Of a stretch of DNA of 64,000 nt, positions 1 through 64,000 are shown piece after piece. The position numbers and the translations under genes are program-made. Below the pieces are notes generated by a model. It saw only the letters and a program-made list of their open reading frames with translations, had not been told where the DNA came from and searched no databases. Numbering within the stretch: position 1 is the stretch's first letter; the number at the start of each line of letters is the position of its first letter. The stretch is from Hypericibacter adhaerens (GTDB lineage: Bacteria; Pseudomonadota; Alphaproteobacteria; Dongiales; Dongiaceae), in assembly GCF_008728835.1 (NCBI RefSeq), contig NZ_CP042582.1, positions 4,514,217 through 4,578,216 of the forward strand, given 5' to 3'.

Positions 1-1
1 G

Positions 2-169
2 CATGCGAGCGACGCCACCGGCCTCAACAACCAGGCGGTCTGGACCGTGCTGGAGCGCAAGGGGCTGGCCCGGACCAACTTCCCGCAATCGGCCACCATC
101 ACCGCCGAGGGCCTCGCCTACGATACCGGCATGGCGGACGAGATCCTGCATCACCACGCCCATCATTGA
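2..169 (+). CDS. C-terminal end of an unidentified protein (partial)
   Basis: The window opens inside this reading frame, which gives 55 residues ending in a His-rich tail (ILHHHAHH) before a TGA. The frame is open from the first base and its codon use matches the neighbours, so it is likely the 3' end of a real gene. I do not recognise the family. The visible part looks like a small mixed helix/strand domain with no membrane segment. The His-rich tail may bind metal, but that is only suggestive. A palindromic repeat follows directly. Confidence 0.55.
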   Translation, partial: HASDATGLNNQAVWTVLERKGLARTNFPQSATITAEGLAYDTGMADEILHHHAHH

Positions 170-176
170 CGTCTTC

Positions 177-307
177 CTCCTCTCCACCCGCGAAGCGGGG
201 GGAGAGGGTAGGGTGAGGGGGGACGTGCGGACAGACTCGGCATCGAAAGCCAATGCGCCATCGCCGCCCCCTCACCCTGCCCTCTCCCCCACGTTGTGGG
301 GGAGAGG
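177..307. repeat. GC-rich palindromic intergenic repeat
   Basis: Two C-rich arms in inverted orientation flank a core of about 45 bp. Each arm is itself a hairpin (CTCTCC...GGAGAG type) followed by GGTAGGGTGAGGGG or its complement. The structure belongs to the C/G-rich intergenic repeats that recur through the window. It lies between two same-strand genes and may act as a transcript-end structure. Confidence 0.6.
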
Positions 308-344
308 AAAGAAAAACGGTGACAGCAGCACATAGGGCAGATCG

Positions 345-974
345 ATGGGCGCCGGCGGTCAACCGCTCCTGGACCTCGCCGCCTACGTCGCGGATCTCGC
401 CGTCACGTTCCCTGAGGCCGGGAGCCATGACACACCCTGGGCCATCATCGGCGATCTCGACCGCATCCTCCGCGCGCGCTTGGCGCGGATCGGCGCCGGC
501 TACGAGGTCCAGGGCGAGATCGCGATTCATCACACGGCGGTGGTCGAGCCTCATGCCGTCCTCAAGCCGCCCTGCATCGTCGGCCCCGGCTGCCTCGTCG
601 CCGCGCAAGCTTACTTGCGTGGCGGCGTGCTGCTGGGCGAGGGCGCGGTGGTGGGTCCCTCGGTCGAGGTGAAGACCTCGCTGCTGCTCGAGGATGCCCG
701 CATCGCCCATCTGAGCTTCGTCGGCGATTCCATCCTCGGCAGCGGCGTGAACATCGAGGCCGGCGCCATGATCGCCAACCACCGCAACGAGCGGGCCGAC
801 AAGGCGATCCATGTGCGGATCGCGGGTGCCCGCCATCCGACCGGCGTCGAGAAGTTCGGCGCGCTCGTCGGCGACCGCAGCCGCATCGGCGCCAACGCGG
901 TGCTGGCGCCCGGCACGATCCTCGCGCCCGACAGCATCGTGCCGCGGCTCGCCCTCGTCGATCAGGACGCGTGA
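345..974 (+). CDS. Left-handed beta-helix (hexapeptide repeat) acyltransferase-like protein
   Basis: A 209-residue protein. A helical N-terminus (about 1-50) is followed by degenerate hexapeptide repeats from about 56 to 195, the pattern of left-handed parallel beta-helix acyltransferases. The segment HLSFVGDSILG followed by VNIEAGAMIANH closely resembles the acetyltransferase half of GlmU, where the His is catalytic. The uridylyltransferase domain of GlmU is absent. The family usually forms trimers and transfers acetyl or acyl groups from CoA to sugar nucleotides. The start is an ATG with AGGGCAG upstream. The gene is alone, between a repeat and a convergent dioxygenase, so its substrate cannot be read from context. 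Confidence 0.75.
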   Translation: MGAGGQPLLDLAAYVADLAVTFPEAGSHDTPWAIIGDLDRILRARLARIGAGYEVQGEIAIHHTAVVEPHAVLKPPCIVGPGCLVAAQAYLRGGVLLGEGAVVGPSVEVKTSLLLEDARIAHLSFVGDSILGSGVNIEAGAMIANHRNERADKAIHVRIAGARHPTGVEKFGALVGDRSRIGANAVLAPGTILAPDSIVPRLALVDQDA

Positions 975-987
975 GCCGCCACGCCTG

Positions 988-1857
988 CTATTGCGCGGCC
1001 TTGCTGTCGGCGCCGGCGACGTAGCCCTCGAGCCAGGGCGTGCGATAGCCGTCCTCGCGCCACAGGATCGGGAAGAAGCTCTCATCCATGGTGAGGTCGC
1101 CGACGCGCTTGTAGCGGTTATAGATGTAGCTGACCTGGCTCGGATGGAACTTCGCGTCGGCCGACATGCAATGCGTCACCGCCGAGCGGCGCGGGCGGGT
1201 CGCACGGTTGGTATCCGAGCCGTGCCAGGTGCCGCCGTGATGGAAGGCACAGCCGCCGGCCGGCACCTCGACGGGCACGAGATCGATCCTGTCGATGCCG
1301 ACGGCGGCGGCGGCCTCCTTCAGCTCGCGGCGATAGTCGTCGGGCGCATGGAACTGCTTGATCGGCGGCGAGACCGGCCATTTGTGCGAACCGCGCACAT
1401 ATTCGATGGTGCCGCCCGCGGCCGAGGTCGGATCGAGCGCCATCCAGCAGGTCAGCATGAAGGGCGGATCGATCCAGCCGGTGTAGCTGTTGTCCTGGTG
1501 GAAGCCGAGCGGCTTCGCGCCGGGCGGCTTCCAGATGACATTGTCCTGCGCGATGCGGGCACCCGGCCAGCCGGCGAGCTGGGCGCAAAGCCGCCCCACC
1601 TCGGCGCGCAGCACAAGGCCCGCCACCGTGCGGTCCGACTTCCAGCCGTTGCAGATCTGCCGCGTGCGGTCGGCCGGATCGCGGCCCTCGCGCCAATTCC
1701 ACTCGTCGGGATAGAGTCCGGTCTCGAACTGCCCGCGGAACAGCGGCTCGAACCGCGCCGCCACCCGCGCCACCTCGTCGGGCGCGACGAAGCGGTCGAG
1801 GATCAGGAACCCGTCCTCGGCAAAACGGCGGCGCTGCTCCTCGGTGAGCTGGATCAT
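988..1857 (-). CDS. Phytanoyl-CoA dioxygenase (PhyH) family protein
   Basis: A 289-residue Fe(II)/2-oxoglutarate-dependent oxygenase of the PhyH family. The iron triad is visible: H120 and D122 in FHQDNSY, and H212 in GGTWHGS. The basic stretch after it (RATRPRRS) probably supplies the Arg that binds 2-oxoglutarate. The length is typical for the family. Many bacterial members act on small metabolites rather than on phytanoyl-CoA, so the substrate is unknown. It converges with the beta-helix gene (13-bp gap) and is separated from the nitrile hydratase operon by a repeat. Confidence 0.85.
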   Translation of the reverse strand: MIQLTEEQRRRFAEDGFLILDRFVAPDEVARVAARFEPLFRGQFETGLYPDEWNWREGRDPADRTRQICNGWKSDRTVAGLVLRAEVGRLCAQLAGWPGARIAQDNVIWKPPGAKPLGFHQDNSYTGWIDPPFMLTCWMALDPTSAAGGTIEYVRGSHKWPVSPPIKQFHAPDDYRRELKEAAAAVGIDRIDLVPVEVPAGGCAFHHGGTWHGSDTNRATRPRRSAVTHCMSADAKFHPSQVSYIYNRYKRVGDLTMDESFFPILWREDGYRTPWLEGYVAGADSKAAQ

Positions 1858-1965
1858 GCGGCTCTCATCCCCCTGCTCGATCCTGGCGGGCTCTCGACGG
1901 CGGTGCTGCGCGGGTCCGTCATGTTCTGGCCTTCAACCGACGCGGGGTGAGGAGGACTGATCTGA

Positions 1966-2067
1966 TCCCCTCCCCCCTTGAGGGGGAGGGCTAGGGAGGG
2001 GGCTGCTCGGTATCTAACATCGCCTCATCCCCCTTCCTAACCTTCCCCCTCAAGGGGGGAAGGGACA
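1966..2067. repeat. Palindromic repeat family A, copy 1
   Basis: Two inverted C/G-rich arms flank a core reading GGGGCTGCTCGGTATCT. The same core with two or three changes occurs in the copy at 21780-21880. Each arm contains a short hairpin (CCCCTTGAGGGG type). The element is about 100 bp and sits downstream of the nitrile hydratase operon and upstream of the PhyH gene. Confidence 0.65.
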
Positions 2068-2081
2068 AGGTTGTCGCTACA

Positions 2082-2342
2082 TCACCCTGCCAACTCCAGC
2101 TCCTGCACCAGCCGCTCCGCCGCGGCGAGCCAGCATTCGTAATAATGCGCGGGATCCTCGCCGTCGCGCGCCACCTCCTCGATCAGGCGGCGTTGGAACT
2201 CGGGCCAGGGGAAGCGGCCCTGCTCCGCCAGCGCCACCACCAGCGCGAAGATTCGCGCCTGCCAGGGCGCGGTGAAGCGCGGGCCCTCGCCGTCGCCCGG
2301 CAGCGAGGCCAGCAGGGATTGGAGATCGGGCGCGGCGCTCAT
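2082..2342 (-). CDS. Nitrile hydratase accessory protein
   Basis: An 86-residue protein resembling the N-terminal helical part of nitrile hydratase beta subunits (FTAPWQARIFALVVALAEQGRFPWPEF, then YYECWLAAAERL). Such small beta-like proteins are the accessory or activator proteins needed for cobalt insertion and maturation of the alpha subunit. It is the last gene of the operon alpha-beta-accessory, 19 bp after the beta gene on the same strand. No membrane segment or metal-binding cluster is visible. Confidence 0.85.
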   Translation of the reverse strand: MSAAPDLQSLLASLPGDGEGPRFTAPWQARIFALVVALAEQGRFPWPEFQRRLIEEVARDGEDPAHYYECWLAAAERLVQELELAG

Positions 2343-2361
2343 CGGGTTTCACTCAGCGGCC

Positions 2362-3006
2362 TCAGGCCGGCTCCAGATAGTCTTCCCAGAGATCGACATA
2401 AAGACTGTCGCCAACCGGCACCGCGCGGCCCCAGAGCGCCTGCTGCGAGAAGCGCACCGTGTAGCAATGCTGCGCCCTGTGGCCTTGATATTCCGAGTTG
2501 CTGTCGGGCAGGCCGAACACGCCCAGATCGCGGTGGACCACGCCCTCATGGCCGCGCACATAGCGCGGGAGGCGGGTATGGGTCTTCGGATGGATGTTGC
2601 GGACCCGGACCTTGGCACCCGCCGCGAAGCGAGGGGCGGCTTCCGCATCGTCGCGCCGGGTGGGAAAGCCGGCATGGATGGCGGGGGCGACGGCCTCGGG
2701 CCTGATCGCCGGGCCGGTTTCGACCTTGAGCGTCGCGTTCCCATCCGGCAGCACGCCGCGTTCGCGCAGCAGGGATTCGATCGCGATCAGCCATTTCTCG
2801 TAATAGGAGCTGTGCAGGTAAAGCTCGGGCGGGATGCGCTCGATCTCGCGGCGCAGGTGATCGTCGGTGAAGGGCACCGCGAAACCCACCGCCAGCGAGA
2901 TCGCCAGCATGCGGCGCTCCCAATCGGCATGGAACACCGGCTCGTCGGCCTCACGCGTCACCGGCCCGAAGCCGTCCATCCCGCCCATGTCATGGATGCC
3001 GTCCAT
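2362..3006 (-). CDS. nthB: Nitrile hydratase beta subunit
   Basis: A 214-residue protein with the characteristic start MDGIHDMGGMDGFGPV, the helical N-terminal domain, and the C-terminal SH3-like barrel (FAAGAKVRVRNIHPKTHTRLPRY and the HRDLGVFGLPD region). The beta subunit packs on the alpha subunit and shapes the active site that hydrates nitriles to amides in the cytoplasm. The gene lies 11 bp downstream of the alpha gene, consistent with co-translation, and is followed by the accessory gene. Confidence 0.93.
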   Translation of the reverse strand: MDGIHDMGGMDGFGPVTREADEPVFHADWERRMLAISLAVGFAVPFTDDHLRREIERIPPELYLHSSYYEKWLIAIESLLRERGVLPDGNATLKVETGPAIRPEAVAPAIHAGFPTRRDDAEAAPRFAAGAKVRVRNIHPKTHTRLPRYVRGHEGVVHRDLGVFGLPDSNSEYQGHRAQHCYTVRFSQQALWGRAVPVGDSLYVDLWEDYLEPA

Positions 3007-3017
3007 CCCGGGGCTCC

Positions 3018-3617
3018 TCAGACGGCCGCCGTGCCGACCATGCCGTCGCGCGTGACGAGATCCGCCAGCGCCGCCTCCGACAGACCGTCCGTGCCGTCGG
3101 GCCGGCGCGGCACCACCATGTAGCGGATCTCGGCGCTCGAATCCCAGACGCGGACCTCGGTCGCGGCCGGAACCTTCAACCCGAACTCCGCCAGCACGGC
3201 GCGCGGCTCCTTGACCACGCGCGAGCGATAGGCGGCGCTCTTGTACCAGACCGGCGGCAGCCCCAGCACCGGCCAGGGATAGCAGGAGCAGAGCGTGCAG
3301 ACGATCACGTTATGGACGGAACCGGTATTCTCGACCGCCACCATGTTCTCGCCCTGCAGCCCGCTGAAGCCCAGCTCCCTGATCGCGGCCGTGGCGTTGG
3401 TCAGGAGCCGCTGCTTGTAGGCCGGATCGACCCAGGCGCGGGCGACGACGCGGGCGCCGTTCTTCGGCCCGATCCGCGTCTCGTATTCCTCGACGAAGCG
3501 ATCGAGCGCCGCCGGATCCACCAGCCCCTTCTCGACGAGCAGGCTCTCCAGCGTCTTGACGCGCAGCGCCAAGCCCTTCTCCTCGGCATCGTGGTCGTGC
3601 CCGTGATCCTTGCTCAT
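3018..3617 (-). CDS. nthA: Nitrile hydratase alpha subunit, Co-type
   Basis: A 199-residue subunit carrying the metal claw V-C-T-L-C-S-C (Cys107, Cys110, Cys112). Thr between the first Cys and Leu is the signature of cobalt enzymes; iron enzymes have Ser there. The N-terminus is His-rich ([10 protein letters not shown]). I chose the ATG at 3617 because GGGCGAGG lies just upstream and the residues before it look non-coding. It hydrates nitriles to amides. It is the first gene of its operon and is divergent from an amidase gene, giving a nitrile to amide to acid route. Confidence 0.94.
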
Positions 3618-3746
3618 GGCCTCGCCCGTCGCAGATGAAGCTGCCGAACTATAGAAGTGCCCGGCCTGCCTTGGCAATTCGGCACGGCGCCCTTAGTCTC
3701 GGGAGGCGCGCTTGCACGGATTACGCATCAGGGGAAAGTAACAGAC

Positions 3747-5159
3747 ATGGCCGATCTCGATCTCTGCTTCACGCCGGCGACGGAGCTCGCCCACCGCATC
3801 CGCGAAGGGCGGCTGTCGCCGGTCCGGGTCGTCGAGAACAGCCTGGCGCGCATCGCCGAGGTCAATCCCAAGCTCAACTGCTTCTGCTTCACTTATCCCG
3901 ACGAGGCGATGGAGAAGGCGAAGCAGGCCGAGCGCGCGGTCAAGCGCGGCGACAAGCTGGGGCTGCTCCATGGCGTGCCGATCGCGATCAAGGACCTGAC
4001 GCCGACCAAGGGCAAGCGCACGACGCTGGGCTCCTATTGCTTCGAGAACTGGGTGCCCGACCGCAACGCGGTCATCGTCGACAAGCTCGAGGCCGCCGGC
4101 GCCATCATGGTCGGCAAGACCAACACGCCCGAGTTCGCCTATTCGAGCTTCACCGAGAGCCCGCTCTGGGGCATCACCCGCAACCCCTGGAATCCGGCGC
4201 GCGCACCGGGCGGCAGCTCCGGCGGATCGGGCGCCGCCGTCGCCTCGGGCTGCGTGCCGCTGGCGGAAGGCACCGACATGGGCGGCTCGGTGCGCATCCC
4301 CGCCGCCTGGTGCGGGACCGTGGGCTTGAAGCCCAGCCTCGGCCGCATCCCGATGGACATCCTGCCGAGCCTCTTCGACAACATCTCGCATTTCGGCCCG
4401 CTCGCCCGCACGATCGAGGATGCGCGCCTGTTCCTCAAGGTGGCGCAGGGCCCGGACGATATCGACATCCAGTCGATCGGCACGCCGCTCGACCTGGAAG
4501 GCCCGGTCTCCACCTCGGTCGAGGGCATGCGGCTCGCGCTCAATCTCGATCTCGGCTGCTATGCGATCGATCCCGAGACCGAGCGGCTGGTCCGGGGTGC
4601 CGTCAAGGCGCTGGAGAAGGCGGGCGCCAAGGTCGAGGAGGTCTCGATCTCCTGGAAGCGGCGCGTGGCGGACATGTGGGTCGAGTATTGGCAGGTCTTC
4701 ATGGCCGCCTATTTCGGCCATTGCCTCGAGACCTATCGCGCCAAGATGGACCCGCTGGTGGTGGCGCTGATCGAGGCCGGCAACAAGATGCCAGCGGCGC
4801 ATTACAAGCGGCTCGAGATCGAGCGCAGCGAGATGTGGAAGGGCTTCTACCCGATCCTGCAGAAATACGACGCCTTCCTCTGCCCCACCATGTCGCAGGC
4901 CGCGCCGCCGGTCGGGCGCACCGACAACGACTACTACGCCGACGCGGGCGACGGCCTCTATCACGGCCTCGACATGACCGGCCAGTTCAACCTGACCGCC
5001 CCCTGCCCCGCCCTCTCGGTGCCGGCCGGCTGGACCCAGGAGGGGCTGCCGGTAGGCTTGCAGATCGTGGGCCGGCGCTGGCGCGACGACACCGCGCTGC
5101 AGATCGGCGCCGCGCTGGAGCGGGTGCAGCCCTGGGCGGACAAGCGGCCGCCGATCTGA
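3747..5159 (+). CDS. Amidase signature family amidohydrolase
   Basis: A 470-residue amidase-signature enzyme that hydrolyses amides to acids plus ammonia. The Ser-cisSer-Lys triad is visible: Lys82 (VPIAIKDL), Ser157 in GGSSGGSG, and nucleophile Ser181 in GTDMGGSVRIPAAW. The length is typical. I chose the ATG at 3747, with GGGGAAAG about 10 bp before it, rather than an upstream start whose translation is poor. It is divergent from the nitrile hydratase operon across 129 bp, and such pairs usually share a nitrile-degradation role. GatA-like specificity is unlikely because gatB and gatC are absent. Confidence 0.9.
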   Translation: MADLDLCFTPATELAHRIREGRLSPVRVVENSLARIAEVNPKLNCFCFTYPDEAMEKAKQAERAVKRGDKLGLLHGVPIAIKDLTPTKGKRTTLGSYCFENWVPDRNAVIVDKLEAAGAIMVGKTNTPEFAYSSFTESPLWGITRNPWNPARAPGGSSGGSGAAVASGCVPLAEGTDMGGSVRIPAAWCGTVGLKPSLGRIPMDILPSLFDNISHFGPLARTIEDARLFLKVAQGPDDIDIQSIGTPLDLEGPVSTSVEGMRLALNLDLGCYAIDPETERLVRGAVKALEKAGAKVEEVSISWKRRVADMWVEYWQVFMAAYFGHCLETYRAKMDPLVVALIEAGNKMPAAHYKRLEIERSEMWKGFYPILQKYDAFLCPTMSQAAPPVGRTDNDYYADAGDGLYHGLDMTGQFNLTAPCPALSVPAGWTQEGLPVGLQIVGRRWRDDTALQIGAALERVQPWADKRPPI

Positions 5160-5448
5160 CGGTCGCGCCTGCCAAGGCCGGGGCGAAGGGTTCGCTGCAC
5201 TGCGGTAGCTCTCGCATTAACACATGCCGGAAACGCAGGGCATCACGTCTTTTCCACGGCTATCGCCATGTCCGCCCTCTCGCGGACATGAACGGCCCTT
5301 CACATAGGGAAAGGCCGGCTTACATAATGACCCACGGGGCAGAGAGCCGATATCGGCCCGCCCCGGAATCGCCTTTCGAATGGATTGGCCCGCCCGTTTG
5401 ACGTCGTTGCCCCGCGTTGGCGTCGTTTGAACCCGCATGGAGGCCGTC

Positions 5449-5883
5449 ATGAATGTCGAAACGATTCTGAAAACCAAGGGTCGCGATGTCGTCACCATGA
5501 GACCCGAGGCCACGCTCGCGGCCGCGGCGAAGGAGCTGCACCGGCGCGGCATCGGCGCCATCGTGGTGACCGACGACAAGGGAGGCGTCAGCGGCATCCT
5601 CTCCGAGCGCGACGTCGTCCATACGCTCGCCAAATCGGGACCCGAGAGCCTGGCGAATCCGATCGCGGAGGTGATGACGCACCGCGTTCACACCTGCCGG
5701 CTCGCCGACACCATCAACGACCTCATGGCCCTGATGACGGCTCAGCGCATCCGCCATCTCCCCGTGGTCGAGCAGGGCAAGCTCTGCGGCATCGTCAGCA
5801 TCGGCGACGTGGTGAAATACCGGCTCGAGGAAGTCGAATTCGAAGCGGGCGCGCTGCGCGAATATGTGGCCACGGCCGGTTGA
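5449..5883 (+). CDS. CBS-domain pair protein
   Basis: A 144-residue protein made of two CBS motifs: about 8-65 (TMRPEATLAAAAKELHRRGI, then GILSERDVV) and about 75-135 (MTHRVHTC, then GIVSIGDVV). Stand-alone CBS pairs bind adenine nucleotides or SAM and act as energy or redox sensors. The ATG at 5449 is preferred over the in-frame ATG 12 bp upstream because GGAGG lies 5 bp before it. The 289 bp upstream hold no convincing gene. A terminator follows. Confidence 0.85.
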   Translation: MNVETILKTKGRDVVTMRPEATLAAAAKELHRRGIGAIVVTDDKGGVSGILSERDVVHTLAKSGPESLANPIAEVMTHRVHTCRLADTINDLMALMTAQRIRHLPVVEQGKLCGIVSIGDVVKYRLEEVEFEAGALREYVATAG

Positions 5884-5911
5884 GCAGTGAAGCATCGTTG
5901 ATTGGCGTGAG

Positions 5912-5941
5912 CCGCCGCCTGCGGAAGGCGGCGGTTCGTTT
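5912..5941 (+). terminator. Rho-independent terminator after the CBS gene
   Basis: A 9-bp stem CCGCCGCCT / AGGCGGCGG with a 5-nt loop is followed by TTCGTTT. It lies 28 bp after the CBS-protein stop codon. Confidence 0.7.
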
Positions 5942-5965
5942 GTGAGCAGGGCGTCAAGGGGCTCG

Positions 5966-6703
5966 ATGATCGTCACCGACAAGGAGACGGGGACCAATCT
6001 CGCGGAGATCGCCGAGGGCATCTTCCGCATCAACACGCCCATTCCGCCCAGCGCCTTCCCCGGCGGGTTCTCCTTCAACCAGTATCTGATCCTCGACGAG
6101 GAGCCGCTGCTGTTCCACACCGGTCCGCGCGCGATCTTTGCGCCGGTCACGGGCGCCATCGCCACCGTGATGCCGATCGAGCGGCTGCGCCATGTCGCCT
6201 TCTCCCATGTCGAGGCCGACGAATGCGGCACGCTCAACCAGCTCCTGGCGCTGGCGCCGCAGGCCCAGCCGCTCTGCGGCCAGATCGCCGCCATGGTCTC
6301 GATCGGCGATCTCGCCGACCGGCCGCCCACGGCGCTCAATGACGGCGAAACCCGGTCGTTGGGCCGGCACCAAGTGCGCTGGCTCGATGCCGCGCATCTG
6401 CCGCATGGCTGGGAATGCGGCTATCTCTTCGAGGAGACGACCCGGACCCTGCTCTGCGGCGATCTCTTCACCCAGCCGGGCATCGGCGAGGAACCCCTGA
6501 CCCGCGGCGACATCCTCGGCCCCAGCGACGCCTTCCGCCGCCAGCTGGATTATTTCGCCCATTCGCCCCACAGCTCGAGCCTGCTGGCAAAGCTGGCCGC
6601 CACCCGGCCGCAGCGCCTGGCCTGCATGCATGGCAGCGCCTGGGAAGGCGACGGCGCGGCGCTCCTGGGCGCGCTCGGAGAGAGCCTGGCCCGCGCCGCC
6701 TGA
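5966..6703 (+). CDS. MBL-fold metalloprotein with flavodiiron-type ligand spacing
   Basis: A 245-residue metallo-beta-lactamase-fold protein. Its ligand pattern H81-x-E83-x-D85, H147, D166, H222 follows the flavodiiron (HxExDH...H-x18-D...H) arrangement more closely than the hydrolytic HxHxDH. The sixth ligand position is Glu86 instead of His. No flavodoxin domain follows, so it resembles free-standing ODP proteins, which sense or reduce O2 or NO. The ATG at 5966 is chosen because AAGGGG precedes it; an in-frame GTG lies 24 bp upstream. Substrate and redox partner are unknown. Confidence 0.75.
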   Translation: MIVTDKETGTNLAEIAEGIFRINTPIPPSAFPGGFSFNQYLILDEEPLLFHTGPRAIFAPVTGAIATVMPIERLRHVAFSHVEADECGTLNQLLALAPQAQPLCGQIAAMVSIGDLADRPPTALNDGETRSLGRHQVRWLDAAHLPHGWECGYLFEETTRTLLCGDLFTQPGIGEEPLTRGDILGPSDAFRRQLDYFAHSPHSSSLLAKLAATRPQRLACMHGSAWEGDGAALLGALGESLARAA

Positions 6704-6872
6704 TCGCGCCAGGGGCAAGGGGAAGGCGGCTCGAAAAAACGAGCTGCCGATCGAGGTTCTTGCTCAAAGCTTGGAAGTTGAGCGTAGCGATCATATCGAC
6801 ATGGGTTGCCGGGGCCGCCGCGCCGGGCTATGCCAAGGCCGTCATTCCTTGTCGAAGCCCCGAGAACCCTCC

Positions 6873-8546
6873 ATGACCGACGGCGGCAATGCGCGGACGG
6901 GCGGCCAGATCCTGGTCGATCAGCTCGCGATCCACGGCGTCTCCCATGTCTTCTGCGTGCCGGGCGAGAGCTATCTCGCGGCGCTCGACGCCTTCCATGA
7001 CCATGGCGAAATCCGTCTCTATGCCTGCCGGCAGGAGGGCGGGGCCGCCAACATGGCCGAGGCCTATGGCAAGCTCACGGGGCGGCCCGGCATCTGCTTC
7101 GTGACGCGCGGACCCGGCGCCACCAACGCCTCGATCGGCGTCCATACCGCCTTCCAGGATTCGACGCCGATGATCCTCTTCATCGGCCAGGTCGCCCGCG
7201 ATCAGGTCGAGCGCGAGGCCTTCCAGGAGATCGACTTCCGCCGCATGTTCGGGCCGATGGCGAAATGGGTCGCCGAGATCGACGATGCGCGGCGCATCCC
7301 CGAGCTGGTGAGCCAGGCCTTCCATCGCGCGGTCAATGGCCGGCCGGGGCCTGTCGTCATCGCGCTGCCGGAGGACATGCTGACCGACCGCGTCGCCGTG
7401 CCGGATGCCGGCCCCTACAAGCCGGTGCAGGCGCATCCCGGTGCCGGGGAGATCGCCGAGCTGCGCGCGCTGCTGGCGGCGGCGAAGCGGCCCTTTGTCC
7501 TCCTGGGCGGCGGCGGCTGGAATGCCGAAGCGGTTTCCGACATCCAGCGCTTCGCCGAGACCAACGCGCTCCCCGTCGGCTGCTCCTTCCGCTGCCAGGA
7601 TCTCTTCGACAACCGCCATGCCAGCTATGCCGGCGATGTCGGCATCGGCATCAATCCCGCGCTGGCCAAGCGCATCAAGGAAAGCGATCTCCTGATCGTC
7701 GTGGGCGCGCGTCTGGGGGAAATGACGACCAGCGGCTATACGCTGATCGACATCCCGGTGCCGAAGCAGAAGCTGGTCCATATCCATCCGGGTGCGGAGG
7801 AGCTGGGCCGCGTCTATCAGGCGACCCTGCCGATCAACAGCGGCATGCCGGAAATCGCCGCGGCCCTGAAGGCGATGAAGCCGGTCGATCCGGCCTGGGC
7901 CGCGGGAACCCAGGCGGCCCGCGCCGATTATCTCGCCTGGACGAAGGCGCCGAAGAATGTCGGCGATCTGCAGATGGGCGAGGTGGTGGCCTGGCTCAAC
8001 CAGCATCTGCCGGAGGACACGATCCTCTGCAACGGCGCCGGCAACTACGCGACCTGGCTGCACCGTTTCTTCCGCTATCGCGGCTTCCGCACCCAGCTCG
8101 CGCCGACGAACGGCGCCATGGGCTATGGTTTCCCGGCCGCGATCGCCGCCAAAGCCGTGGCACCGGGCCGCCCCGTGGTCTGCTTCGCCGGCGACGGCTG
8201 CTTCCTCATGACCGGCCAGGAGCTCGCCACCGCCGTGCAGTACGGGATCCCCGTCATCACGGTCGTGGTGAATAACGGGATGTACGGCACGATCCGCATG
8301 CACCAGGAGCGCCACTATCCGGCGCGCGTGATCGCCACCGACCTGCACAATCCCGATTTCGCGGCGCTCGCCCGTGCCTATGGCGCCCATGGCGAGACGG
8401 TGACGCGCACCGAGGAATTCGCCCCCGCCTTCGAACGCGCGCGGGCCTCGGGGCTTCCCGCCCTCGTCGAGCTCAGGATCGATCCCGAGGCGCTGACGGT
8501 GGCGCAGTCCCTGTCGCAGATCCGCGCGGCGGCGATGAAGAGGTAG
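6873..8546 (+). CDS. Thiamine diphosphate-dependent enzyme, acetolactate-synthase-like
   Basis: A 557-residue enzyme with the three domains of the ThDP decarboxylase/synthase superfamily. The cofactor-activating Glu55 is in RQEGGAANMAEAYG, and the ThDP/Mg motif runs from G440-D-G to N467-N. It is similar to the IlvB large subunit, but no regulatory ilvN follows, so it is more likely a catabolic ThDP lyase or decarboxylase than the biosynthetic acetolactate synthase. The start at 6873 follows CCCGAGAACC, a weak ribosome-binding site. A REP palindrome separates it from the DMFase genes downstream on the same strand. Confidence 0.82.
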   Translation: MTDGGNARTGGQILVDQLAIHGVSHVFCVPGESYLAALDAFHDHGEIRLYACRQEGGAANMAEAYGKLTGRPGICFVTRGPGATNASIGVHTAFQDSTPMILFIGQVARDQVEREAFQEIDFRRMFGPMAKWVAEIDDARRIPELVSQAFHRAVNGRPGPVVIALPEDMLTDRVAVPDAGPYKPVQAHPGAGEIAELRALLAAAKRPFVLLGGGGWNAEAVSDIQRFAETNALPVGCSFRCQDLFDNRHASYAGDVGIGINPALAKRIKESDLLIVVGARLGEMTTSGYTLIDIPVPKQKLVHIHPGAEELGRVYQATLPINSGMPEIAAALKAMKPVDPAWAAGTQAARADYLAWTKAPKNVGDLQMGEVVAWLNQHLPEDTILCNGAGNYATWLHRFFRYRGFRTQLAPTNGAMGYGFPAAIAAKAVAPGRPVVCFAGDGCFLMTGQELATAVQYGIPVITVVVNNGMYGTIRMHQERHYPARVIATDLHNPDFAALARAYGAHGETVTRTEEFAPAFERARASGLPALVELRIDPEALTVAQSLSQIRAAAMKR

Positions 8547-8559
8547 CGATCGTACAGCA

Positions 8560-8640
8560 CGTCATTCCCGCGAAAGCGGGAATCCATCGTCGGCCCGTGC
8601 TCTGCCCGTTCCATGGATCCCCGCTTTCGCGGGGATGACG
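8560..8640. repeat. REP/REPIN-type palindrome
   Basis: Two inverted arms of about 25 bp, each a CCCGCGAAAGCGGG- or CCCCGCTTTCGCGGGG-type hairpin ending in CGTCAT/ATGACG, flank a 30-bp core. This is the common proteobacterial REP-pair layout. A single arm of the same motif surrounds the MITE-like element at 26527-26818. Confidence 0.75.
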
Positions 8641-8725
8641 ATAGCGCGCTTCTCGCGTTGACCGCCTCCGCGTTTCCCTCTGTAATCGCCTTTCCTTCCC
8701 GCCTTCCCAAGGACCTCTCCCGCTC

Positions 8726-9040
8726 ATGTTGCCGATCGATCCCGCGCGCAAGGACCTCGTCGAGGAGTTCCGGCGCCAGCCCTTCGGGCCGCACAGCCCG
8801 GATTTGCAGCTCATCCTCAACCGGCTCCGGGCCGAGCCGCTGGCCGGGCGCTATGCGCTGGTCGCGACCCGGCCGAAGCAGGAATGGATCATCGTCACCC
8901 TCTCGGGCGAGCGCGGGAAGCCGCCGGAGATCGTCTCCGAGACGCGCTACACCGATCCGGCCGCAGCCGAGTGGGCGATCTTCAAGCTGCGCTGGAAGCG
9001 GGCGACCGGCGAAACCCTGAGCGGCGAGGTGGAATCGTGA
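8726..9040 (+). CDS. dmfA1: N,N-dimethylformamidase small (alpha) subunit-like protein
   Basis: A 104-residue protein with no membrane segment. It begins MLPIDPARKDLVEEFRRQPF and overlaps the large subunit gene by 4 bp (GTGA), which implies translational coupling. DMFase is an alpha/beta enzyme with a small alpha chain encoded directly upstream of the large beta chain, so size, position and overlap support this call. The role of the alpha chain is structural in the known enzyme. Confidence 0.7.
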   Translation: MLPIDPARKDLVEEFRRQPFGPHSPDLQLILNRLRAEPLAGRYALVATRPKQEWIIVTLSGERGKPPEIVSETRYTDPAAAEWAIFKLRWKRATGETLSGEVES

Positions 9041-11310
9041 CGCGCGACGCGCGGGGCCTGCCGACCCGCACCCTCCTGGGATATGCCGACCGCTGGAGTG
9101 CGGCCCCCGGCGACAGGCTCTCCTTCATGGTCTCGAGCTTCGGGCCCGAGCGCTACCGCGCCGAGCTGGTGCGGCTTTCGGGCGATGTCGCGGCCCCCGG
9201 CCATAACGAGCGCGTCATCCCGAACGAGGCCAATCGCGACTATCCGGCGCGCCGGCAGGAGATCCATGCCGGCTCCTATGCCGAGATCGCCGACAGCGCC
9301 GCGCTGCAGCGGCTGCAGAGCTTCACCCTGGCCCTCTTTGCCTGGCCGACCACGCCGGCCCGCGGCCGCCAGGCGCTCACCGCCAAATGGGACGAGGCCA
9401 AGCGCGCCGGCTTCCTGCTCGCGATCGGCGCCGACGGCACGCTGACGCTGGAGCTGGGCGATCGCGAGGGCCGCACCGCCACGGTCTCGAGCAAGGCGAA
9501 GCTCCTGGCGCGCGAATGGTACTGGATCGCCGCCAGCTACGACGCGGCCAGCGGCAACGTCACGCTGCAGCAGCAGCCCCTTTCCCACTACGCCAAGGCC
9601 GACGACCGCGCCTCCGTCGCCGCGAAGGTCCAGCTCGGCGCGCTCGCCTTCGACAACGGCAAGCCGCTCACCTTCGCCGCCGCGATCGAGATGGCGTCCG
9701 ACCGCCGGCCGCGCGCCATCCTGCGCTATAACGGCAAGATCGAGGCGCCGCGGCTGGCCACACGGGCACTGCATCCCGAGGAGATCGAGCAGCTTCGCGG
9801 GCCCGACCTGCCGGCACGGCTGCGCCCCGACCTGATCGGATTCTGGGATTTCTCGCGCGCGATCTCCTCCACGCGGATCGAGGACCTCTCCGACGCGCGC
9901 CATCAGGGCACCGCCCGCAACCTGCCGACGCGCGCCATGAAGGGCCATCACTGGAACGGCCGCGAGCGCGACTGGACCCAGGCGCCCCAACATTACGGCG
10001 CGATCCATTTCCACGAGAACGATCTCTACGACGCCGGCTGGCAGAAGGATTTCGAGCTGTCCCTGCCCAAGGACCTGCCGAGCGGCATCTATGCGATGCG
10101 GCTCACGGCGGGCGAGGAGATCGAGCGCATCCCCTTCTTCGTGCGCGCCGCCGTGGCCCCCGACAAGCCGCGCGCGCTGTTCCTGCTGCCGACCTGCAGC
10201 TACATGGCCTATATCAACGAGCGGCAGAGCTTCGACGGCTATCTCGGCGAGCAGGGCTCGGGCCACGCGGCGGGGCTGGGGGCCGAGGATCTCTTCCTCA
10301 ACCAGCATCGCGAATACGGCTATTCCTTCTACGACACGCATGAGGACGGCTCGGGCGTGTCGATCTCCTCGCGCCTGCGGCCCACGCTCAATGTCCGGCC
10401 CGGCCATTCCACGAGCTGGGTCGGTCCCGCCGGCACCGGCCCCTGGCAGTTCGCGGCCGATCTCGACATCCTCGAATGGCTGGAGACGCAGGGCTTCGCC
10501 TATGACATCGCGACCGACGAGGACCTGCATCGCGAAGGGCTCTCGCTCCTCTCGCGCTATCCGGTGGTGCTGACGGGCTCGCACCCCGAATATCATTCGA
10601 CCCAGATGCTCGACGCTCTGCAGGGCTATCTGCAGCGCGGCGGCAGGCTGATGTATCTCGGCGCCAACGGCTTCTATTGGCGCATCGCCTTCCATCCCGA
10701 GCTGTCGGGCGTGATCGAGCTGCGGCGCACCGAGGACGGCGTGCGCGACTGGCAGGCCGAGCCCGGCGAATATGTGATGAGCTTCACCGGCGAATATGGC
10801 GGCCTGTGGCGGCGTATCGGCCGGCCGCCGCAGATGCTGGCCGGCGTTGGTTTCGTGGCGCAGGGCTTCGACGTCTCCTCCCATTACCGCCGCCGCCCCG
10901 GCAGCTTCGATCCGCGCGCCGCCTTCATCTTCGAAGGCATCGGGAAGGACGAGACGATCGGCGATTTCGGCCGCGTCGGCGGCGGGGCCGCGGGCCTCGA
11001 GCTCGATGCGGTCGACCGGCTGCTGGGCTCGCCGCCCCATACGCTGGTGCTCGCCGCCTCCGAGAACCATTCGAACGTCTATCTGATGGTGCCCGAGGAG
11101 GTGACCAGCACGATCCCGGCGGTCTCGGGCGTCGACTGCCCGAGCGTACGTGCCGAGCTCGCCTTCTTCGAGACGCCCAACGGCGGCGCCGTGTTCTCCA
11201 CGGGCTCCATCGCCTGGGCCGGCGCGCTCAACCATGAGGACGGGAAGAACAACGTCTCCCGCCTCACGGGGAACGTGCTGCGGCGATTTTTGGAGCCGAC
11301 TCCCTTTTAG
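9037..11310 (+). CDS. dmfA2: N,N-dimethylformamidase large (beta) subunit
   Basis: A 757-residue protein matching the length of known DMFase beta chains (about 760). It starts at a GTG overlapping the small subunit stop, with GAGGTGG upstream. A concanavalin-like beta-sandwich occupies about 80-250. The C-terminal half carries the catalytic region, with SYMAYINERQSF near 388-399, EYGYSFYD near 426-433 and GSHPEYHS near 514-521. The known enzyme holds a mononuclear Fe through two Tyr and one Glu; Tyr392, Tyr432 and Glu518 are plausible equivalents, inferred without alignment. It hydrolyses N-substituted formamides to formate and amines. No formate dehydrogenase is nearby. Confidence 0.82.
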   Translation: MTRDARGLPTRTLLGYADRWSAAPGDRLSFMVSSFGPERYRAELVRLSGDVAAPGHNERVIPNEANRDYPARRQEIHAGSYAEIADSAALQRLQSFTLALFAWPTTPARGRQALTAKWDEAKRAGFLLAIGADGTLTLELGDREGRTATVSSKAKLLAREWYWIAASYDAASGNVTLQQQPLSHYAKADDRASVAAKVQLGALAFDNGKPLTFAAAIEMASDRRPRAILRYNGKIEAPRLATRALHPEEIEQLRGPDLPARLRPDLIGFWDFSRAISSTRIEDLSDARHQGTARNLPTRAMKGHHWNGRERDWTQAPQHYGAIHFHENDLYDAGWQKDFELSLPKDLPSGIYAMRLTAGEEIERIPFFVRAAVAPDKPRALFLLPTCSYMAYINERQSFDGYLGEQGSGHAAGLGAEDLFLNQHREYGYSFYDTHEDGSGVSISSRLRPTLNVRPGHSTSWVGPAGTGPWQFAADLDILEWLETQGFAYDIATDEDLHREGLSLLSRYPVVLTGSHPEYHSTQMLDALQGYLQRGGRLMYLGANGFYWRIAFHPELSGVIELRRTEDGVRDWQAEPGEYVMSFTGEYGGLWRRIGRPPQMLAGVGFVAQGFDVSSHYRRRPGSFDPRAAFIFEGIGKDETIGDFGRVGGGAAGLELDAVDRLLGSPPHTLVLAASENHSNVYLMVPEEVTSTIPAVSGVDCPSVRAELAFFETPNGGAVFSTGSIAWAGALNHEDGKNNVSRLTGNVLRRFLEPTPF

Positions 11311-11319
11311 TACCTGAGC

Positions 11320-11458
11320 CTGTAGCACCCCTCCCCCTACCCCCTCCCGCGGGGCTTGATGTTTATCGTTCCTCTCCTCTACTTCCGCGGGAGGGACTTG
11401 ATGTTTGTTATTTCTCGCCCCCTCCCCTTGCGGGAGGGGGCAGGGGGAGGGGGCCGCT
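11320..11458. repeat. GC-rich palindromic intergenic repeat with an internal duplication
   Basis: Inverted CCCTCC/GGAGGG-type arms flank a core in which CTTGATGTTT appears twice, about 55 bp apart. The right arm contains the CCCCTTGCGGGAGGGGG hairpin seen in several other gaps. It lies directly upstream of the SulP gene, and any start chosen inside it would put repeat-derived residues on that protein. Confidence 0.6.
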
Positions 11459-11512
11459 CGATCGCGCCTTGTGCTAGCGTGGTGCCCGCCGCGCAACAAC
11501 CCGGGTTCCCGC

Positions 11513-13201
11513 TTGCAGCTCGAAACGATCTTCCCCCTCTGGGCCGATCTGAGGCGCTATCAGCGCGACTGGCTGACGCGCGATGTCACGGCCGGGCTCG
11601 GGATCGCCGCCATCGCCATCCCGATCGGCATCGCCTATCCCGCGATCATGGGGCTGCCGCCCGCGTCCGGGCTTTACGCCACCATCTTCCCGCTCGTCGC
11701 CTATGCGCTGTTCGGCCCCTCGCGCCTGCTGGTCATCGGCCCCGACACCGCGACCTGCACGGTGGTCGCCTCCTCCCTGATTCAGCTCGATATCGCCGCG
11801 ACCGACCAGCGCCTGGCGCTGGCCACCTCCTTTGCCGTGCTGGTGGGGCTGCTCTGCCTGCTGGCGGCCAAGCTGCGGTTGGGCTTCATCGCCAATTTCC
11901 TCTCCTATCCGATCCTGGTCGGTTACCTCGGCGGCGTCGCGCTGTCGCTCCTGGCCGGACAGATCGCGTCGATCACCGGCCTGCCGATCGCGAGCCACGG
12001 TTTCGTGCGTCCCTTCGTCGAGTTGGCCCAGCGCGTGGGCGAGGTTCATGGGCCGACGCTGCTGCTGGGGCTCGGGCTCTTCATCCTGCTGCGCCTCCTG
12101 CGCCATGTCGCGCCGCGCCTTCCCGGCCCCCTGATCGCGGTCATCCTCGGCATCGCGCTGTCGGCGCTTTTGGGTCTGTCGCAAAGGGGCGTCGCCCTGG
12201 TCGGCGAGATCCCGACCGGCCTGCCGGCGATGCACCTGCCCGACCTGCATAACCTCGCCTCGGACAATGTCGTGCTCGGCGCCATCGGCATCCTGCTGGT
12301 GAGCTTCAGCAGCGGCATCGTCACGGCCCGCAGCTTCGCCGCGCGGAACAATTACCGCGTCGACGCGGACCAGGAGCTGGTGGGATTCGGCGCCGCGAAC
12401 ATCGCCTCGGGCCTGTTCGGCGGCTTCCCCGTGACGGGTGCCGATTCGCGCACGGCCATCAACGAGGCGCTGCGCGGCCGCACACAGCTCGCAGGCATCG
12501 TCGCCGCGGTGGCACTCGCCATCACGCTGCTCTTCCTCACCAGCCTGCTCGCCTATCTGCCGCATGCGGCCCTCGGCGCCGTGCTCGCTTCGGCCGCCAT
12601 CGACCTGTTCGACGTCCGGGCCTTGCGGCGGATCTGGCGGATCAGCCCGCTCGAGTTCAGCTTCGCGGCGATCGCGATCCTCGGCGTCGTCGCCTTCGGT
12701 GTCCTCCAGGGCGTCGTCGTCGCCATCGTCGCGACGCTGATCTGGCTGGTGGGCGCCGCGGCACGGCCGCGCGACGCGCTGCTCGGCCGCATCGCCGGCC
12801 GCGACGGCTTCTACAAGCTGCATCGCCATCCCGAGGCCGAGGCGGTCCGCGGCATGGTCCTCTATCTGCTCGAGGGGCCGGTCATCTTCTTCAACAGCGA
12901 CCATCTGCAGGCCCGCATCCGCTGGCTGATCGCCCGGGCGCCGGTCGAGACGCAATATTTCGTGCTCGATGGCAGCGCCATGAATTTCGTCGACGGAACC
13001 GGCGCCATCGCGCTCGGCGAGATCGCCGGGGAGCTCGCCCATCGCGGCGTCAAGTTCGCGGTGGCCGACCTGCATTGGAAGCCGTATGAGCTCCTGGAAC
13101 GCGCCGGGTTCTTCGCCCAGATCGGCGAGGAGCATGTCTTCGACCAGCTCGAGGAGGCGGTGCGGGCGTTGGCCGAGAAAGCAGCAAAGCCGCCGGCTTG
13201 A
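11513..13201 (+). CDS. SulP family anion transporter with STAS domain
   Basis: An integral membrane protein of about 562 residues. The SulP transporter region has about 10-12 hydrophobic segments (for example GLGIAAIAIPIGIAYP and VVLGAIGILLVSFSSGIV). A C-terminal STAS domain at about 430-550 carries VLDGSAMNFVDGTGAIAL. SulP proteins move sulfate, bicarbonate or dicarboxylates across the inner membrane. The start is uncertain: an upstream ATG lies inside the repeat, so I prefer the TTG at 11513, with a GTG at 11471 as alternative. It converges with the acyl-CoA dehydrogenase gene 9 bp downstream. Confidence 0.85.
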   Translation: MQLETIFPLWADLRRYQRDWLTRDVTAGLGIAAIAIPIGIAYPAIMGLPPASGLYATIFPLVAYALFGPSRLLVIGPDTATCTVVASSLIQLDIAATDQRLALATSFAVLVGLLCLLAAKLRLGFIANFLSYPILVGYLGGVALSLLAGQIASITGLPIASHGFVRPFVELAQRVGEVHGPTLLLGLGLFILLRLLRHVAPRLPGPLIAVILGIALSALLGLSQRGVALVGEIPTGLPAMHLPDLHNLASDNVVLGAIGILLVSFSSGIVTARSFAARNNYRVDADQELVGFGAANIASGLFGGFPVTGADSRTAINEALRGRTQLAGIVAAVALAITLLFLTSLLAYLPHAALGAVLASAAIDLFDVRALRRIWRISPLEFSFAAIAILGVVAFGVLQGVVVAIVATLIWLVGAAARPRDALLGRIAGRDGFYKLHRHPEAEAVRGMVLYLLEGPVIFFNSDHLQARIRWLIARAPVETQYFVLDGSAMNFVDGTGAIALGEIAGELAHRGVKFAVADLHWKPYELLERAGFFAQIGEEHVFDQLEEAVRALAEKAAKPPA

Positions 13202-13210
13202 GCTTGGGCT

Positions 13211-14410
<1,200 letters not shown>

Positions 14411-14544
14411 CAATCGGTTTCCTGACAGTGACAGAGGGGAATGGCGGACGGGCGGTGGCAGCAGCGGATGATAGCAAGCTGGCGGGAGCGCAGCGACCTG
14501 CCTAATCTGGCGCGAAACGTCTCAGGCAGGATCGGGCATCGGAC

Positions 14545-15345
14545 ATGGCCGCGACCGACGAGCATCGCATCGACCCCGGCCGCAGCATCGATTGGAGCCG
14601 CTCGAGCGCCGACTATGCGCGCCATCGCCAGGGGCCGCCGGAAAGCTTCTTCGCGAAGCTCCAGGCGCTGGGGATCGGCCTGCCCGGCCAGCGCCTGCTC
14701 GATCTCGGCACCGGGACCGGCCTGATCGCGCGCCGGCTGGCGCGGCAGGGCGCCCGGGTCGCGGGCATCGACATTGCCGCAGGACAATTGGCGGAGGCGC
14801 GCCGTCTCGCCGCCGCGGAAGGACTCCCGGTCGAGTTCCGCGAGGCCCCGGCCGAGGACCCGCCCTTCGCCGATGCCAGCTTCGATGCCGTCACCGCCAA
14901 CCAATGCTGGCTTTATTTCGACAAGGCGCGGCTCCTGCCGCGGCTGCGCCGCCTGCTGGCGCCGGGCGGCCTCATCATGGTCAGCCATTTCTCCTGGCTG
15001 CCGCGCGCGGACCCGATCGCGGCCGCGACCGAGGCCATCGTGCTCAAGCACAATCCCGTCTGGACCGGCGGCGATTGGGACGGAGCGGTGGCGCTGCCGC
15101 CGGCCTGGATGACGCCCGACCTCGAGATTCGCGGCTTCTTCCTCTATGACGAGGCGATCCCCTACACCGCCGAGGGCTGGCGCGGCCGCATCCGCGCCTG
15201 CCGCGGGGTCGGCGCCTCGCTCGAGCCCGAGGCGGTCGCGGCGGTCGATCGCGATCTCGCGGCCTGGCTCGCCGCCCATGCCGGGGAACGGTTCGCGGTG
15301 CGGCACCGCCTGGACGCGACGATCCTGGCCTTTCGAGCCTCCTGA
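14545..15345 (+). CDS. Class I SAM-dependent methyltransferase
   Basis: A 266-residue protein with motif I LLDLGTGTGL at 51-60, followed by the acidic strand end VAGIDIA and the later DASFDAVTANQ segment. It has the Methyltransf_11-type Rossmann fold. The C-terminal part is helical. The substrate cannot be deduced. It is divergent from the acyl-CoA dehydrogenase gene across 134 bp and is followed 83 bp later by the ureidoglycolate-lyase-like gene. Confidence 0.82.
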   Translation: MAATDEHRIDPGRSIDWSRSSADYARHRQGPPESFFAKLQALGIGLPGQRLLDLGTGTGLIARRLARQGARVAGIDIAAGQLAEARRLAAAEGLPVEFREAPAEDPPFADASFDAVTANQCWLYFDKARLLPRLRRLLAPGGLIMVSHFSWLPRADPIAAATEAIVLKHNPVWTGGDWDGAVALPPAWMTPDLEIRGFFLYDEAIPYTAEGWRGRIRACRGVGASLEPEAVAAVDRDLAAWLAAHAGERFAVRHRLDATILAFRAS

Positions 15346-15428
15346 CCAGGCCGGCAACCGCCGATCGCCTCTGTCACCAAACTGGCACAAAACCGGCTAT
15401 GATGGCGCTCTTCCAGAGGAGGCCCCCC

Positions 15429-16106
15429 ATGGATTCGCCCACCTTCGAGATCGCCTATCGCCCGTCGACCGAAGCCGAGCGCTTCGTCGAGGCGCCCTTG
15501 GTGGTGGCGAACGAAGAGACGCTGCGGGGCTATGGCAATCTCGTCGACGCGTTCGACGCGCAGAAGATCGAGATCGTGCGTTGGCCGGCCCAAGGCTGGC
15601 GGCCGGTGGACAAGAATTCCGGCGACCAGGGCGGCACCACCGAGGGGATGTTCGAGTTCTGGTGGCGCGACGGCGCGCTCCAGGCGACCAACGAGGCGGT
15701 CGGCGACAGCTATGTCTTCGGCTGGAGCGATTTTCCCGGCAAGCTGGCGGTGCGCAAGAACAGCCCGCGCGAGCGCGCCCTCATCTGGCGCGCCAACTAC
15801 CATCCCGACGGCGGCCAGCTTTTCTTCCCCATCGACCGTGAGCCCTTCATCGCGCCGCTGGCCCTGCCCGGCGACGACGTGACGCCCGACAAGTTCGTCG
15901 CCTTCTGGTGCGACGGCACGAAGGGCCTCTATATCCACCCGAACATCTGGCATGCCGCGGTCGTGCCGCTCGCCGACCATGCCCGCTTCCGCGACCGGCA
16001 GGGCAAGGTCCATGCCCGCGTCTCGGTCGATTTCGTCAAGGAGTTCGGCTGCTTCCTCGCCGCGCCGATGCGGCAGCCGGGCGGAGCCGAGGCGAAGACC
16101 CGCTGA
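15429..16106 (+). CDS. Ureidoglycolate lyase family (AllA-like) protein
   Basis: A 225-residue cupin-like protein resembling AllA, which cleaves ureidoglycolate to glyoxylate and urea in purine degradation. Supporting segments are SYVFGWSDFPGKLAV, DVTPDKFVAFWCDGTKGLYIHPNIWHAAVVPL and SVDFVKEFGCFLAAP. It is longer than the usual 160-170 residues and has a distinct N-terminus, so a related sugar-acid function is possible. The ATG at 15429 follows GAGGAGG. No other allantoin genes are adjacent; an M20 enzyme at 26871 could belong to ureide metabolism but is not linked. Confidence 0.72.
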   Translation: MDSPTFEIAYRPSTEAERFVEAPLVVANEETLRGYGNLVDAFDAQKIEIVRWPAQGWRPVDKNSGDQGGTTEGMFEFWWRDGALQATNEAVGDSYVFGWSDFPGKLAVRKNSPRERALIWRANYHPDGGQLFFPIDREPFIAPLALPGDDVTPDKFVAFWCDGTKGLYIHPNIWHAAVVPLADHARFRDRQGKVHARVSVDFVKEFGCFLAAPMRQPGGAEAKTR

Positions 16107-16113
16107 AACCCTT

Positions 16114-16139
16114 CTTCGCGCACCGGGCGTCGCGCGAAG
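16114..16139. terminator. Hairpin between convergent genes
   Basis: An 8-bp stem CTTCGCGC / GCGCGAAG with a 10-nt loop sits between the convergent AllA-like gene and the Pro/Cys-rich protein gene. It lacks a clear T-run, so its terminator role is tentative. Confidence 0.4.
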
Positions 16140-16146
16140 CCCCGTT

Positions 16147-16932
16147 TCACGGATACCAGGCCGCGGCGCAAACGTCGGCGTGGAACCGCTCCAGGATCTG
16201 CGGCTTGCGCACCGTCTCGTGCTGTCGCTGGCATTCGCTCTTGCAGTCGTCGCTGCCGCAGCCGGCCTGGCAGCGCTGCGCTTCGGCGATACTCTTGCCG
16301 AACACCCGCTCGTAGGACATGCGCTGCATGTCCGAGCAGTCGATCGCCGGCGCGGCGTTCGCCGTCGGCGGTGCGCCTGCCGGCTGAGGCGGGGGCGGGG
16401 GCGGTTCCGCCGGCGCCGCGGCCTTGTCCGGCGGCGGGGCCGCGGCCGTGTCCGGTTCGATCGTGGCCGGCTCCGGCACGGGCGGCTCGACCGGCGCCAC
16501 GGCCGAAGCTTCCGTCGGCGCGGGCAGGGGCTTGACCGAGGGGATCGGCGCCTCGGGCACCTCGACCGCCAGCGGCTGGCTCAGGGTGGGCGGCGACGGC
16601 AGCTCGGTTCCGGCCGGCAGGGCCGGCGCCGGCGTGACGGCCCCCTCGGGCTGGGCCGCCAGCTCGCGCAGCGTTGCATCACGCGCCTGCCAGTCGAGGC
16701 TGGCCGGGCAGTCGCCATAGTCGAACCAGTTCCCCACCTCGCAGCGGTACATGCGGCCGCGATAGCAGAGCAGCGTGCCATGCGCCCATTGATTGATGCG
16801 CGTGATGCCGTTCTCGACCTCGACCAGCGGCCGCGTCAGATAAGGGCATTCGGACTGGGCCCGCGCGATCGGAACGCCCGCCACCAGCAGAGCGAGCGCC
16901 CAGAGCGGGGCGAACGCGAGACGATATCCCAT
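16147..16932 (-). CDS. Secreted Pro/Ala-rich, Cys-containing protein of unknown function
   Basis: A 261-residue protein with a Sec signal peptide (MGYRLAFAPLWALALLVAGVPIARA, likely cleaved before QSECP). The mature part has a short Cys-containing N-terminal domain (ECPYLTRP, TLLCYRGRMYRCEVGNW, GDCPAS), then about 100 residues rich in Pro and Ala (an extended linker), then a Cys-rich C-terminus (CQAGCGSDDCKSECQRQ). The cysteines suggest disulfides in the periplasm or outside. The ATG at 16932 has GAGG upstream. It lies downstream of the flagellin-protease gene on the same strand, about 180 bp away. I do not recognise the family. Confidence 0.65.
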   Translation of the reverse strand: MGYRLAFAPLWALALLVAGVPIARAQSECPYLTRPLVEVENGITRINQWAHGTLLCYRGRMYRCEVGNWFDYGDCPASLDWQARDATLRELAAQPEGAVTPAPALPAGTELPSPPTLSQPLAVEVPEAPIPSVKPLPAPTEASAVAPVEPPVPEPATIEPDTAAAPPPDKAAAPAEPPPPPPQPAGAPPTANAAPAIDCSDMQRMSYERVFGKSIAEAQRCQAGCGSDDCKSECQRQHETVRKPQILERFHADVCAAAWYP

Positions 16933-17075
16933 GATGCCTCGAGGGATGGAGAGATGCGGCCACCACGCCGCCTCCAACAGGCCTCTCATAGGGAAGGATA
17001 GGCCCCGGGCGCAGCGCGCCAAAGGCCGCAGCCGGGGCGCAAGGCCGCCGGAAGGGCCTTGCCCGCGAAAGGTCA

Positions 17076-17099
17076 CCGGCCGGCGGAACCGCCGGCCGG
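17076..17099 (-). terminator. Hairpin after the flagellin-protease gene
   Basis: An 11-bp palindrome CCGGCCGGCGG / CCGCCGGCCGG with an AA loop lies 15 bp beyond the stop codon of the flagellin-protease gene. A second hairpin (AAGGCC...GGCCTT) follows at about 17041-17060. No T-run is present, so it may be a 3' stabilising structure rather than an intrinsic terminator. Confidence 0.45.
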
Positions 17100-17114
17100 G
17101 GGAACCCGTCGGCG

Positions 17115-19196
17115 CTACTGCAGCAGGTGGAGCAGGTCGCGCTGGTGCATGTTGCCCTGCACCGACATCGAGACGCCGACCTGCACCAGGACCTGGCGCG
17201 AGGTGGCCAGGATCATCTCCGACGCCATGTCGAGATCGAGCAGCGCGCTGCGCGCGGCCTCGCTGTTCTCGACCGTGGTGGCGATGTTGGCGGCGGCGAA
17301 ATCGAGCCGGTTGAGCGAGGCCCCCAGCCCGGCGCGCGCCTTGACCAGCCGGTCCATCGCGGTGTCGAGTGCGCTGATGGCGCTCTCCGCGTTGGCCGCG
17401 CTGTCGACCTTGGTCAGATGCAGGCCCAGATTGTAGCTGCTGATCGCATCGAGATCGACGCCGATGCGGTCCGAGCTGCCGGTGTCGGTGGCGACCTTGA
17501 TCGAGTAGTCGCGGCTGGTCGGCGCCGCGATGCTGCTATAGACCGAGGTCGCATCGAGGATCGCGTTGGTCACCAGGCCCGAGCCGCCATTGCTGACGGT
17601 GAGGTCGCCGCCGGAGCCCACGCCGATATCGATCTGGATCTGCGGCAGGCTGGCGCGGGCGAGATCGATGATGCCCTGGCCCCAGGTGCTGTCGGCGCCG
17701 ACCTGGCCCATGTCGCGGGCGGTCGAGGTCAGGAGGTTGGTGATCTCCTTGCCGCTCAGGTTCGGGAACAGGCTTTCCAGCACCGCCGCGGCGCCGGCGA
17801 CGAGCGGCGAGGCCATCGAGGTGCCGGAGAGATAGGCGAGCGTGTTGCCGACATAGGTCGAGAGGATGTCGACGCCGGGCGCATCGACCGTCGCCACCTT
17901 GGCGACGCCGGCGCGGTTCGAGAAGCTCGCCATGTGATCGAGATAGTCGGTGGCGCCCACCGCCAGCATCGAGCCGTCGGCATTGGGATCGATCGCATAC
18001 TGGGCGGGCCAGGCCGGATCGGAGAGGGCCGAGTTGCCGGAGGCCGCGATCACCACCACGCCCGCCGCCACGGCTGCGTCGATCGCCGCGTTCTCGGCGG
18101 CGCTCGGGAACAGCCCGCCCAGGCTCATATTGATGATCTTGGCGCCCTGGGCCACCGCATAGGTGATGGCGGCCGCCACGTCGTTGGGATCGATCCCGCC
18201 GCCGCTCGCCGTCGCCACGACCTTCACGGGGAGGATCTGCGCCTGGAAGGCGACGCCCTGGGTGCCGATGCCGTCATTGACCGCGGCGATGATGCCGGCC
18301 ACATGCGTGCCGTGGCCGCCGACGGCCGCGTTGTCGTCATCCGGGTTGGCGTCGCCGTCGGCGATGTCGGTGCCCGACAGCAAGTTGGCGGTGAGCTGGC
18401 TGTGGGTGGTGTCGACGCCGCTGTCGATCACCGCCACGGTGATGCCGTTGCCGGCGGCGTTGGTGCCGTAGGCCGCGGCGCGGGCATAGGCGGTCGAGGC
18501 GTTGATGATGCCGAGCCCGCCCGAGTTGCGGTATTCCGCATCCTCGAAGGTGGTGGCGCTGCCCGCGCCCGCGATGGTGCCGAGCGCGTTGCCGTCCTGG
18601 TCCGAGACGCTGACGATCAGCCGGTCGGTCGCGGCCCCCGATCCATCGTTCTCGTAGGTGACGCGGCCGAGATCGAGATCGGTCTGGGTGAAGCTGTCGC
18701 CCAGCCCCAGCGCCACGCCGTTGAGCTTCACCACGCCGTGCTGGGCGTCGCCGCGCAGGGTATAGACCGCGCCCGTATAACCCACGAGCGTCTGGCCGTT
18801 GAACTCGGTGGCGCCGGAGATGCGGTCGATCTCGTCGCGCAGGGCCACATATTCGGTGTTGATCATCGCCCGCTCGGCCGAGGAGAGCTGGCCCGAGGAG
18901 GACTGGACGGCGAGCGACTTCATCCGGTCGATGATGGTGCCGACCTTCGCCATGGCGCCGTCGGCGATCTGCACCATCGAGGCCGCCTGGCCGGCATTCA
19001 CGCCCGCCTGGCGCAGCGCCTGGACCTTCGCGTTGATGCGCGAGCCGACGGCCATCGCCGCGGCATCGTCCTTGGCGCTGACGACGCGCGAGCCCGCCGA
19101 AAGCCGGGCGATCGAGCTGGTGAGAGCCGCGTCGCTCGTCGCCAATTGGCGGTTCGCGATCTGGGACGCAGCGTTGAACGTGACGGACAGGGCCAT
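17115..19196 (-). CDS. Flagellin with an inserted subtilisin-type (S8) serine protease domain
   Basis: A 693-residue chimera. Residues 1-165 are a flagellin N-terminus (MALSVTFNAASQIANRQL, then SRINAKVQALRQA and MKSLAVQSS). Residues 600-693 are a flagellin C-terminus (ALDTAMDRLVKARAGLGA, ANIATTVENSEAARSALLDLDMA, ending LLHLLQ). Between them, about 235-515, is a complete subtilase: Asp258 (VAVIDSGVD), His295 (GGHGTHVAG), oxyanion Asn388 (ASGNS) and Ser460 (LSGTSMASP), with an Asp-rich loop near 281-288 that could bind calcium. There is no signal peptide and no I9 propeptide, which fits export by the flagellar type III system. The ATG at 19196 fits the canonical MALSV flagellin start. A filament carrying many surface proteases is inferred. 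No other flagellar gene is adjacent. Confidence 0.93.
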   Translation of the reverse strand: MALSVTFNAASQIANRQLATSDAALTSSIARLSAGSRVVSAKDDAAAMAVGSRINAKVQALRQAGVNAGQAASMVQIADGAMAKVGTIIDRMKSLAVQSSSGQLSSAERAMINTEYVALRDEIDRISGATEFNGQTLVGYTGAVYTLRGDAQHGVVKLNGVALGLGDSFTQTDLDLGRVTYENDGSGAATDRLIVSVSDQDGNALGTIAGAGSATTFEDAEYRNSGGLGIINASTAYARAAAYGTNAAGNGITVAVIDSGVDTTHSQLTANLLSGTDIADGDANPDDDNAAVGGHGTHVAGIIAAVNDGIGTQGVAFQAQILPVKVVATASGGGIDPNDVAAAITYAVAQGAKIINMSLGGLFPSAAENAAIDAAVAAGVVVIAASGNSALSDPAWPAQYAIDPNADGSMLAVGATDYLDHMASFSNRAGVAKVATVDAPGVDILSTYVGNTLAYLSGTSMASPLVAGAAAVLESLFPNLSGKEITNLLTSTARDMGQVGADSTWGQGIIDLARASLPQIQIDIGVGSGGDLTVSNGGSGLVTNAILDATSVYSSIAAPTSRDYSIKVATDTGSSDRIGVDLDAISSYNLGLHLTKVDSAANAESAISALDTAMDRLVKARAGLGASLNRLDFAAANIATTVENSEAARSALLDLDMASEMILATSRQVLVQVGVSMSVQGNMHQRDLLHLLQ

Positions 19197-19410
19197 GGCG
19201 GCCGCCCCCAACTACTTGTCAGAGTGTCGAACCCGAAGAACCGGTGCCTACATGGCCCGGGGTTCGAGCAAATTAGGCGCAAGTTCCCAACAAAGGATTG
19301 ACGCTTGTCCATCTGGCGCGCCGCGTCTTCAGACAATGGTAGGCGGTGCTGCGGAAGAATTTGTGGTTAATTTCCCGTCCATCACAATCGCCGCTGGGAA
19401 CGCCGCCTCG

Positions 19411-20850
19411 ATGCCTGTCCTGTTCTCCACCCACACTCAGCCCGGCTATATGGACCCGCCGGTCCTGTCGCCGGGCCAGGTGGTCTGCGGGCCCGAGCGG
19501 CCCGATCGCGATTATCGCGGGCTGGTGACGAGCCTGAAGACGCCGCTTGGCCGCTACGATCTGGCGCAACAGATCGAGCGGCTGCCGGCGGAGCAGCGCC
19601 CCGAGCTGGTGGTGGTGCGCGCCGATGCGACGCGGCGCAACCGTCCGGTCAATCTCGCCGGCATCAAGGCCCGCAAGGTGCTCCTGGTCGGCGACACCCA
19701 TCACCGCCGGGCCCCCATCGCCGGCCTCATCGATTACGCGAAGAGCGAGCCGTTCGACCTCGTGCTGCTGGACTATACCCGCCAGCATGCGCATTTCTTC
19801 GTCGAGGCGGGGGTGCGGAACCTGCACTGGCTGCCGGGCTTCGCCGTCGATCCGCCGCCGCCGGCCCTGGCGCGGAGGCCGCAGAAAGGCCTGATCTTCG
19901 TCGGCATGCTCGAGGCCCAGCATGCCCAGCGCCGGCGCATGATCGAGGCCCTGATGGCCGCCGGGCTGAAGCCGGAGCTGTTCCACGCCTTCGGCGCCCA
20001 GGCGCCGCAGCTCCACGCGGCCGCCACCGTCTCCTTCAATTGCAGCCTCAATGGCGATCTGAACCAGCGCGTGATCGAGGTGCCGGCCGCCGGCGGCTGC
20101 CTGCTCACCGACCGGCTGGCGCCGCAGGCGGGGCTCGAGATCCTGTTCGAGCCGGGCCGCGATCTCGAGCTCTATGACGGGCCCGAGGAGCTGGTCGAAC
20201 GCGCCCGGGCGCTGCTCGCCGATCCCGCACGGGCCGCCGCGATCGCCGCGGCGGGCCTGGCGCGCTATCGCGAGGCCTATGCGCCCGCGGCGACGCAGGC
20301 CGAGTTCGCGGCGCTGCTGGAAGGGCGCGGCGGCCGCGCCGCGCATGCCCTGTCGCGGGAGCCCCGGGCGGCCAAGCCCGCGCTTGCCGAACCGGAGCGG
20401 CTGGCGGCGCGGCTCGCGCTCTACCAGGCGGTGCAGGAGCTGCACCGGCGGGAGCCGGCGCTCGCGATGCTGCTCGCGGGCGAGGCCGATCCCGACAGCG
20501 CCGCCGATCTGGTCGATCTGCCGCGGCTGCGAGTATCGGTCGAGCCCGGGCTGCCGGCGCCGGCGCAGGCCGCGATCGAGCGGCTCATCTTGCCCGGACA
20601 AGTGACCGTCGCCCCGGCGCAGCAGCGGCGCTGGGACATCCTGGCGGCCTCGCCCGCCTGGCTCGCGGCGGCCGGCGGTGCCGCCTTCCTCGCCCGAGCC
20701 TGCCGGGCGCTGGCGCTGAGCGAGCGGCCCGACGGCGCCGCGACGGCGATGCTCGCGAGCGCCGGCTTCACGCCCTGGCGCGACGAGCCGGCGCTGCATC
20801 TCTCGCCCGAGCTCGCCGCGACGCTCAACGCCAGCGATCAGGCGCGGTGA
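19411..20850 (+). CDS. CgeB-like glycosyltransferase
   Basis: A 479-residue protein. Residues about 50-160 form a Rossmann-like half (ELVVVRADATRRNRP, KVLLVGDTHHR, FDLVLLDY). Residues about 165-310 match the Glyco_trans_1_2 region of CgeB-type transferases: GLIFVGMLE, VSFNCSLNGDLNQRVIEVPAAGGCLLTD, LFEPGRDLELYDGPEEL. The last 170 residues are Ala-rich and unassigned. It is divergent from the flagellin-protease gene across 214 bp. CgeB-like enzymes are frequent in flagellin- or surface-glycan loci, so modification of the flagellin is a reasonable inference. The ATG at 19411 has GGGAA upstream. Confidence 0.75.
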   Translation: MPVLFSTHTQPGYMDPPVLSPGQVVCGPERPDRDYRGLVTSLKTPLGRYDLAQQIERLPAEQRPELVVVRADATRRNRPVNLAGIKARKVLLVGDTHHRRAPIAGLIDYAKSEPFDLVLLDYTRQHAHFFVEAGVRNLHWLPGFAVDPPPPALARRPQKGLIFVGMLEAQHAQRRRMIEALMAAGLKPELFHAFGAQAPQLHAAATVSFNCSLNGDLNQRVIEVPAAGGCLLTDRLAPQAGLEILFEPGRDLELYDGPEELVERARALLADPARAAAIAAAGLARYREAYAPAATQAEFAALLEGRGGRAAHALSREPRAAKPALAEPERLAARLALYQAVQELHRREPALAMLLAGEADPDSAADLVDLPRLRVSVEPGLPAPAQAAIERLILPGQVTVAPAQQRRWDILAASPAWLAAAGGAAFLARACRALALSERPDGAATAMLASAGFTPWRDEPALHLSPELAATLNASDQAR

Positions 20851-21230
20851 CAGCGCGGCCGCCTTCATCTTCCTCGCATGACGATTCGTGGCGAATCTTT
20901 TCCGGCGCGGCACTTTACCCTTGCGCAAGGGGTCGTTTGCCATTATTTGCGGCGACGGACGTAGTTCGCACGTGCCTATGGCCCCTCGTGGTTACGCAAC
21001 GACGAAAACGCGGCCTCTTATTGGTTGAGCGGCATCGGTGATGCCGGTTCCGATTGGGACGTGATTTGTTGTTCGCCGCCAGGGGGCCCTTCCCCAAAAC
21101 GGCAATGTCGGTCTGAACGCCTCTGGGAGCGATGGCTCGCTCCGGAGAGGCGCCGCCTACCGGGCTTCGACGGGCCCGGTGACCTGCGGAGCCTGAACCC
21201 ACGCGTCGAGCTTTTGGGGAGTGACGGACG
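20851..21230. other. 380-bp intergenic region rich in hairpins; possible structured RNA
   Basis: No reading frame here looks like a protein gene. The right half holds a strong nested hairpin at 21118-21152 (CGCCTCT paired with AGAGGCG, enclosing GGAGCG/CGCTCC) and a second perfect 7-bp hairpin at 21159-21180 (ACCGGGC/GCCCGGT). A smaller one (GGCATCGGTGATGCC) is near 21032. The region is less GC-rich at its left end, where a promoter could lie. It could be an sRNA gene or a long leader for the downstream gene. It does not match any RNA family that I can recognise with confidence. Confidence 0.35.
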
Positions 21231-21764
21231 ATGCGCCTCTTCTTCTTCGGCAGCCTGATGGACGCGGACCTGCTGCGCCTGGTGCTCGATCGCGACACCA
21301 GCGACATCGAGCATCGCGCGGCCGAGATCCTCGGCTATGAGCGCCGCCGCGCCAGGAACGAGTCCTTTCCGATCATCGTGCCGACGCCGGGCGGGCGGGT
21401 CGAAGGCCGGCTCGTGACCGGCCTGACGGCCGAGGACGTGGCGCGCATCCAGTGGTACGAGTCCGACGACTATGCGCTCCGCCCCTGCGTGGTGAAGGCC
21501 GGCGAGCGCCGCCACGACGCCCAGGTCTTCCTCGCCACCGCCTCGCTCGAGGACGAGGGCGTCGCCTGGGAGTTCGATCACTGGGTCGCGGTCGAGAAGA
21601 CCATGTGCCTGAGCCTCGCCCGGGAGATCATGAGCCATTACGGGCAGATCAGCTCGACCGAGCTGGTCGAGCGCTGGCCCGACATGAAGGCCCGCGCCAT
21701 GGCCCAGCATTTCGGCGAGCCGGCCGCCCAGCCCGTGCGCCGGCGCGCGGGCGCGCGGCGGTAA
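21231..21764 (+). CDS. Gamma-glutamylcyclotransferase/AIG2-like protein
   Basis: A 177-residue protein that starts [11 protein letters not shown], the YGSL-type substrate loop of the gamma-glutamylcyclotransferase fold. The probable catalytic acid is Glu77 in WYESDDYA. These enzymes convert gamma-glutamyl amino acids or amines to 5-oxoproline plus the free amine. The C-terminal 60 residues are helical and end in a basic tail (RRRAGARR). The hairpin-rich region upstream could be its leader. Substrate unknown. Confidence 0.75.
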
Positions 21765-21779
21765 CACCAAATCTTTATC

Positions 21780-21880
21780 TCCTCCTCCGCTCAGGGGGAG
21801 GATTAAGGAGGGGGCTGCCCGGTATCTGCCATCGCGCAGCCCCCTCCCTAGCCCTCCCCCCGAAGAAGGGGGAGGGGACA
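21780..21880. repeat. Palindromic repeat family A, copy 2
   Basis: This copy has the same layout and core (GGGGCTGCCCGGTATCT) as the one at 1966-2067, with inverted C/G-rich arms at each end. It lies between the cyclotransferase-like gene and msrA. Confidence 0.65.
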
Positions 21881-22009
21881 GGTTTTTGTGCCTCCCGCTT
21901 GCGCCCGCCTCACCCCGACGTGATCCCCGGGGCCTCTTGTTTTCTCCTCGCCGATGGGCCAAATCCTGGACATCCGAAAATTCAGGAATCCGAGGACGGG
22001 AGGTCCCCT

Positions 22010-22675
22010 ATGCTGAACCGCCTCTTCGCCGAGAAGCCCCTGCGCCTGCCCACCAAGGCCGAGGCCCTGCCGGGTCGCGCCGAAGCCATGCCGGTGCCCG
22101 AGGCCCACTATGTCAACGGCCGCAAGCTGACCCCGCCTTTCCCGGCCGGGCTGCAGCAGGCCGTGTTCGGGCTCGGCTGCTTCTGGGGTGCCGAGCGCAA
22201 GTTCTGGCAGGCGCCCGGCGTCTGGGTGACCGCCGTGGGCTATGCCGGCGGCATCACGCCCAACCCGACCTACCGGGAGACCTGCACCGGTCTCACCGGC
22301 CATACCGAGGCGGTGCTGGTGGTGTTCGATCCCAAGGAGACTTCCTACGAGGCGCTCCTCAAGATCTTCTGGGAAAGCCACGACCCGACCCAGGGCATGC
22401 GCCAGGGCAACGATGTCGGCACGGCCTATCGCTCGGCGATCTATGCCTTCGGCCCCGAGCAGCTCCGGGCGGCCGAAGCCTCGCGCCAGGACTACCAGCG
22501 CCACCTGACCAAGGCCGGCTACGGCCCGATCACGACCGAGATCGCGCCCGCGGGGCCGTTCTACTACGCCGAGGATTATCACCAGCAGTATCTCGCCAAG
22601 AATCCGGGCGGCTATTGCGGGCTCGGCGGCACCGGCGTGAGCTGCCCGATCGGCCTGACGGCGGTGGCGGAGTAA
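22010..22675 (+). CDS. msrA: Peptide methionine (S)-S-oxide reductase MsrA
   Basis: A 221-residue protein with the MsrA signature GLGCFWGAE; Cys57 is the catalytic cysteine. C-terminal cysteines in [15 protein letters not shown] near 204 and 213 are the likely recycling cysteines. The segments [16 protein letters not shown] and [18 protein letters not shown] are typical. It repairs methionine S-sulfoxide with thioredoxin. The ATG at 22010 follows GGGAGG. It stands alone and ends in a strong terminator. No msrB is visible. Confidence 0.95.
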
Positions 22676-22727
22676 GCCCGGGATCCGCTTCGGTTAATTT
22701 TTCGGCCGGCGGCCTGATTTGACCGGG

Positions 22728-22767
22728 AGCGCCCTCTTCCCCTAAGGGAGAGGGCGCTTTTCGTTTT
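22728..22767 (+). terminator. Rho-independent terminator after msrA
   Basis: A 10-bp stem AGCGCCCTCT / AGAGGGCGCT with an 11-nt loop is followed by TTTTCGTTTT. It is the clearest intrinsic terminator in the window. Confidence 0.88.
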
Positions 22768-22781
22768 CAGCAGGTCCCCGC

Positions 22782-24425
22782 ATGGCCCAGGCCGCCCCCG
22801 ATCTCATCCTTTTCAATGCCGATATCCGCACCATGGACCCCTTGCGGCCGCGCGCCGAGGCGCTGGCGGTCAAGGAGGGAAGGTTGACCGCGATCGGCCG
22901 CGACGACGAGATCCGGGCGCTGGCCAACGGGCGCACGAAGAAGATCGACGCCGGCGGAAGGCTCGCCCTGCCCGGCTTCCAGGACACCCATATCCATCTC
23001 CAGGACAGCGGCACCGACTTCTCCTCGAGCGCCAATCTCGAGGAATGCCGCACGGTCGAGCAGTTCCAGACCGTCTTGCGCGCGTTCGCCGCGCGACGTC
23101 CCGACGACCCCATCGTGCGCGGCACCGGCTGGTACTCCGGCATCTTCGGCGCCCATAATCTCGACCGCGCCATGCTGGATGCCGCCGTGCCCGACCGGCC
23201 GGTGCTGACCTACGCCTCGGACGGCCATAACGCCGCGATCAACTCGAAGGCCTGCGAGGCGATCGGGCTCGATGCCAGCGTCGCCGATCCGGAGAACGGC
23301 AAGTTCGTGCGCGACGCCAAAGGTGTCCCCACGGGGCTGATCTACGAGGACGCCACGGAATGGGTGCGCCGGCGCCTGCCGAAGCTGCCGCTCGACGCCT
23401 ATTACGACGGCGTGCGCTTCGGCCAGGCGCATTGCAACCGCCACGGCATCACCGGCGTGCTCGATGCGCTGGTGCGCGAACGTCACATGAAGGTCTATTG
23501 CGATCTCGACCGGGCGGGCGAGCTCACGGTGCGGGTGCGCGCCACGGCCAAGGTCAATCCCGACGAGACGGTCGAGGGGGCGCTGGAGCGCCTCGACGCG
23601 CTGCGGCGCGGCTTCAAGACGCCCATGGCCCAGGTCCATTCGGCGAAATTCTTCCTCGACGGCGTGCTCGAGAACCGCACCGCCGTCATGATCGAGGATT
23701 ATTCCGACACGCAAGGCGGCAATGCGGAGCTCTTCTTCGAGCGGGAACAGCTGAGGCAGCTCTTCATCGCCTTCGATGCCGCCCGCTACCAGCTCCATGT
23801 CCATGTCATCGGCGACGGCGCGACGCGGGTGGCGCTCGACGATATCGAGGCGGCGCGCCAGGCCAACGGCGCCTGGCCCAGCCTGCATCAGCTGGCCCAT
23901 GTCCAGGTGATCGATCCCGCCGACATCCCGCGGCTGCGCGAGCTCGGCGTCGTCGCCAATATCCAGCCGCTCTGGGCGCGCTGCGAGCCGTCCGTCACCG
24001 AGGTGGCCCTGCCGATGATCGGCGAGGCGCGCGGGCGGTGGATGTATCCCTGGCGCACGATCCTCGACAGCGGCGCGCCCTATGCCGTCAGCAGCGACTG
24101 GGGCGTCTCGACGCTCAATCCCTTCGCCATCATGCAGGTCGCGGTGACGCGCCGGCCGGAATACCGGAAGTCGAACTACCCGGCCTTCGTCGAGGAGGAA
24201 TGCCTGACGGTCGAGCAGGTGGTGCGCGGCTATACCACGCGCGCGGCCGAGGTGGCCTGGCGCGCCGAGGAGACCGGCTCGCTGATCCCGGGCAAGTTCG
24301 CCGACCTGATCCTCATCGACCGCGACATCTTCACGATCGATCCCTACGAGATCGGCGGGACGCAGGTGGATCTGACGCTGCTGGGCGGGCGCGAGGTGCA
24401 TCGCGCGGCGGGCTTCGCCGGCTGA
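22782..24425 (+). CDS. YtcJ-type amidohydrolase (amidohydro_3 family)
   Basis: A 547-residue metal-dependent amidohydrolase. His70 and His72 (GFQDTHIHLQDSG) open the TIM-barrel metal site. Later conserved segments are SAKFFLDGVLENRTA, LHVHVIGDGA, HLAHVQVIDPAD and YAVSSDWGVSTLNPF, as in YtcJ-like proteins that hydrolyse N-substituted amides or imides. The exact substrate is unknown. An aldo/keto reductase gene starts 32 bp after its stop on the same strand, so the two are probably one transcript. Confidence 0.85.
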   Translation: MAQAAPDLILFNADIRTMDPLRPRAEALAVKEGRLTAIGRDDEIRALANGRTKKIDAGGRLALPGFQDTHIHLQDSGTDFSSSANLEECRTVEQFQTVLRAFAARRPDDPIVRGTGWYSGIFGAHNLDRAMLDAAVPDRPVLTYASDGHNAAINSKACEAIGLDASVADPENGKFVRDAKGVPTGLIYEDATEWVRRRLPKLPLDAYYDGVRFGQAHCNRHGITGVLDALVRERHMKVYCDLDRAGELTVRVRATAKVNPDETVEGALERLDALRRGFKTPMAQVHSAKFFLDGVLENRTAVMIEDYSDTQGGNAELFFEREQLRQLFIAFDAARYQLHVHVIGDGATRVALDDIEAARQANGAWPSLHQLAHVQVIDPADIPRLRELGVVANIQPLWARCEPSVTEVALPMIGEARGRWMYPWRTILDSGAPYAVSSDWGVSTLNPFAIMQVAVTRRPEYRKSNYPAFVEEECLTVEQVVRGYTTRAAEVAWRAEETGSLIPGKFADLILIDRDIFTIDPYEIGGTQVDLTLLGGREVHRAAGFAG

Positions 24426-24457
24426 AGAAAGCCGGCGCCGGCAAAAGGAGAGCGACG

Positions 24458-25300
24458 ATGGCGAAAGCGCGGACCGTTTCCCTGCCTTCGGGCGAGAAGG
24501 TCGCCGCCCTCGGCCAGGGCACCTGGCGCATGGGCGAGCGCGGGGCCGAGCGTAAGCGCGAGGTCGCGGTGCTCAGGCTCGGGCTCGATCTGGGGCTGAG
24601 CCTGATCGACACCGCCGAGATGTATGGCGAGGGCGGCGCCGAGGAGGTGGTCGGCGAGGCGGTCCAGGGCCGGCGCGACCAGGTCTTCATCGTCAGCAAG
24701 GTCTATCCGCAGAATGCGAGCCGCCGCGGCGTGGCGCTCGCCTGCGAGCGCAGCCTGAAGCGCCTCAAGACCGACCGCATCGATCTCTACCTGCTGCATT
24801 GGCGGGGCAACGAGCCGCTGGCGGAGACCGTCGCGGGCTTCGAGGCGCTGCGCGAGGCCGGCAAGATCCGCCAGTGGGGCGTCAGCAATTTCGACACCGA
24901 CGACATGGAAGAGCTGTTCGCCGTCGCCAAGGGCGATGCCTGCGTCACCAACCAGGTGCTCTACAACCTGAAGCACCGCGGGCCGGAATTCGACCTCCTG
25001 CCCTGGCAGGCGGAGCGCAAGATCCCGGCGATGGCCTATTCGCCGCTGGAGATCGGCGCCTTCGCGAGCCATGCCGAGACGAAGCGCATCGCCGAGCGCC
25101 ACCGCGCGACGACGAAGCAGGTGGCGCTGGCCTGGATCCTGCGCCGGCCCGATGCCATCGTGATCCCGAAGGCATCCGACCCCGAGCATGTCCGCCAGAA
25201 CCGCGCGGCGCTCGATCTCGCCCTGACGCCGGAAGATCTGGCGGCGCTCGACAACCTGTCGCCGCCGCCCAAGCGCAAGACGCCGCTGTCGATGATCTGA
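24458..25300 (+). CDS. Aldo/keto reductase
   Basis: A 280-residue NADPH-dependent reductase. The catalytic tetrad is visible: Asp51 and Tyr56 (DTAEMYGEGG), Lys81 (VSKVYP), His114 (LYLLHW). The C-terminal cofactor segment VIPKASDPEHVRQN is present. It reduces aldehydes or ketones. The ATG at 24458 follows AAAAGGAG. It lies 32 bp after the amidohydrolase gene. Confidence 0.9.
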   Translation: MAKARTVSLPSGEKVAALGQGTWRMGERGAERKREVAVLRLGLDLGLSLIDTAEMYGEGGAEEVVGEAVQGRRDQVFIVSKVYPQNASRRGVALACERSLKRLKTDRIDLYLLHWRGNEPLAETVAGFEALREAGKIRQWGVSNFDTDDMEELFAVAKGDACVTNQVLYNLKHRGPEFDLLPWQAERKIPAMAYSPLEIGAFASHAETKRIAERHRATTKQVALAWILRRPDAIVIPKASDPEHVRQNRAALDLALTPEDLAALDNLSPPPKRKTPLSMI

Positions 25301-25306
25301 AGAGGC

Positions 25307-25425
25307 CCCTTCCCCAACCCCCTCCCGCCCCCAACCCCCTCCCGCAAGGGGAGGGGGCGAGGTGGGCATAGTTCCAGTCCCCTCCCCTTGCGGGAGGGAG
25401 CAAGGGAGAGGGCCGCTACCGCGCG
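25307..25425. repeat. GC-rich palindromic intergenic repeat
   Basis: Several CCCTCCCGC / GCGGGAGGG hairpins are arranged in inverted orientation around a core containing TGGGCATAGTTCCAG. The region lies between the convergent aldo/keto reductase and aqpZ genes, ends with GGGCCGCT as does the repeat before SulP, and may end transcripts in both directions. Confidence 0.6.
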
Positions 25426-25426
25426 A

Positions 25427-26158
25427 TCAATCCTTGCGCCAGATCGCCTTGTAGAGGCCGCCGGCGATGGCGGCGCCGATGATCGGCGCCACCCAGAAGA
25501 GCCAGAGCTGCGAAAGCGCCCAGCCGCCGGCGAAGATCGCGGGGCCGGTGCTGCGCGCCGGATTGACCGAGGTCGCGGTGATCGGGATCGAGATCAGGTG
25601 GATGAGCGTGAGGCAGAGGCCGATCGCGATCGGCGCCAGCCCCTTGGGCGCGCGCTCGTCGGTGGCGCCGATGATGACGATCAGGAACATGAAGGTCATC
25701 ACCACCTCGGAGACGAAGCAGGCGACGAGGCTGTAGCCGCCGGGCGAGCCGAAGCTGCCGGGCGCCGCCTCGCCATAGCCGTTGGCGGCGAACCGGCCGA
25801 TCTCCCAGCCCGGCTGCCCGCTCGCGATCACATAGATGATCGCCGCCGCGGCGATGGCGCCCAGCACCTGGGCGACGATATAGGGAACGAGGTCCTTGGC
25901 CGGGAAGCGCCCGGCGACGACGAGGCCGACCGAGACGGCCGGGTTGAGATGGCAGCCCGAGATATGGCCGATCGCGAAGGCCATCGTCAGGACCGTCAGG
26001 CCGAAGGCGAGCGCGACACCGAGGATGCCGATCCCGAAATTCGGCGACGCCGCCACGTCAGGAAAGGCCAGCGAGAAGACGGCGCTGCCGCATCCGCCCA
26101 GCACCAGCCACAGCGTGCCGACGAACTCGGCCGCAAGTCTCTTCGATAAAGGCATCAT
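25427..26158 (-). CDS. aqpZ: Aquaporin Z
   Basis: A 243-residue six-helix channel with both NPA motifs (Asn72-PAVS and Asn199-PARS). The selectivity residues His187 ([10 protein letters not shown]) and Arg202 fit a water-selective AqpZ rather than a glycerol facilitator. The N-terminus [22 protein letters not shown] is near identical in pattern to enterobacterial AqpZ. It moves water across the inner membrane. The start could be either of two adjacent ATGs; GGGGGAATTC precedes them. Confidence 0.95.
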
Positions 26159-26870
26159 GAATTCCCCCGAGTGCGGCGGCAGCCCCTCATTCCCGAGGCG
26201 AGAACGGACGTCCGCCGATACCAGACCGGCCCTGCCCCGAGGACGCGAGAACCGCCCGCCCGGAAGGGCCGCAGATTATGGTAGGGCGCGGCGGACGGCC
26301 GGCAAAGGCCCTCGATACGTTGGTTGGGGAATTTTAGCCCGCGAGCGATCCTCCAGGCGCTGGGGTCGGCGCCACGGCATCGCGTCCTGGTTCCTCCGAG
26401 GCGGGCACGTTCGCTCGCTCGTCATCCCCGCGCCCGGGTCCGGCCGCAGGCCGGCCCAAGCGTAAACTCCAGCGGGGACCCCTCCTGATCCAGGTCATCC
26501 GGCTTTGACGTGGATCCCCGCTTTCGAGCGTGTGAAGGAATCGGCGATGCCAAAGAGCTCTCTCGCCCCCTCCCCTTGCGGGAGGGGGTAGGGGGAGGGG
26601 CGATGCCGTGCGAGATCCTAGCAAATAAGCGGAGCCTGATCTGCTCGGGCTCGCTCGCTTGGCACCCTGTCCAGGCCTTCTGCCTCCAGAGCGGTGATTG
26701 ATCGCAGGGTGCCCCCGGCTGCGTCCGTGGCACCCCTCCCCCAACCCCCTCCCGCAAGGGGAGGGGGCTTGAGTGTTCGCCACGCCCTTGCGTGGTGCTC
26801 TCGATTTCTTCACGCGCTCTTTCGCGGGGATGACGATAGAGGGTGGCTGTGGCGCCGGAACGGCGGCCTT
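26159..26870. other. 712-bp gene-free gap between aqpZ and the M20 gene
   Basis: I see no supportable gene. The left 360 bp are unremarkable spacer containing fragments of a REP-like palindrome near 26420-26520. The rest is the MITE-like element at 26527-26818 and a short REP half at 26819-26840. Frames that are open here translate the repeat and are not genes. Confidence 0.6.
26527..26818 (+). mobile_element. 292-bp MITE-like element, copy 1
   Basis: The element starts AGCGTGTGAAGGAATCG and ends in the near-perfect complement (CGATTTCTTCACGCGCT), giving 17-bp terminal inverted repeats with two mismatches. CTTTCG flanks both sides (26521-26526 and 26819-26824), as a 6-bp target duplication. 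Removing the element restores a CCCCGCTTTCGCGGGG REP hairpin. It carries two C/G-rich palindromes and no open gene. A second, inverted copy lies at 42057-42354. Confidence 0.75.
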
Positions 26871-28112
26871 TCAGGCCGGCGCGTTGGCCCGTTCGATCAT
26901 GGCGCGCAGGAGCACGTCGCAGCCGGCCGCGACATCGTCCTTGCTCGCGTTCTCGATCTCGTTGTGGCTGATGCCGTCCTCGCAGGGCACGAACACCATG
27001 GCGGTCGGCGCCACGCGGGAGAGATAGACCGCGTCGTGACCGGCGCCCGAGATGATCGGCATATGGGCGTAGCCCAGCGACTTCGCGGCGCCCTCGACCG
27101 CGCTCACGCATTCGCGGGCGAACTTCACCGGCGGCGAGTACCAGATCTCCTTGAGATCGAGCGAGAGGCCGATGGCGCGCGCCTCGTCCTCGCAAGCCTT
27201 GCGCAGCGCCGCGTCCATCTTGTTGAGGATGGCCTCGTCGGGATGGCGGAAATCGACCGTGAAGAAGACCTTGCCGGGGATCGTGTTCCGCGAGTTGGGC
27301 GAGACCTGCATCATGCCGACCGTGGCGCAGGCGTAAGGCTGGTGCTCGAGCCCGATGCGGTTGACATGGCCGACCATGCGCGCGGCGCCGACCAGCGCGT
27401 CCTTGCGCCGCTTCATCGGCGTCGGACCGGCATGGGCCTCCTGGCCCGTCACCACGATCTCGTACCAGCGGATGCCCTGGACGCCCTGCACCACGCCGAC
27501 CTGCTTCTTCTCGGCCTCGAGGATCGGCCCCTGCTCGATATGGGCCTCGAAGAAAGCGCCGACCTTGCGGCCGCCCACCTCCTGGTCGCCGAAATAGCCG
27601 ATGCGCTTCAGCTCCTCGCCCATGGTCTTGCCTTCGGTGTCGGCGCGGGAGAGCGCGTAATCGAGATCGAAGGCGCCGCCGAAGACGCCCGAGGCCACCA
27701 TGGCGGGAGCGAAGCGCGAGCCTTCCTCGTTGGTCCAGGCCACCACCTCGACCGGCGCCTGCGTCTCGGCGCCATGGTCGTTGAGGGTGCGGATCACCTC
27801 GAGGCCCGCCAGCACGCCATAGGCGCCGTCGAACTTGCCGCCGGTGGGCTGGGTGTCGAGATGGCTGCCGGTCATGATCGGCGGCAGGCTGTTATCGCGG
27901 CCGGCCCGGCGGGCGAAGATGTTGCCCATCTTGTCGATTGTCACGGTACAGCCGGCATCCTTGCACCAGCTCACGAACAGGTCGCGCGCCTCGCGGTCCA
28001 GGTCCGTGAGCGCTAGGCGGCAGACCCCGCCCTTTTCCGTGGCGCCGATCTCGGCCAGCCGCATCAGGCTCTGCCACAGCCGGTCGCCATTGATGCGGAT
28101 ATTGGTGCTCAT
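26871..28112 (-). CDS. M20 family Zn-dependent amidohydrolase/carbamoylase
   Basis: A 413-residue enzyme of the N-carbamoyl-L-amino-acid hydrolase / allantoate amidohydrolase / beta-ureidopropionase group. Metal ligands are visible: His84 (GSHLDTQ), Asp95 (FDGAYG), Glu129/Glu130 (TNEEGSRF), His in FFEAHIEQGP and His in GISHNEIENAS. The dimerisation domain occupies the middle (VVTGQEAHAGPTPM). It releases CO2 and ammonia from carbamoyl or ureido groups. The ATG at 28112 follows AGGGAG. It could work in hydantoin, pyrimidine or ureide breakdown; no hydantoinase is adjacent. Confidence 0.88.
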   Translation of the reverse strand: MSTNIRINGDRLWQSLMRLAEIGATEKGGVCRLALTDLDREARDLFVSWCKDAGCTVTIDKMGNIFARRAGRDNSLPPIMTGSHLDTQPTGGKFDGAYGVLAGLEVIRTLNDHGAETQAPVEVVAWTNEEGSRFAPAMVASGVFGGAFDLDYALSRADTEGKTMGEELKRIGYFGDQEVGGRKVGAFFEAHIEQGPILEAEKKQVGVVQGVQGIRWYEIVVTGQEAHAGPTPMKRRKDALVGAARMVGHVNRIGLEHQPYACATVGMMQVSPNSRNTIPGKVFFTVDFRHPDEAILNKMDAALRKACEDEARAIGLSLDLKEIWYSPPVKFARECVSAVEGAAKSLGYAHMPIISGAGHDAVYLSRVAPTAMVFVPCEDGISHNEIENASKDDVAAGCDVLLRAMIERANAPA

Positions 28113-28254
28113 GATCGCTCCCTGGAACTTGGATCGGGCCGGAGGCCGGCCCGGGCGGGAGGCAGAGCTTAGCGGGCCCTCGCCATGCGTCAATCGGGGC
28201 TAGACGCAACTATGGGGGCTGGTTTCAAAGGCACATTCAAGCGATGATAGCGGC

Positions 28255-28965
28255 ATGCTACGACGCTTTTTTACAATCATAAATCAGCTGAGGGCCGCTT
28301 ATTCCTTCTGGGTTATTGTCGCACCATTCCTGATTTCTGCCGCGGCTGCAGCATGGCTCTATCTTCAGCAAGCCCCTTGGCTGATCATCATTCTGTCAGC
28401 TCTTGGAGCGTTGTTCGTGGTTCTCCTTATCGCCGTTGTTTTCGCTATCTACATCTATGGATCGCCAGAAAAAGGGATCTATAGCCCACGGCTCCTCCGC
28501 CAATACAGTTGGCCATCTCGAAAAATTGCTTGGAGCTTCGATAATTATCTCGGCGGTAGCGGTGGAGGTGGAAAGCCAATCAGAGTTTCAGGTTTTCAAG
28601 GACGTTTTAAGATCACTTGGGGAGAGGGAATATCGCCAAAGGCCGCTTATCTCGAATGCAAGAGAACTGCCACGAGGCAAGACGTGCTTATAGAATGCGG
28701 GAACCCATATGTCCGAGCGAATGAGATCGGGTTCATGCCGAAAGGCAAGTGGTATCATGCAATGGCCTTTTTGGGGCACCCCGGACTGACCAAAGAAGAA
28801 TTTCTACGCCGTTGGGATGGATTCGAATTTGTGTTTGAGTTTGATTCATCTGTCTTCCGAAGAAAGTTTCCCCGATTCGAAATCGAACAGTACTTCGATC
28901 GCTACTGGGCATGTGCCAATCCCCCGCCAGAACCAACACCAACGAGGCGAGATGTGACCCCTTAA
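28255..28965 (+). CDS. Hypothetical membrane-anchored protein in an AT-richer patch
   Basis: A 236-residue protein. Two hydrophobic segments (about 18-37, FWVIVAPFLISAAAAAWLYL, and 43-68, LIIILSALGALFVVLLIAVV) precede a 165-residue soluble C-terminal domain rich in aromatic residues (KGKWYHAMAFLGHPGLTKEEF). I do not recognise the family. The gene and its flanks are clearly lower in GC than the neighbours, with more A/T-ending codons, which suggests recent acquisition. The upstream spacer has no clear ribosome-binding site, so the start is uncertain. Confidence 0.6.
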   Translation: MLRRFFTIINQLRAAYSFWVIVAPFLISAAAAAWLYLQQAPWLIIILSALGALFVVLLIAVVFAIYIYGSPEKGIYSPRLLRQYSWPSRKIAWSFDNYLGGSGGGGKPIRVSGFQGRFKITWGEGISPKAAYLECKRTATRQDVLIECGNPYVRANEIGFMPKGKWYHAMAFLGHPGLTKEEFLRRWDGFEFVFEFDSSVFRRKFPRFEIEQYFDRYWACANPPPEPTPTRRDVTP

Positions 28966-29118
28966 GGAGGGAAAGAGCACGGATCGCCAAACTCATGCAA
29001 ATACTGGACGATGCTTATAATCTGAAACGATCGAGAGTGCCGGAGCACAAAGCACAGTTGGCCTGGCCATGCATCAATCAGGCCGAGCGATCGCGGATGG
29101 CCCGAGGCCGCGCTCCCG

Positions 29119-29514
29119 TCAGGGCTGCAGCAGCAGGGCCGAGGCGGGGATGAAATCCGACAGCGACGGGGCGATGACGGCGAGCAAGACGGCCGAAACG
29201 GCCCAGACGCCGAGCGCCATCATGTCGGCGACGCGGCAGACCGAGCGGGCTTCCCGGACGAGATCGGCGCCGCGCGGGCGACCGAGGCTCGCGAAGAGCC
29301 GCAGGCCCTCGCGGATCGCGGGCGGCACCATGGCGAAGGCGAACAGCAGCAGAAGCCCGATATCGGCCGCGCGGACGAAGGCGGCCAGCCGCAAGGCCTG
29401 CGGCGAGCCATCGGGGATCGTCGATTCGAGATGATTGCCGATCAGGGTCAGCCCGACCATCGCGAGGATGGCGATCACGGCGATCAGCAGGAACCAACGG
29501 CTCGCAGGCAACAT
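29119..29514 (-). CDS. Hypothetical small integral membrane protein
   Basis: About 131 residues with three predicted helices: WFLLIAVIAILAMVGLTLIG, AADIGLLLLFAFAMVPPAI and MMALGVWAVSAVLLAVIA. A basic loop (RPRGADLVREARS) lies between the second and third. Several in-frame starts exist; the ATG at 29514 is chosen because GGGGGCG is 7 bp upstream and the more distal frame is low-complexity. No family is recognised. Confidence 0.55.
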   Translation of the reverse strand: MLPASRWFLLIAVIAILAMVGLTLIGNHLESTIPDGSPQALRLAAFVRAADIGLLLLFAFAMVPPAIREGLRLFASLGRPRGADLVREARSVCRVADMMALGVWAVSAVLLAVIAPSLSDFIPASALLLQP

Positions 29515-30042
29515 CAATGACGCCCCCGTCATCGCAGTCAGATCGAATCGATGCGGCGATGTCTCGAAGGCAACCGATGTCGATCGATCTTTCCGCATGG
29601 GCAAGGACGCTAGCACGCGGGCCGACGGGCCCGTCCTGCGGCGAATTGGACCATCATGCCCGATTGGGCCGGGATCGGGACCGGTGCGGCGCCCGGTCGC
29701 GGCGCGTGCAGCGCAGCATGCGAGAGTGCGTGGCAATTCGGGGGCCGAACACTCGCCATGTCCCCCCTCCCGCTTCGCAGGGGAGGGCCCTTGCCCCAGT
29801 GCAATCGCAGTGGGCGCTTTCTTCACCTGCCCCTTGAGGGGGAGGCTGGTTGGGGGTGAGCCGCGGACTCGCTGTAGGCGCCGATGACGTATTCAAGTGC
29901 TCTTGCCGCACGGCGCTCTACGATCACCCCCCACCCTGACCTCCCCCTCGAGGGGGGACACACTCGTGTCGTCAAACGCGATTTCCCTGCGGCAGCGCGG
30001 GGGATCGCCTATCGGCTTGCTTCGCCTTCTTCCGCGATGCCC
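29515..30042. other. 528-bp gap without a supportable gene
   Basis: The gap between the small membrane protein and the NylB-like hydrolase holds a C/G-rich hairpin near 29760-29790 and the family B repeat at 29821-29958. The remaining sequence shows no coding pattern. Frames open across the gap translate low-complexity repeat sequence. Confidence 0.6.
29821..29958 (+). repeat. Palindromic repeat family B, copy 1
   Basis: It begins CTTCACCTGCCCCTTGAGGG and ends with the inverted arm CGATCACCCCCCACCCTGAC plus a CCCCTCGAGGGG-type hairpin. The two arms of about 35-40 bp are inverted repeats flanking a variable core of about 65 bp. Related copies in the same orientation lie at 49902-50047 and 63725-63868. 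Confidence 0.7.
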
Positions 30043-31212
30043 TCACCCGTCCTGGGTGACCCAGGCGGCGATGGTGTCCAGCGCGCGCAGGGTCTCGACC
30101 ACCATCGGGGGCAGGGTCGGCTTGGGCCAGGTCGAGAGCTTGACCGCCACCATCTCGTTGGGCGGGTCGATATAGATCATCTGGCCGAAGATGCCGCGGG
30201 CAAGCTGCACGCCGGTGTGGGAGTCCCGGACCCACCATTGATGCGAGTAGGCCCCCTTGGGCATCTGGGTCTTGTAGGGCTCGGCCCGGAACTTGGCGGG
30301 ATCGCCGCGCCGCGTGCGCCGGACCCAGTCGGCCGGCACAATCTGGCGGCCGTTGAAGAGGCCCTGGTTCAGATGCATCTGGCCGAAGCGCGCGAAATCC
30401 CGGAGCGAGGCGCAGAACCCGCCGTCGGCCAAGGGCGTGCCGACCTTGTCGACGGCGTAATAGGCCTCGTGCTCCGTCCCCAGCTTCGACCAGAGCCGGT
30501 CGGCGAGGAGATCGGCGAGGTCCATGCCGGTGACCGTCTCCATGAGCCAGCCGAGGAGATCGGTGTCGGCCGAACGGTAGGTGAAGAATTCGCCATGCGC
30601 GCGCTCGGGCTTGATCGCCCGGATCATGTCGTTGAGCGAGACCGGGTCGTCCGCGCTGCGCGGCGGCTTCCAGCCGCAAGCGATGTCGATCTTGAAGGCG
30701 TCGGAATCGAGGTCGTAGTAATCCTCGACGAACCGGACGCCGGTCTGCATGTCGAGCACATGCTGGACGGTCGCGCCCGCATAGCCCGTGCTCTTCAGCT
30801 CCGGCAGATAGTCCGTGACGAGGGAAGCGGGATCGATCCGCTCCTCGGCGACGAGGATGCCCATGAGATCGCCCGCGACCGATTTCGAGACCGACATGGC
30901 GAGATGCGCATGTTCCGGCGCCTGGCCGTTGAAATAGCGCTCATAGACCACATGGCCGCGATGGAGAACGATGAAGCCGTTGGTGTCGCTCGCCTGCAGG
31001 AACTCGAGCAACGTGATGGCCGACCCGTCGTCGCGCGCCAGAGGCAGCCGGTCGAGATCCTGGAGCGCTTCCGGCAGCGGCGCCACCGGCCCCTCCCCGC
31101 GTCCGACCGGTGCGGTGGGGAACAGGCGGCGGATATGGCGGAACGACCAGGCGGCGTTGCCGGGCTGATCCCAGTTCAACGCCGTGATACGCTTCGTGTG
31201 CCGCGGCACCAT
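30043..31212 (-). CDS. Serine hydrolase of the beta-lactamase fold, NylB/EstB-like
   Basis: A 389-residue enzyme with the SxxK motif Ser107-VS-Lys110 (HLAMSVSKS) and catalytic Tyr212 (FFTYRSADTD). The region GFIVLHRGHVVYERYFNG before the nucleophile and the Ser/Lys/Tyr spacing resemble 6-aminohexanoate-dimer hydrolase (NylB) and related esterases. There is no signal peptide, so it probably acts in the cytoplasm on esters or amides. The ATG at 31212 follows GGGAAGGGG. It is divergent from the TrpD2 gene. Confidence 0.83.
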   Translation of the reverse strand: MVPRHTKRITALNWDQPGNAAWSFRHIRRLFPTAPVGRGEGPVAPLPEALQDLDRLPLARDDGSAITLLEFLQASDTNGFIVLHRGHVVYERYFNGQAPEHAHLAMSVSKSVAGDLMGILVAEERIDPASLVTDYLPELKSTGYAGATVQHVLDMQTGVRFVEDYYDLDSDAFKIDIACGWKPPRSADDPVSLNDMIRAIKPERAHGEFFTYRSADTDLLGWLMETVTGMDLADLLADRLWSKLGTEHEAYYAVDKVGTPLADGGFCASLRDFARFGQMHLNQGLFNGRQIVPADWVRRTRRGDPAKFRAEPYKTQMPKGAYSHQWWVRDSHTGVQLARGIFGQMIYIDPPNEMVAVKLSTWPKPTLPPMVVETLRALDTIAAWVTQDG

Positions 31213-31313
31213 GCTGTCGCCCCTTCCCTTCGCCCAAGTTGCGCCCGAGCCTAGGCGAGGCGGGAGAGGCCGGCAAGCCGCCGGCAACCGCGTCCCAGCG
31301 AAGGCCCGTCCTC

Positions 31314-32360
31314 ATGCCCGACGACAACAAGCGCAACGACGAAGAGACAGCGGAGGAAGGCGCGGACAGCGGCGGCCTCCATCCCTTCGCCAGATATCTG
31401 CGGCTGGTCGGGCGCGGGCCCACCTTGTCGCGGCCCCTGACGATGGCAGAGGCCGAGGAAGCCATGACCGCGATCCTCGCCGGCAGCGCCGAGCCGATGC
31501 AGATCGGCGCCCTGTTCCTGCTGCTGCGCTACCGCAAGGAGACGCCCGAGGAGCTGGCGGGCTTCGTGCGCGCGGCGCAGCGCTGGTGGAAGCCGCCGGG
31601 CGAGCCGGTGGCCGAGATCGATTGGCCCTCCTATGCCGACCGGCACAAGCAGCTCCCCTATTTCCTCTTGAGCGCGCTGCTCCTGGCCGAGGCCGGCATC
31701 AAGATCGCGATGCACGGGCTGGCCGGCGTCGGCGAGGCGGCCACGCCGCGCGTGCTGAAGGCGCTGGGCATCGAGCCCGCGGGCTCGATCGAGGAGGCCA
31801 CGCGCCGGCTCCAGCGCGAGCGCTTCGCCTATCTGCCGGTCGAGCGCTTCTGCCCGCCGCTCCTGAGGCTCTTCGCCATGCGGCCCGTGCTGGGCCTGCG
31901 CACGCCCGCCAACAGCTTCTGCCGCGAGCTCAATCCGCTCGGCGCGCCGGCGCAGCTCCAGGGCGTGTTTCATCCGACCTATATCGCGACCCACCAGGAA
32001 GCGGCGCGGTTCCTCAAGCAGCCCAAGGCCGCGATCTTCAAGGGCGGCGGCGGCGAAGCGCAGATCAACCCGGAGAAGGCCTGCCGCGTGGGGCTGGTCG
32101 AGGGCGAGACGCTGAACGAGGAGACATGGCCCGCGCTGACGGGCGGCCAGCGCCATCCCTGGCGCGAGGAGCCGCTCGATCCCGCCGCCGTCGTGGCGCT
32201 CTGGCGCGGCGAGCGCGAGGCGGAAGGGCCGGTGGCCGCCGTGATCGGAACGGCGGCGGTGGCGCTCAAGCTCACAGGCCGCGCGCCGACGCAGGACGCG
32301 GCGCTGGATCAGGCGCGGGCACTGTGGCGGGAGCGGGCGAAGGGGAAGTTCGGGCGGTAG
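31314..32360 (+). CDS. TrpD2/YbiB-like anthranilate phosphoribosyltransferase homologue
   Basis: A 348-residue protein with the nucleoside-phosphorylase class III fold of TrpD. An N-terminal helical domain contains LTMAEAEEAMTAILAGSAEPMQIGALFLLLRYR, and the catalytic domain includes KAAIFKGGGGEAQINPEK. It lacks the standard GTGGD loop of true TrpD, as in TrpD2 (YbiB), which binds nucleic acid and does not serve tryptophan synthesis. It stands alone, away from other trp genes. The ATG at 31314 follows AAGG. Confidence 0.78.
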   Translation: MPDDNKRNDEETAEEGADSGGLHPFARYLRLVGRGPTLSRPLTMAEAEEAMTAILAGSAEPMQIGALFLLLRYRKETPEELAGFVRAAQRWWKPPGEPVAEIDWPSYADRHKQLPYFLLSALLLAEAGIKIAMHGLAGVGEAATPRVLKALGIEPAGSIEEATRRLQRERFAYLPVERFCPPLLRLFAMRPVLGLRTPANSFCRELNPLGAPAQLQGVFHPTYIATHQEAARFLKQPKAAIFKGGGGEAQINPEKACRVGLVEGETLNEETWPALTGGQRHPWREEPLDPAAVVALWRGEREAEGPVAAVIGTAAVALKLTGRAPTQDAALDQARALWRERAKGKFGR

Positions 32361-32543
32361 CGGTCGTCTCAGGATCAGCGACGATCCCCCGTCATTTCTG
32401 CCCGACTGCGAGGCCGATCAAGTTCCCCAACATCAGGCCAGCCTCGGAAACATGAGCCGTCGACACCGCCGCCCAACGCGAGCCGCGGGCCAGGGCCGCC
32501 GCTTTTCGCTCAACGGAACGCTGCCCGGAGGTCGCGTGGCGGA

Positions 32544-34163
32544 CTACCCCGCCGCCGTGCGGCCGCCGTTCTCGGGCCGCTTGGCCGGCGTCTGCCGATC
32601 TCCGGAAACGGCGGCCAAGCCGGGCGCAGGCGCCCGCGCCGACTTGTGGAATTCCCAGACCAGATATTTTGCCGTCTGCGTGCCGACCGACTTCATGTCG
32701 TGCAGGCAGCCTGCGGGAAGGAACACCACCGCGGGCGCAGGGATTTCCTTGCCGCGCACCCGGATTTTGCCCTGAAGCAGAAAAATCGCGACGTCGTGCC
32801 CGTCGCGATGGGCATCGTAGCCGGCGCCGGGCTCGATCCGCGTGACATGAGCATGAAACTTGCCGAGATAGGCCGAGGGACCCTCGAAGAGCCGCGTCAT
32901 CGCCATCGGGCCTCCGGGGCCGCCCTCCTGCAGCCATGTCGATCTCACGATGACCGTGCCGAGCGGCTCTACCGCGCTCACGAAGCTCGACCGCCACTTG
33001 ATCATCGCATATCGCACCGGCTCCGCGCTCGCATTCCGGATCGTGTGCAGCCGATAGGGCGGATAGTAGCTCGCGGCCCCGGCAGGCGCGGAAACGATCT
33101 CCGTGGCTCCGCCCGACGCCGGCAGGACGAGCTCGGCGCAGCCGCTCATGACGACAAGAATCTCCTCCTCGACATGCCGGTGCGGCGGATGGGGCGAGGC
33201 GCCCGGCATCAGGATGGAATAGTGGCACTCCATGAACTCTGCATTCGCGGTCCGGCCCTCGAAACAGGGCACGGGCGTGAACGAAACACCCTCTTCGCAC
33301 CGTGAACCCGGATCGATCGGGTGCAGGCTCGGCCGGAGCTCGCCGGGAAGGTCCCCCGGCGGCGGCACGAGGGCATTGGCGTCCGCATCGCTGCGCCCTG
33401 CGATCGCGACAACCGGGGGCCTTTCGTCGATGAAGCGGAAGGGCCATTCGAGATTCCGGAAATCCGGAACCCTGATCTTCCTGTCGGATCTCGCATACTG
33501 AAGGAGCAGCGAGATCCGGCTCACACCCGCCGAATCGTTGTGCGAACCGTGCCAGATGCGGCCGTCGAAGACGACCGCCTCGCCGTCGCCGATTTCGGGC
33601 TGAACGATCTCCGCATCGCCTCGCTGCGAGTTCGCGAGACGGAGCACGTCGTCGTCCGTGCGGCCTTCCCGCGGAATCCCTTCGCGCGCGGCCAGCTCCT
33701 GGACGGTCACGCCATAGGCATGAGAGCCCCGGATGAACTTCAGCCCGTTATCCTTCTGCAGGTTCACGAGCCCGATCCACACCGACGCGAACCCGCCATC
33801 CGGCTCGCAGGATTCCATGTCGCAGTGCCAGTGGTGACTCTCGCCCGGTTTGCGCGTGACGACGGAGGCGCCCCAGAGCACGAGATCCTCGCCGATCAGC
33901 GCCTGCAGAATGCCGACGAGCTTCGGGCTGCTGGCGAGCTTGTAGATGAGCGGGTCGCTCGGGCCCAATGCCTTGTGCCAGACGGCGGGCCGGGCCTGTC
34001 TCGACAGACGGAGGTGCTTGGCGAAAAACAGGGCCTGCGGCTTCGCCATAAAGGGCAGCGGGCCCACGAACCCCGCGTTCGCGAACGCCTCCCGATAGTC
34101 AGCACGCGCGTCGTCCGCCATCATCGCACCCGCTCGAGAGCCCAGGTCCGCCAAGCTCACCAT
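32544..34163 (-). CDS. PhyH dioxygenase fused to a double-cupin domain
   Basis: About 539 residues. Residues 20-245 are a PhyH-type Fe(II)/2OG oxygenase with His113-x-Asp115 (HWHCDMES), His205 (RIWHGSHN) and Arg216 (SRISLL). Residues 290-510 hold two cupin barrels: PHPPHRHVEEE (His328, His330, Glu334) with His373, and YDAHRDGHDVAIF (His452, His456) with His488. All three metal sites look intact, so the protein may perform two linked oxidations or bind a ligand in the cupins. Several in-frame starts exist between 34124 and 34256; 34163 is a compromise. Substrate unknown. Confidence 0.75.
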   Translation of the reverse strand: MVSLADLGSRAGAMMADDARADYREAFANAGFVGPLPFMAKPQALFFAKHLRLSRQARPAVWHKALGPSDPLIYKLASSPKLVGILQALIGEDLVLWGASVVTRKPGESHHWHCDMESCEPDGGFASVWIGLVNLQKDNGLKFIRGSHAYGVTVQELAAREGIPREGRTDDDVLRLANSQRGDAEIVQPEIGDGEAVVFDGRIWHGSHNDSAGVSRISLLLQYARSDRKIRVPDFRNLEWPFRFIDERPPVVAIAGRSDADANALVPPPGDLPGELRPSLHPIDPGSRCEEGVSFTPVPCFEGRTANAEFMECHYSILMPGASPHPPHRHVEEEILVVMSGCAELVLPASGGATEIVSAPAGAASYYPPYRLHTIRNASAEPVRYAMIKWRSSFVSAVEPLGTVIVRSTWLQEGGPGGPMAMTRLFEGPSAYLGKFHAHVTRIEPGAGYDAHRDGHDVAIFLLQGKIRVRGKEIPAPAVVFLPAGCLHDMKSVGTQTAKYLVWEFHKSARAPAPGLAAVSGDRQTPAKRPENGGRTAAG

Positions 34164-34390
34164 GGACGGCGCCAGAGAGCCTTCCGACGTCCCTCTCATA
34201 ACCGGGCCAGAGTCAGGGAAGAATAGCGGCGCGGAAGAAAACCCGGAAGCGCGCATGCGGCGGCCCCCGGCACAACTCGGGCCGCACCCCGGTCGTGGGC
34301 AGAGGAGCCCAGCCAGCGGGCTCTGCGCACAAGCGAGGGCTTGGAACTATGGTTAATCGGAAACGGACCGCCGGCGTCGAAGGGAGCCGG

Positions 34391-35509
34391 TCAGGACAAT
34401 GGTCCGGCCTGGAACAGCATCACGCTGATGCCGCCATGCGAGACGGGGCCTCCGGGCGGTGCAAAAGGCAGTCCGGTCGCGGCGGCGAGCGAGGCGTCGT
34501 TCGTCACCAAGCCCACGCGCCAGCCCGCGAAACGCGCGCGGAGCACCTGACCCAGCGCGTTATAGAGCGGATAGAGGCGCTTTCTCTCGCCGATGCGCCC
34601 GCCATAGGGCGGGTTGACGATGACGAGGCCGGGCGGGCCCTCGGGCACGGTCAGGTCGCTGATCGTCTGCTGCCGGAACTCGGTCCATCCGGCGACACCG
34701 GCGCGCGCCGCGTTGTCGCGGGCCGCCTGGATCGCGCCGGCATCGCGGTCGCTGCCGAAGAAACGTGCGGCCGGCGGCGGTTGGCTGCCGCCCTTCTCCT
34801 GCAGGCGCCGCCAGGCCGCCGCGTCGAAACCCGCGAGCTGCTCGAAGGCGAAGCGGCGCGAGCGGCCGGGCTTGAGCCCGGCGGCGATCTCGGCCGCCTC
34901 GATGACGAAGGTGCCCGATCCGCACATCGGATCGACCACGGGCTCGCTGCCGTCGAAGCCACAGAGCCGCAGGAAGAGGGCCGCCAGGTTCTCGCGCATC
35001 GGCGCCTTGGCGACGGCTTCCTTGTGGCCGCGCTTGTGCAGGGTCTCGCCCGACGTATCGACGCTGACGGTGCAGAGATCGTCCTCGATCCGCGCCTTGA
35101 TGCAGATCTCGGCCTCGGGCGAAACCGAGGCGCCGAGCGCCTCGCGGATCGCCGTCTCGACGCGCTGCGCCGCGGCACGCTGGTGATAGATGCGGGAATG
35201 CTTGCAGGAAGCCTCGACCCGGAACGGCAGGTCGCGGCGCAGGATCTCGCCCCAGGGCACCTTGCGCGCCCGCTTGTCGAGCTGGGCCAGATGGAGGGCG
35301 CGGAATTCGGCGATGCGCGCGAGCACGCGGCTCGCCCCGCGCAGCTCGAGATTGGCCCGCCAGACCTCGGGCCAGCCGCCCGTCACCGTGACGCCGCCCT
35401 TGACCCGCGTCGGCGCCTTGAATCCCCGCTCGCGCGCTTCCGCACAGAGCGCGGCCTCCAGGCCCGGGGCCGTCACCAGGAAAATCTCGAATTCTTCGCC
35501 TGCGGTCAT
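34391..35509 (-). CDS. THUMP-domain RNA methyltransferase, RlmL/TrmN-like
   Basis: A 372-residue protein with a THUMP RNA-binding domain (about 45-155) and a Rossmann methyltransferase domain with DPMCGSGT at 193-200 and NPPYG at 299-303. The NPPY motif is typical of N-methylation of exocyclic amino groups, here probably N2 of guanine in 23S rRNA or tRNA. Its size fits the N-terminal half of RlmL without the RlmK half. It is divergent from the epoxide-hydrolase remnant, whose start is 22 bp away. Confidence 0.87.
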   Translation of the reverse strand: MTAGEEFEIFLVTAPGLEAALCAEARERGFKAPTRVKGGVTVTGGWPEVWRANLELRGASRVLARIAEFRALHLAQLDKRARKVPWGEILRRDLPFRVEASCKHSRIYHQRAAAQRVETAIREALGASVSPEAEICIKARIEDDLCTVSVDTSGETLHKRGHKEAVAKAPMRENLAALFLRLCGFDGSEPVVDPMCGSGTFVIEAAEIAAGLKPGRSRRFAFEQLAGFDAAAWRRLQEKGGSQPPPAARFFGSDRDAGAIQAARDNAARAGVAGWTEFRQQTISDLTVPEGPPGLVIVNPPYGGRIGERKRLYPLYNALGQVLRARFAGWRVGLVTNDASLAAATGLPFAPPGGPVSHGGISVMLFQAGPLS

Positions 35510-35531
35510 CCCGCCTACATATCGCGCGGCG

Positions 35532-35957
35532 ATGCCGTTTTCGACAGGATTATCGCCCGCGGGCCTCGCCGCCTGGATGATCGATCACGACCAGCGCAGC
35601 TACGAGCTGATCGCCCGCGTCTTCGCCGGGCAGGCCGAGGGCCTCACGCAGGAGGACATCGTCGACAACATCACGCTCTACTGGCTGACCAACACGGCGA
35701 TTCCCTCGGCGCGCCTCTATTGGGAGAACAAGCTGGCCTTCTTCGCCGTCAAGAACATCACCATCCCGGTGGCGGTGAGCGCCTTCCCCGACGAGCTCTA
35801 TACGGCGCCGCGGAGCTGGGCGGAGAAGGCGTTCCCCAAGCTCATCCACTACAACAAGCTCGACAAGGGCTGCCATTTCGCGGCCTGGGAGCAGCCGGCG
35901 CTCCTGACCTCGGAACTCCGCACGGCGTTCCGGCCGCTGCGGACCTCGCGAACCTGA
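35532..35957 (+). pseudogene. C-terminal remnant of an epoxide hydrolase (alpha/beta-hydrolase)
   Basis: The 141-residue frame begins a few residues before GLAAWMIDHDQRSYELIARV and continues through DIVDNITLYWLTNT, SARLYWENK, VAVSAFPDELY and GCHFAAWEQP. This is the conserved C-terminal half of the epoxide-hydrolase N-terminal-domain family, ending with the catalytic His region. The first half, with the oxyanion hole and nucleophile Asp, is missing, and homology stops abruptly near the promoter of the divergent methyltransferase gene. It is most likely a 5'-truncated relic left by deletion. Nothing obvious lies between it and the next gene at 36154. Confidence 0.75.
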
Positions 35958-36153
35958 TCTCCGAGGGGCGGCAGGCCGCGCATCACCCGATCTGAACTTG
36001 CCGGGGGCTTGCCCGCGAGATTGCACGGGCGCTGGTGGAGAACACGCGTCAGCCTTGCCCCTGTTCACGCGCCACCTGCGGCAATATCGAAGTTGCCATC
36101 AGTTGGCTTTAAGCTCGCCGCCCAATGATGACCGAGATCGAGGAGATTTCCCG

Positions 36154-37209
36154 ATGCAGAGCACCGAACCCGCCGACAGCGTCGACCTTCATCGCCGCCG
36201 CTTCATGGGTGCGGCCGCGATGATCGCCGCCGCGGCGGAGCTCGGCATGACGGGCCCTGTCAAAGCGGCCGGCTCGACCACCCTGCCGGCCATCACGCCG
36301 GGTTCGAACACATCGTTCGGCGCGCTGCGGCAGGTCGAGGCCGGCGTCTTGAGCGTGGGCTATGCCGAGGCCGGCCCGGCCGACGGCACCCCGGTCATTC
36401 TTCTGCATGGCTGGCCTTACGACATTCACAGCTATGTCGATGTCGCGCCGGCGCTGGCCGCGGCGAACTATCGGGTGATCGTTCCCCATCTGCGCGGTTA
36501 TGGCTCGACGCGCTTCCTGTCGGACCAGACACCGCGCAACGGCGAGCAGGCGGCGCTCGGCGCCGACATCATCGCCCTCATGGATGCCCTCAAGATCCAG
36601 CGCGCGATCGTCGCCGGCTATGATTGGGGGGCGAGAACGGCCAACATCGTCGCGGCACTCTGGCCGGAGCGCTGCAAGGCCATGGTCTCGGTGAGCGGCT
36701 ATCTGATCGGCAGCCAGGCCGCCAACCGGAAGCCCCTGCCGCCGGTCGCCGAGCAGGCCTGGTGGTATCAGTTCTATTTCGCGACCGAGCGCGGCCGGCT
36801 GGGCTACCAGGAGAACACCCGCGACTTCGCGCGGCTGATCTGGCAGACCGCCTCGCCGCGATGGCAGTTCGACGGCGCCACCTTCGACCGGAGTGCCGCC
36901 GCCTTCGACAATCCCGACCATGTCGCGATCACGATCCATAATTATCGCTGGCGGCTGGGCCTGGCCGAGGGCGAGCCGCAATTCGCCGAGTTCGAGCGCA
37001 AGCTCGCCGAGGCCCCGGTCATCACGGTGCCCACGATCACGCTCGAGGGCGACGCCAACGGCGCGCCGCATCCCGACGCCTCCGCCTATGCGAAGAAATT
37101 CTCCGGTCCCTATGCGCACCGGCTGATCGAGGGCGGCATCGGACACAACCTCCCGCAGGAGGCCCCCACGGCCTTTGCCCAGGCTATTGTCGACGTCGAT
37201 CGGCTCTGA
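36154..37209 (+). CDS. Tat-exported alpha/beta-hydrolase, epoxide hydrolase/haloalkane dehalogenase-like
   Basis: A 351-residue protein with a twin-arginine leader (LHRRRFMGAAAMIAAAAELG). The hydrolase fold follows: HGWPYD at 85-90 (oxyanion region), nucleophile Asp157 in GYDWGART, and His331 in GIGHNLPQE. An Asp nucleophile in GxDxG is typical of epoxide hydrolases and dehalogenases, not esterases. The Tat leader places it in the periplasm. The ATG at 36154 follows GAGGAG. It lies downstream of the epoxide-hydrolase remnant, which it may functionally replace (speculative). Confidence 0.82.
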   Translation: MQSTEPADSVDLHRRRFMGAAAMIAAAAELGMTGPVKAAGSTTLPAITPGSNTSFGALRQVEAGVLSVGYAEAGPADGTPVILLHGWPYDIHSYVDVAPALAAANYRVIVPHLRGYGSTRFLSDQTPRNGEQAALGADIIALMDALKIQRAIVAGYDWGARTANIVAALWPERCKAMVSVSGYLIGSQAANRKPLPPVAEQAWWYQFYFATERGRLGYQENTRDFARLIWQTASPRWQFDGATFDRSAAAFDNPDHVAITIHNYRWRLGLAEGEPQFAEFERKLAEAPVITVPTITLEGDANGAPHPDASAYAKKFSGPYAHRLIEGGIGHNLPQEAPTAFAQAIVDVDRL

Positions 37210-37232
37210 GGGTCGGGTCTCTCAGCCGTCCG

Positions 37233-38087
37233 CTAAGCAACCTGCTTCGCGATCTCGGCGGCATAATCGCGGGCGAACTGCCGGAACGCGATCGCCGGGC
37301 GGCCGAGGACCTTGGCGATGTCGCCCGACACGGGTGCCGTGCCCCGCTTCTTCATCCGGTCGAAGAGGCCCAGCACCAGGTCGGCGCGGAATTCGGTCAT
37401 GCCCTCGGCGATGAGCTGCCGGCGGTAGCTGCCGGCGGGGATGTCCTCATAGACGAAAGGCTTGCCCGTCGCCTCGGAGAGGATGGCGACGACATCGCCG
37501 TGGCTGAGGGCCTCAGGCCCCGTCAGCACATAGGCCTTGCCGTCATGACCGGGCTCGGTCAGCGCCTTGATGGCGACGGCGGCGATGTCGCGCACATCGA
37601 CGAAGGGCAGCCGCGCCTCGCCGGCCGGCAGGCGCAGCCGGCCTCCGGGGCAATAGGTGAGGAAGTTCTGGTCGAACCATTGCGGCCGGATCAGCACATG
37701 GCCGAGACCCGAGCGCGCGAGCTGAAGGTCGCCCTTGCCGTGGGTGGCGATCAAGGGGTCCTCGGAATCGGCATCGGCGGACGAAGCGGAGAGCCGCGCC
37801 ACCATCCGCACGCCCGCACGCCGCGCGGCCTCGATCAGGTTCGCCTGCAAGGCGAGCTGGTCCGGGGCCTCGAAGGAGATCATGTAGACCGCCTCGACGC
37901 CCTTCATCGCGGCGTCGATCGAAGCGCTGTCGGCGAAGCTGCCGAGAGCCAGCTCGACTCCCGCCTTCGGCAGCGCCGCGGCATTGGCGCGGCTGCGGAC
38001 CAGGGCCCGCACCGGGCGGCCCGCGGCGGCGAGCTGGCGCACGACCTCGCTGCCGGTGGTGCCATTGGCGCCAGTGACGAGGATCAT
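37233..38087 (-). CDS. NmrA-like NAD(P)-binding oxidoreductase
   Basis: A 284-residue atypical SDR with the nucleotide-binding motif TGANGTTGSEV at its N-terminus and an NmrA-type core (VELALGSFADSASIDAAMKGVEAVYMIS). There is no classical YxxxK pair, which fits quinone oxidoreductase- or regulator-like members. It is 25 bp downstream of the LysE gene on the same strand, so the two are probably cotranscribed. Confidence 0.82.
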   Translation of the reverse strand: MILVTGANGTTGSEVVRQLAAAGRPVRALVRSRANAAALPKAGVELALGSFADSASIDAAMKGVEAVYMISFEAPDQLALQANLIEAARRAGVRMVARLSASSADADSEDPLIATHGKGDLQLARSGLGHVLIRPQWFDQNFLTYCPGGRLRLPAGEARLPFVDVRDIAAVAIKALTEPGHDGKAYVLTGPEALSHGDVVAILSEATGKPFVYEDIPAGSYRRQLIAEGMTEFRADLVLGLFDRMKKRGTAPVSGDIAKVLGRPAIAFRQFARDYAAEIAKQVA

Positions 38088-38112
38088 GACGGAACCTTGG
38101 GAAAGACGCGCG

Positions 38113-38742
38113 CTACTTGCGCGACGCCAGCGCCGCCGTGATGCCGAGGCCGATGAAGGAGGTGCCGGCGAACCAGCGCTGGAAGCGCAGGAAGCGGCGG
38201 TTGCGGCGCAGGAAGTCGCCGGCGGTGCCGGCCGCGAGCGCGAACATGCCGTCGCTCATCATGCCGAGCCCCATGAAGGTGAAGCCCAGGATCAGGATCT
38301 GCCAATGCACGGCCCCGCGCGCCGGGTCGACGAACTGCGGCAAGAAGGCCAGGAAAAAGATCGCGGTCTTCGGGTTGAAGAGGTTGACCAGGAACCCGTC
38401 GCGGAAGATGCGGCGGAGCGGCGCCTTGGCCGGCGCCGGTGCATCGGGATGGGGATCGCGCGCCATGAAGGTGCGGATGCCGATCCAGATGAGATAGGCG
38501 GCCCCCAGATATTTCACCACCGCGAAGGCGAGCGCCGAGGAGACCAGCAGCGCGGAAAGCCCCACCGCCGCCGCCGTGATATGGACGATGGTGCCGAGAT
38601 GGATGCCCAGCACCGAGACGAAGCCGGCGGCGCGGCCCTGCTGGATCGAGCGGGCGACGATATAGAGCACGGCCGGTCCCGGCGTCAGCAGCAGCACCAC
38701 CGACGCCACCATGAACAATCCCCACAAGGTCATGTCGGGCAT
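38113..38742 (-). CDS. LysE/RhtB family amino-acid exporter
   Basis: A 209-residue inner-membrane protein with about six helices. It starts [33 protein letters not shown] and contains the conserved [22 protein letters not shown] segment. The family exports amino acids or related metabolites such as homoserine or threonine. The ATG at 38742 follows GGGAGAGGA. It is the first gene of a two-gene unit with the NmrA-like gene. Confidence 0.9.
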
Positions 38743-38951
38743 GGATCCTCTCCCTGGCTGCCGGAGAGCAAGCCATATCGCCCCCGGCGCGGCAAGCGTC
38801 GCGGCGCTCGTCAATTTCCACTACTGGGCGAATGGTCTTTGGACGACCGGGCAGACCGTCGCGGCGCTGGGGAAGAAGGCCCGACGCCATGGGCACGGAA
38901 CCTGCGAGCACCGGCGATACCGGTGCGCGTCGCTCGAGCGGAAAATTCACT

Positions 38952-39938
38952 ATGTTCGATCGGAGCGAACTGCCACATAGTTCCCGTTCGCGCCGGGAGT
39001 TTCTCGCCGGCGCGATTGCCGGCGCAGCAGCCATCAGCTTCTCCACCATCGCCGCTGCGGGGGACATTCCCGCGGCTCCCGACACCCCGGATCACACCCA
39101 AGGAGCAGAAGCCATGAGCACAGTCACCACCAAGGATGGCGTCCAGATCTTCTACAAGGACTGGGGCAAGGGTCAGCCCATCGTTTTCCATCATGGCTGG
39201 CCGCTCAGCGCCGACGACTGGGACACGCAGATGATGTTCTTCGTCCTGCGCGGCTACCGGGTCGTGGCGATCGACCGCCGCGGCCACGGGCGCTCGAGCC
39301 AGGTGGCGGACGGCCATGACATGGACCACTACGCCGCCGACGCGGCCGCCGTCGTCGAGCATCTGGATCTGCGCAACGCCGTCCATATCGGTCATTCCAC
39401 CGGCGGCGGCGAGGTCACCCGCTATGTCGCGCGCCACGGCCAGGGCCGGGTCGCCAAGGCGGTGCTGATGTCCGCCGTGCCGCCGATCATGGTGAAGACG
39501 CCGGGCAACCCGGGCGGCCTGCCGATCGAGGTGTTCGACGGGTTCCGCAGCACGCTGGCCGCCAATCGCGCCCAGTTCTACCGCGACATCCCCGCCGGGC
39601 CCTTCTATGGGTTCAACCGGCCGGGCGCCAAGCCGCTGGAGGGCGTCATCGCCAATTGGTGGCGCCAGGGCATGATGGGCGGCGCCAAGGCCCATTACGA
39701 CGGCATCAAGGCCTTCTCCGAAACCGACTTCACCGAGGACCTGAAGCGGATCGAGGTGCCGGTGCTGGTGATGCATGGCGACGACGACCAGATCGTCCCC
39801 TACAAGGATTCGGCCCCGCTCTCGGCCAAGCTCCTCAAGCAGGGAACGCTCAAGACCTATCAGGGCTTCCCGCACGGCATGCTCACCACCCATGCCGAGG
39901 TGATCAACAACGACCTGCTGGACTTCGTCCGCAGCTAG
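38952..39938 (+). CDS. Alpha/beta-hydrolase of the non-heme chloroperoxidase type with a Tat leader
   Basis: A 328-residue frame. Residues 1-54 form a twin-arginine leader ([19 protein letters not shown]), and from Met55 the sequence is a full-length cofactor-free chloroperoxidase/arylesterase ([30 protein letters not shown], nucleophile Ser149 in [22 protein letters not shown]). Met55 has its own AAGGAG site, so a 274-residue cytoplasmic form could also be made. These enzymes act as esterases or perhydrolases. The upstream start has only a weak ribosome-binding site. Confidence 0.82.
39100..39116 (+). promoter_or_regulatory. Internal ribosome-binding site and ATG in the chloroperoxidase gene
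   Basis: AAGGAG at 39100-39105 lies 8 bp before the in-frame ATG at 39114. This ATG matches the usual start of leaderless members of the family. The site would allow a second, cytoplasmic protein from the same gene, or marks the true start. Confidence 0.55.
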
Positions 39939-39998
39939 GCGCGGCGTCGCACCGGACGGGCGAGGCGGGGCTTCATGGGTCCCCCTCGCCCTCCTCCC

Positions 39999-40394
39999 CT
40001 ATTCCCGCGTCACCGCCGTGAGGTTCATCGTCACCAGCACGCCCGGCCGGGGCAGCTCGCGCACGCCGATGACGGTCCGGGCCGGGCGGTGCCCGCCCAT
40101 GGCCTCGATATAGGCCTGGTTCATCCGCTCGAAATCCGCCATTTCCTTGAGGAAGACGTTGATATGGAGCACATGGCCGAGGTCGGAGCCGACCGAGGCC
40201 AGCATCACGGCGAAGGAATTGAGGATCGCCTTCGTCTGGGCATGGACGTCCGGCCCGGCCAGCTTTCCCGTCGCCGGGTCGACGCCGGCGGTGCCGCCGA
40301 TGGTGATGAACGGCCCGGTTTTGGCGATATGATTGTAAGGGCCGATCGGGGCCGGCGTGTTCGGCGGTGTCGAGGTTTCCACGTTCGGGGCCAT
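39999..40394 (-). CDS. RidA (YjgF/YER057c/UK114) family protein
   Basis: A 131-residue protein with the RidA fold. Typical features are the N-terminal APIGPYNHIAKTG, GTAGVDPATGKL, QTKAILNSFAVMLASVGSDL and the C-terminal Arg of HRPARTVIGVRELPRPGVLVTM. RidA proteins deaminate reactive enamines and imines. The ATG at 40394 follows AAGGGAG. It converges with the chloroperoxidase-like gene. Confidence 0.88.
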   Translation of the reverse strand: MAPNVETSTPPNTPAPIGPYNHIAKTGPFITIGGTAGVDPATGKLAGPDVHAQTKAILNSFAVMLASVGSDLGHVLHINVFLKEMADFERMNQAYIEAMGGHRPARTVIGVRELPRPGVLVTMNLTAVTRE

Positions 40395-40527
40395 GACCGT
40401 CTCCCTTGTCCCGCGAGCCCGAGCCCGCGAACCGGCCCATGAGAGCATAAGGCGGCGACCGTCGGGACTCCTTCATTGTCGCCATGACGGTCCGCGGCCG
40501 CCGCCTTCATCCGACGGAGGTGCCATC

Positions 40528-40716
40528 GTGAACCTCTCGGCACGACGACAATGGGCGGGCTGGATACTCCTGGGATGCCTGCTGACACTCGGCGCCTGCG
40601 ACCTGAATCCGCATCATGTCGATCGCATCACGCCCCAGACCTATCAATGCAACGGCGCCGATCCCCTGGACAGCCATTCGGCCTGCAATCGTGAGCCGCA
40701 AGCGCCGCCGCACTGA
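40528..40716 (+). CDS. Small lipoprotein
   Basis: A 62-residue protein starting at a GTG with GGAGG 8 bp upstream. A hydrophobic signal (WAGWILLGCLLTLGAC) ends in the lipobox LGAC, predicting a lipid-anchored mature peptide of about 38 residues. Two further cysteines (TYQCNGADPL, SACNRE) could form a disulfide. No family is recognised. It converges with the MFS gene 14 bp away. Confidence 0.65.
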   Translation: MNLSARRQWAGWILLGCLLTLGACDLNPHHVDRITPQTYQCNGADPLDSHSACNREPQAPPH

Positions 40717-40730
40717 GAAGCCCGCCGGCC

Positions 40731-41924
40731 TCAGCGGCGCGGCGCTTGCGCCGATGCCCGCGGATGGCCGGCGGCCAGCAGATGCAGCAGCGCCAGAAGG
40801 GCCAGGACGCTCGCGGCCATGCCCAGGGTGCCGAGGCCGTACCATCCGAGAATATGCGAGCCGACCACCGAGCCGATGGTGATGCCGACATAGAGCATGG
40901 CGGCATTGATCGAGAGCATGATGCCCATGGCCTCGGGCGCGAACTGCGCGACGCGCGCCTGCTGCGGCGCCATGAAGCCGAAGCTCGTGGCCGACCAGGT
41001 CCCGATCAGGACCGCGAGCGCCAGCGGCGGCAGCGGCAGGATCGAGAAGAGCGGCAGGATCAGGATCTGGACGATGCAGATGGCGACGAGCGTGCGCCGC
41101 GCGCCGATGCGGTCCGTGGCCATGCCGCCCAGGATGTTGCCAATGAAGGCGCCCAGGCCATTCAGCATGAGGAAGCCCGTCCGCGTCTCGGGGTTCGGCC
41201 CGACCGAGGCCTCGATCAGCGGTCCGAAGAAGGTGAAGACGACATAGAAGGCCGCGAGCATGGTCGCGGTGAAGCTGACCGCGATCATGGCGCGGCGGTC
41301 CTGCAGCGCCGCGAGGATGGTCGCGAGCCCCGCCGCCTGGAAGCGCACGTCGCGCGGGATGGCGAGGCACATCACGGCGGACCCGGCCAGCGACAGGGCC
41401 GCGATGACCCAGAAGGCGGCCTCCCAGCCGAAATGATAGGCGACCCAGGCGCCGAACGGCGTGCCCAGCACCTGCGCGAGCGTGCCGCCGCTGAAGACCG
41501 TCGCCAGCGCCTTGCCGCGGCGCTCGGGCGCGCTGATGGCGACCGCGATGCCGGCCGCGGCGGGGGCGTAGAGCGAGCCGCCCAGCGCCACCAGCACGCG
41601 CGAAGCCGCCAGCATCGGGAGCCCGGTCGAGATCGCCGAGAGGACGGTGCCGAGCGCGAAGATCGCGAGCGACGCGACGAGGACGATGCGCCGGGAGAGC
41701 GTGCCCGTGAGCGCGCCCGTCACCGGCGACAGCACCGCATAGGCCAGCGCATAGACGGTCAGCACCAGGCCCGCGTCGGCTTTGCCGATGCCGAGCCCTT
41801 CGGCGATCGGCGAGACGATGCCGATGATGACGAAGGCGCCCATGCCGATGATGAAATTGCCGAAGGCGAGAAAGGCGAGGATGACGCCTTCGCCCGACCG
41901 GCCCGCCGTCGAACCGCTGACCAC
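40731..41924 (-). CDS. MFS efflux transporter (DHA1/AraJ-like)
   Basis: A protein of about 397 residues with 12 hydrophobic segments. The loop 2-3 region ALTGTLSRRIVLVASL and the motif-C-like LAQVLGTPFGAWVAYHFGWEAAFW are typical of drug:H+ antiporters (DHA1, AraJ/YdhP type). The GTG at 41924 is preferred since GGGGGAG lies about 10 bp upstream; a TTG 30 bp earlier has no ribosome-binding site. It probably exports a small molecule across the inner membrane. Confidence 0.85.
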   Translation of the reverse strand: MVSGSTAGRSGEGVILAFLAFGNFIIGMGAFVIIGIVSPIAEGLGIGKADAGLVLTVYALAYAVLSPVTGALTGTLSRRIVLVASLAIFALGTVLSAISTGLPMLAASRVLVALGGSLYAPAAAGIAVAISAPERRGKALATVFSGGTLAQVLGTPFGAWVAYHFGWEAAFWVIAALSLAGSAVMCLAIPRDVRFQAAGLATILAALQDRRAMIAVSFTATMLAAFYVVFTFFGPLIEASVGPNPETRTGFLMLNGLGAFIGNILGGMATDRIGARRTLVAICIVQILILPLFSILPLPPLALAVLIGTWSATSFGFMAPQQARVAQFAPEAMGIMLSINAAMLYVGITIGSVVGSHILGWYGLGTLGMAASVLALLALLHLLAAGHPRASAQAPRR

Positions 41925-42056
41925 GACCCGCGAACTCCCCCGAGGCGCCCCCAATGACGGGTTTTGCCGGTGCGGTCAATCGCTAAGGTGGGGGATGAGG
42001 ATGTGGGATTGCGAGACAGGACGGTGGCAACCGCGCTCGACCATCATCCGCGCCTT

Positions 42057-42354
42057 CGAGCGCGTGAAGAAATCGAGAGCACCCCGCAAGGGCGTAGCAA
42101 ACACTCAAGCCCCCTCCCCTTGCGGGAGGGGGTTGGGGGGAGGGGTGCCACGGACGCAGCTGGGGGCATCCCTGCGATCAATCACCGCTCTGGAGGCAGA
42201 AGGCCTGGACATGGCGCCAAGCGAGCGAGCCCGAGCAGATCAGGCTCCGCTTATTTGCCAGGATCTCGCACGGCATCGCCCCTCCCCCTACCCCCTCCCG
42301 CAAGGGGAGGGGGCGAGAGAACTCTTTGGCATCGCCGATTTCTTCATAGGCTCG
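42057..42354 (-). mobile_element. MITE-like element, copy 2 (inverted)
   Basis: The reverse complement of this segment matches 26527-26818 almost throughout, including both C/G palindromes and the central sequence ending GGCAAATAAGCGGAGCCTGA. The TIR at 42061 (CGCGTGAAGAAATCG) is intact; the other end (CGATTTCTTCATAGGCTC) has diverged by three bases. The flanks are CCTTCG on the left and CGAAGG on the right, which is inverted, so no direct target duplication is visible. It fills most of the 459-bp gap between the MFS and hydrolase genes. Confidence 0.72.
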
Positions 42355-42383
42355 AAGGCGGGGAGGACGAAGGAAGGAGGCCC

Positions 42384-43181
42384 CTACCCCTCCACGAACC
42401 CGCGCACCAGCCGGTTGAACTCGTCGGGCATCTCCCAGAAGACCATGTGGGCGGTAGGGAGCGAGGCGTAGCGGGCCTGCTTCATGCGCTGGGCGAGATG
42501 CTGCGACAGCTCGGGGCGCGTGAGGATGTCGAACTCGCCGGCGACGACGAGGGCGGGATGGCGGATCTCCGCGGCGCGGTCGAGCGTGTGGTGGCCGCGG
42601 CAGGCGGCCGCGGCGGCGGCGAAGCCGTCCATGGGTGGCGCCGGCGTCTCGAGGAACATCTTCACCGTCTCGGGCTTGCGCGCGAGATAGCCGGGCGAGA
42701 AGCAGAACAGCAGCAGGCTCTCGAGGATATGCTGGCTCTGGCCTTCCTTGGCGAGCGCCATCCAGTGATCGACGAGCGCGCCCATGAAGACGTCGCGCTC
42801 GGCCCAGCTGTTGGTGATGACGAGCTTCTTGATGTCCTCGGGATGGCGCAGGGCCCATTGCTGGCAGATGGCGCCGCCCATCGAGGAGCCGACCGCGATG
42901 ACGGGCTCGAGCTTCAGCGCGCGGGCGAGATCGTGGGCGTCGTCCGCCATCTGCTCGATGCTGTAGGGCCCGGGCGGGGTGGCACTCTGGCCGATGCCGC
43001 GGTTGTCGAACAGGACGACCTTGTGGTCGCGCGCGAATTCCGGAACCTGGCCCGCCCAGGAATTGCGATCGTCGCCGAGGCCGGCGACGAAGACCATCGG
43101 CGGGCCGGCGCCGTGGATCTCATAGGCGATCTCGACGCCGGCGCGGGTTCGGATGGTTCCGCTCTCGACCGGTTCGCTCAT
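42384..43181 (-). CDS. Alpha/beta-hydrolase (3-oxoadipate enol-lactonase/esterase-like)
   Basis: A 265-residue serine hydrolase with nucleophile Ser100 in VGSSMGGAI, an acid in AGEFDILT, and His in LPTAHMVFWE. The N-terminal strand pattern (GVEIAYEIHGAGPPMVFVAGLGDDRNSW) and DNRGIGQS are typical of the PcaD-like branch. There is no signal peptide. No pathway genes adjoin it, so the substrate is unknown. The MITE-like copy lies 29 bp past its stop codon. Confidence 0.82.
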   Translation of the reverse strand: MSEPVESGTIRTRAGVEIAYEIHGAGPPMVFVAGLGDDRNSWAGQVPEFARDHKVVLFDNRGIGQSATPPGPYSIEQMADDAHDLARALKLEPVIAVGSSMGGAICQQWALRHPEDIKKLVITNSWAERDVFMGALVDHWMALAKEGQSQHILESLLLFCFSPGYLARKPETVKMFLETPAPPMDGFAAAAAACRGHHTLDRAAEIRHPALVVAGEFDILTRPELSQHLAQRMKQARYASLPTAHMVFWEMPDEFNRLVRGFVEG

Positions 43182-43390
43182 GCTGCCCCCTGCCCGTTGG
43201 CGACGCTGACATCAATCCCAGCCCTTCAGATGGCGGGGTTCGGCTGACGGAGTCAACTTCCTTCCGCTGTGGGGCGGCGGAAGAAGAGCTGCGGTTGACG
43301 GCCCGCCGGAGCGCGGCGCACGATGAGGCGGGACGAAACGGATGTTCCGCGATCGAGAAGGGACCGTCCGACAAACCCGGGGACATCACC

Positions 43391-44254
43391 ATGAAGAAAA
43401 TCCTGGCTCTTGTTCTGGGCGCGGCCTTCGCGCTCGTGGCGGGCTTCGTCGCGCCGGCGACGGTATCGGCCAAGACCGAGCTGTGGCAGACCCTGCCGCG
43501 CCCGGCTCCCATGCCCCAGGCTCTCAAGAGCGGCACCGCGCCGATCGACGGGGTGCAGATCTATTACGCGATCTACGGCCATGGCGCGCCGCTGATCCTG
43601 CTCCATGGCGGGCTCGGCAATGCTGATTATTGGGGCAACCAGGTGCGCGAATTCGCGAAGCACTATCAGGTGATCGTGATGGACAGCCGCGGCCATGGCC
43701 GCTCGACCCGCGACGCCCAGCCCTATGGCTACCACCTGATGGCGACCGACGTGGTCCATCTCATGGACTATCTCAAGATCGACAGGGCCTCGATCGTGGG
43801 CTGGAGCGACGGCGGCATCATCGGCCTCGACATCGCCATGACCTATCCCGACCGGCTCGACAAGCTCTTCGCCTTCGGCGCCAACGTGACGACGAGCGGC
43901 CTGCGCGAGGACATCGGCCAGAGCACCGTCTTCAACAAATATATCGAGGAGGCCGGCAAGGATTACGCACGGCTGTCCAAGACGCCCAAGGAATACGACG
44001 CGTTCGTCCAGCAGATCAGCGAGATGTGGAACATGCAGCCGAACTACAGCGCGGAGCAGCTCGCCAGCATCAAGGCGCCGGTCGTGATCGCCGACGGGCA
44101 GCATGACGAGGGCATCAAGCAGAGCCACGATATCGAGATGGCGAAGGAGATCCCCGGCGCGCGCCTGCTGATCTTCCCGGGCCTCAGCCATTTCGCGATG
44201 TGGCAGGACCCGAAGACCTTCAACAAGGCGGTGCTGCAGTTTTTGGCGGAGTGA
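43391..44254 (+). CDS. Secreted alpha/beta-hydrolase
   Basis: A 287-residue protein with a Sec signal peptide (MKKILALVLGAAFALVAGFVAPATVSA). The hydrolase core follows: LLHGGLGNADYWG, MDSRGHGRS, nucleophile Ser139 in GWSDGGIIG, DGQHDEGI and FPGLSHFAMW. It is predicted to be a periplasmic esterase. GGGGA precedes the ATG at 43391. It is divergent from the cytoplasmic hydrolase gene at 42384. Confidence 0.82.
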   Translation: MKKILALVLGAAFALVAGFVAPATVSAKTELWQTLPRPAPMPQALKSGTAPIDGVQIYYAIYGHGAPLILLHGGLGNADYWGNQVREFAKHYQVIVMDSRGHGRSTRDAQPYGYHLMATDVVHLMDYLKIDRASIVGWSDGGIIGLDIAMTYPDRLDKLFAFGANVTTSGLREDIGQSTVFNKYIEEAGKDYARLSKTPKEYDAFVQQISEMWNMQPNYSAEQLASIKAPVVIADGQHDEGIKQSHDIEMAKEIPGARLLIFPGLSHFAMWQDPKTFNKAVLQFLAE

Positions 44255-44385
44255 GGCCGAAGCCCATTCCGCCATCACTTCTCCATTAGTTATCCTCGCG
44301 AAAGCGGGACCTCACCTCTCAGCTGACTGCACTGGATCGACATGGGCACCTACTTCGCTAGGGTGACGAAGGGCGCCAACACACA

Positions 44386-45120
44386 ATGCAGAACGACAAA
44401 CTGACGCGAGCCATCGAGACACTCTATCGCGTCTTCGCGCGCTATGAGATGCCGAATGAGCTGCAAGCACCTGAGTATCGTGACCCGGAGAAGCTGCGGA
44501 AGGAGCTGACCTCAAGGCCATTACGCGAGTTGGGAGCAGATACACTGGGCGTTTATGCCAGCTGGGCTATGACGACGGTCGATGGTTCCGAGACCTTTCG
44601 GCATTTTCTGCCACGCATTCTGGAGCTAGCCCTGGATCACCCTGCTTATATGGGACTGGAGCCTTGGCAAATCGTCAGTAAGCTCGACTATGGTAAATGG
44701 CGGACATGGCCACGGAAGGAACAAGAAGCTATCGAAGCCTTTTTGTATGCGGGCTGGGAATTCACCCTGGACGACGATTTCAACAGTCCGGATTGGCTTG
44801 AGAGTTTCGTGGTCGCCGGACTTGACACTAAGCAAGCTCTAGCGATTTGGAGCAACCATTCATCGCCAAACGCGATGCTCAAGGCCGCGTGGCTGCTCAG
44901 CCGGGCAATGGTTCATGGCGAGAACGGCCACACGCTACAGGGTGCCTACTGGGACGAAACCAGTTTGGAGGCACGACGCCACATTGTGAACTGGCTCCTC
45001 TGTCCTGCAACACGTGAGCATCTGGAGTCAGCACTTGAGAAAGTCGCGGCCGGGTCGCATGAACACGGCGAACTTGCGAGTGGCATTAAGAGTCTCGACC
45101 GGCTTGCCACCCTGACTTAA
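44386..45120 (+). CDS. Hypothetical protein in an AT-richer patch
   Basis: A 244-residue soluble, helix-rich protein with many Trp residues (SKLDYGKWRTWPRK, AGWEFTLDDDFNSPDW, WLLSRAMVHGENG, NWLLCPATREHL). It has no membrane segment and no motif I recognise. GC content and codon use are visibly lower than in neighbouring genes, as for the 28255-28965 gene, which suggests separate acquisition. A REP-like half palindrome lies upstream near 44285. It converges with oxyR with a 7-bp gap. Confidence 0.6.
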   Translation: MQNDKLTRAIETLYRVFARYEMPNELQAPEYRDPEKLRKELTSRPLRELGADTLGVYASWAMTTVDGSETFRHFLPRILELALDHPAYMGLEPWQIVSKLDYGKWRTWPRKEQEAIEAFLYAGWEFTLDDDFNSPDWLESFVVAGLDTKQALAIWSNHSSPNAMLKAAWLLSRAMVHGENGHTLQGAYWDETSLEARRHIVNWLLCPATREHLESALEKVAAGSHEHGELASGIKSLDRLATLT

Positions 45121-45127
45121 GTGGCGG

Positions 45128-46075
45128 TTATGGCCTCTCCGCCTTCTCCACCTTCGTCCCCGTCAGCGTCTGCCGTAACAGCCCCGCCATCAGCTCGAAC
45201 TCCTCCCGCCGGGCGCTGCCGCGGCGCCAAACGAGGGCCAGCTCGCGGGCCTGGGATTTGCCGGCGATCGGGCGCGTCACCAGATGCGTGCCCTTGAGGA
45301 TGCCGGCGTCGAGGGCGAGCTTGGGCAGGAGCGTGAGGCCGAGGCCGTTCTCGACCATCTGCACCAGCGTGTAGAGACTGGTGGCCTGGAAAGCGTCGAC
45401 ATGGCCGCCGCCGGGGCCGCGGTTCGAGAGCCGGCAGGCGGCGAGCGCATGCTCGCGCAGGCAATGGCCGTCGCGCAGGAGCAGCAGCGGACCCCGCTCG
45501 AGGCTGTCCGGGTCGATCCGGTCGAGCTTCGCCAGCTCATGCTTCTCCGGCAGGGCCACGCTGAAAGGATCTTCGCCCACCGCCGCCTGCTCGAGCCCCG
45601 GCATGTCGTAGGGGAGCGCGATCAGCGCCAGGTCGAGCTTGCCGGCATGGAGCTGCTCCAGCAGCCGCTCGGTCAGGTCCTCGGTCAGATAGAGCTTGAG
45701 GTCCGGGTGGCGCCGCCGCAGCAGCGGCAGGACGCGCGGCAGCAGGAACGGCCCGATGGTCGGGATCACGCCCAGCTGGAGGGGACCCGACAGCGGCGCC
45801 TGGTTGGCGCGCGCCGTCTCGACCAGGTCCTCGGCCTCCTGCAGCAGCACCCGGGCCTTGGCCACCACGGTCTGGCCCAGGGGCGTCACCGTGACGCGCC
45901 GCTTGGTGCGGTCGACGAGCTGGGCCCCCAGCACCTGTTCCAGCTCCTTGATGGAGGCGCTCAAGGTCGATTGGGTGACATGGCTCGCCTCCGCCGCCCG
46001 GCCGAAATGGCCGTATTCCGCCAGGGCCAGCAGGTGGCGGAGCTGTTTCAGGGTGGGAAGGTTCGTGATCGCCAT
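45128..46075 (-). CDS. oxyR: LysR-type peroxide sensor OxyR
   Basis: A 315-residue LysR regulator. The winged-helix domain is at 1-65 (FGRAAEASHVTQSTLSASIKELE). The redox pair Cys205 and Cys214 in RDGHCLREHALAAC matches the Cys199/Cys208 disulfide switch of OxyR. It activates peroxide-defence genes when oxidised. It is divergent from ahpC, with a 37-bp dyad directly upstream of its start that could mediate both autoregulation and ahpC control. Confidence 0.93.
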   Translation of the reverse strand: MAITNLPTLKQLRHLLALAEYGHFGRAAEASHVTQSTLSASIKELEQVLGAQLVDRTKRRVTVTPLGQTVVAKARVLLQEAEDLVETARANQAPLSGPLQLGVIPTIGPFLLPRVLPLLRRRHPDLKLYLTEDLTERLLEQLHAGKLDLALIALPYDMPGLEQAAVGEDPFSVALPEKHELAKLDRIDPDSLERGPLLLLRDGHCLREHALAACRLSNRGPGGGHVDAFQATSLYTLVQMVENGLGLTLLPKLALDAGILKGTHLVTRPIAGKSQARELALVWRRGSARREEFELMAGLLRQTLTGTKVEKAERP

Positions 46076-46076
46076 T

Positions 46077-46113
46077 TTCGATTACTCCTATCTAATTAAA
46101 TCATTGGATCGAA
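46077..46113. promoter_or_regulatory. Candidate OxyR operator
   Basis: A dyad with outer arms TTCGAT (46077-46082) and ATCGAA (46108-46113) and a central TAATTA spans 37 bp between oxyR and ahpC. It starts 2 bp upstream of the oxyR ATG and about 65 bp upstream of ahpC. The size and AT-rich centre suit a LysR-type tetramer site. It does not fully match the enterobacterial ATAG-n7-CTAT pattern. Confidence 0.5.
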
Positions 46114-46176
46114 CAAGGGGTCATCGCCATCTTTGCGGCTGCGAGTTAGTCGCAATCAAAAAAGGAGCCTTTTACG

Positions 46177-46716
46177 ATGCTGACCGTCGGCGACCGTTTT
46201 CCCGAGTTCGACCTCAAGGCGGTGGTGACCACCGATCCCAAGACCGCCTTCACCCAGATCAACCACCGCTCCAACGAGGGCAAGTGGAAGGTCGTGTTCT
46301 TCTGGCCGAAGGATTTCACCTTCGTCTGCCCGACCGAGATTGCCGCCTTCGGCAAGATCAATGGCGACTTCAACGACCGTGACGCCGTCGTCTATGGCGT
46401 CTCGACCGACAGCGAGTTCGTGCATCTGGCCTGGCGGCAGAATCATGCCGACCTGAAGGACCTGCCCTTCCCGATGCTCGCGGACATCAAGCGCGAGCTC
46501 TCGACCGAGCTCGGCGTGCTCGACAAGACCGAGGGCGTGGCGCTGCGCGCCACCTTCATCGTCGATCCCGAGAACGTCATCCGCTTCGCCTCGGTGAACG
46601 ATCTCAGCGTCGGCCGCAATCCCGCCGAAGTGCTGCGGGTGCTCGACGCGCTTCAGACCGACGAGCTCTGCCCCTGCAACTGGCAGAAGGGCGACGCCGT
46701 CCTGAAGGTCGCCTAA
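46177..46716 (+). CDS. ahpC: Alkyl hydroperoxide reductase / peroxiredoxin AhpC
   Basis: A 179-residue peroxiredoxin with peroxidatic Cys51 in FTFVCPTE and C-terminal cysteines Cys165 and Cys167 (DELCPCNW). The short C-terminus with a CPC pair, together with neighbouring ahpD, fits the mycobacterial-type AhpC that is reduced by AhpD rather than AhpF. It reduces H2O2, alkyl peroxides and peroxynitrite. AAAAAAGGAG precedes the ATG. It is divergent from oxyR. Confidence 0.94.
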   Translation: MLTVGDRFPEFDLKAVVTTDPKTAFTQINHRSNEGKWKVVFFWPKDFTFVCPTEIAAFGKINGDFNDRDAVVYGVSTDSEFVHLAWRQNHADLKDLPFPMLADIKRELSTELGVLDKTEGVALRATFIVDPENVIRFASVNDLSVGRNPAEVLRVLDALQTDELCPCNWQKGDAVLKVA

Positions 46717-46813
46717 CGACTGACGCGAAGGCCCGACGGTAGAGAGACGGGCAGGCGGCCGGTCGCATCGAGCCGATGGCTCGATGCGTGAATCGGCCTC
46801 CCATCAAAGGAAG

Positions 46814-46864
46814 CCGGGCAAGATTCACGGATCGGCTTGAAGAAGCCGATCCGACCTTGCCCGG
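46814..46864 (+). other. Strong compound hairpin between ahpC and ahpD
   Basis: An outer 9-bp stem CCGGGCAAG / CTTGCCCGG encloses an inner 10-bp stem GGATCGGCTT / AAGCCGATCC with a GAAG tetraloop. It lies 98 bp after ahpC and 70 bp before ahpD. No T-run follows directly (GTCCCGGGCCCGTCTCTTTTTC is downstream), so it may be a processing or attenuation structure that sets relative ahpC and ahpD levels. Confidence 0.6.
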
Positions 46865-46933
46865 TCCCGGGCCCGTCTCTTTTTCTTGCCTGCCGAGTTT
46901 CATCCATCCATCGCCCGCGAAGGGGGAAGCACC

Positions 46934-47482
46934 ATGTCGATCGAAAGCCTGAAGAACCGTCTGCCCGACTATGCGCGGGACCTGAAGCTCAATCTCTCGA
47001 GCCTCGCCGCGGAACCGGGCCTGACCGAGCAGCAGCGCGCCGGCACCTTCGTCGCCTCGGCGCTCGCCTCGCGCAATGCCGAGGTCACGCACGCCATCCT
47101 CGCCGAGTTCGGTCCCAGGCTTTCGCCCGAGGCGCTGGCCGCCGCCAAGGCGGCCGCCGCGATCATGGCGATGAACAACATCTATTACCGCTTCGTCCAT
47201 CTCTCCTCGGCTTCCGACTACAAGACGCTGCCGGCGAAGCTGCGGATGAACGTGATCGCGAAGCCGGGCGTCGAGAAGGCGGATTTCGAGCTCTGGTCGC
47301 TCGCGGTCTCGGCCGTCAATGGCTGCGGCATGTGCATCGACGCGCATGAGCGCGAGCTGCGCAAGGCGGGCCTCTCGGCCGAGCAGATCCAGGCCGCGGT
47401 CAGGATCGCGGCGGTCGTCCATGCGGTCGCCGCCACGATCGAGGGCGAGGCCGTCGCCGGCAGCCAGGCCGCTGCCGCCTAG
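46934..47482 (+). CDS. ahpD: Alkyl hydroperoxidase AhpD
   Basis: A 182-residue all-helical protein with the AhpD active site: Glu119 (KADFELW), Cys131-GM-Cys134 and His138 ([11 protein letters not shown]). It transfers electrons from a lipoylated dehydrogenase component to AhpC. The ATG at 46934 follows AAGGGGGAA. It is downstream of ahpC on the same strand and is closed by a terminator. The lipoyl partner is not in this window. Confidence 0.94.
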
Positions 47483-47556
47483 TTCCCGGTTCCGGGATCG
47501 ATCGGCGCCACCCCTCGCCGACGGTCAGTCTCCCACGAGGGGTCGCGCCGCCAGAG

Positions 47557-47597
47557 CCCCGGCCTTCTTCCCCCAGGAAGGCCGGGGTTCGTGGTTT
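47557..47597 (+). terminator. Rho-independent terminator after ahpD
   Basis: An 11-bp stem CCCCGGCCTTC / GAAGGCCGGGG with a 9-nt loop is followed by TTCGTGGTTT. It closes the ahpCD unit. Confidence 0.75.
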
Positions 47598-47635
47598 GAG
47601 GGAGCCGCTTCAGGAAGAAGACTGCACGGACCGCG

Positions 47636-47710
47636 CAGCCCCCTCCCTCCTACGCGCTACGCGCTTCGGAGGGCAGGCCCTGGCCCCTCCCAAAAAGGTG
47701 GGAGAGGGGA
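47636..47710. repeat. GC-rich palindromic intergenic repeat
   Basis: It begins GCAGCCCCCTCCCTCC, contains an imperfect TACGCGCTACGCGCTTCGGA core, and ends GGTGGGAGAGGGGACAG. It resembles a degenerate family A element (shared GCAGCCCCCTCCCT). It lies in the 432-bp gap between ahpD and the chemoreceptor gene, in which I see nothing else besides the terminator. Confidence 0.5.
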
Positions 47711-47914
47711 CAGAGATCAACCTTTCGATCTATCGGGCCGGCCCGGCCGCCGGGTGCGGTTTGCTAACTTTCCCTCCACACCCGCCAGAATCGTCACGGA
47801 CCTCATCATTTCGGGGGAGGGATTTCACGATTTGGCAAGGGCTGTTGCCCGATCCTCCAGCCTCAGGAATTCCCGGCCCTCCCTCGCCGGCCTGCCCCCG
47901 AAGGTTTGGAAGCC

Positions 47915-49873
47915 ATGAAAAAGCTCACGATCGCCCACAAGCTGGGCCTGGCCTCGCTTTTGTTCCTGGTGCCGGTCGCCTACATGGTCTGGGCGCTGGT
48001 GGCCTCGCAGAACATCGCGATCGATTTCGGCAACAAGGAGAACACCGGCAACTTCTATCTGCGCGGCCTCGAGACGCTGCAGATGGAGGTGGCGCAGTCG
48101 ATCGTCGCCGGTACCGCGATCGACGGGAAGAAGGCGGCGGGCGCGATCCGCGAGCTCCAGACGAACTATGGCGAGGGGATGGAGAGCGCCGAGCTCGCCG
48201 ACGCGGCGGCCAAGAGCCTGACCGATCTCGACGGCGGCGTGACCGCGGAGAAGCTCGAGGCCGCGCGCGCCGCGCTGCGCGCCGTGATCTACCGGATCGG
48301 CGACAAGTCCAACCTGATCCTCGATCCCGACCTCGACAGCTATTATGTGATGGACCTGGTGCTGATCAAGCTGCCGGACATCCTCGACCGCACCGCCGGC
48401 ATGATCAATCTCGGCCGCGCCGACTGGGCCGACGGCGCCATCGGCGGCGACGAGCAGGTCGATTTCTTCGTGGCGCTGGGCGGGCTGACCTCGCTGCTCG
48501 AGGGCGCCGACGCCTCGGTGGGCTCGGGCTATAGCGGCAATGCCGACGGCAGCCTCAAGGCCAATCTCGACGCCAGCTACCAGACCTTCAAGACGGTGCT
48601 CGGCGCTTTCGCCGGGAACGTCGCCAAGGGCGCCACCTCGGATGAGGATGCCGCCAAGACCTTCGCCGCCATCGACGGCTTCTACAAGACCGCCTCCAGC
48701 GAGATGCAGCGGCTGCTCGAGCGGCGCGTCGCCGGCTTCAACTGGGACCAGATGCTGTCGCTGATCATCACCGCCCTTCTCTTCCTGGCGGCGGTCGGCG
48801 TGGTTCTGGGCATGATCCGCGTCAGCGTGATCCGCCCCTTGCGCAAGATGACCGGCGCCATGCAGCAGCTCGCCGGCGGGAACCACGAGGTCGCGATCGA
48901 CCGCGCCGAATCGAAGGACGAGGTGGGCGAGATGGCCCGCGCGCTCGTCGTGTTCCGCGAGAATGCGATCAAGGCGAAGGCGCTCGAGGCCGAGCAGCTG
49001 GCCGAGAGCGAGCGCCGCCTGAAGCGCCAGCAGGCCGTCGAGGCCCTCACCAAGGATTTCGACGCCGCCATCAGCGGCCGCCTGAGTTCGGTCTCGCAGG
49101 CCGCGCATGAGCTGGAGACCACGGCCTCGACCCTGTCGCACCAGGCCGACGAGACCAACGCCCAGGCGGGCGAGGTGGCGCAGAGCGCCACCACCGCGAC
49201 CGAGAATTCGCAGACCGTCGCGGCGGCGACCGAGGAGCTGGCCGCTTCCAGCCGCGAGATCGCGAGCCAGACCGACCAGACCACGGCCACGGCCGAGCGC
49301 GCGGTCAACGAAGCCGGCCAGGCGCAGAAGATCGTCGACGAGCTTTCCAAGGTCTCGCGCGATGTCGGCGGCGTGATCCAGTTCATCACCGAGATCGCGA
49401 GCCAGACCAACCTGCTGGCGCTCAACGCCACGATCGAGGCGGCGCGCGCGGGCGAGGCCGGCAAGGGCTTCGCGGTGGTGGCGAACGAGGTGAAGCAGCT
49501 CGCGGGCCAGACCGCCAAGGCGACCGACGAGATCGGCGCCAAGCTCCAGGCCGTCGACAGCGCGACCCGCGAGGCGACCGGCGTGATGAAGCGCCTCGCC
49601 ACCATCATCGCCGAGATCAATGCCAGCTCGGGCGTGATCGCCGAGGCGGTCAAGCAGCAGGGCAGCGCCACCGCCGAGATCAGCCGGAACGTGCAGGAGG
49701 CGGCGACCCGCACCGGCCAGGTCTCGACCAGCATGGCCGACGTGACCAAGAGCGCCGAGGTGACGAAGTCGGCTTCGACCGCCCTCCTCTCCTCCTCCAG
49801 CGCGCTGACCCGCCAGGCCGCCGACCTCAAGGCCGAGATCGACAGCTTCCTCGCGAAGATCCGCGCGGCGTAA
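47915..49873 (+). CDS. Methyl-accepting chemotaxis protein
   Basis: A 652-residue chemoreceptor. TM1 is at about 11-30 ([19 protein letters not shown]) and is followed by a helical periplasmic domain of about 250 residues. TM2 ([21 protein letters not shown]) is followed by a HAMP domain ([19 protein letters not shown]) and a signalling hairpin whose tip reads [20 protein letters not shown], the conserved CheA/CheW contact. There is no C-terminal CheR-binding pentapeptide. The ATG at 47915 follows GGAAG. It implies motility, consistent with the flagellin gene, but no che genes are nearby. Ligand unknown. Confidence 0.93.
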
Positions 49874-49901
49874 GCGTTCAGCCTTTCCTCTCCACTCTTT
49901 T

Positions 49902-50047
49902 CTTCACCTCCCCCCTTGAGGGGGAGGCTGGGGTGGGGGGGTGGCTACAAACTCGATATCGGCCAGGTTGGTGCAATGCAAATTTCTTGCAGCACCACGC
50001 CCTACGATCACCCCCCACCCTAACCTCCCCCTCGAGGGGGGGAGGGG
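49902..50047 (+). repeat. Palindromic repeat family B, copy 2
   Basis: It has inverted arms CTTCACCTCCCCCCTTGAGG and CGATCACCCCCCACCCTAAC plus a CTCGAG-centred hairpin, with the core end CTTGCAGCACCACGCCCTAC matching the copy at 63725-63868. It lies between the convergent chemoreceptor and ABC ATPase genes. Confidence 0.7.
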
Positions 50048-50087
50048 TTTGAGGGGCGCGGTTCGTTTATGCCGCGCTTGTGCAGCT

Positions 50088-51158
50088 CTACCCCAGCCGC
50101 TGCCCCGTCTCCGCATCGAACAGGTGGACCTGATCGAGACGCGGGAAGAGGTCGATTCGTTCGCCGGGTGCCAGGTTGCGGCGTTCGGCGATGAGGGCCG
50201 AGATCGGGGTGTCGCCGACCCGGGCGGAGATGTAGGTCGTGGCGCCGGTCGGCTCCACCACCTCGACCACGGCCGGCAAGGCCGGTCCCGAACCGGCCAG
50301 CGCCAGATGCTCCGGGCGGATTCCATAAAGCAGCGCCTGCCCGTCGCGCGCCGTGGCGGGACGGCCGAGCGGCAGGCGGATGCCGGCGCTCTCGACGCAA
50401 GGGGCGCCGCCGGCGCCGGATAGGCGGCCGAGGATGAAGTTCATGGCGGGCGAGCCGATGAAGCCCGCCACGAAGCGGTTCACCGGCCGGTCATAGAGCT
50501 CGAGTGGCCGGCCCATCTGCTCGACGCGTCCGCCATTCAGCACCACGATGCGGTCGGCCATGGTCATGGCCTCGAGCTGGTCGTGGGTCACGTAGATCGC
50601 GGTGATGCCGAGGCGCTGATGCAGCGCCTTGATCTCGCCGCGCATCGAGACGCGGAGCTGCGCATCGAGATTGCTCAAGGGCTCGTCGAACAGGAAGACC
50701 TGCGGCTGGCGCACGATCGCGCGCCCCATGGCGACGCGCTGGCGCTGCCCGCCCGAAAGCTGGCGCGGATGACGGTCGAGCAGGGCCTGGAGCCCCAGGA
50801 TTTCCGTCGCGCGGTTCACGCCCTGCTCGATCTCGGCCTTGCCGGCCCCGCGCAATTTGAGGCTGAACCCCATGTTCTCGCGCACGGTCATGTGCGGATA
50901 GAGCGCGTAGTTCTGGAACACCATGGCGATGTCGCGCTCTTTGGGCGGCACCTGGTTGACCACGCGGCCGCCCACCGAGATCGTGCCCTCGGTGATCTCC
51001 TCGAGCCCAGCCACCATGCGCAGCAGGCTCGACTTGCCGCAGCCCGACGGCCCCACCAGCACGACGAACTCGCCGTCGGGAATGGCGATGTCGATGCCCT
51101 GCAGCACCTTGTGCGGCCCGTAGCTCTTGCCGACGCCCGCGATATCGACACTGGCCAT
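50088..51158 (-). CDS. Sugar ABC transporter ATPase (MalK/UgpC family)
   Basis: A 356-residue ATPase with Walker A GPSGCGKS at 36-43, signature LSGGQ at 134-138, Walker B FLFDEP at 155-160 and the H-loop [11 protein letters not shown]-terminal TOBE regulatory domain follows, as in MalK/UgpC. It powers a CUT1-type sugar importer whose permeases and binding protein are encoded upstream in the same cluster (58907-60626 and 55391-56737). It is the last gene, 22 bp after an SDR gene. Confidence 0.92.
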
Positions 51159-51180
51159 GCGGCGTCAGGCTCCCGTCACG

Positions 51181-51924
51181 CTAAGCGCCGACATAGCCGC
51201 CGCCATTCACATGGATCGTGGTGCCGGTGATGTAGCTGGCGGCCTCGCTGCAGAGAAAGGCGACGGCCTGGGCCACGTCCCTGGGTTCGCCCAGCCGGCG
51301 CATGGGAATGGTCTCGGCATAGCCGGCCCCGTGCTGCTCCAGCCAGCGCGCCACCATCGGCGTGTTGATGGTGCCGGGCGAGACCGCGTTGACCCGCACC
51401 CGCGGCGCCAGCTCGCGCGCGATGGTCTTGGTGAAGGCGAGCACGCCCGCCTTGGTGGCCCCGTAATCCGCATGCATCGGGCTGCCGCCGGTATGGGCCG
51501 CCTCCGAGGCGAGATTGACGATGGCGCTGCCCGTCTTCATATGCGGCACGGCGCGGCGGCAGGCATAGAAGACGCTGTCGAGATTGGCCGACATGGTGCG
51601 GCGCCACTGCTCGTCGGTCATGGTCTCGAAGGGATGGTCCTCGAAGATGGCGGCCGCGGTCACGAGATAATCGAGCCGGCCGAAGCGGTCGAGGCAGAGC
51701 TTGACGGCCCGCTCCACATCGCCCGCATGGCCGGCATCGAGCCCGATGGCGGTCACGCGCGTGCCTGACGGATCGAGCGCGCGGGCGAAGGCAGCCGTGC
51801 CCTCGGCATTGAGGTCGGCCAGCACCAGGCTTGCGCCGGCCTCGAGAAATTCCTGCGCGATCGCCCGGCCGATCCCGCCATTGGCGCCGGTCAGCAGCAG
51901 CACGCGCCCCGAAAAATCGAACAT
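51181..51924 (-). CDS. Short-chain dehydrogenase/reductase
   Basis: A 247-residue classical SDR with cofactor motif LTGANGGIG at 11-19, the NLASEAAH strand holding the catalytic Ser region, and Tyr-x-x-x-Lys as YGATK. NADLNAEG-type residues after beta-2 (VLADLNAE) favour NAD(H). It probably oxidises a polyol or sugar in the pathway fed by the ABC importer. The ATG at 51924 follows AAAGAGA. The VOC gene lies 24 bp upstream. Confidence 0.88.
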
Positions 51925-51948
51925 GGGTCTCTTTCTCAACGCCGCCGC

Positions 51949-52392
51949 TCAGCCCGGCTTCATCTCCAGGAGCTCGATGATGATCCCGTTGGGATCGCGC
52001 AGATAGCCCGCGAAGCAGCCGCTCACCGGCCCCGTGCTGACATCCGCGATCCGGCCCTGGCCGCTGGCGCCCGCCGCCATCAGCTCGGCCCAGGTCTTCT
52101 GGATATCGTCGACCTCGAGGCAGACATGGGCGGCGGCCGTCTGCGCCGGCTGCGGCGGCGCGCCGGGGATGGCACCCGCGAGATACTGGATGAACTCGAT
52201 ATGGTGCCCATGGCCATAGAGATGCGCCACCATGAGCGAGGCGCCGGCGATGCCCGTGACCTCCTCCTGCCAGCGTCCCTGGCGCGGCGAGACCGAGGCC
52301 GCCTTGAAGCCCAGATGGCGGGTCCAGAACTCGACCGACTTGCCGATGTCGGCGACGGTGAAGCTGGTGTGGTTGAAGCCGGTGATCATCAT
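51949..52392 (-). CDS. VOC superfamily (glyoxalase-like) protein
   Basis: A 147-residue protein of two beta-alpha-beta-beta-beta modules: FNHTSFTVADIGKSVEFWTRHLGF and HVCLEVDDIQKTWAELMAAGA, ending with YLRDPNGIIIELLEM. Metal ligands are likely His8 and the C-terminal Glu of IELLEM. The family includes lactoylglutathione lyases, epimerases and dioxygenases. In this cluster an isomerase or epimerase role for a sugar intermediate is possible. The function is otherwise unknown. Confidence 0.8.
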   Translation of the reverse strand: MMITGFNHTSFTVADIGKSVEFWTRHLGFKAASVSPRQGRWQEEVTGIAGASLMVAHLYGHGHHIEFIQYLAGAIPGAPPQPAQTAAAHVCLEVDDIQKTWAELMAAGASGQGRIADVSTGPVSGCFAGYLRDPNGIIIELLEMKPG

Positions 52393-52460
52393 TCGCCCTG
52401 TTTCAACAAAGCAGAGACTGATTCACGCATCGAGCCGACCCGGCTCGAGACGATCAGGCT

Positions 52461-53225
52461 CTAGACGAAGCCGTAGGCGGTCCAGCCGCCATTCACTTCC
52501 AGCGTATGGCCGGTGACATAGCTCGCCCGGTCCGGCGCCAGCAGGAAGGCGATGCCCTCGGCCGCTTCCTGCTCGCTCCCGAACCGGCCCATCGGCGTGC
52601 GGCGGTCGATCGAGGCGGTGTCGAAGCTGCCGGCGGCGATCAGCGCCTTGACCGGCTCGTTCATGATGTAGCCGGGCGCGATCGCATTGACGCGGATGCC
52701 CCGCTCGGCCCATTCGATCGCCTGCATCTTGGTCAAGCTGATCAGAGCGGCCTTGGAGACGCAATAGGGCCCGCGCGTCGGCGCCGAGACCTGGCCCAGC
52801 ACCGAGGAGACGTTGACGATGGCGCTGCCCTTGCCCATGCGGCGGACGGCGGCGTTGGAGATCTCGATCGGCGCGAAGAAATTGACGTCGAACACCTTCT
52901 TCCAGCGTTCCACCGACAGCTCCAGCAGCGGGGCATGGTCCCAGGTGCCGGCATTGTTCACGAGATCGTCGATGCCGCCCCAGGCCTTGACCATGTCGTC
53001 GAGTGCCGTCTCGACCGACGCGATGTCGGTGACGTCGCCCTGATAGGCGCGGGCCTTGCCGGCGCCGAGCGCCGCCGCCGTGCGCTCGGCCGCGGTGCCG
53101 TCGCGATCGAGCAGCGCCACCCGCCAGCCGCGCTCGATCAGAAGACGCGCCGTGACCGCCCCGATTCCGGCACCGCCGCCCGTGATCAGGGCGCGGCGGC
53201 CCGCCGCCGATGAACCCGTTGCCAT
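52461..53225 (-). CDS. Short-chain dehydrogenase/reductase
   Basis: A 254-residue classical SDR with TGGGAGIG at 15-22, NNAG in VNNAGTWDHAP, NVSSVLG (Ser) and YCVSK (Tyr/Lys). The C-terminal YVTGHTLEVNGGWTAYGFV is typical of polyol or 3-oxoacyl-type SDRs. The ATG at 53225 follows AGGAGAGG. It is 35 bp downstream of the E1 gene. With the second SDR it may perform successive oxidations of the imported substrate. Confidence 0.9.
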   Translation of the reverse strand: MATGSSAAGRRALITGGGAGIGAVTARLLIERGWRVALLDRDGTAAERTAAALGAGKARAYQGDVTDIASVETALDDMVKAWGGIDDLVNNAGTWDHAPLLELSVERWKKVFDVNFFAPIEISNAAVRRMGKGSAIVNVSSVLGQVSAPTRGPYCVSKAALISLTKMQAIEWAERGIRVNAIAPGYIMNEPVKALIAAGSFDTASIDRRTPMGRFGSEQEAAEGIAFLLAPDRASYVTGHTLEVNGGWTAYGFV

Positions 53226-53260
53226 GTGCCCTCTCCTCCCTGTTGCCTTCTCTCGACTTC

Positions 53261-55273
53261 TTATCCCGCTTTCGCCGCGAGCGTCCTTGCCGCCGCCTGG
53301 ATCGCATCGGCCTTCGGCAGCAGCGCCGCCTGCAGTGCCGGCGACGCCGGGATGCGGGTATCGGGCGCGCCCAGCCGGCGCACCCTGACCGTGGGATGAC
53401 GTTCCGCGATCCGCGCCGCGATCTCGGCGCCGACGCCGCCGGTGCGGTTGGCCTCGTGAACGATCAGCACCCGGCCACAACGCGCCGCCAGATCGGCGAT
53501 CGCCGCCTCGTCCAGCGGCGAGAGCCAGCGCAGATCGAGCACGGCGGCGTCGATCCCGGCGGCCGCGAGCGTCTCGGCCGCATCCAGCGCCTCCGGCACC
53601 GCGGTGCCCCAGGCGACGATCGCGAGATCCCGCCCCTCGCGCGCCAGCCGCGCCTTGCCCATGGGGTCGGGTGCCTTGTCGAGGAAGACCGTCTCCTTGC
53701 GCTGATAGAGGGCTCGGGCCTCGATCAGCATCACCGGGTCGGGCGAGCCCGCCGCGACCCGCAGCATGTCGTAAGCATCCTGCGGCGTGGCCGGCAGGCC
53801 GAGGCGGATGCCCGGGATATGGAACAGCAGCGCTTCCAGCGATTGCGAATGCTGCGAGCAGGAGCCGGGCGTGGCGCCCTGCTGGGTGCGGATCACCATC
53901 GGCACGCTGGCGCGACCCTGGGTGACGTAGCGGATATTGGCGGCCTGGTTGATGATCTGGTCGAGCGCCACCAGCAGGAAATCGCCCCACATGATCTCGA
54001 CGACCGGCCGCATCCCGCTCATGGCGGCGCCCACCGCCGAGCCCAGGATCGCCGCCTCGGCGATCGGCGTGTCGAAGACGCGGGACGCGCCGAACTCGCG
54101 CTGAAGATTGCGCGAGGCGCCGAAGATGCCGCCCGCCTTGCCGACATCCTCGCCATAGACGAGGCTGGACGCGTCCTCGGCCAGGATGCGGCGCAGGGCC
54201 TCGTTCACGGCACCGATATAGTTGATCTCCGTGCCTGCTCCCGATGAAGCGACCGCCCGCGGGAGGGGTCCTTCGGATTCTGCGACCACATGCGTCCGTG
54301 CCGCGGCCGGATCGGGCGTCGCCGCCTTCAGCACCTCGGCCTCGATCGCCGCCATCTCGCGGCCGACCTCGACGCGGGCCTCGGCCAGTGCCGTCTCGCT
54401 GGCGATGCCCGATTGCTGCAGCCGCCCGGCCAGCAGCGCGATCGGGTCGTTGGCTTCCGCCAGGGCCCGGTCGGGCTTGGGACGGTAATGCTCGATATCG
54501 CGATTGTAATGGCCCCAGAGCCGGGAGACGCGGCATTCGACGAAGCTGGGGCCGGCGCCCGAGCGCGCGCGTTCGGCGGCCTGCGCGATCGTATCGCGCA
54601 CCGCGATCGGATCGGCGCCGTCGATGGTGACGCCGACCATGCCATAACCGTTGGCGCGCTTGGCCAGCCGGTCGGTCCTGATGATATCGGGGCTCGCCGT
54701 CATCTCCGACCAGCCATTGTTCTCGCAGAGGAAGATCACCGGCAGATCGTAGGCGGCGGCGAAGACCAGGCTCTCATGGAGCGCACCCTGGCTGGTGGCG
54801 CCGTCGCCGAAGGAGACGAGGACGACAGCGCCGGTCTTGCGCGCCTGGGCCGCCAGCGCCACCCCGCAGGCGATGGGGCCGCCGGCGCCGACGATGGAAT
54901 TCTCGCCGATGAAGCCGGCCCAGGGCGCCGTGATCAGCGCCGAGCCGGCACGGCCGCCATTGACGCCCGTCGCGCGATGGCAGACCTCGGCGAAGATCTC
55001 CTTCGGATCGAGCCTGCCGGTCAGCGCCCAGCCATGGCCGCGATAAGTGGCGACGACGGGGTCCTGCGGCTGGAGCGCCGCCATGGCGCCGGTGGGGATC
55101 GCCTCCTGGCCGGCGCAGAGATGGATCGAGCCCGCCACCACCGGCGGCGTGGCGGTGCTGAGATCGAGGCAGCGCTGCTCGAAGGCGCGGATGAAGAGCA
55201 TCCGCCGCCAGGCCGCCATGGCGAAGTCCGCATCCTCCGGCTTGATGGGTTTGGAGGCATTGGCCAGCGTCAT
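53261..55273 (-). CDS. Thiamine-dependent dehydrogenase E1, fused alpha and beta subunits
   Basis: A 670-residue fusion. Residues 15-320 are an E1-alpha: HLCAGQEAIPTGAM, YRGHGWALTGR, and the ThDP motif G156-D-G through N185-N. Residues about 355-665 are an E1-beta (INYIGAVNEALRRILAEDASSLVYGEDVG, GAMSGMRPVVEIMWGDFLLVALDQI, GSCSQHSQSLEALLFHIPGI). Such enzymes decarboxylate 2-oxo acids or cleave acetoin, passing the acyl group to a lipoyl E2. No E2 or E3 gene is in the window, so it either uses a distant E2 or acts alone. Confidence 0.88.
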   Translation of the reverse strand: MTLANASKPIKPEDADFAMAAWRRMLFIRAFEQRCLDLSTATPPVVAGSIHLCAGQEAIPTGAMAALQPQDPVVATYRGHGWALTGRLDPKEIFAEVCHRATGVNGGRAGSALITAPWAGFIGENSIVGAGGPIACGVALAAQARKTGAVVLVSFGDGATSQGALHESLVFAAAYDLPVIFLCENNGWSEMTASPDIIRTDRLAKRANGYGMVGVTIDGADPIAVRDTIAQAAERARSGAGPSFVECRVSRLWGHYNRDIEHYRPKPDRALAEANDPIALLAGRLQQSGIASETALAEARVEVGREMAAIEAEVLKAATPDPAAARTHVVAESEGPLPRAVASSGAGTEINYIGAVNEALRRILAEDASSLVYGEDVGKAGGIFGASRNLQREFGASRVFDTPIAEAAILGSAVGAAMSGMRPVVEIMWGDFLLVALDQIINQAANIRYVTQGRASVPMVIRTQQGATPGSCSQHSQSLEALLFHIPGIRLGLPATPQDAYDMLRVAAGSPDPVMLIEARALYQRKETVFLDKAPDPMGKARLAREGRDLAIVAWGTAVPEALDAAETLAAAGIDAAVLDLRWLSPLDEAAIADLAARCGRVLIVHEANRTGGVGAEIAARIAERHPTVRVRRLGAPDTRIPASPALQAALLPKADAIQAAARTLAAKAG

Positions 55274-55390
55274 GACGGCACTCGTTCTTGATGGTCGGAA
55301 TGGGGTCCGGCCGGCCTTCCGCCCCGAACGGGATCGGGACGGAAGGCCTCGGCCGGTAGATGGCGCCGCGCGTTGCGGCTCGCCGTGCGG

Positions 55391-56737
55391 CTACTGGGCG
55401 GACGAAGCCCAGGATTTGTAGTTCCCGATCTCGTCGCCATGCAGGCTGCGCCACTTGGTGATCACGTCCTGATAGGTGGCGGCTGCCTGGTCGGCCGTCA
55501 TGTCGCCGCCCAGGATGCCCTGGAACACGACGAAATTGCCGTTCACGTCGAGATCGGTCGGGTAGAAGTTGGCGCGGTAGAAGCTGACGCCGTCCTTCGA
55601 CCATTCCATGAGCTGCTTGTCGGTCGGCCGCTCGATCTGCGAGGTGTCCCAGCGCGAATCGTTCGGCAGGTCGCCGACATTCGCATAGAGCGCCTTCATC
55701 CGGTCCGGCGTGTGGAGGAAGGCGAGGAAGTTGCCGGCGAGTGCCTTGTTCTGGGCGAAGCTCGTCACCTGGAAGCCCGGCGTGTCCATATAGAGCAGGC
55801 CGGCCTCCTTGCCCGAGCCGAACACCGGCACCTTCATGACGCCGACCTCGGCGCCGCCCTTCTCCATTTCGACGATCATCTGCTGGAAGCCGGGTGCCGC
55901 GAAGATCATGGCCGCCTGGCCCTGCTGGAAGCGGCCGAGCCCGTCGGCGAAATTGATCGAGTTGGTGTCGTTGTTGAAGTAGGGCTTGAGCTCGACGACC
56001 TTGTCGATCCAGGACTTCCACTGCGCCGAGGTGAAATCGCCGTCGATCACCATCTGCAGCAGCTCGGGCACGGTATAGACCTGCGCCTGGAAGGCGGCCG
56101 CCAGCATCTCGCCGCCGAAGCCGTCCTTGAGGCCGACGACCAGCGGATCGATGCCGGCCTTCTTGAGCTTGTCGGCCGCGGCGATGAAGTCGGCCCAGCT
56201 CTGCGGCGGCTTGGCCGGATCGAGGCCCGCCTTCTTGAACAGGCCCTTGTTGTAGATGATGGGATAGATGCGGGCATCGACCGGGTAGAGCCAGGTCTTG
56301 CCCGACCAGCGCGTCGAGGCGGTGGTCGGCACGGCCTTGATGTCCTCCGCGCTCAGCGCCTCCTCGTTCGGCACGGTGCAGCCGCCCCAGACCTGCTCGA
56401 GCGACCAGATGCCGCCCCAGTTGTACCAGAGGTCGGGGCCGGTGCCGCCCTTGCAAGCGGTGGCCTGGGTCGTGGTGTAGGTGTCGGTCGACTGCAGGAC
56501 CGTGTTCACCGTGATGTTGGGGTATTTCTTCTGGTAGGCGGCGATCGATTCCTTCATCCAGTCCTCGATGCCGGGAACCTCCTGGTTGCCCAGCCACCAG
56601 ATGGTGAGCGTGGCCTTGCCGGCGGAAGCCGGGTCATAGGCACTGCCGAGCCCGTCGGCCGCGGCGGCACCCGCGCCGAGCGCGGAGAACAAAGCGGCCG
56701 CCAAGCCGGCGCGCTTCAGGCTGTCGATGATTCGCAT
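55391..56737 (-). CDS. ABC transporter solute-binding protein (family 1, sugar-type)
   Basis: A 448-residue periplasmic binding protein with a Sec signal (MRIIDSLKRAGLAAALFSALGAGAAAA). The bilobal family-1 pattern is clear: LTIWWLGNQEVPGIEDWMKESI, TGPDLWYNWGG, YPVDARIYPIIYNKGLFKKAGL and FQQGQAAMIFAAPGF. It delivers a sugar or polyol to the CUT1 permeases encoded at 58907-60626. The ATG at 56737 follows GGGAGG. It is not next to its permeases; the lactonase gene and the regulator lie between. Confidence 0.92.
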   Translation of the reverse strand: MRIIDSLKRAGLAAALFSALGAGAAAADGLGSAYDPASAGKATLTIWWLGNQEVPGIEDWMKESIAAYQKKYPNITVNTVLQSTDTYTTTQATACKGGTGPDLWYNWGGIWSLEQVWGGCTVPNEEALSAEDIKAVPTTASTRWSGKTWLYPVDARIYPIIYNKGLFKKAGLDPAKPPQSWADFIAAADKLKKAGIDPLVVGLKDGFGGEMLAAAFQAQVYTVPELLQMVIDGDFTSAQWKSWIDKVVELKPYFNNDTNSINFADGLGRFQQGQAAMIFAAPGFQQMIVEMEKGGAEVGVMKVPVFGSGKEAGLLYMDTPGFQVTSFAQNKALAGNFLAFLHTPDRMKALYANVGDLPNDSRWDTSQIERPTDKQLMEWSKDGVSFYRANFYPTDLDVNGNFVVFQGILGGDMTADQAAATYQDVITKWRSLHGDEIGNYKSWASSAQ

Positions 56738-56822
56738 GAGGAAGGCCTCCCGATTTTGTTTCTTGCGAGCGTTGTTTCTTGTTGGCAGCAGCGAAGATGC
56801 CGGCGTGGGTCCACGCGGGGGT

Positions 56823-57728
56823 TCAGCCCACGAGACAGCCGGTGCGGTTGACATAGATCGCCCAGAGCGAGTTCGGGCCGGTCATGAAGAGGCGGCTCCG
56901 GCGCGGACCGCCGAAGGTCACGTTGGTGATGTATTCCGGCACCTTGATGCGGCCGAGCAGCGCGCCGCCGGGCGAGAAGACATGCACGCCGTCGCCGGCG
57001 CTGGTCCAGATATAGCCCTCGGTATCGAGGCGGAATCCGTCCGAGCAGCCGGGATTGACCTCGGCGAAGACGCGGCTGCGCGCGACCTTGGCCTCGCCCA
57101 CCACGTCATAGGCGCGGATGTGATGCGGCCCGCCCTGGCGCTCGGTGAAGCCGGTGTCCGAGACATAAAGGATCTTCTCGTCGGGGCTGAAGGCGAGGCC
57201 GTTCGGGAACTCGCAATCCTCGACCACGAGCGTGAGCGCGCCGTTGTGCGGATCGACGCGATAGACGTAGTTGCCCGGCTGCTCCTGCGGCGCCTTGATG
57301 CCTTCCCAGTCGTTCATGATCCCGTAGGCGGGATCGGTGAACCAGATCGAGTTGTCGGACTTCACCACGATGTCGTTGGGCGAGTTGAGCCGCTTGCCCT
57401 TGTAGGAGTCCGCGATGACGGTGATCGAGCCGTCATGCTCGGTGCGGGTGACGCGCCGGCCGCTATGCTCGCAGCTCAGGAGCCGGCCCTGGCGGTCGCG
57501 GGTGTTGCCGTTGGTGTGGTTGCTCGGGCTGCGGAAGACCGAAACCTGGCCGTCGACATAGCGCAGCAGCCGGTTGCCGGGGATGTCGCTCCAGATGAAC
57601 GTGTTGTGATCGCCGAACCAGACCGGGCCTTCGCCGAATTGCGTGCCGGTGTAGAGCTTCTCGAGCGCCGGCCCCATCAGGATGCAGCGGCGGAACTCCT
57701 CTTCGTGAATCTCGAACGGATCGTCCAT
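56823..57728 (-). CDS. SMP-30/gluconolactonase family protein
   Basis: A 301-residue six-bladed beta-propeller of the SMP-30 family. Metal-site residues lie in FGEGPVW (Glu), LNSPNDIVVKSDNSIWFTDP (Asn) and NPGCSDGFRLDTEGYIW (Asp). It hydrolyses sugar lactones formed after dehydrogenation of an aldose, which fits the adjoining SDR and sugar-import genes. GGGGAGGAA precedes the ATG at 57728. An AT-rich candidate operator lies about 40 bp upstream. Confidence 0.9.
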   Translation of the reverse strand: MDDPFEIHEEEFRRCILMGPALEKLYTGTQFGEGPVWFGDHNTFIWSDIPGNRLLRYVDGQVSVFRSPSNHTNGNTRDRQGRLLSCEHSGRRVTRTEHDGSITVIADSYKGKRLNSPNDIVVKSDNSIWFTDPAYGIMNDWEGIKAPQEQPGNYVYRVDPHNGALTLVVEDCEFPNGLAFSPDEKILYVSDTGFTERQGGPHHIRAYDVVGEAKVARSRVFAEVNPGCSDGFRLDTEGYIWTSAGDGVHVFSPGGALLGRIKVPEYITNVTFGGPRRSRLFMTGPNSLWAIYVNRTGCLVG

Positions 57729-57767
57729 GGTTCCTCCCCTCGATCGCCTGCTTGGCAGGTCATTTTC

Positions 57768-57787
57768 ATCATATAGCGATATATCAT
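57768..57787 (-). promoter_or_regulatory. Candidate operator/promoter upstream of the SMP-30 gene
   Basis: The 20-bp sequence ATCATATAGCGATATATCAT is strikingly AT-rich for this genome and contains near-dyad symmetry (TATAGCGATATA). It matches ATCATATAGTGATACATATC, read on the minus strand at 60667-60686, in all but a few positions. Both precede genes of the same catabolic cluster that contains an IclR regulator. The adjoining CATGATATGATACATG may be a second half site. Confidence 0.55.
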
Positions 57788-57880
57788 CATGATATGATAC
57801 ATGCCGTCAAGCCTGGGCAGGAGCGGGCCGGCCGGCGGTTCGAGGCTCAAGGGGAAATCGGGCGGGTGCGGCGTTTCCGG

Positions 57881-58032
57881 GCAGAGCGCGCGGGCGATCC
57901 GTCGGTCATCGACAGGTCGCGGTCGAAGCGAGTTCGAACCGTCGTCGGGCGCTCATGAGAGCGCGCCCGCGATCCGTTTCATCATCGACAGGTCGCTGTC
58001 GAAGCGCGGCTCGAACCGTCGCCAGGCGCTCA
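57881..58032. repeat. Two tandem copies of the 3' end of the IclR gene
   Basis: The last 75 bp or so of the IclR gene (58033-58105) are repeated twice immediately downstream, with periods of 77 and 75 bp (motif GATCCG at 58048, 57971 and 57896). The nearer copy still encodes, in one frame, RFEPRFDSDLSMMKRIAGAL plus Ser and a stop, parallel to the true C-terminus RFEQRFDSYLSMMKRIAGEL. The farther copy has lost the frame. They occupy most of the 301-bp gap before the SMP-30 operator. Confidence 0.85.
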
Positions 58033-58791
58033 GGAGAGCTCGCCGGCGATCCGTTTCATCATCGACAGGTAGCTGTCGAAGCGCTGCTCGAACCGCTCGG
58101 TGGGCGCCGAGACGGTCAGCGCGAAAGGCTGGGCGCCGCCGCCGATGCCGACCGCGAGGCAGCAGAGGCCGTTGGAGAATTCCTCGAGATCGGTCGCATA
58201 GCCCTGCTGGCGGATCCGCTCGAAATCCTCATAGAGCCGGGCCAGCGTGGTGATGGTGTTCTTGGTCCGGGCATTGAGCCGGTGGCTCGAGAGATAGTCG
58301 GTGCGCAGCTGCTCGGTCGAGTAGGCGAGCAGCAGCTTGCCCGAGGCGCGGGCATGGGCGTCGAAATAGGTGCCGTGCGAGACTTCCGCCGCCTGCACCG
58401 AGTTGGTGCCGCGCGCCGTGACCAGGGTGACGATCTCGCCGTCCCACCAGCCCGAGGCATAGGCCGTCTCGCCGGTCTCCTCCGCGATGCGCCGGACCAC
58501 CGGCGCCAGATGCTCGGGCGGCGCCAGCTGGCGCTTGAAGCCTTCGATCAGCGTGCCGACGCGCAGGCCCAGCACATATTTGCCAGGGCCTGAGCGTGTG
58601 AGGATGCCGGTCGCGACCAGCGTATGGAGGAGATGGTAGCTCGCCTGCCGCGGCAGGCCGGTCGCCGCCACCACCTCGGCGGCCTTGAGCCCGTCCTTGC
58701 TCTGCGCCACGGCGAAAAGGATGCGCATCGCGCGGTCGACCGACTGGACGCGCGGCGCGGGTTCCGTCTCTTTCGTGCGCATCGAGCTCAT
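58030..58791 (-). CDS. IclR family transcriptional regulator
   Basis: A protein of about 253 residues. The N-terminal winged helix is at about 15-75 (VQSVDRAMRILFAVAQSKDGLKAAEVVAATGLPRQASYHLLHTL), followed by the IclR effector domain (GTYFDAHARASGKLLLAYS, GYATDLEEFSNGLCCLAVGI). The family binds small organic acids and controls adjacent catabolic genes. It likely regulates this cluster through the AT-rich sites at 57768 and 60667. The ATG at 58791 has GGGA 6 bp upstream; 58782 is an alternative. Its 3' end is duplicated in tandem downstream. Confidence 0.9.
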   Translation of the reverse strand: MSSMRTKETEPAPRVQSVDRAMRILFAVAQSKDGLKAAEVVAATGLPRQASYHLLHTLVATGILTRSGPGKYVLGLRVGTLIEGFKRQLAPPEHLAPVVRRIAEETGETAYASGWWDGEIVTLVTARGTNSVQAAEVSHGTYFDAHARASGKLLLAYSTEQLRTDYLSSHRLNARTKNTITTLARLYEDFERIRQQGYATDLEEFSNGLCCLAVGIGGGAQPFALTVSAPTERFEQRFDSYLSMMKRIAGELS

Positions 58792-58906
58792 GGAATCCCG
58801 TCGCCAATCCTCATCGCCAGGCGCGCGGTCCAGGTCCATCGCAACCTGTCCTTGCGCATCATACATGACATGCCGATTCGCCAAGGGCCGGGGCGACCCC
58901 TGCCGC

Positions 58907-59749
58907 TCAGCCCTTCACCCCGCCGGCGGTCAGGCCCCGGATGAAGAAGCGCTGGCCGAAGAGATAGAGCAGCAGCATCGGCAGCGTGCCCCAGAGCATG
59001 CCGGCCATCACCATCGGCACGTCGATCCGGTAGCGGGAGTTGTAGACCGTGAGCCCGACCATGAGCGTGCGCAGATGCTCGCTCTGCAGGAAGACGACCG
59101 CGATCAGGAGCTCGTTCCAGACCCACAGCGCCTGGACCGTCACCACCGTCGCCAGCGCCGGCCCCGACAAAGGCAGCAGGATCGAACGGAAGATCCGCCA
59201 GCTCCCCGCCCCGTCCATGCGCGCCGCCTCGATCAGCGAGGGCGAGATCGTCTTGAAGAAGCTGGCCAGCAGGAAGGTCGAGAAGGGCAGCAGCAGGCCG
59301 GTATAGATGACGATGACGGTCTGGTAGGTGTTGAGCTGGCGCAGGCCCGCGGCGATCTGGAACAGCGGGATCACCAGCACGATCGGCGGGATCACCATGA
59401 GGGCGATCAGCGCGCCCAGCACATAAGGGCCGGCGCGCCATTTCATCAGCGCGATCGGATAGGCCGCGAGCGCCGCCAGCGCCGTCGAGAGCAGCACCGA
59501 GGCGCTCGTGACGGCGACCGAGTTGACGACCCAGCGGAAGAGATCGCCGCCGGCGAAGGATTGCGCCAGGGTGGAGAGGACGGGCGCCATCGGCGGTCCG
59601 AAGGTGTTGCCGAGGAACTCCTCGCGCGTCTTGAAGGCGCTGACCAGCATGAAATAGAGCGGCAGCAGGGCGATACCGGCGAACGCGATCAGCGTCGCAT
59701 GCTTCAGGGCGGTCGCCGGCCAGGCGGCGATCTGGCTATTCGTTCTCAT
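58907..59749 (-). CDS. Sugar ABC transporter permease (MalG family)
   Basis: A 280-residue permease with six helices and the EAA loop EAARMDGAGSWRIFRSILLPL. The C-terminal RFFIRGLTAGGVKG is the classic MalG-type ending. It pairs with the MalF-type permease to form the CUT1 channel. Its start overlaps the upstream permease gene by 14 bp, so the two are translationally coupled. Confidence 0.93.
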   Translation of the reverse strand: MRTNSQIAAWPATALKHATLIAFAGIALLPLYFMLVSAFKTREEFLGNTFGPPMAPVLSTLAQSFAGGDLFRWVVNSVAVTSASVLLSTALAALAAYPIALMKWRAGPYVLGALIALMVIPPIVLVIPLFQIAAGLRQLNTYQTVIVIYTGLLLPFSTFLLASFFKTISPSLIEAARMDGAGSWRIFRSILLPLSGPALATVVTVQALWVWNELLIAVVFLQSEHLRTLMVGLTVYNSRYRIDVPMVMAGMLWGTLPMLLLYLFGQRFFIRGLTAGGVKG

Positions 59750-60626
59750 AGACCGCGAGCCTCTGGCTCAGCCACTGGCGCAGTGCCAGCAGCAGCCCGA
59801 CGATGGCGAGCAGCACGACGCCGGCGGCGGCGCCCACGCCGATCTGGCTGTTCTGGAACACCTGCTGGTAAATGTAGAACTCGGTCACGACCGTGCTGTT
59901 CTGCGGGCCGCCCAGCGTCATGACATAGACGTAGGAGAAGACCCAGGAGAGCATGTTGATGAGCTCGACGATGGCGTAGAAGGCCAGCGTCGGGATGAGC
60001 TGCGGCACGGTCACATAGCGCAGCACCTGGAACCAGCTGGCGCCGTCGACCCGCGCCGCCTCGAAATACTGCTCGCCCACGCTGCTGAGCCGCGCCAGGC
60101 AGAGGATGATGCCGAAGCCCAGCTCCTTCCAGACGATGACGGCCATGATGGTCGGCATGGCGAAGGCCGGGCTGCCCAGCCAGTCCGCCGCCAGCGCCTC
60201 GAGCCCCAGCGCCCTGAGCCCGCTGTTGAGCTGGCCCTGATACTGGAAGAGATAGCCGAACACGACGCCCACCACGGGAATCGAGAGGATGTAGGGGATG
60301 AAGAGCAGCGAGCGGTAGAGCCTCCAGCCGCGCGGCCTGTCGTGCAGGAGCTGGGCCAGCACCACGCTCAGGACCAGCAGCACCGGCACGCAGAGGAAGA
60401 GCCGCAGGTTGTTGGCGATGGCCCGGTGGAACAGCGAATCGGTCGCGATATAGCCGAAATTCGCCATCCCGACGAAGGTGGTGGGCAGGTAGGCCGAGCG
60501 GCCGACATGCTCGAGGCTGTAGGTCAGGAGCGAGAGCGTCGGATAGGCGAAGGTGAGCCCGACGAAGGCGATCATCGGCAGGGAATAGATCCAGGGCAGC
60601 CAACGATCGAAACGGGCGGTCATCAT
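59736..60626 (-). CDS. Sugar ABC transporter permease (MalF family)
   Basis: A 296-residue permease with about six helices, starting WLPWIYSLPMIAFVGLTFAYP. The EAA loop reads EAARVDGASWFQVLRYVTVPQL. The ATG at 60626 (a second is at 60623) follows CAGGA. It is the first gene of the cluster. The AT-rich candidate operator at 60667-60686 lies about 40 bp upstream, a suitable place for control. Confidence 0.92.
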   Translation of the reverse strand: MMTARFDRWLPWIYSLPMIAFVGLTFAYPTLSLLTYSLEHVGRSAYLPTTFVGMANFGYIATDSLFHRAIANNLRLFLCVPVLLVLSVVLAQLLHDRPRGWRLYRSLLFIPYILSIPVVGVVFGYLFQYQGQLNSGLRALGLEALAADWLGSPAFAMPTIMAVIVWKELGFGIILCLARLSSVGEQYFEAARVDGASWFQVLRYVTVPQLIPTLAFYAIVELINMLSWVFSYVYVMTLGGPQNSTVVTEFYIYQQVFQNSQIGVGAAAGVVLLAIVGLLLALRQWLSQRLAVYENE

Positions 60627-60666
60627 CGTCCTGGGCAAACGGGCCGGGCGCCCCTCGAAGGGCGGC

Positions 60667-60686
60667 GATATGTATCACTATATGAT
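60667..60686 (-). promoter_or_regulatory. Candidate operator/promoter upstream of the permease genes
   Basis: Read on the minus strand, ATCATATAGTGATACATATC closely matches the site before the SMP-30 gene. The neighbouring sequence repeats TCACTATAT on the plus strand (60675 and 60694), giving direct repeats one to two helical turns apart. It lies in the only AT-rich stretch near this promoter. Confidence 0.55.
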
Positions 60687-61403
60687 TATTTATTCACTAT
60701 ATAACAACGCCGCGTCAACGGGGTATCCCGGCGCCCCCACGCTTGCCAATCCAGGGGGCGCCCGCACATCCCTCGCCATCCGATCATTCGTCTCAGGCTC
60801 CGGAGAAGCCGGCCCGCCCCGGGAGCGCAAGATAAGGAGAAGGCGCAGCCGCGGGATCGGACAGGGGTCACGGGGGAGGGGACGCGTCCGCGCGAGACGC
60901 GGGGTGAGGCCCATCATCGGGCGCCGGGTGACCGAAGTGACTTTCCCGCGCCAGCGCATGGTTGCGCTTGTTCTTTGTATCGTTCGAATGAGTCCCTGCG
61001 CGGTGCGGTCACGAAGGCCCACGCGAGAACCACCGGAGCACTGACCTATCTGGCTATTCATCTCCGGGCGCTCACCGCGTTCTTCACACGCACGCGCCCT
61101 GAAATGGCCACCGTTCGTCTTATTGAGAAGGCGCACGGACGAGAGTACATCCAACCCATAAAGTCTATCGGCGACCCCACTCGCCGGTTGAAACTTGGCA
61201 CCCCGGCTCACCATGAGCCGGGGTGTTTTATAAGCCGTTCGTCCATGCGGATGAGGCGACCCGCGCAGCGGGAGGTTGCGCTGTCGCGGATGCCCGCCCC
61301 TTGTCACAGCCCTCTCCAGCCTCGAATGTGATCCTGCTCGTCGGACGCCCGCTCGCGAGTCGCCGATTCGCGAACAGGGGCGCGCTGCTGCGGGAGAATG
61401 CCG
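60687..61403. other. Gap of about 700 bp; possible non-coding transcript ending at 61231
   Basis: I find no convincing protein gene. Open frames here have unnatural composition and run through hairpins. From about 60960 to 61198 the sequence is less GC-rich and ends in a very strong intrinsic terminator on the plus strand at 61199-61231, with no coding gene before it. A small RNA is therefore possible, with its start unknown. Confidence 0.4.
61199..61231 (+). terminator. Strong rho-independent terminator with no gene upstream
   Basis: A perfect 12-bp stem CACCCCGGCTCA / TGAGCCGGGGTG with a 3-nt loop is followed by TTTTAT. It resembles the terminators of sRNAs or of a leader. Confidence 0.8.
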
Positions 61404-61721
61404 ATGGCCATGCCTCACGACCCCGGCTCGATCCAGGTGCCGGAGAATGCGGCCCGCCGGGAGGCCCTGCCGGAGGCCGACGCCGGCGACGCCCTGTCGC
61501 GGGCACTGACCGCGGATCTGCTGGTGCTTCAGAGCCTCGCGAAAGCGCTCAGGGCCGATGGCGCCATCACCGAGCAAACGCTCGACCGCGCGGTCGCCGA
61601 TGCGCTGCGCCGGTTGCTGGCGGCCGACGGCCCTTCCCTGCCGGCGGAGGCCCTCCGGGAGGTCGCCCGCCTGATCGACGACATGGACCGGGAGATCCGC
61701 GAGCGGATCAGGGCGACGTAA
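61404..61721 (+). CDS. Small helical hypothetical protein
   Basis: About 105 residues, acidic and almost entirely helical (ALTADLLVLQSLAKALRADG, LDRAVADALRRLLAAD, EVARLIDDMDREIRERI). It has no membrane segment or cysteines. GGGAG at 61392-61396 fits the ATG at 61404 (7-bp spacing) better than the ATG at 61398. No family is recognised; coiled-coil pairing is possible. A hairpin separates it from the convergent BKACE gene. Confidence 0.6.
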   Translation: MAMPHDPGSIQVPENAARREALPEADAGDALSRALTADLLVLQSLAKALRADGAITEQTLDRAVADALRRLLAADGPSLPAEALREVARLIDDMDREIRERIRAT

Positions 61722-61733
61722 ATCATCGATCAT

Positions 61734-61760
61734 CCCCTCTCCCGCATTGCGGGGGAGGGG
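61734..61760. terminator. Hairpin between convergent genes
   Basis: The stem CCCCTCTCCCGCA / TGCGGGGGAGGGG (one mismatch) lies between the small helical protein and the BKACE gene. No T-run is present; it may serve both strands. Confidence 0.45.
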
Positions 61761-61781
61761 ATACGGATTCCAGCCAGCCCG

Positions 61782-62717
61782 CTAGAACGTCACCTTGTCG
61801 CCGCCCTTGAGCTGCAGGATCTGGCGCGCTTCCTTGGGCGTGGCCACCTCGAGCGAGAGCGTTTCGATGATGTGGCGGATCTTGCGCACCTGGTCGGCAT
61901 TGCTCTTGGCCATCTCGCCCTTGCCGAGATAGAGGCTGTCCTCGAGGCCGACGCGCACATTGCCGCCATTGATCGCCGCCATGGAGACGAAGGGCATCTG
62001 GTGGCGGCCGGCCGCCAGCACGCTCCATTGATAGTCGTCGCCGAAGAGCTTGTCGGCGATGCGGCGCATATGCATGAGGTTCTCGGGATCGGCGCCGATG
62101 CCGCCGAGGATGCCGAAGATCGTCTGCACGAAGAGCGGCGGCTTCACCAGCTTGCGGTCGAGGAAATGGGCCAGCGTGTAGAGATGGCCCACATCGTAGC
62201 ATTCGAACTCGAAGCGCGTGCCGTGGCCCTCGCCCAGCTCCTTCAGCACATATTCGATATCCTTGAAGGTATTGCGGAAGATGAAGTCGCGGCTGTTCTC
62301 GAGATGCTTCTGCTCCCACTCGTATTTGAAGCTCTTGTAGCGGTCGAGCATCGGGTAGAGGCCGAAATTCATCGAGCCCATGTTGAGCGAGGTCATCTCC
62401 GGGCTGGCGCGCAAGGGGGCGGCCAGGCGCTCCTGCAGCGTCATGCCGTGGCCGCCGCCCGTGGTGATGTTCACCACCGCATCGGTGTTCTGCTTGATGC
62501 GCGGCAGGAACTGCATGAAGACCTCGGGATCGGGCGTGGGCCGCCCGTCCTTGGGATCGCGCGCATGGAGATGGATGATCGAGGCACCCGCCTCCCAGGC
62601 CGCGATCGATTCCTTCGCGATCTCGTCCGGGGTGATCGGCAGATGTTCCGACATGGTCGGCGTGTGGATCGATCCGGTCACCGCGCAGGTGATGATGACC
62701 TTGCGTGCTTGTGCCAT
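61782..62717 (-). CDS. Beta-keto acid cleavage enzyme (BKACE, DUF849 family)
   Basis: A 311-residue TIM-barrel enzyme. Zn ligands His49 and His51 are in SIIHLHARDPKDGRP; other family segments are VVNITTGGGHGMT, FEFECYDVGHLY and GGNVRVGLEDSLYL. BKACE enzymes cleave a beta-keto acid with acetyl-CoA to give acetoacetate plus a new CoA ester (lysine fermentation and carnitine degradation are known cases). It is 10 bp downstream of the dehydrogenase gene, which would supply its beta-keto substrate. Confidence 0.92.
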   Translation of the reverse strand: MAQARKVIITCAVTGSIHTPTMSEHLPITPDEIAKESIAAWEAGASIIHLHARDPKDGRPTPDPEVFMQFLPRIKQNTDAVVNITTGGGHGMTLQERLAAPLRASPEMTSLNMGSMNFGLYPMLDRYKSFKYEWEQKHLENSRDFIFRNTFKDIEYVLKELGEGHGTRFEFECYDVGHLYTLAHFLDRKLVKPPLFVQTIFGILGGIGADPENLMHMRRIADKLFGDDYQWSVLAAGRHQMPFVSMAAINGGNVRVGLEDSLYLGKGEMAKSNADQVRKIRHIIETLSLEVATPKEARQILQLKGGDKVTF

Positions 62718-62727
62718 GGTTGGGCTC

Positions 62728-63687
62728 CTATTTCTTGATCTTGTGTGCGGCGTCGCGCTTGTGCGCGACCAGCGCCATCAGCCGGCGGTCGCGCCAGGCC
62801 TGGCGTTCGTTCAGTCTCTCGCGCGGCAGGCCGGCCTTCATCTCCGTCTCCACCGCGGGCGAGGCCTCGGCCCAGGAGACGATATGCTGCTGGCTCGGCC
62901 AGAGCCGCTGATAGATCCCCTCATAGCGGGCGATATAGTCGGCGACGCCGCCGGGCGCGTTCAGATCGATGGTCTCGAACGGCCCCATGAAGGCCCAACG
63001 CAGCCCCAGCCCGTCGCGGATGCCGATATCGATATCCTCAGGAGTGGCATAGCCCTCGGCCACCAGCCGGAAGGCCTCCTGCAGCAGCGCGCCCTGCATC
63101 CGGTTCATCACGAAGCCGTCGAGCTCGCGCTTCATGACGATCGGCGCCTGGCCGAGCTCGCGCATGAAGCTCGCGGTGCGCTCGACCGTCGCAGGCGCCG
63201 TCCAGGGGGCGGGAACCACCTCGACCGCCGGCACCAGATAGGGCGGGTTGATCGGATGCACCACGACGCAGCGGCGCCGGCCCTTGAGCTTTTCCGTGAA
63301 TTTCGAGGGCAGGATGGCCGAGGTCGAGCTGGCGAGGATCGTGTCGGGGCCGGCAAGCCCGTCCATCTCGGCCCAGATCGGGATCTTGGCCTCGAGCTTC
63401 TCGGGCGCGTTCTCCTGGACATGGGCGGCCCCCCGGAGCGCGGCCTCGAGGTTCTTCGTCACGCTCATCCGCCCGCGGATGGCCGAAGGACTCGCGCCGC
63501 GCAGCAGGCCGTTGGCGGCGAGGTCGTCGAGTACGCCGTCGACGAACCCCAGCGCCGCCTCGGCCGCGCCCGACAGAGGGTCATAGAGCGCCACCTCGGC
63601 CCCGCCCCGGGCGAAGGTGATGGCCCAGGCCCGGCCGATCAGGCCGGCGCCGATGACGGCGACTTTGGGAGGGGTCTGGGTGGTCAT
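62728..63687 (-). CDS. 3-hydroxyacyl-CoA-dehydrogenase-like enzyme (L-carnitine/L-gulonate dehydrogenase type)
   Basis: A 319-residue NAD-dependent enzyme with GAGLIG at 13-18 and the HPINPPYLVPAVEVVPAP segment of the catalytic domain. It contains the lambda-crystallin/carnitine dehydrogenase branch features (LDGFVMNRMQGALLQEAFRLV, GLGLRWAFMGPFETIDLN). It would oxidise a beta-hydroxy acid to the beta-keto acid used by the BKACE next door. Carnitine is one candidate substrate. The betaine-forming thioesterase of that pathway is not visible here. Confidence 0.87.
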   Translation of the reverse strand: MTTQTPPKVAVIGAGLIGRAWAITFARGGAEVALYDPLSGAAEAALGFVDGVLDDLAANGLLRGASPSAIRGRMSVTKNLEAALRGAAHVQENAPEKLEAKIPIWAEMDGLAGPDTILASSTSAILPSKFTEKLKGRRRCVVVHPINPPYLVPAVEVVPAPWTAPATVERTASFMRELGQAPIVMKRELDGFVMNRMQGALLQEAFRLVAEGYATPEDIDIGIRDGLGLRWAFMGPFETIDLNAPGGVADYIARYEGIYQRLWPSQQHIVSWAEASPAVETEMKAGLPRERLNERQAWRDRRLMALVAHKRDAAHKIKK

Positions 63688-63724
63688 GGCAAGATTCGCT
63701 TCATGGGAGCAGTCACCGCTTTTC

Positions 63725-63868
63725 CTTCACCTCCCCCCTTGAGGGGGAGGCTGGGGTGGGGGGTGGCCATAGTCTCCATGTGGGTGATGATCGCACGATA
63801 GGGGCTTCTTGCAGCATCGCGTCCTTCGATCACCCCCCACCCTAACCTCCTCCTCAAGGGGGGAGGGG
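63725..63868 (+). repeat. Palindromic repeat family B, copy 3
   Basis: It starts CTTCACCTCCCCCCTTGAGG and ends with CGATCACCCCCCACCCTAAC and a CTCAAGGGG hairpin. The core end CTTGCAGCATCGCGTCCTTC matches copies 1 and 2. It lies between the dehydrogenase gene and the partial SDR gene. Confidence 0.7.
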
Positions 63869-63906
63869 ATCAAGACGAAGGGCAGCGTCCGACGGACGTT
63901 CAATCC

Positions 63907-64000
63907 TCACAGCGCCTCGACGTTACCGCAGACGCTGAGCGACTGGCCGGAGATATTGCGCCCGGCGGGCGAGCAGAGGAAGAGCACCATGTTGGCGACG
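63907..64000 (-). CDS. C-terminal end of a short-chain dehydrogenase (partial)
   Basis: The window closes inside this minus-strand gene. The 30 visible residues include MVLFLCSPAGRNISGQSLSV and end CGNVEAL, the standard C-terminal pattern of classical SDRs (FLCSPxGRNISGQ). It is upstream of the dehydrogenase and BKACE genes on the same strand, so it may belong to the same catabolic unit. Confidence 0.8.
   Translation of the reverse strand, partial: VANMVLFLCSPAGRNISGQSLSVCGNVEAL

What the first reader, a model, noticed from the sequence alone, without database searches (positions are those of the whole stretch)
17115..19196. Flagellin carrying a complete subtilisin (S8) protease in its variable region
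One 693-residue frame has flagellin D0/D1 segments at both ends and a full S8 protease between them, with Asp258, His295, Asn388 and Ser460 all in canonical motifs. Known proteolytic flagellins (flagellinolysins) carry a zinc HExxH metallopeptidase, so a serine-protease version would be a convergent and perhaps undescribed type of enzymatic filament. There is no signal peptide or I9 propeptide, consistent with flagellar export of an active or self-folding enzyme. A filament could display many protease sites for degrading host or soil proteins, or for modifying itself.
Basis: partly seen in the sequence, partly recalled or inferred. Interest (0 to 1): 0.96.

Follow-up and report, generated by a model that had tools for sequence, protein, structure and literature searches.

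The report
Flagellin with built-in subtilisin-type protease
A bacterium carries a flagellum protein with a complete, apparently intact protein-cutting enzyme of the subtilisin family built into its outer part, which could turn the swimming filament into a protease-covered surface by a different chemistry from the one studied case.

Summary
Window 17115-19196 (minus strand) is one 693-aa frame: Flagellin_N 7-137, a Cadherin_3-like segment 144-201, full Peptidase_S8 249-508, Flagellin_C 608-692. Asp258, His295, Asn388 and Ser460 sit in canonical motifs. It is no assembly join: full-length relatives with the same domain order occur in a second species of the genus (86% identity) and in two genomes of another alphaproteobacterial family (50-52%), all four keeping those residues. 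All parts but a short linker are under purifying selection. In the window's genome it is the only S8 match. A model gives a subtilisin fold (Z about 42). Best reading: a serine-protease flagellin, exported unfolded by the flagellar apparatus, folding outside without an I9 propeptide and displayed on the filament, probably as a minor subunit, or else released. Export, assembly and activity are inferred. It works like flagellinolysin but is not one: no HExxH. Six paper searches showed no S8 flagellin, but the full domain list of the 2017 survey could not be read. New variant of a known kind.

The parts
17115..19196 (-). gene for the S8-protease flagellin, 693 aa plus stop
   Evidence: ORF list; Pfam; relatives
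18777..19196 (-). flagellin D0/D1 N-terminal part, residues 1-140
   Evidence: Flagellin_N 7-137, 2.1e-29; 60-62% identical to the genome's two ordinary flagellins over residues 1-138
18561..18776 (-). Cadherin_3-like connecting segment, residues 141-212 (Pfam match 144-201)
   Evidence: 28.8 bits against cut-off 25.5; same place in 3 relatives at 21.5-24.4 bits, below cut-off; no match in the 2 ordinary flagellins; low confidence in the model
17637..18560 (-). S8 subtilase domain, residues 213-520; Asp258, His295, Asn388, Ser460
   Evidence: Peptidase_S8 249-508, 5e-50; motifs; model; fold matches
17517..17636 (-). variable linker, residues 521-560
   Evidence: 65% identity and dN/dS 0.82 to the sister species, against 0.12-0.22 in the other parts
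17118..17516 (-). flagellin D1/D0 C-terminal part, residues 561-693
   Evidence: Flagellin_C 608-692; matches the two ordinary flagellins from residue 556 or 560
19411..20847 (+). divergently transcribed glycosyltransferase-like neighbour (context, not shown to be part of the system)
   Evidence: Glyco_trans_1_2 7.3e-21; same neighbour in the sister species

Best explanation
It is a proteolytic flagellin with a serine-protease (S8 subtilase) domain in place of the ordinary outer domain. Steps. (1) Shown by sequence: flagellin ends on both sides, complete S8 domain with catalytic Asp, His, Ser and oxyanion Asn between them. (2) Inferred: the flagellar type III apparatus exports it unfolded, so it does not harm the cytoplasm. 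(3) Inferred: outside, the S8 domain folds without an I9 propeptide, as its free-standing relatives presumably do. (4) Inferred: it co-assembles with the two ordinary flagellins, probably as a minor subunit, giving many protease sites along the filament that cut proteins near the cell. (5) Inferred from the trees: one fusion of an alphaproteobacterial S8 domain, plus a Cadherin_3-like segment, into a flagellin gene, later present in two separated lineages.
For: Domain order and motifs. Same architecture in G001, G394 and G230. dN/dS between the two genus members 0.12 (N), 0.22 (Cadherin_3-like), 0.22 (S8), 0.20 (C), 0.22 overall; between G394 and G230 0.24 overall. S8 parts of the 4 chimeras form one clade in a tree of 58 rows (4 chimeras, 54 others; quick method), SH-aLRT 96. 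Only S8 match in G000 and in G394; in G230 only the flagellin and the end of a second copy; G001 has two others. Two ordinary flagellins in the genome, FlhA within 20 kb of them. Model: residues 231-520 at block means of 80-97, long flagellin helices; subtilisins at Z about 42. Precedent: metallopeptidase flagellin assembles and is active in filaments (PMC5595980: section 6 and passages seen).
Against: The gene lies about 0.6 Mb from the flagellar cluster, and its upstream region lacks a clear form of the sigma54-like site of the ordinary flagellins (G000 10 of 13, reached by 49 of 500 shuffles; G001 9 of 13, 282 of 500; G394 and G230 8 of 13; ordinary flagellins 11 of 13, reached by 4-5 of 500), so co-expression is unproved. 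The C-terminal D0 end deviates in the genus pair (GNMHQRD where the ordinary flagellin reads ANQMPQD); in G230 (ANRMPQN) and G394 (AQKMPQN) it is near-ordinary. FlhA was not found in G394, a fragmented assembly of 96% completeness. The flagellin parts place the four chimeras as two separate pairs; one clade is not rejected (AU p 0.309). Across the two families dN/dS is high: 0.57-0.70 overall, 0.62-0.85 in the Cadherin_3-like and S8 parts. The gene is rare: 2 of 17 genomes of the family.
Confidence: 0.6

Rival explanations
1. The flagellin ends serve mainly as an export tag: the protein leaves through the flagellar channel and is released as a soluble protease rather than built into the filament.
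For: Separate locus and no clear sigma54-like site shared with the ordinary flagellins; divergent D0 C-terminus in the genus pair; secreted non-filament flagellin-like proteins are known elsewhere (recalled, not looked up).
Against: Export alone should not need both flagellin halves (inference), yet both are strongly conserved in the genus pair (dN/dS 0.12 and 0.20), and G230 and G394 keep a near-ordinary C-terminal end.
Confidence: 0.22
2. The protease acts on the filament itself (trimming or shedding flagellin outer domains) rather than on outside proteins.
For: An active protease anchored among flagellins would have them as nearest substrates; the fast-evolving linker at 521-560 (dN/dS 0.82) could be a cleavage region.
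Against: No cleavage evidence; a linker is expected to evolve fast anyway.
Confidence: 0.08
3. The S8 domain is only a structural or adhesive outer domain without catalysis.
For: Outer domains of flagellins are often non-enzymatic (general knowledge); PLVAG replaces PHVAG after the catalytic Ser in the genus pair.
Against: All four catalytic and oxyanion residues are kept in 4 of 4 proteins that are down to about 50% identical; PHVAG is present in G394 and G230.
Confidence: 0.06
4. A relic or rarely used gene, or an assembly artefact.
For: Absent from 15 of 17 genomes of the family.
Against: Same domain order and junctions in four genomes, single-contig genome, dN/dS about 0.22, intact frames.
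Confidence: 0.04

Closest known systems
Flagellinolysin (metallopeptidase flagellin; Eckhard et al. 2017, PMC5595980; Hylemonella gracilis 2020, PMC7643111)
   Same: Protease domain in the flagellin outer region between flagellin ends; expected to give an enzymatic filament.
   Different: Serine (S8) instead of zinc gluzincin chemistry; no HExxH; unrelated fold, hence a separate origin (inference); found here in Alphaproteobacteria, while PMC5595980 names Firmicutes, Beta- and Gammaproteobacteria as the commonest; activity not yet measured.
Free-standing alphaproteobacterial S8 proteins (perhaps autotransporters: the EprS model aligns with their S8 region, but no barrel domain was found by Pfam)
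   Same: Nearest S8 sequences, about 35-45% identical, aligning from residue 213-220 on, before the catalytic Asp; no I9 match in 6 of 6.
   Different: The six scanned are frames of 786-830 aa with one S8 domain and no other Pfam match; here the S8 domain sits inside a flagellin and would leave by the flagellar route.
Flagellins with other enzyme-like inserts (Peptidase_M26, sialidase) listed in PMC5595980 Table 1
   Same: Enzyme-annotated domain in the flagellin outer region.
   Different: S8 is not among the ten domains listed there; the full list of 61 is in a supplement I could not read.

Membership tests
Flagellin (FliC family) | Flagellin_N and Flagellin_C at the two ends, above Pfam cut-off | tested here: met
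   102.8 and 51.5 bits against 26.6 and 23
Flagellin (FliC family) | Assembles into the filament | not testable with these tools
   needs filament preparation
Peptidase family S8 (subtilase) | Asp, His, Ser triad and oxyanion Asn in the family motifs | tested here: met
   Asp258, His295, Ser460, Asn388; kept in 4 of 4 homologues
Peptidase family S8 (subtilase) | Subtilisin fold | tested here: met
   predicted model against solved subtilisins, Z about 42, rmsd 1.5 A over 266 residues; the input alignment held S8 rows, so this is a consistency check on a prediction
Peptidase family S8 (subtilase) | Proteolytic activity | not testable with these tools
   needs assay
Flagellinolysin | Gluzincin HExxH zinc site in the outer region | tested here: not met
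   no HExxH in 4 of 4 chimeras; no metallopeptidase profile among the Pfam hits
Flagellinolysin | Protease domain between the flagellin ends | tested here: met
   works like one, is not a member
Classical secreted subtilisins | Signal peptide and I9 propeptide | tested here: not met
   no I9 profile; no strongly hydrophobic N-terminus, but no signal-peptide program was run

The most novel reading that the evidence does not exclude
Enzymatic flagella arose independently at least twice with different catalytic chemistry: in these Alphaproteobacteria a subtilase was moved onto the flagellar filament, in some species as the genome's only S8 protease, so that extracellular serine proteolysis is tied to flagellar export and filament assembly.
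Probability: 0.55. Interest if true: 0.85.

Novelty: new variant of a known kind. Interest (0 to 1): 0.77.

Why it matters
If active, it would be a serine-protease filament, showing that the flagellin outer region has captured proteases of unrelated chemistry more than once. It makes several questions directly testable: how a subtilase folds after passing a type III channel without an I9 propeptide, whether a filament can serve both swimming and digestion, and whether flagella can carry enzymes as a general platform, in nature and for engineering.

Tried and rejected
Assembly error or two joined genes: rejected by three relatives with the same architecture. The long antisense frame over the gene (17127-19301 +) was taken as a high-GC by-product. 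Metallopeptidase (flagellinolysin) membership: rejected, no HExxH.

Plasmid collection by tblastn: 341 records with a match, 0 where one place covers 80% of the query; 25 rows were listed, and the top one (H1, Acetoanaerobium) is a flagellin frame of 546 aa in which I saw no S8 motif. Viral contigs: no relative. Genome-contig scan: 27 of 27 loci hold flagellins or S8 proteins apart, no chimera; its exact peptide patterns would miss 50% relatives. Three large flagellin frames (735-751 aa) of another alphaproteobacterium, scanned for a similar insert, match no Pfam family between their ends (3 of 3); two or more further large ones there were not scanned.

Sigma54 and sigma28 motifs upstream (consensus strings recalled; plain shuffles): no convincing site for the chimera. 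Glycosyltransferase as a conserved partner: not supported; found in 3 of 61 relatives, one of them without the chimera, and not in the held stretches beside the chimera in G394 and G230, where the gene lies near a contig end, so that one side is unseen.

In the trees I used only ORFs over 150 aa with N hits over 100 and C hits over 90 residues, or S8 hits over 200 residues; duplicates and the cut copy L003 were dropped; 32 flagellin and 58 S8 rows remained. The structure alignment used 26 of the 30 homologous stretches listed, plus the window protein; L049, one L054 stretch, L058 and L060 were left out by choice. The flagellin and Cadherin_3-like parts were not tested by the fold search: all rows shown were subtilisins and close relatives.

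Papers: six searches for such a protein listed none that I recognised as describing an S8 flagellin; listed papers were seen as listing and start of abstract, except PMC5595980 (section 6 and passages), and PMC7643111, PMC7018530, PMC8306008 and PMC8442362 (term searches). Supplements could not be read.

Full report
What is there. On the minus strand, 17115-19196 holds one frame of 693 residues plus stop. Pfam gives, in order, Flagellin_N (7-137), Cadherin_3 (144-201, 28.8 bits against 25.5), Peptidase_S8 (249-508, complete profile, 5e-50) and Flagellin_C (608-692). The catalytic Asp258, His295 and Ser460 and the oxyanion Asn388 sit in VIDSGVD, GHGTHVAG, SGTSMAS and AASGN. There are no cysteines and no HExxH. 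The S8 region matches solved subtilisins (a Savinase chain, 2e-42).

It is a real gene, not a join. The genome is one 5.87 Mb contig; the window is its bases 4514217-4578216, and the genome's three other Flagellin_N matches are two ordinary flagellins at 3.906 and 3.911 Mb and a weaker one at 3.89 Mb, probably FlgL (not checked). A second species of the genus has the whole protein at 86% identity (2 of 61 relatives searched, own included), in the same neighbourhood. Two genomes of another family of the class, G394 and G230, have it at 50-52% over 1-691 and 1-693, in a neighbourhood that looks shared with each other but not with the window as far as their contigs reach; G230 also has the end of a second copy, cut by the contig end. 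All four give the same four Pfam domains in the same order, though Cadherin_3 falls below its cut-off in three.

Selection. Between the genus members, dN/dS (Nei-Gojobori, own script) is 0.12 for the N part, 0.22 Cadherin_3-like, 0.22 S8, 0.82 linker, 0.20 C part, 0.22 overall; between G394 and G230 0.24 overall. So all domains, not just the flagellin ends, are kept within each pair. Across the two families the values are much higher (0.57-0.70 overall; S8 0.63-0.80; linker up to 1.0). At that distance, with only about half the residues shared and strongly uneven dS, I do not lean on them, but they do not by themselves show constraint.

Spread. Genomes with the chimera: 2 of 17 in the family, which is also all held of the order; 2 of 11 in G394's family, also its order; 3 of 385 across the class; 2 of 389 in a draw of near-complete genomes of the class; 1 of 398 across the phylum, the window's own. 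These samples overlap, the three wide ones scored only 2-3 candidates per genome, and the list was cut, so these are lower bounds. Other phyla were not surveyed by whole genome.

Origin. The S8 parts of the four form one clade (SH-aLRT 96, quick method) beside 15 free-standing alphaproteobacterial S8 proteins. Six of those or their kin were scanned: frames of 786-830 aa with S8 as the only Pfam match, 0 of 6 with an I9 propeptide. NCBIfam's best models for them, as for the window's protein, are mycosin and then, among others, the autotransporter protease EprS, all far below cut-off, so calling them autotransporters would be a guess. The flagellin parts fall as two pairs on long branches; one clade is not rejected (AU p 0.309). 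With the shared Cadherin_3-like segment and junctions, one fusion is likeliest, but two are not excluded.

Genome context. In G000 and G394 the flagellin is the only S8 match; in G230 only it and its partial copy; G001 has two further ones. FlhA, the export gate, is present in G000, G001 and G230 and was not found in G394, a fragmented assembly of 96% completeness. Ordinary flagellins have sigma54-like sites (3 of 3 upstream regions tested: 11 of 13 consensus positions, reached by 4-5 of 500 shuffles); the chimera has no clear one that is kept. The divergent glycosyltransferase-like gene (19411-20847 +) is found in 3 of 61 relatives; as it was not seen beside the chimera in G394 or G230 I do not count it in.

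Structure. AlphaFold2 with 27 rows: mean pLDDT 75.7, pTM 0.55; residues 231-520 at block means of 80-97; helices 2-33, 41-100, 106-133 and 600-692, with the first 40 residues at 52-60; the Cadherin_3-like segment and linker mostly low. Savinase: Z 42.8, rmsd 1.5 A over 266 residues, model 224-517. Since S8 rows were in the alignment, this shows consistency, not independent proof; placement of the protease relative to the filament core is not resolved.

How it most likely works. Flagellin export keeps the chain unfolded until outside (established knowledge of flagellar export, not tested here). The S8 domain then folds without an I9 helper. Filament subunits bearing it would display a protease. 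Given two ordinary flagellins and a different promoter region, I expect a minor or conditionally expressed subunit. Export, assembly and activity are inferred.

Compared with what is known. PMC5595980 (section 6 and passages read) examined 26,587 flagellins, found 61 domains in the outer region, lists ten in Table 1 (gluzincin, M26 and sialidase among them, no S8), and reports proteolytic filaments for the metallopeptidase type. The terms 'subtilisin', 's08' and 'peptidase s8' do not occur in its text, but its supplementary list was not readable. Six paper searches showed no report of an S8 flagellin. So: works like flagellinolysin, fails its defining zinc site, meets the S8 and flagellin sequence criteria; a new variant of proteolytic flagellin.

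Noticed in passing
19411-20847 (+): Glycosyltransferase-like gene (Glyco_trans_1_2) divergent from the flagellin gene, rare among relatives (3 of 61) but at the same place in the sister species; a link to flagellin glycosylation is only a thought.
   Followed up: partly
about 16150-16932 (-): Gene downstream on the same strand as the flagellin: Ala/Pro-rich protein with a signal-peptide-like start (by eye) and no Pfam match; a counterpart lies at the same place in the sister species.
   Followed up: no
L123 (CP131057.1 55000-72000): A plasmid of a rhizosphere Hyphomicrobiales bacterium carries three large flagellin frames (735-751 aa) within about 10 kb whose big outer regions match no Pfam family.
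   Followed up: partly
L098:7117-7923: G230 carries the end of a second S8 flagellin, nearly identical to the first in the S8 stretch held: a recent duplication or a variant pair.
   Followed up: no
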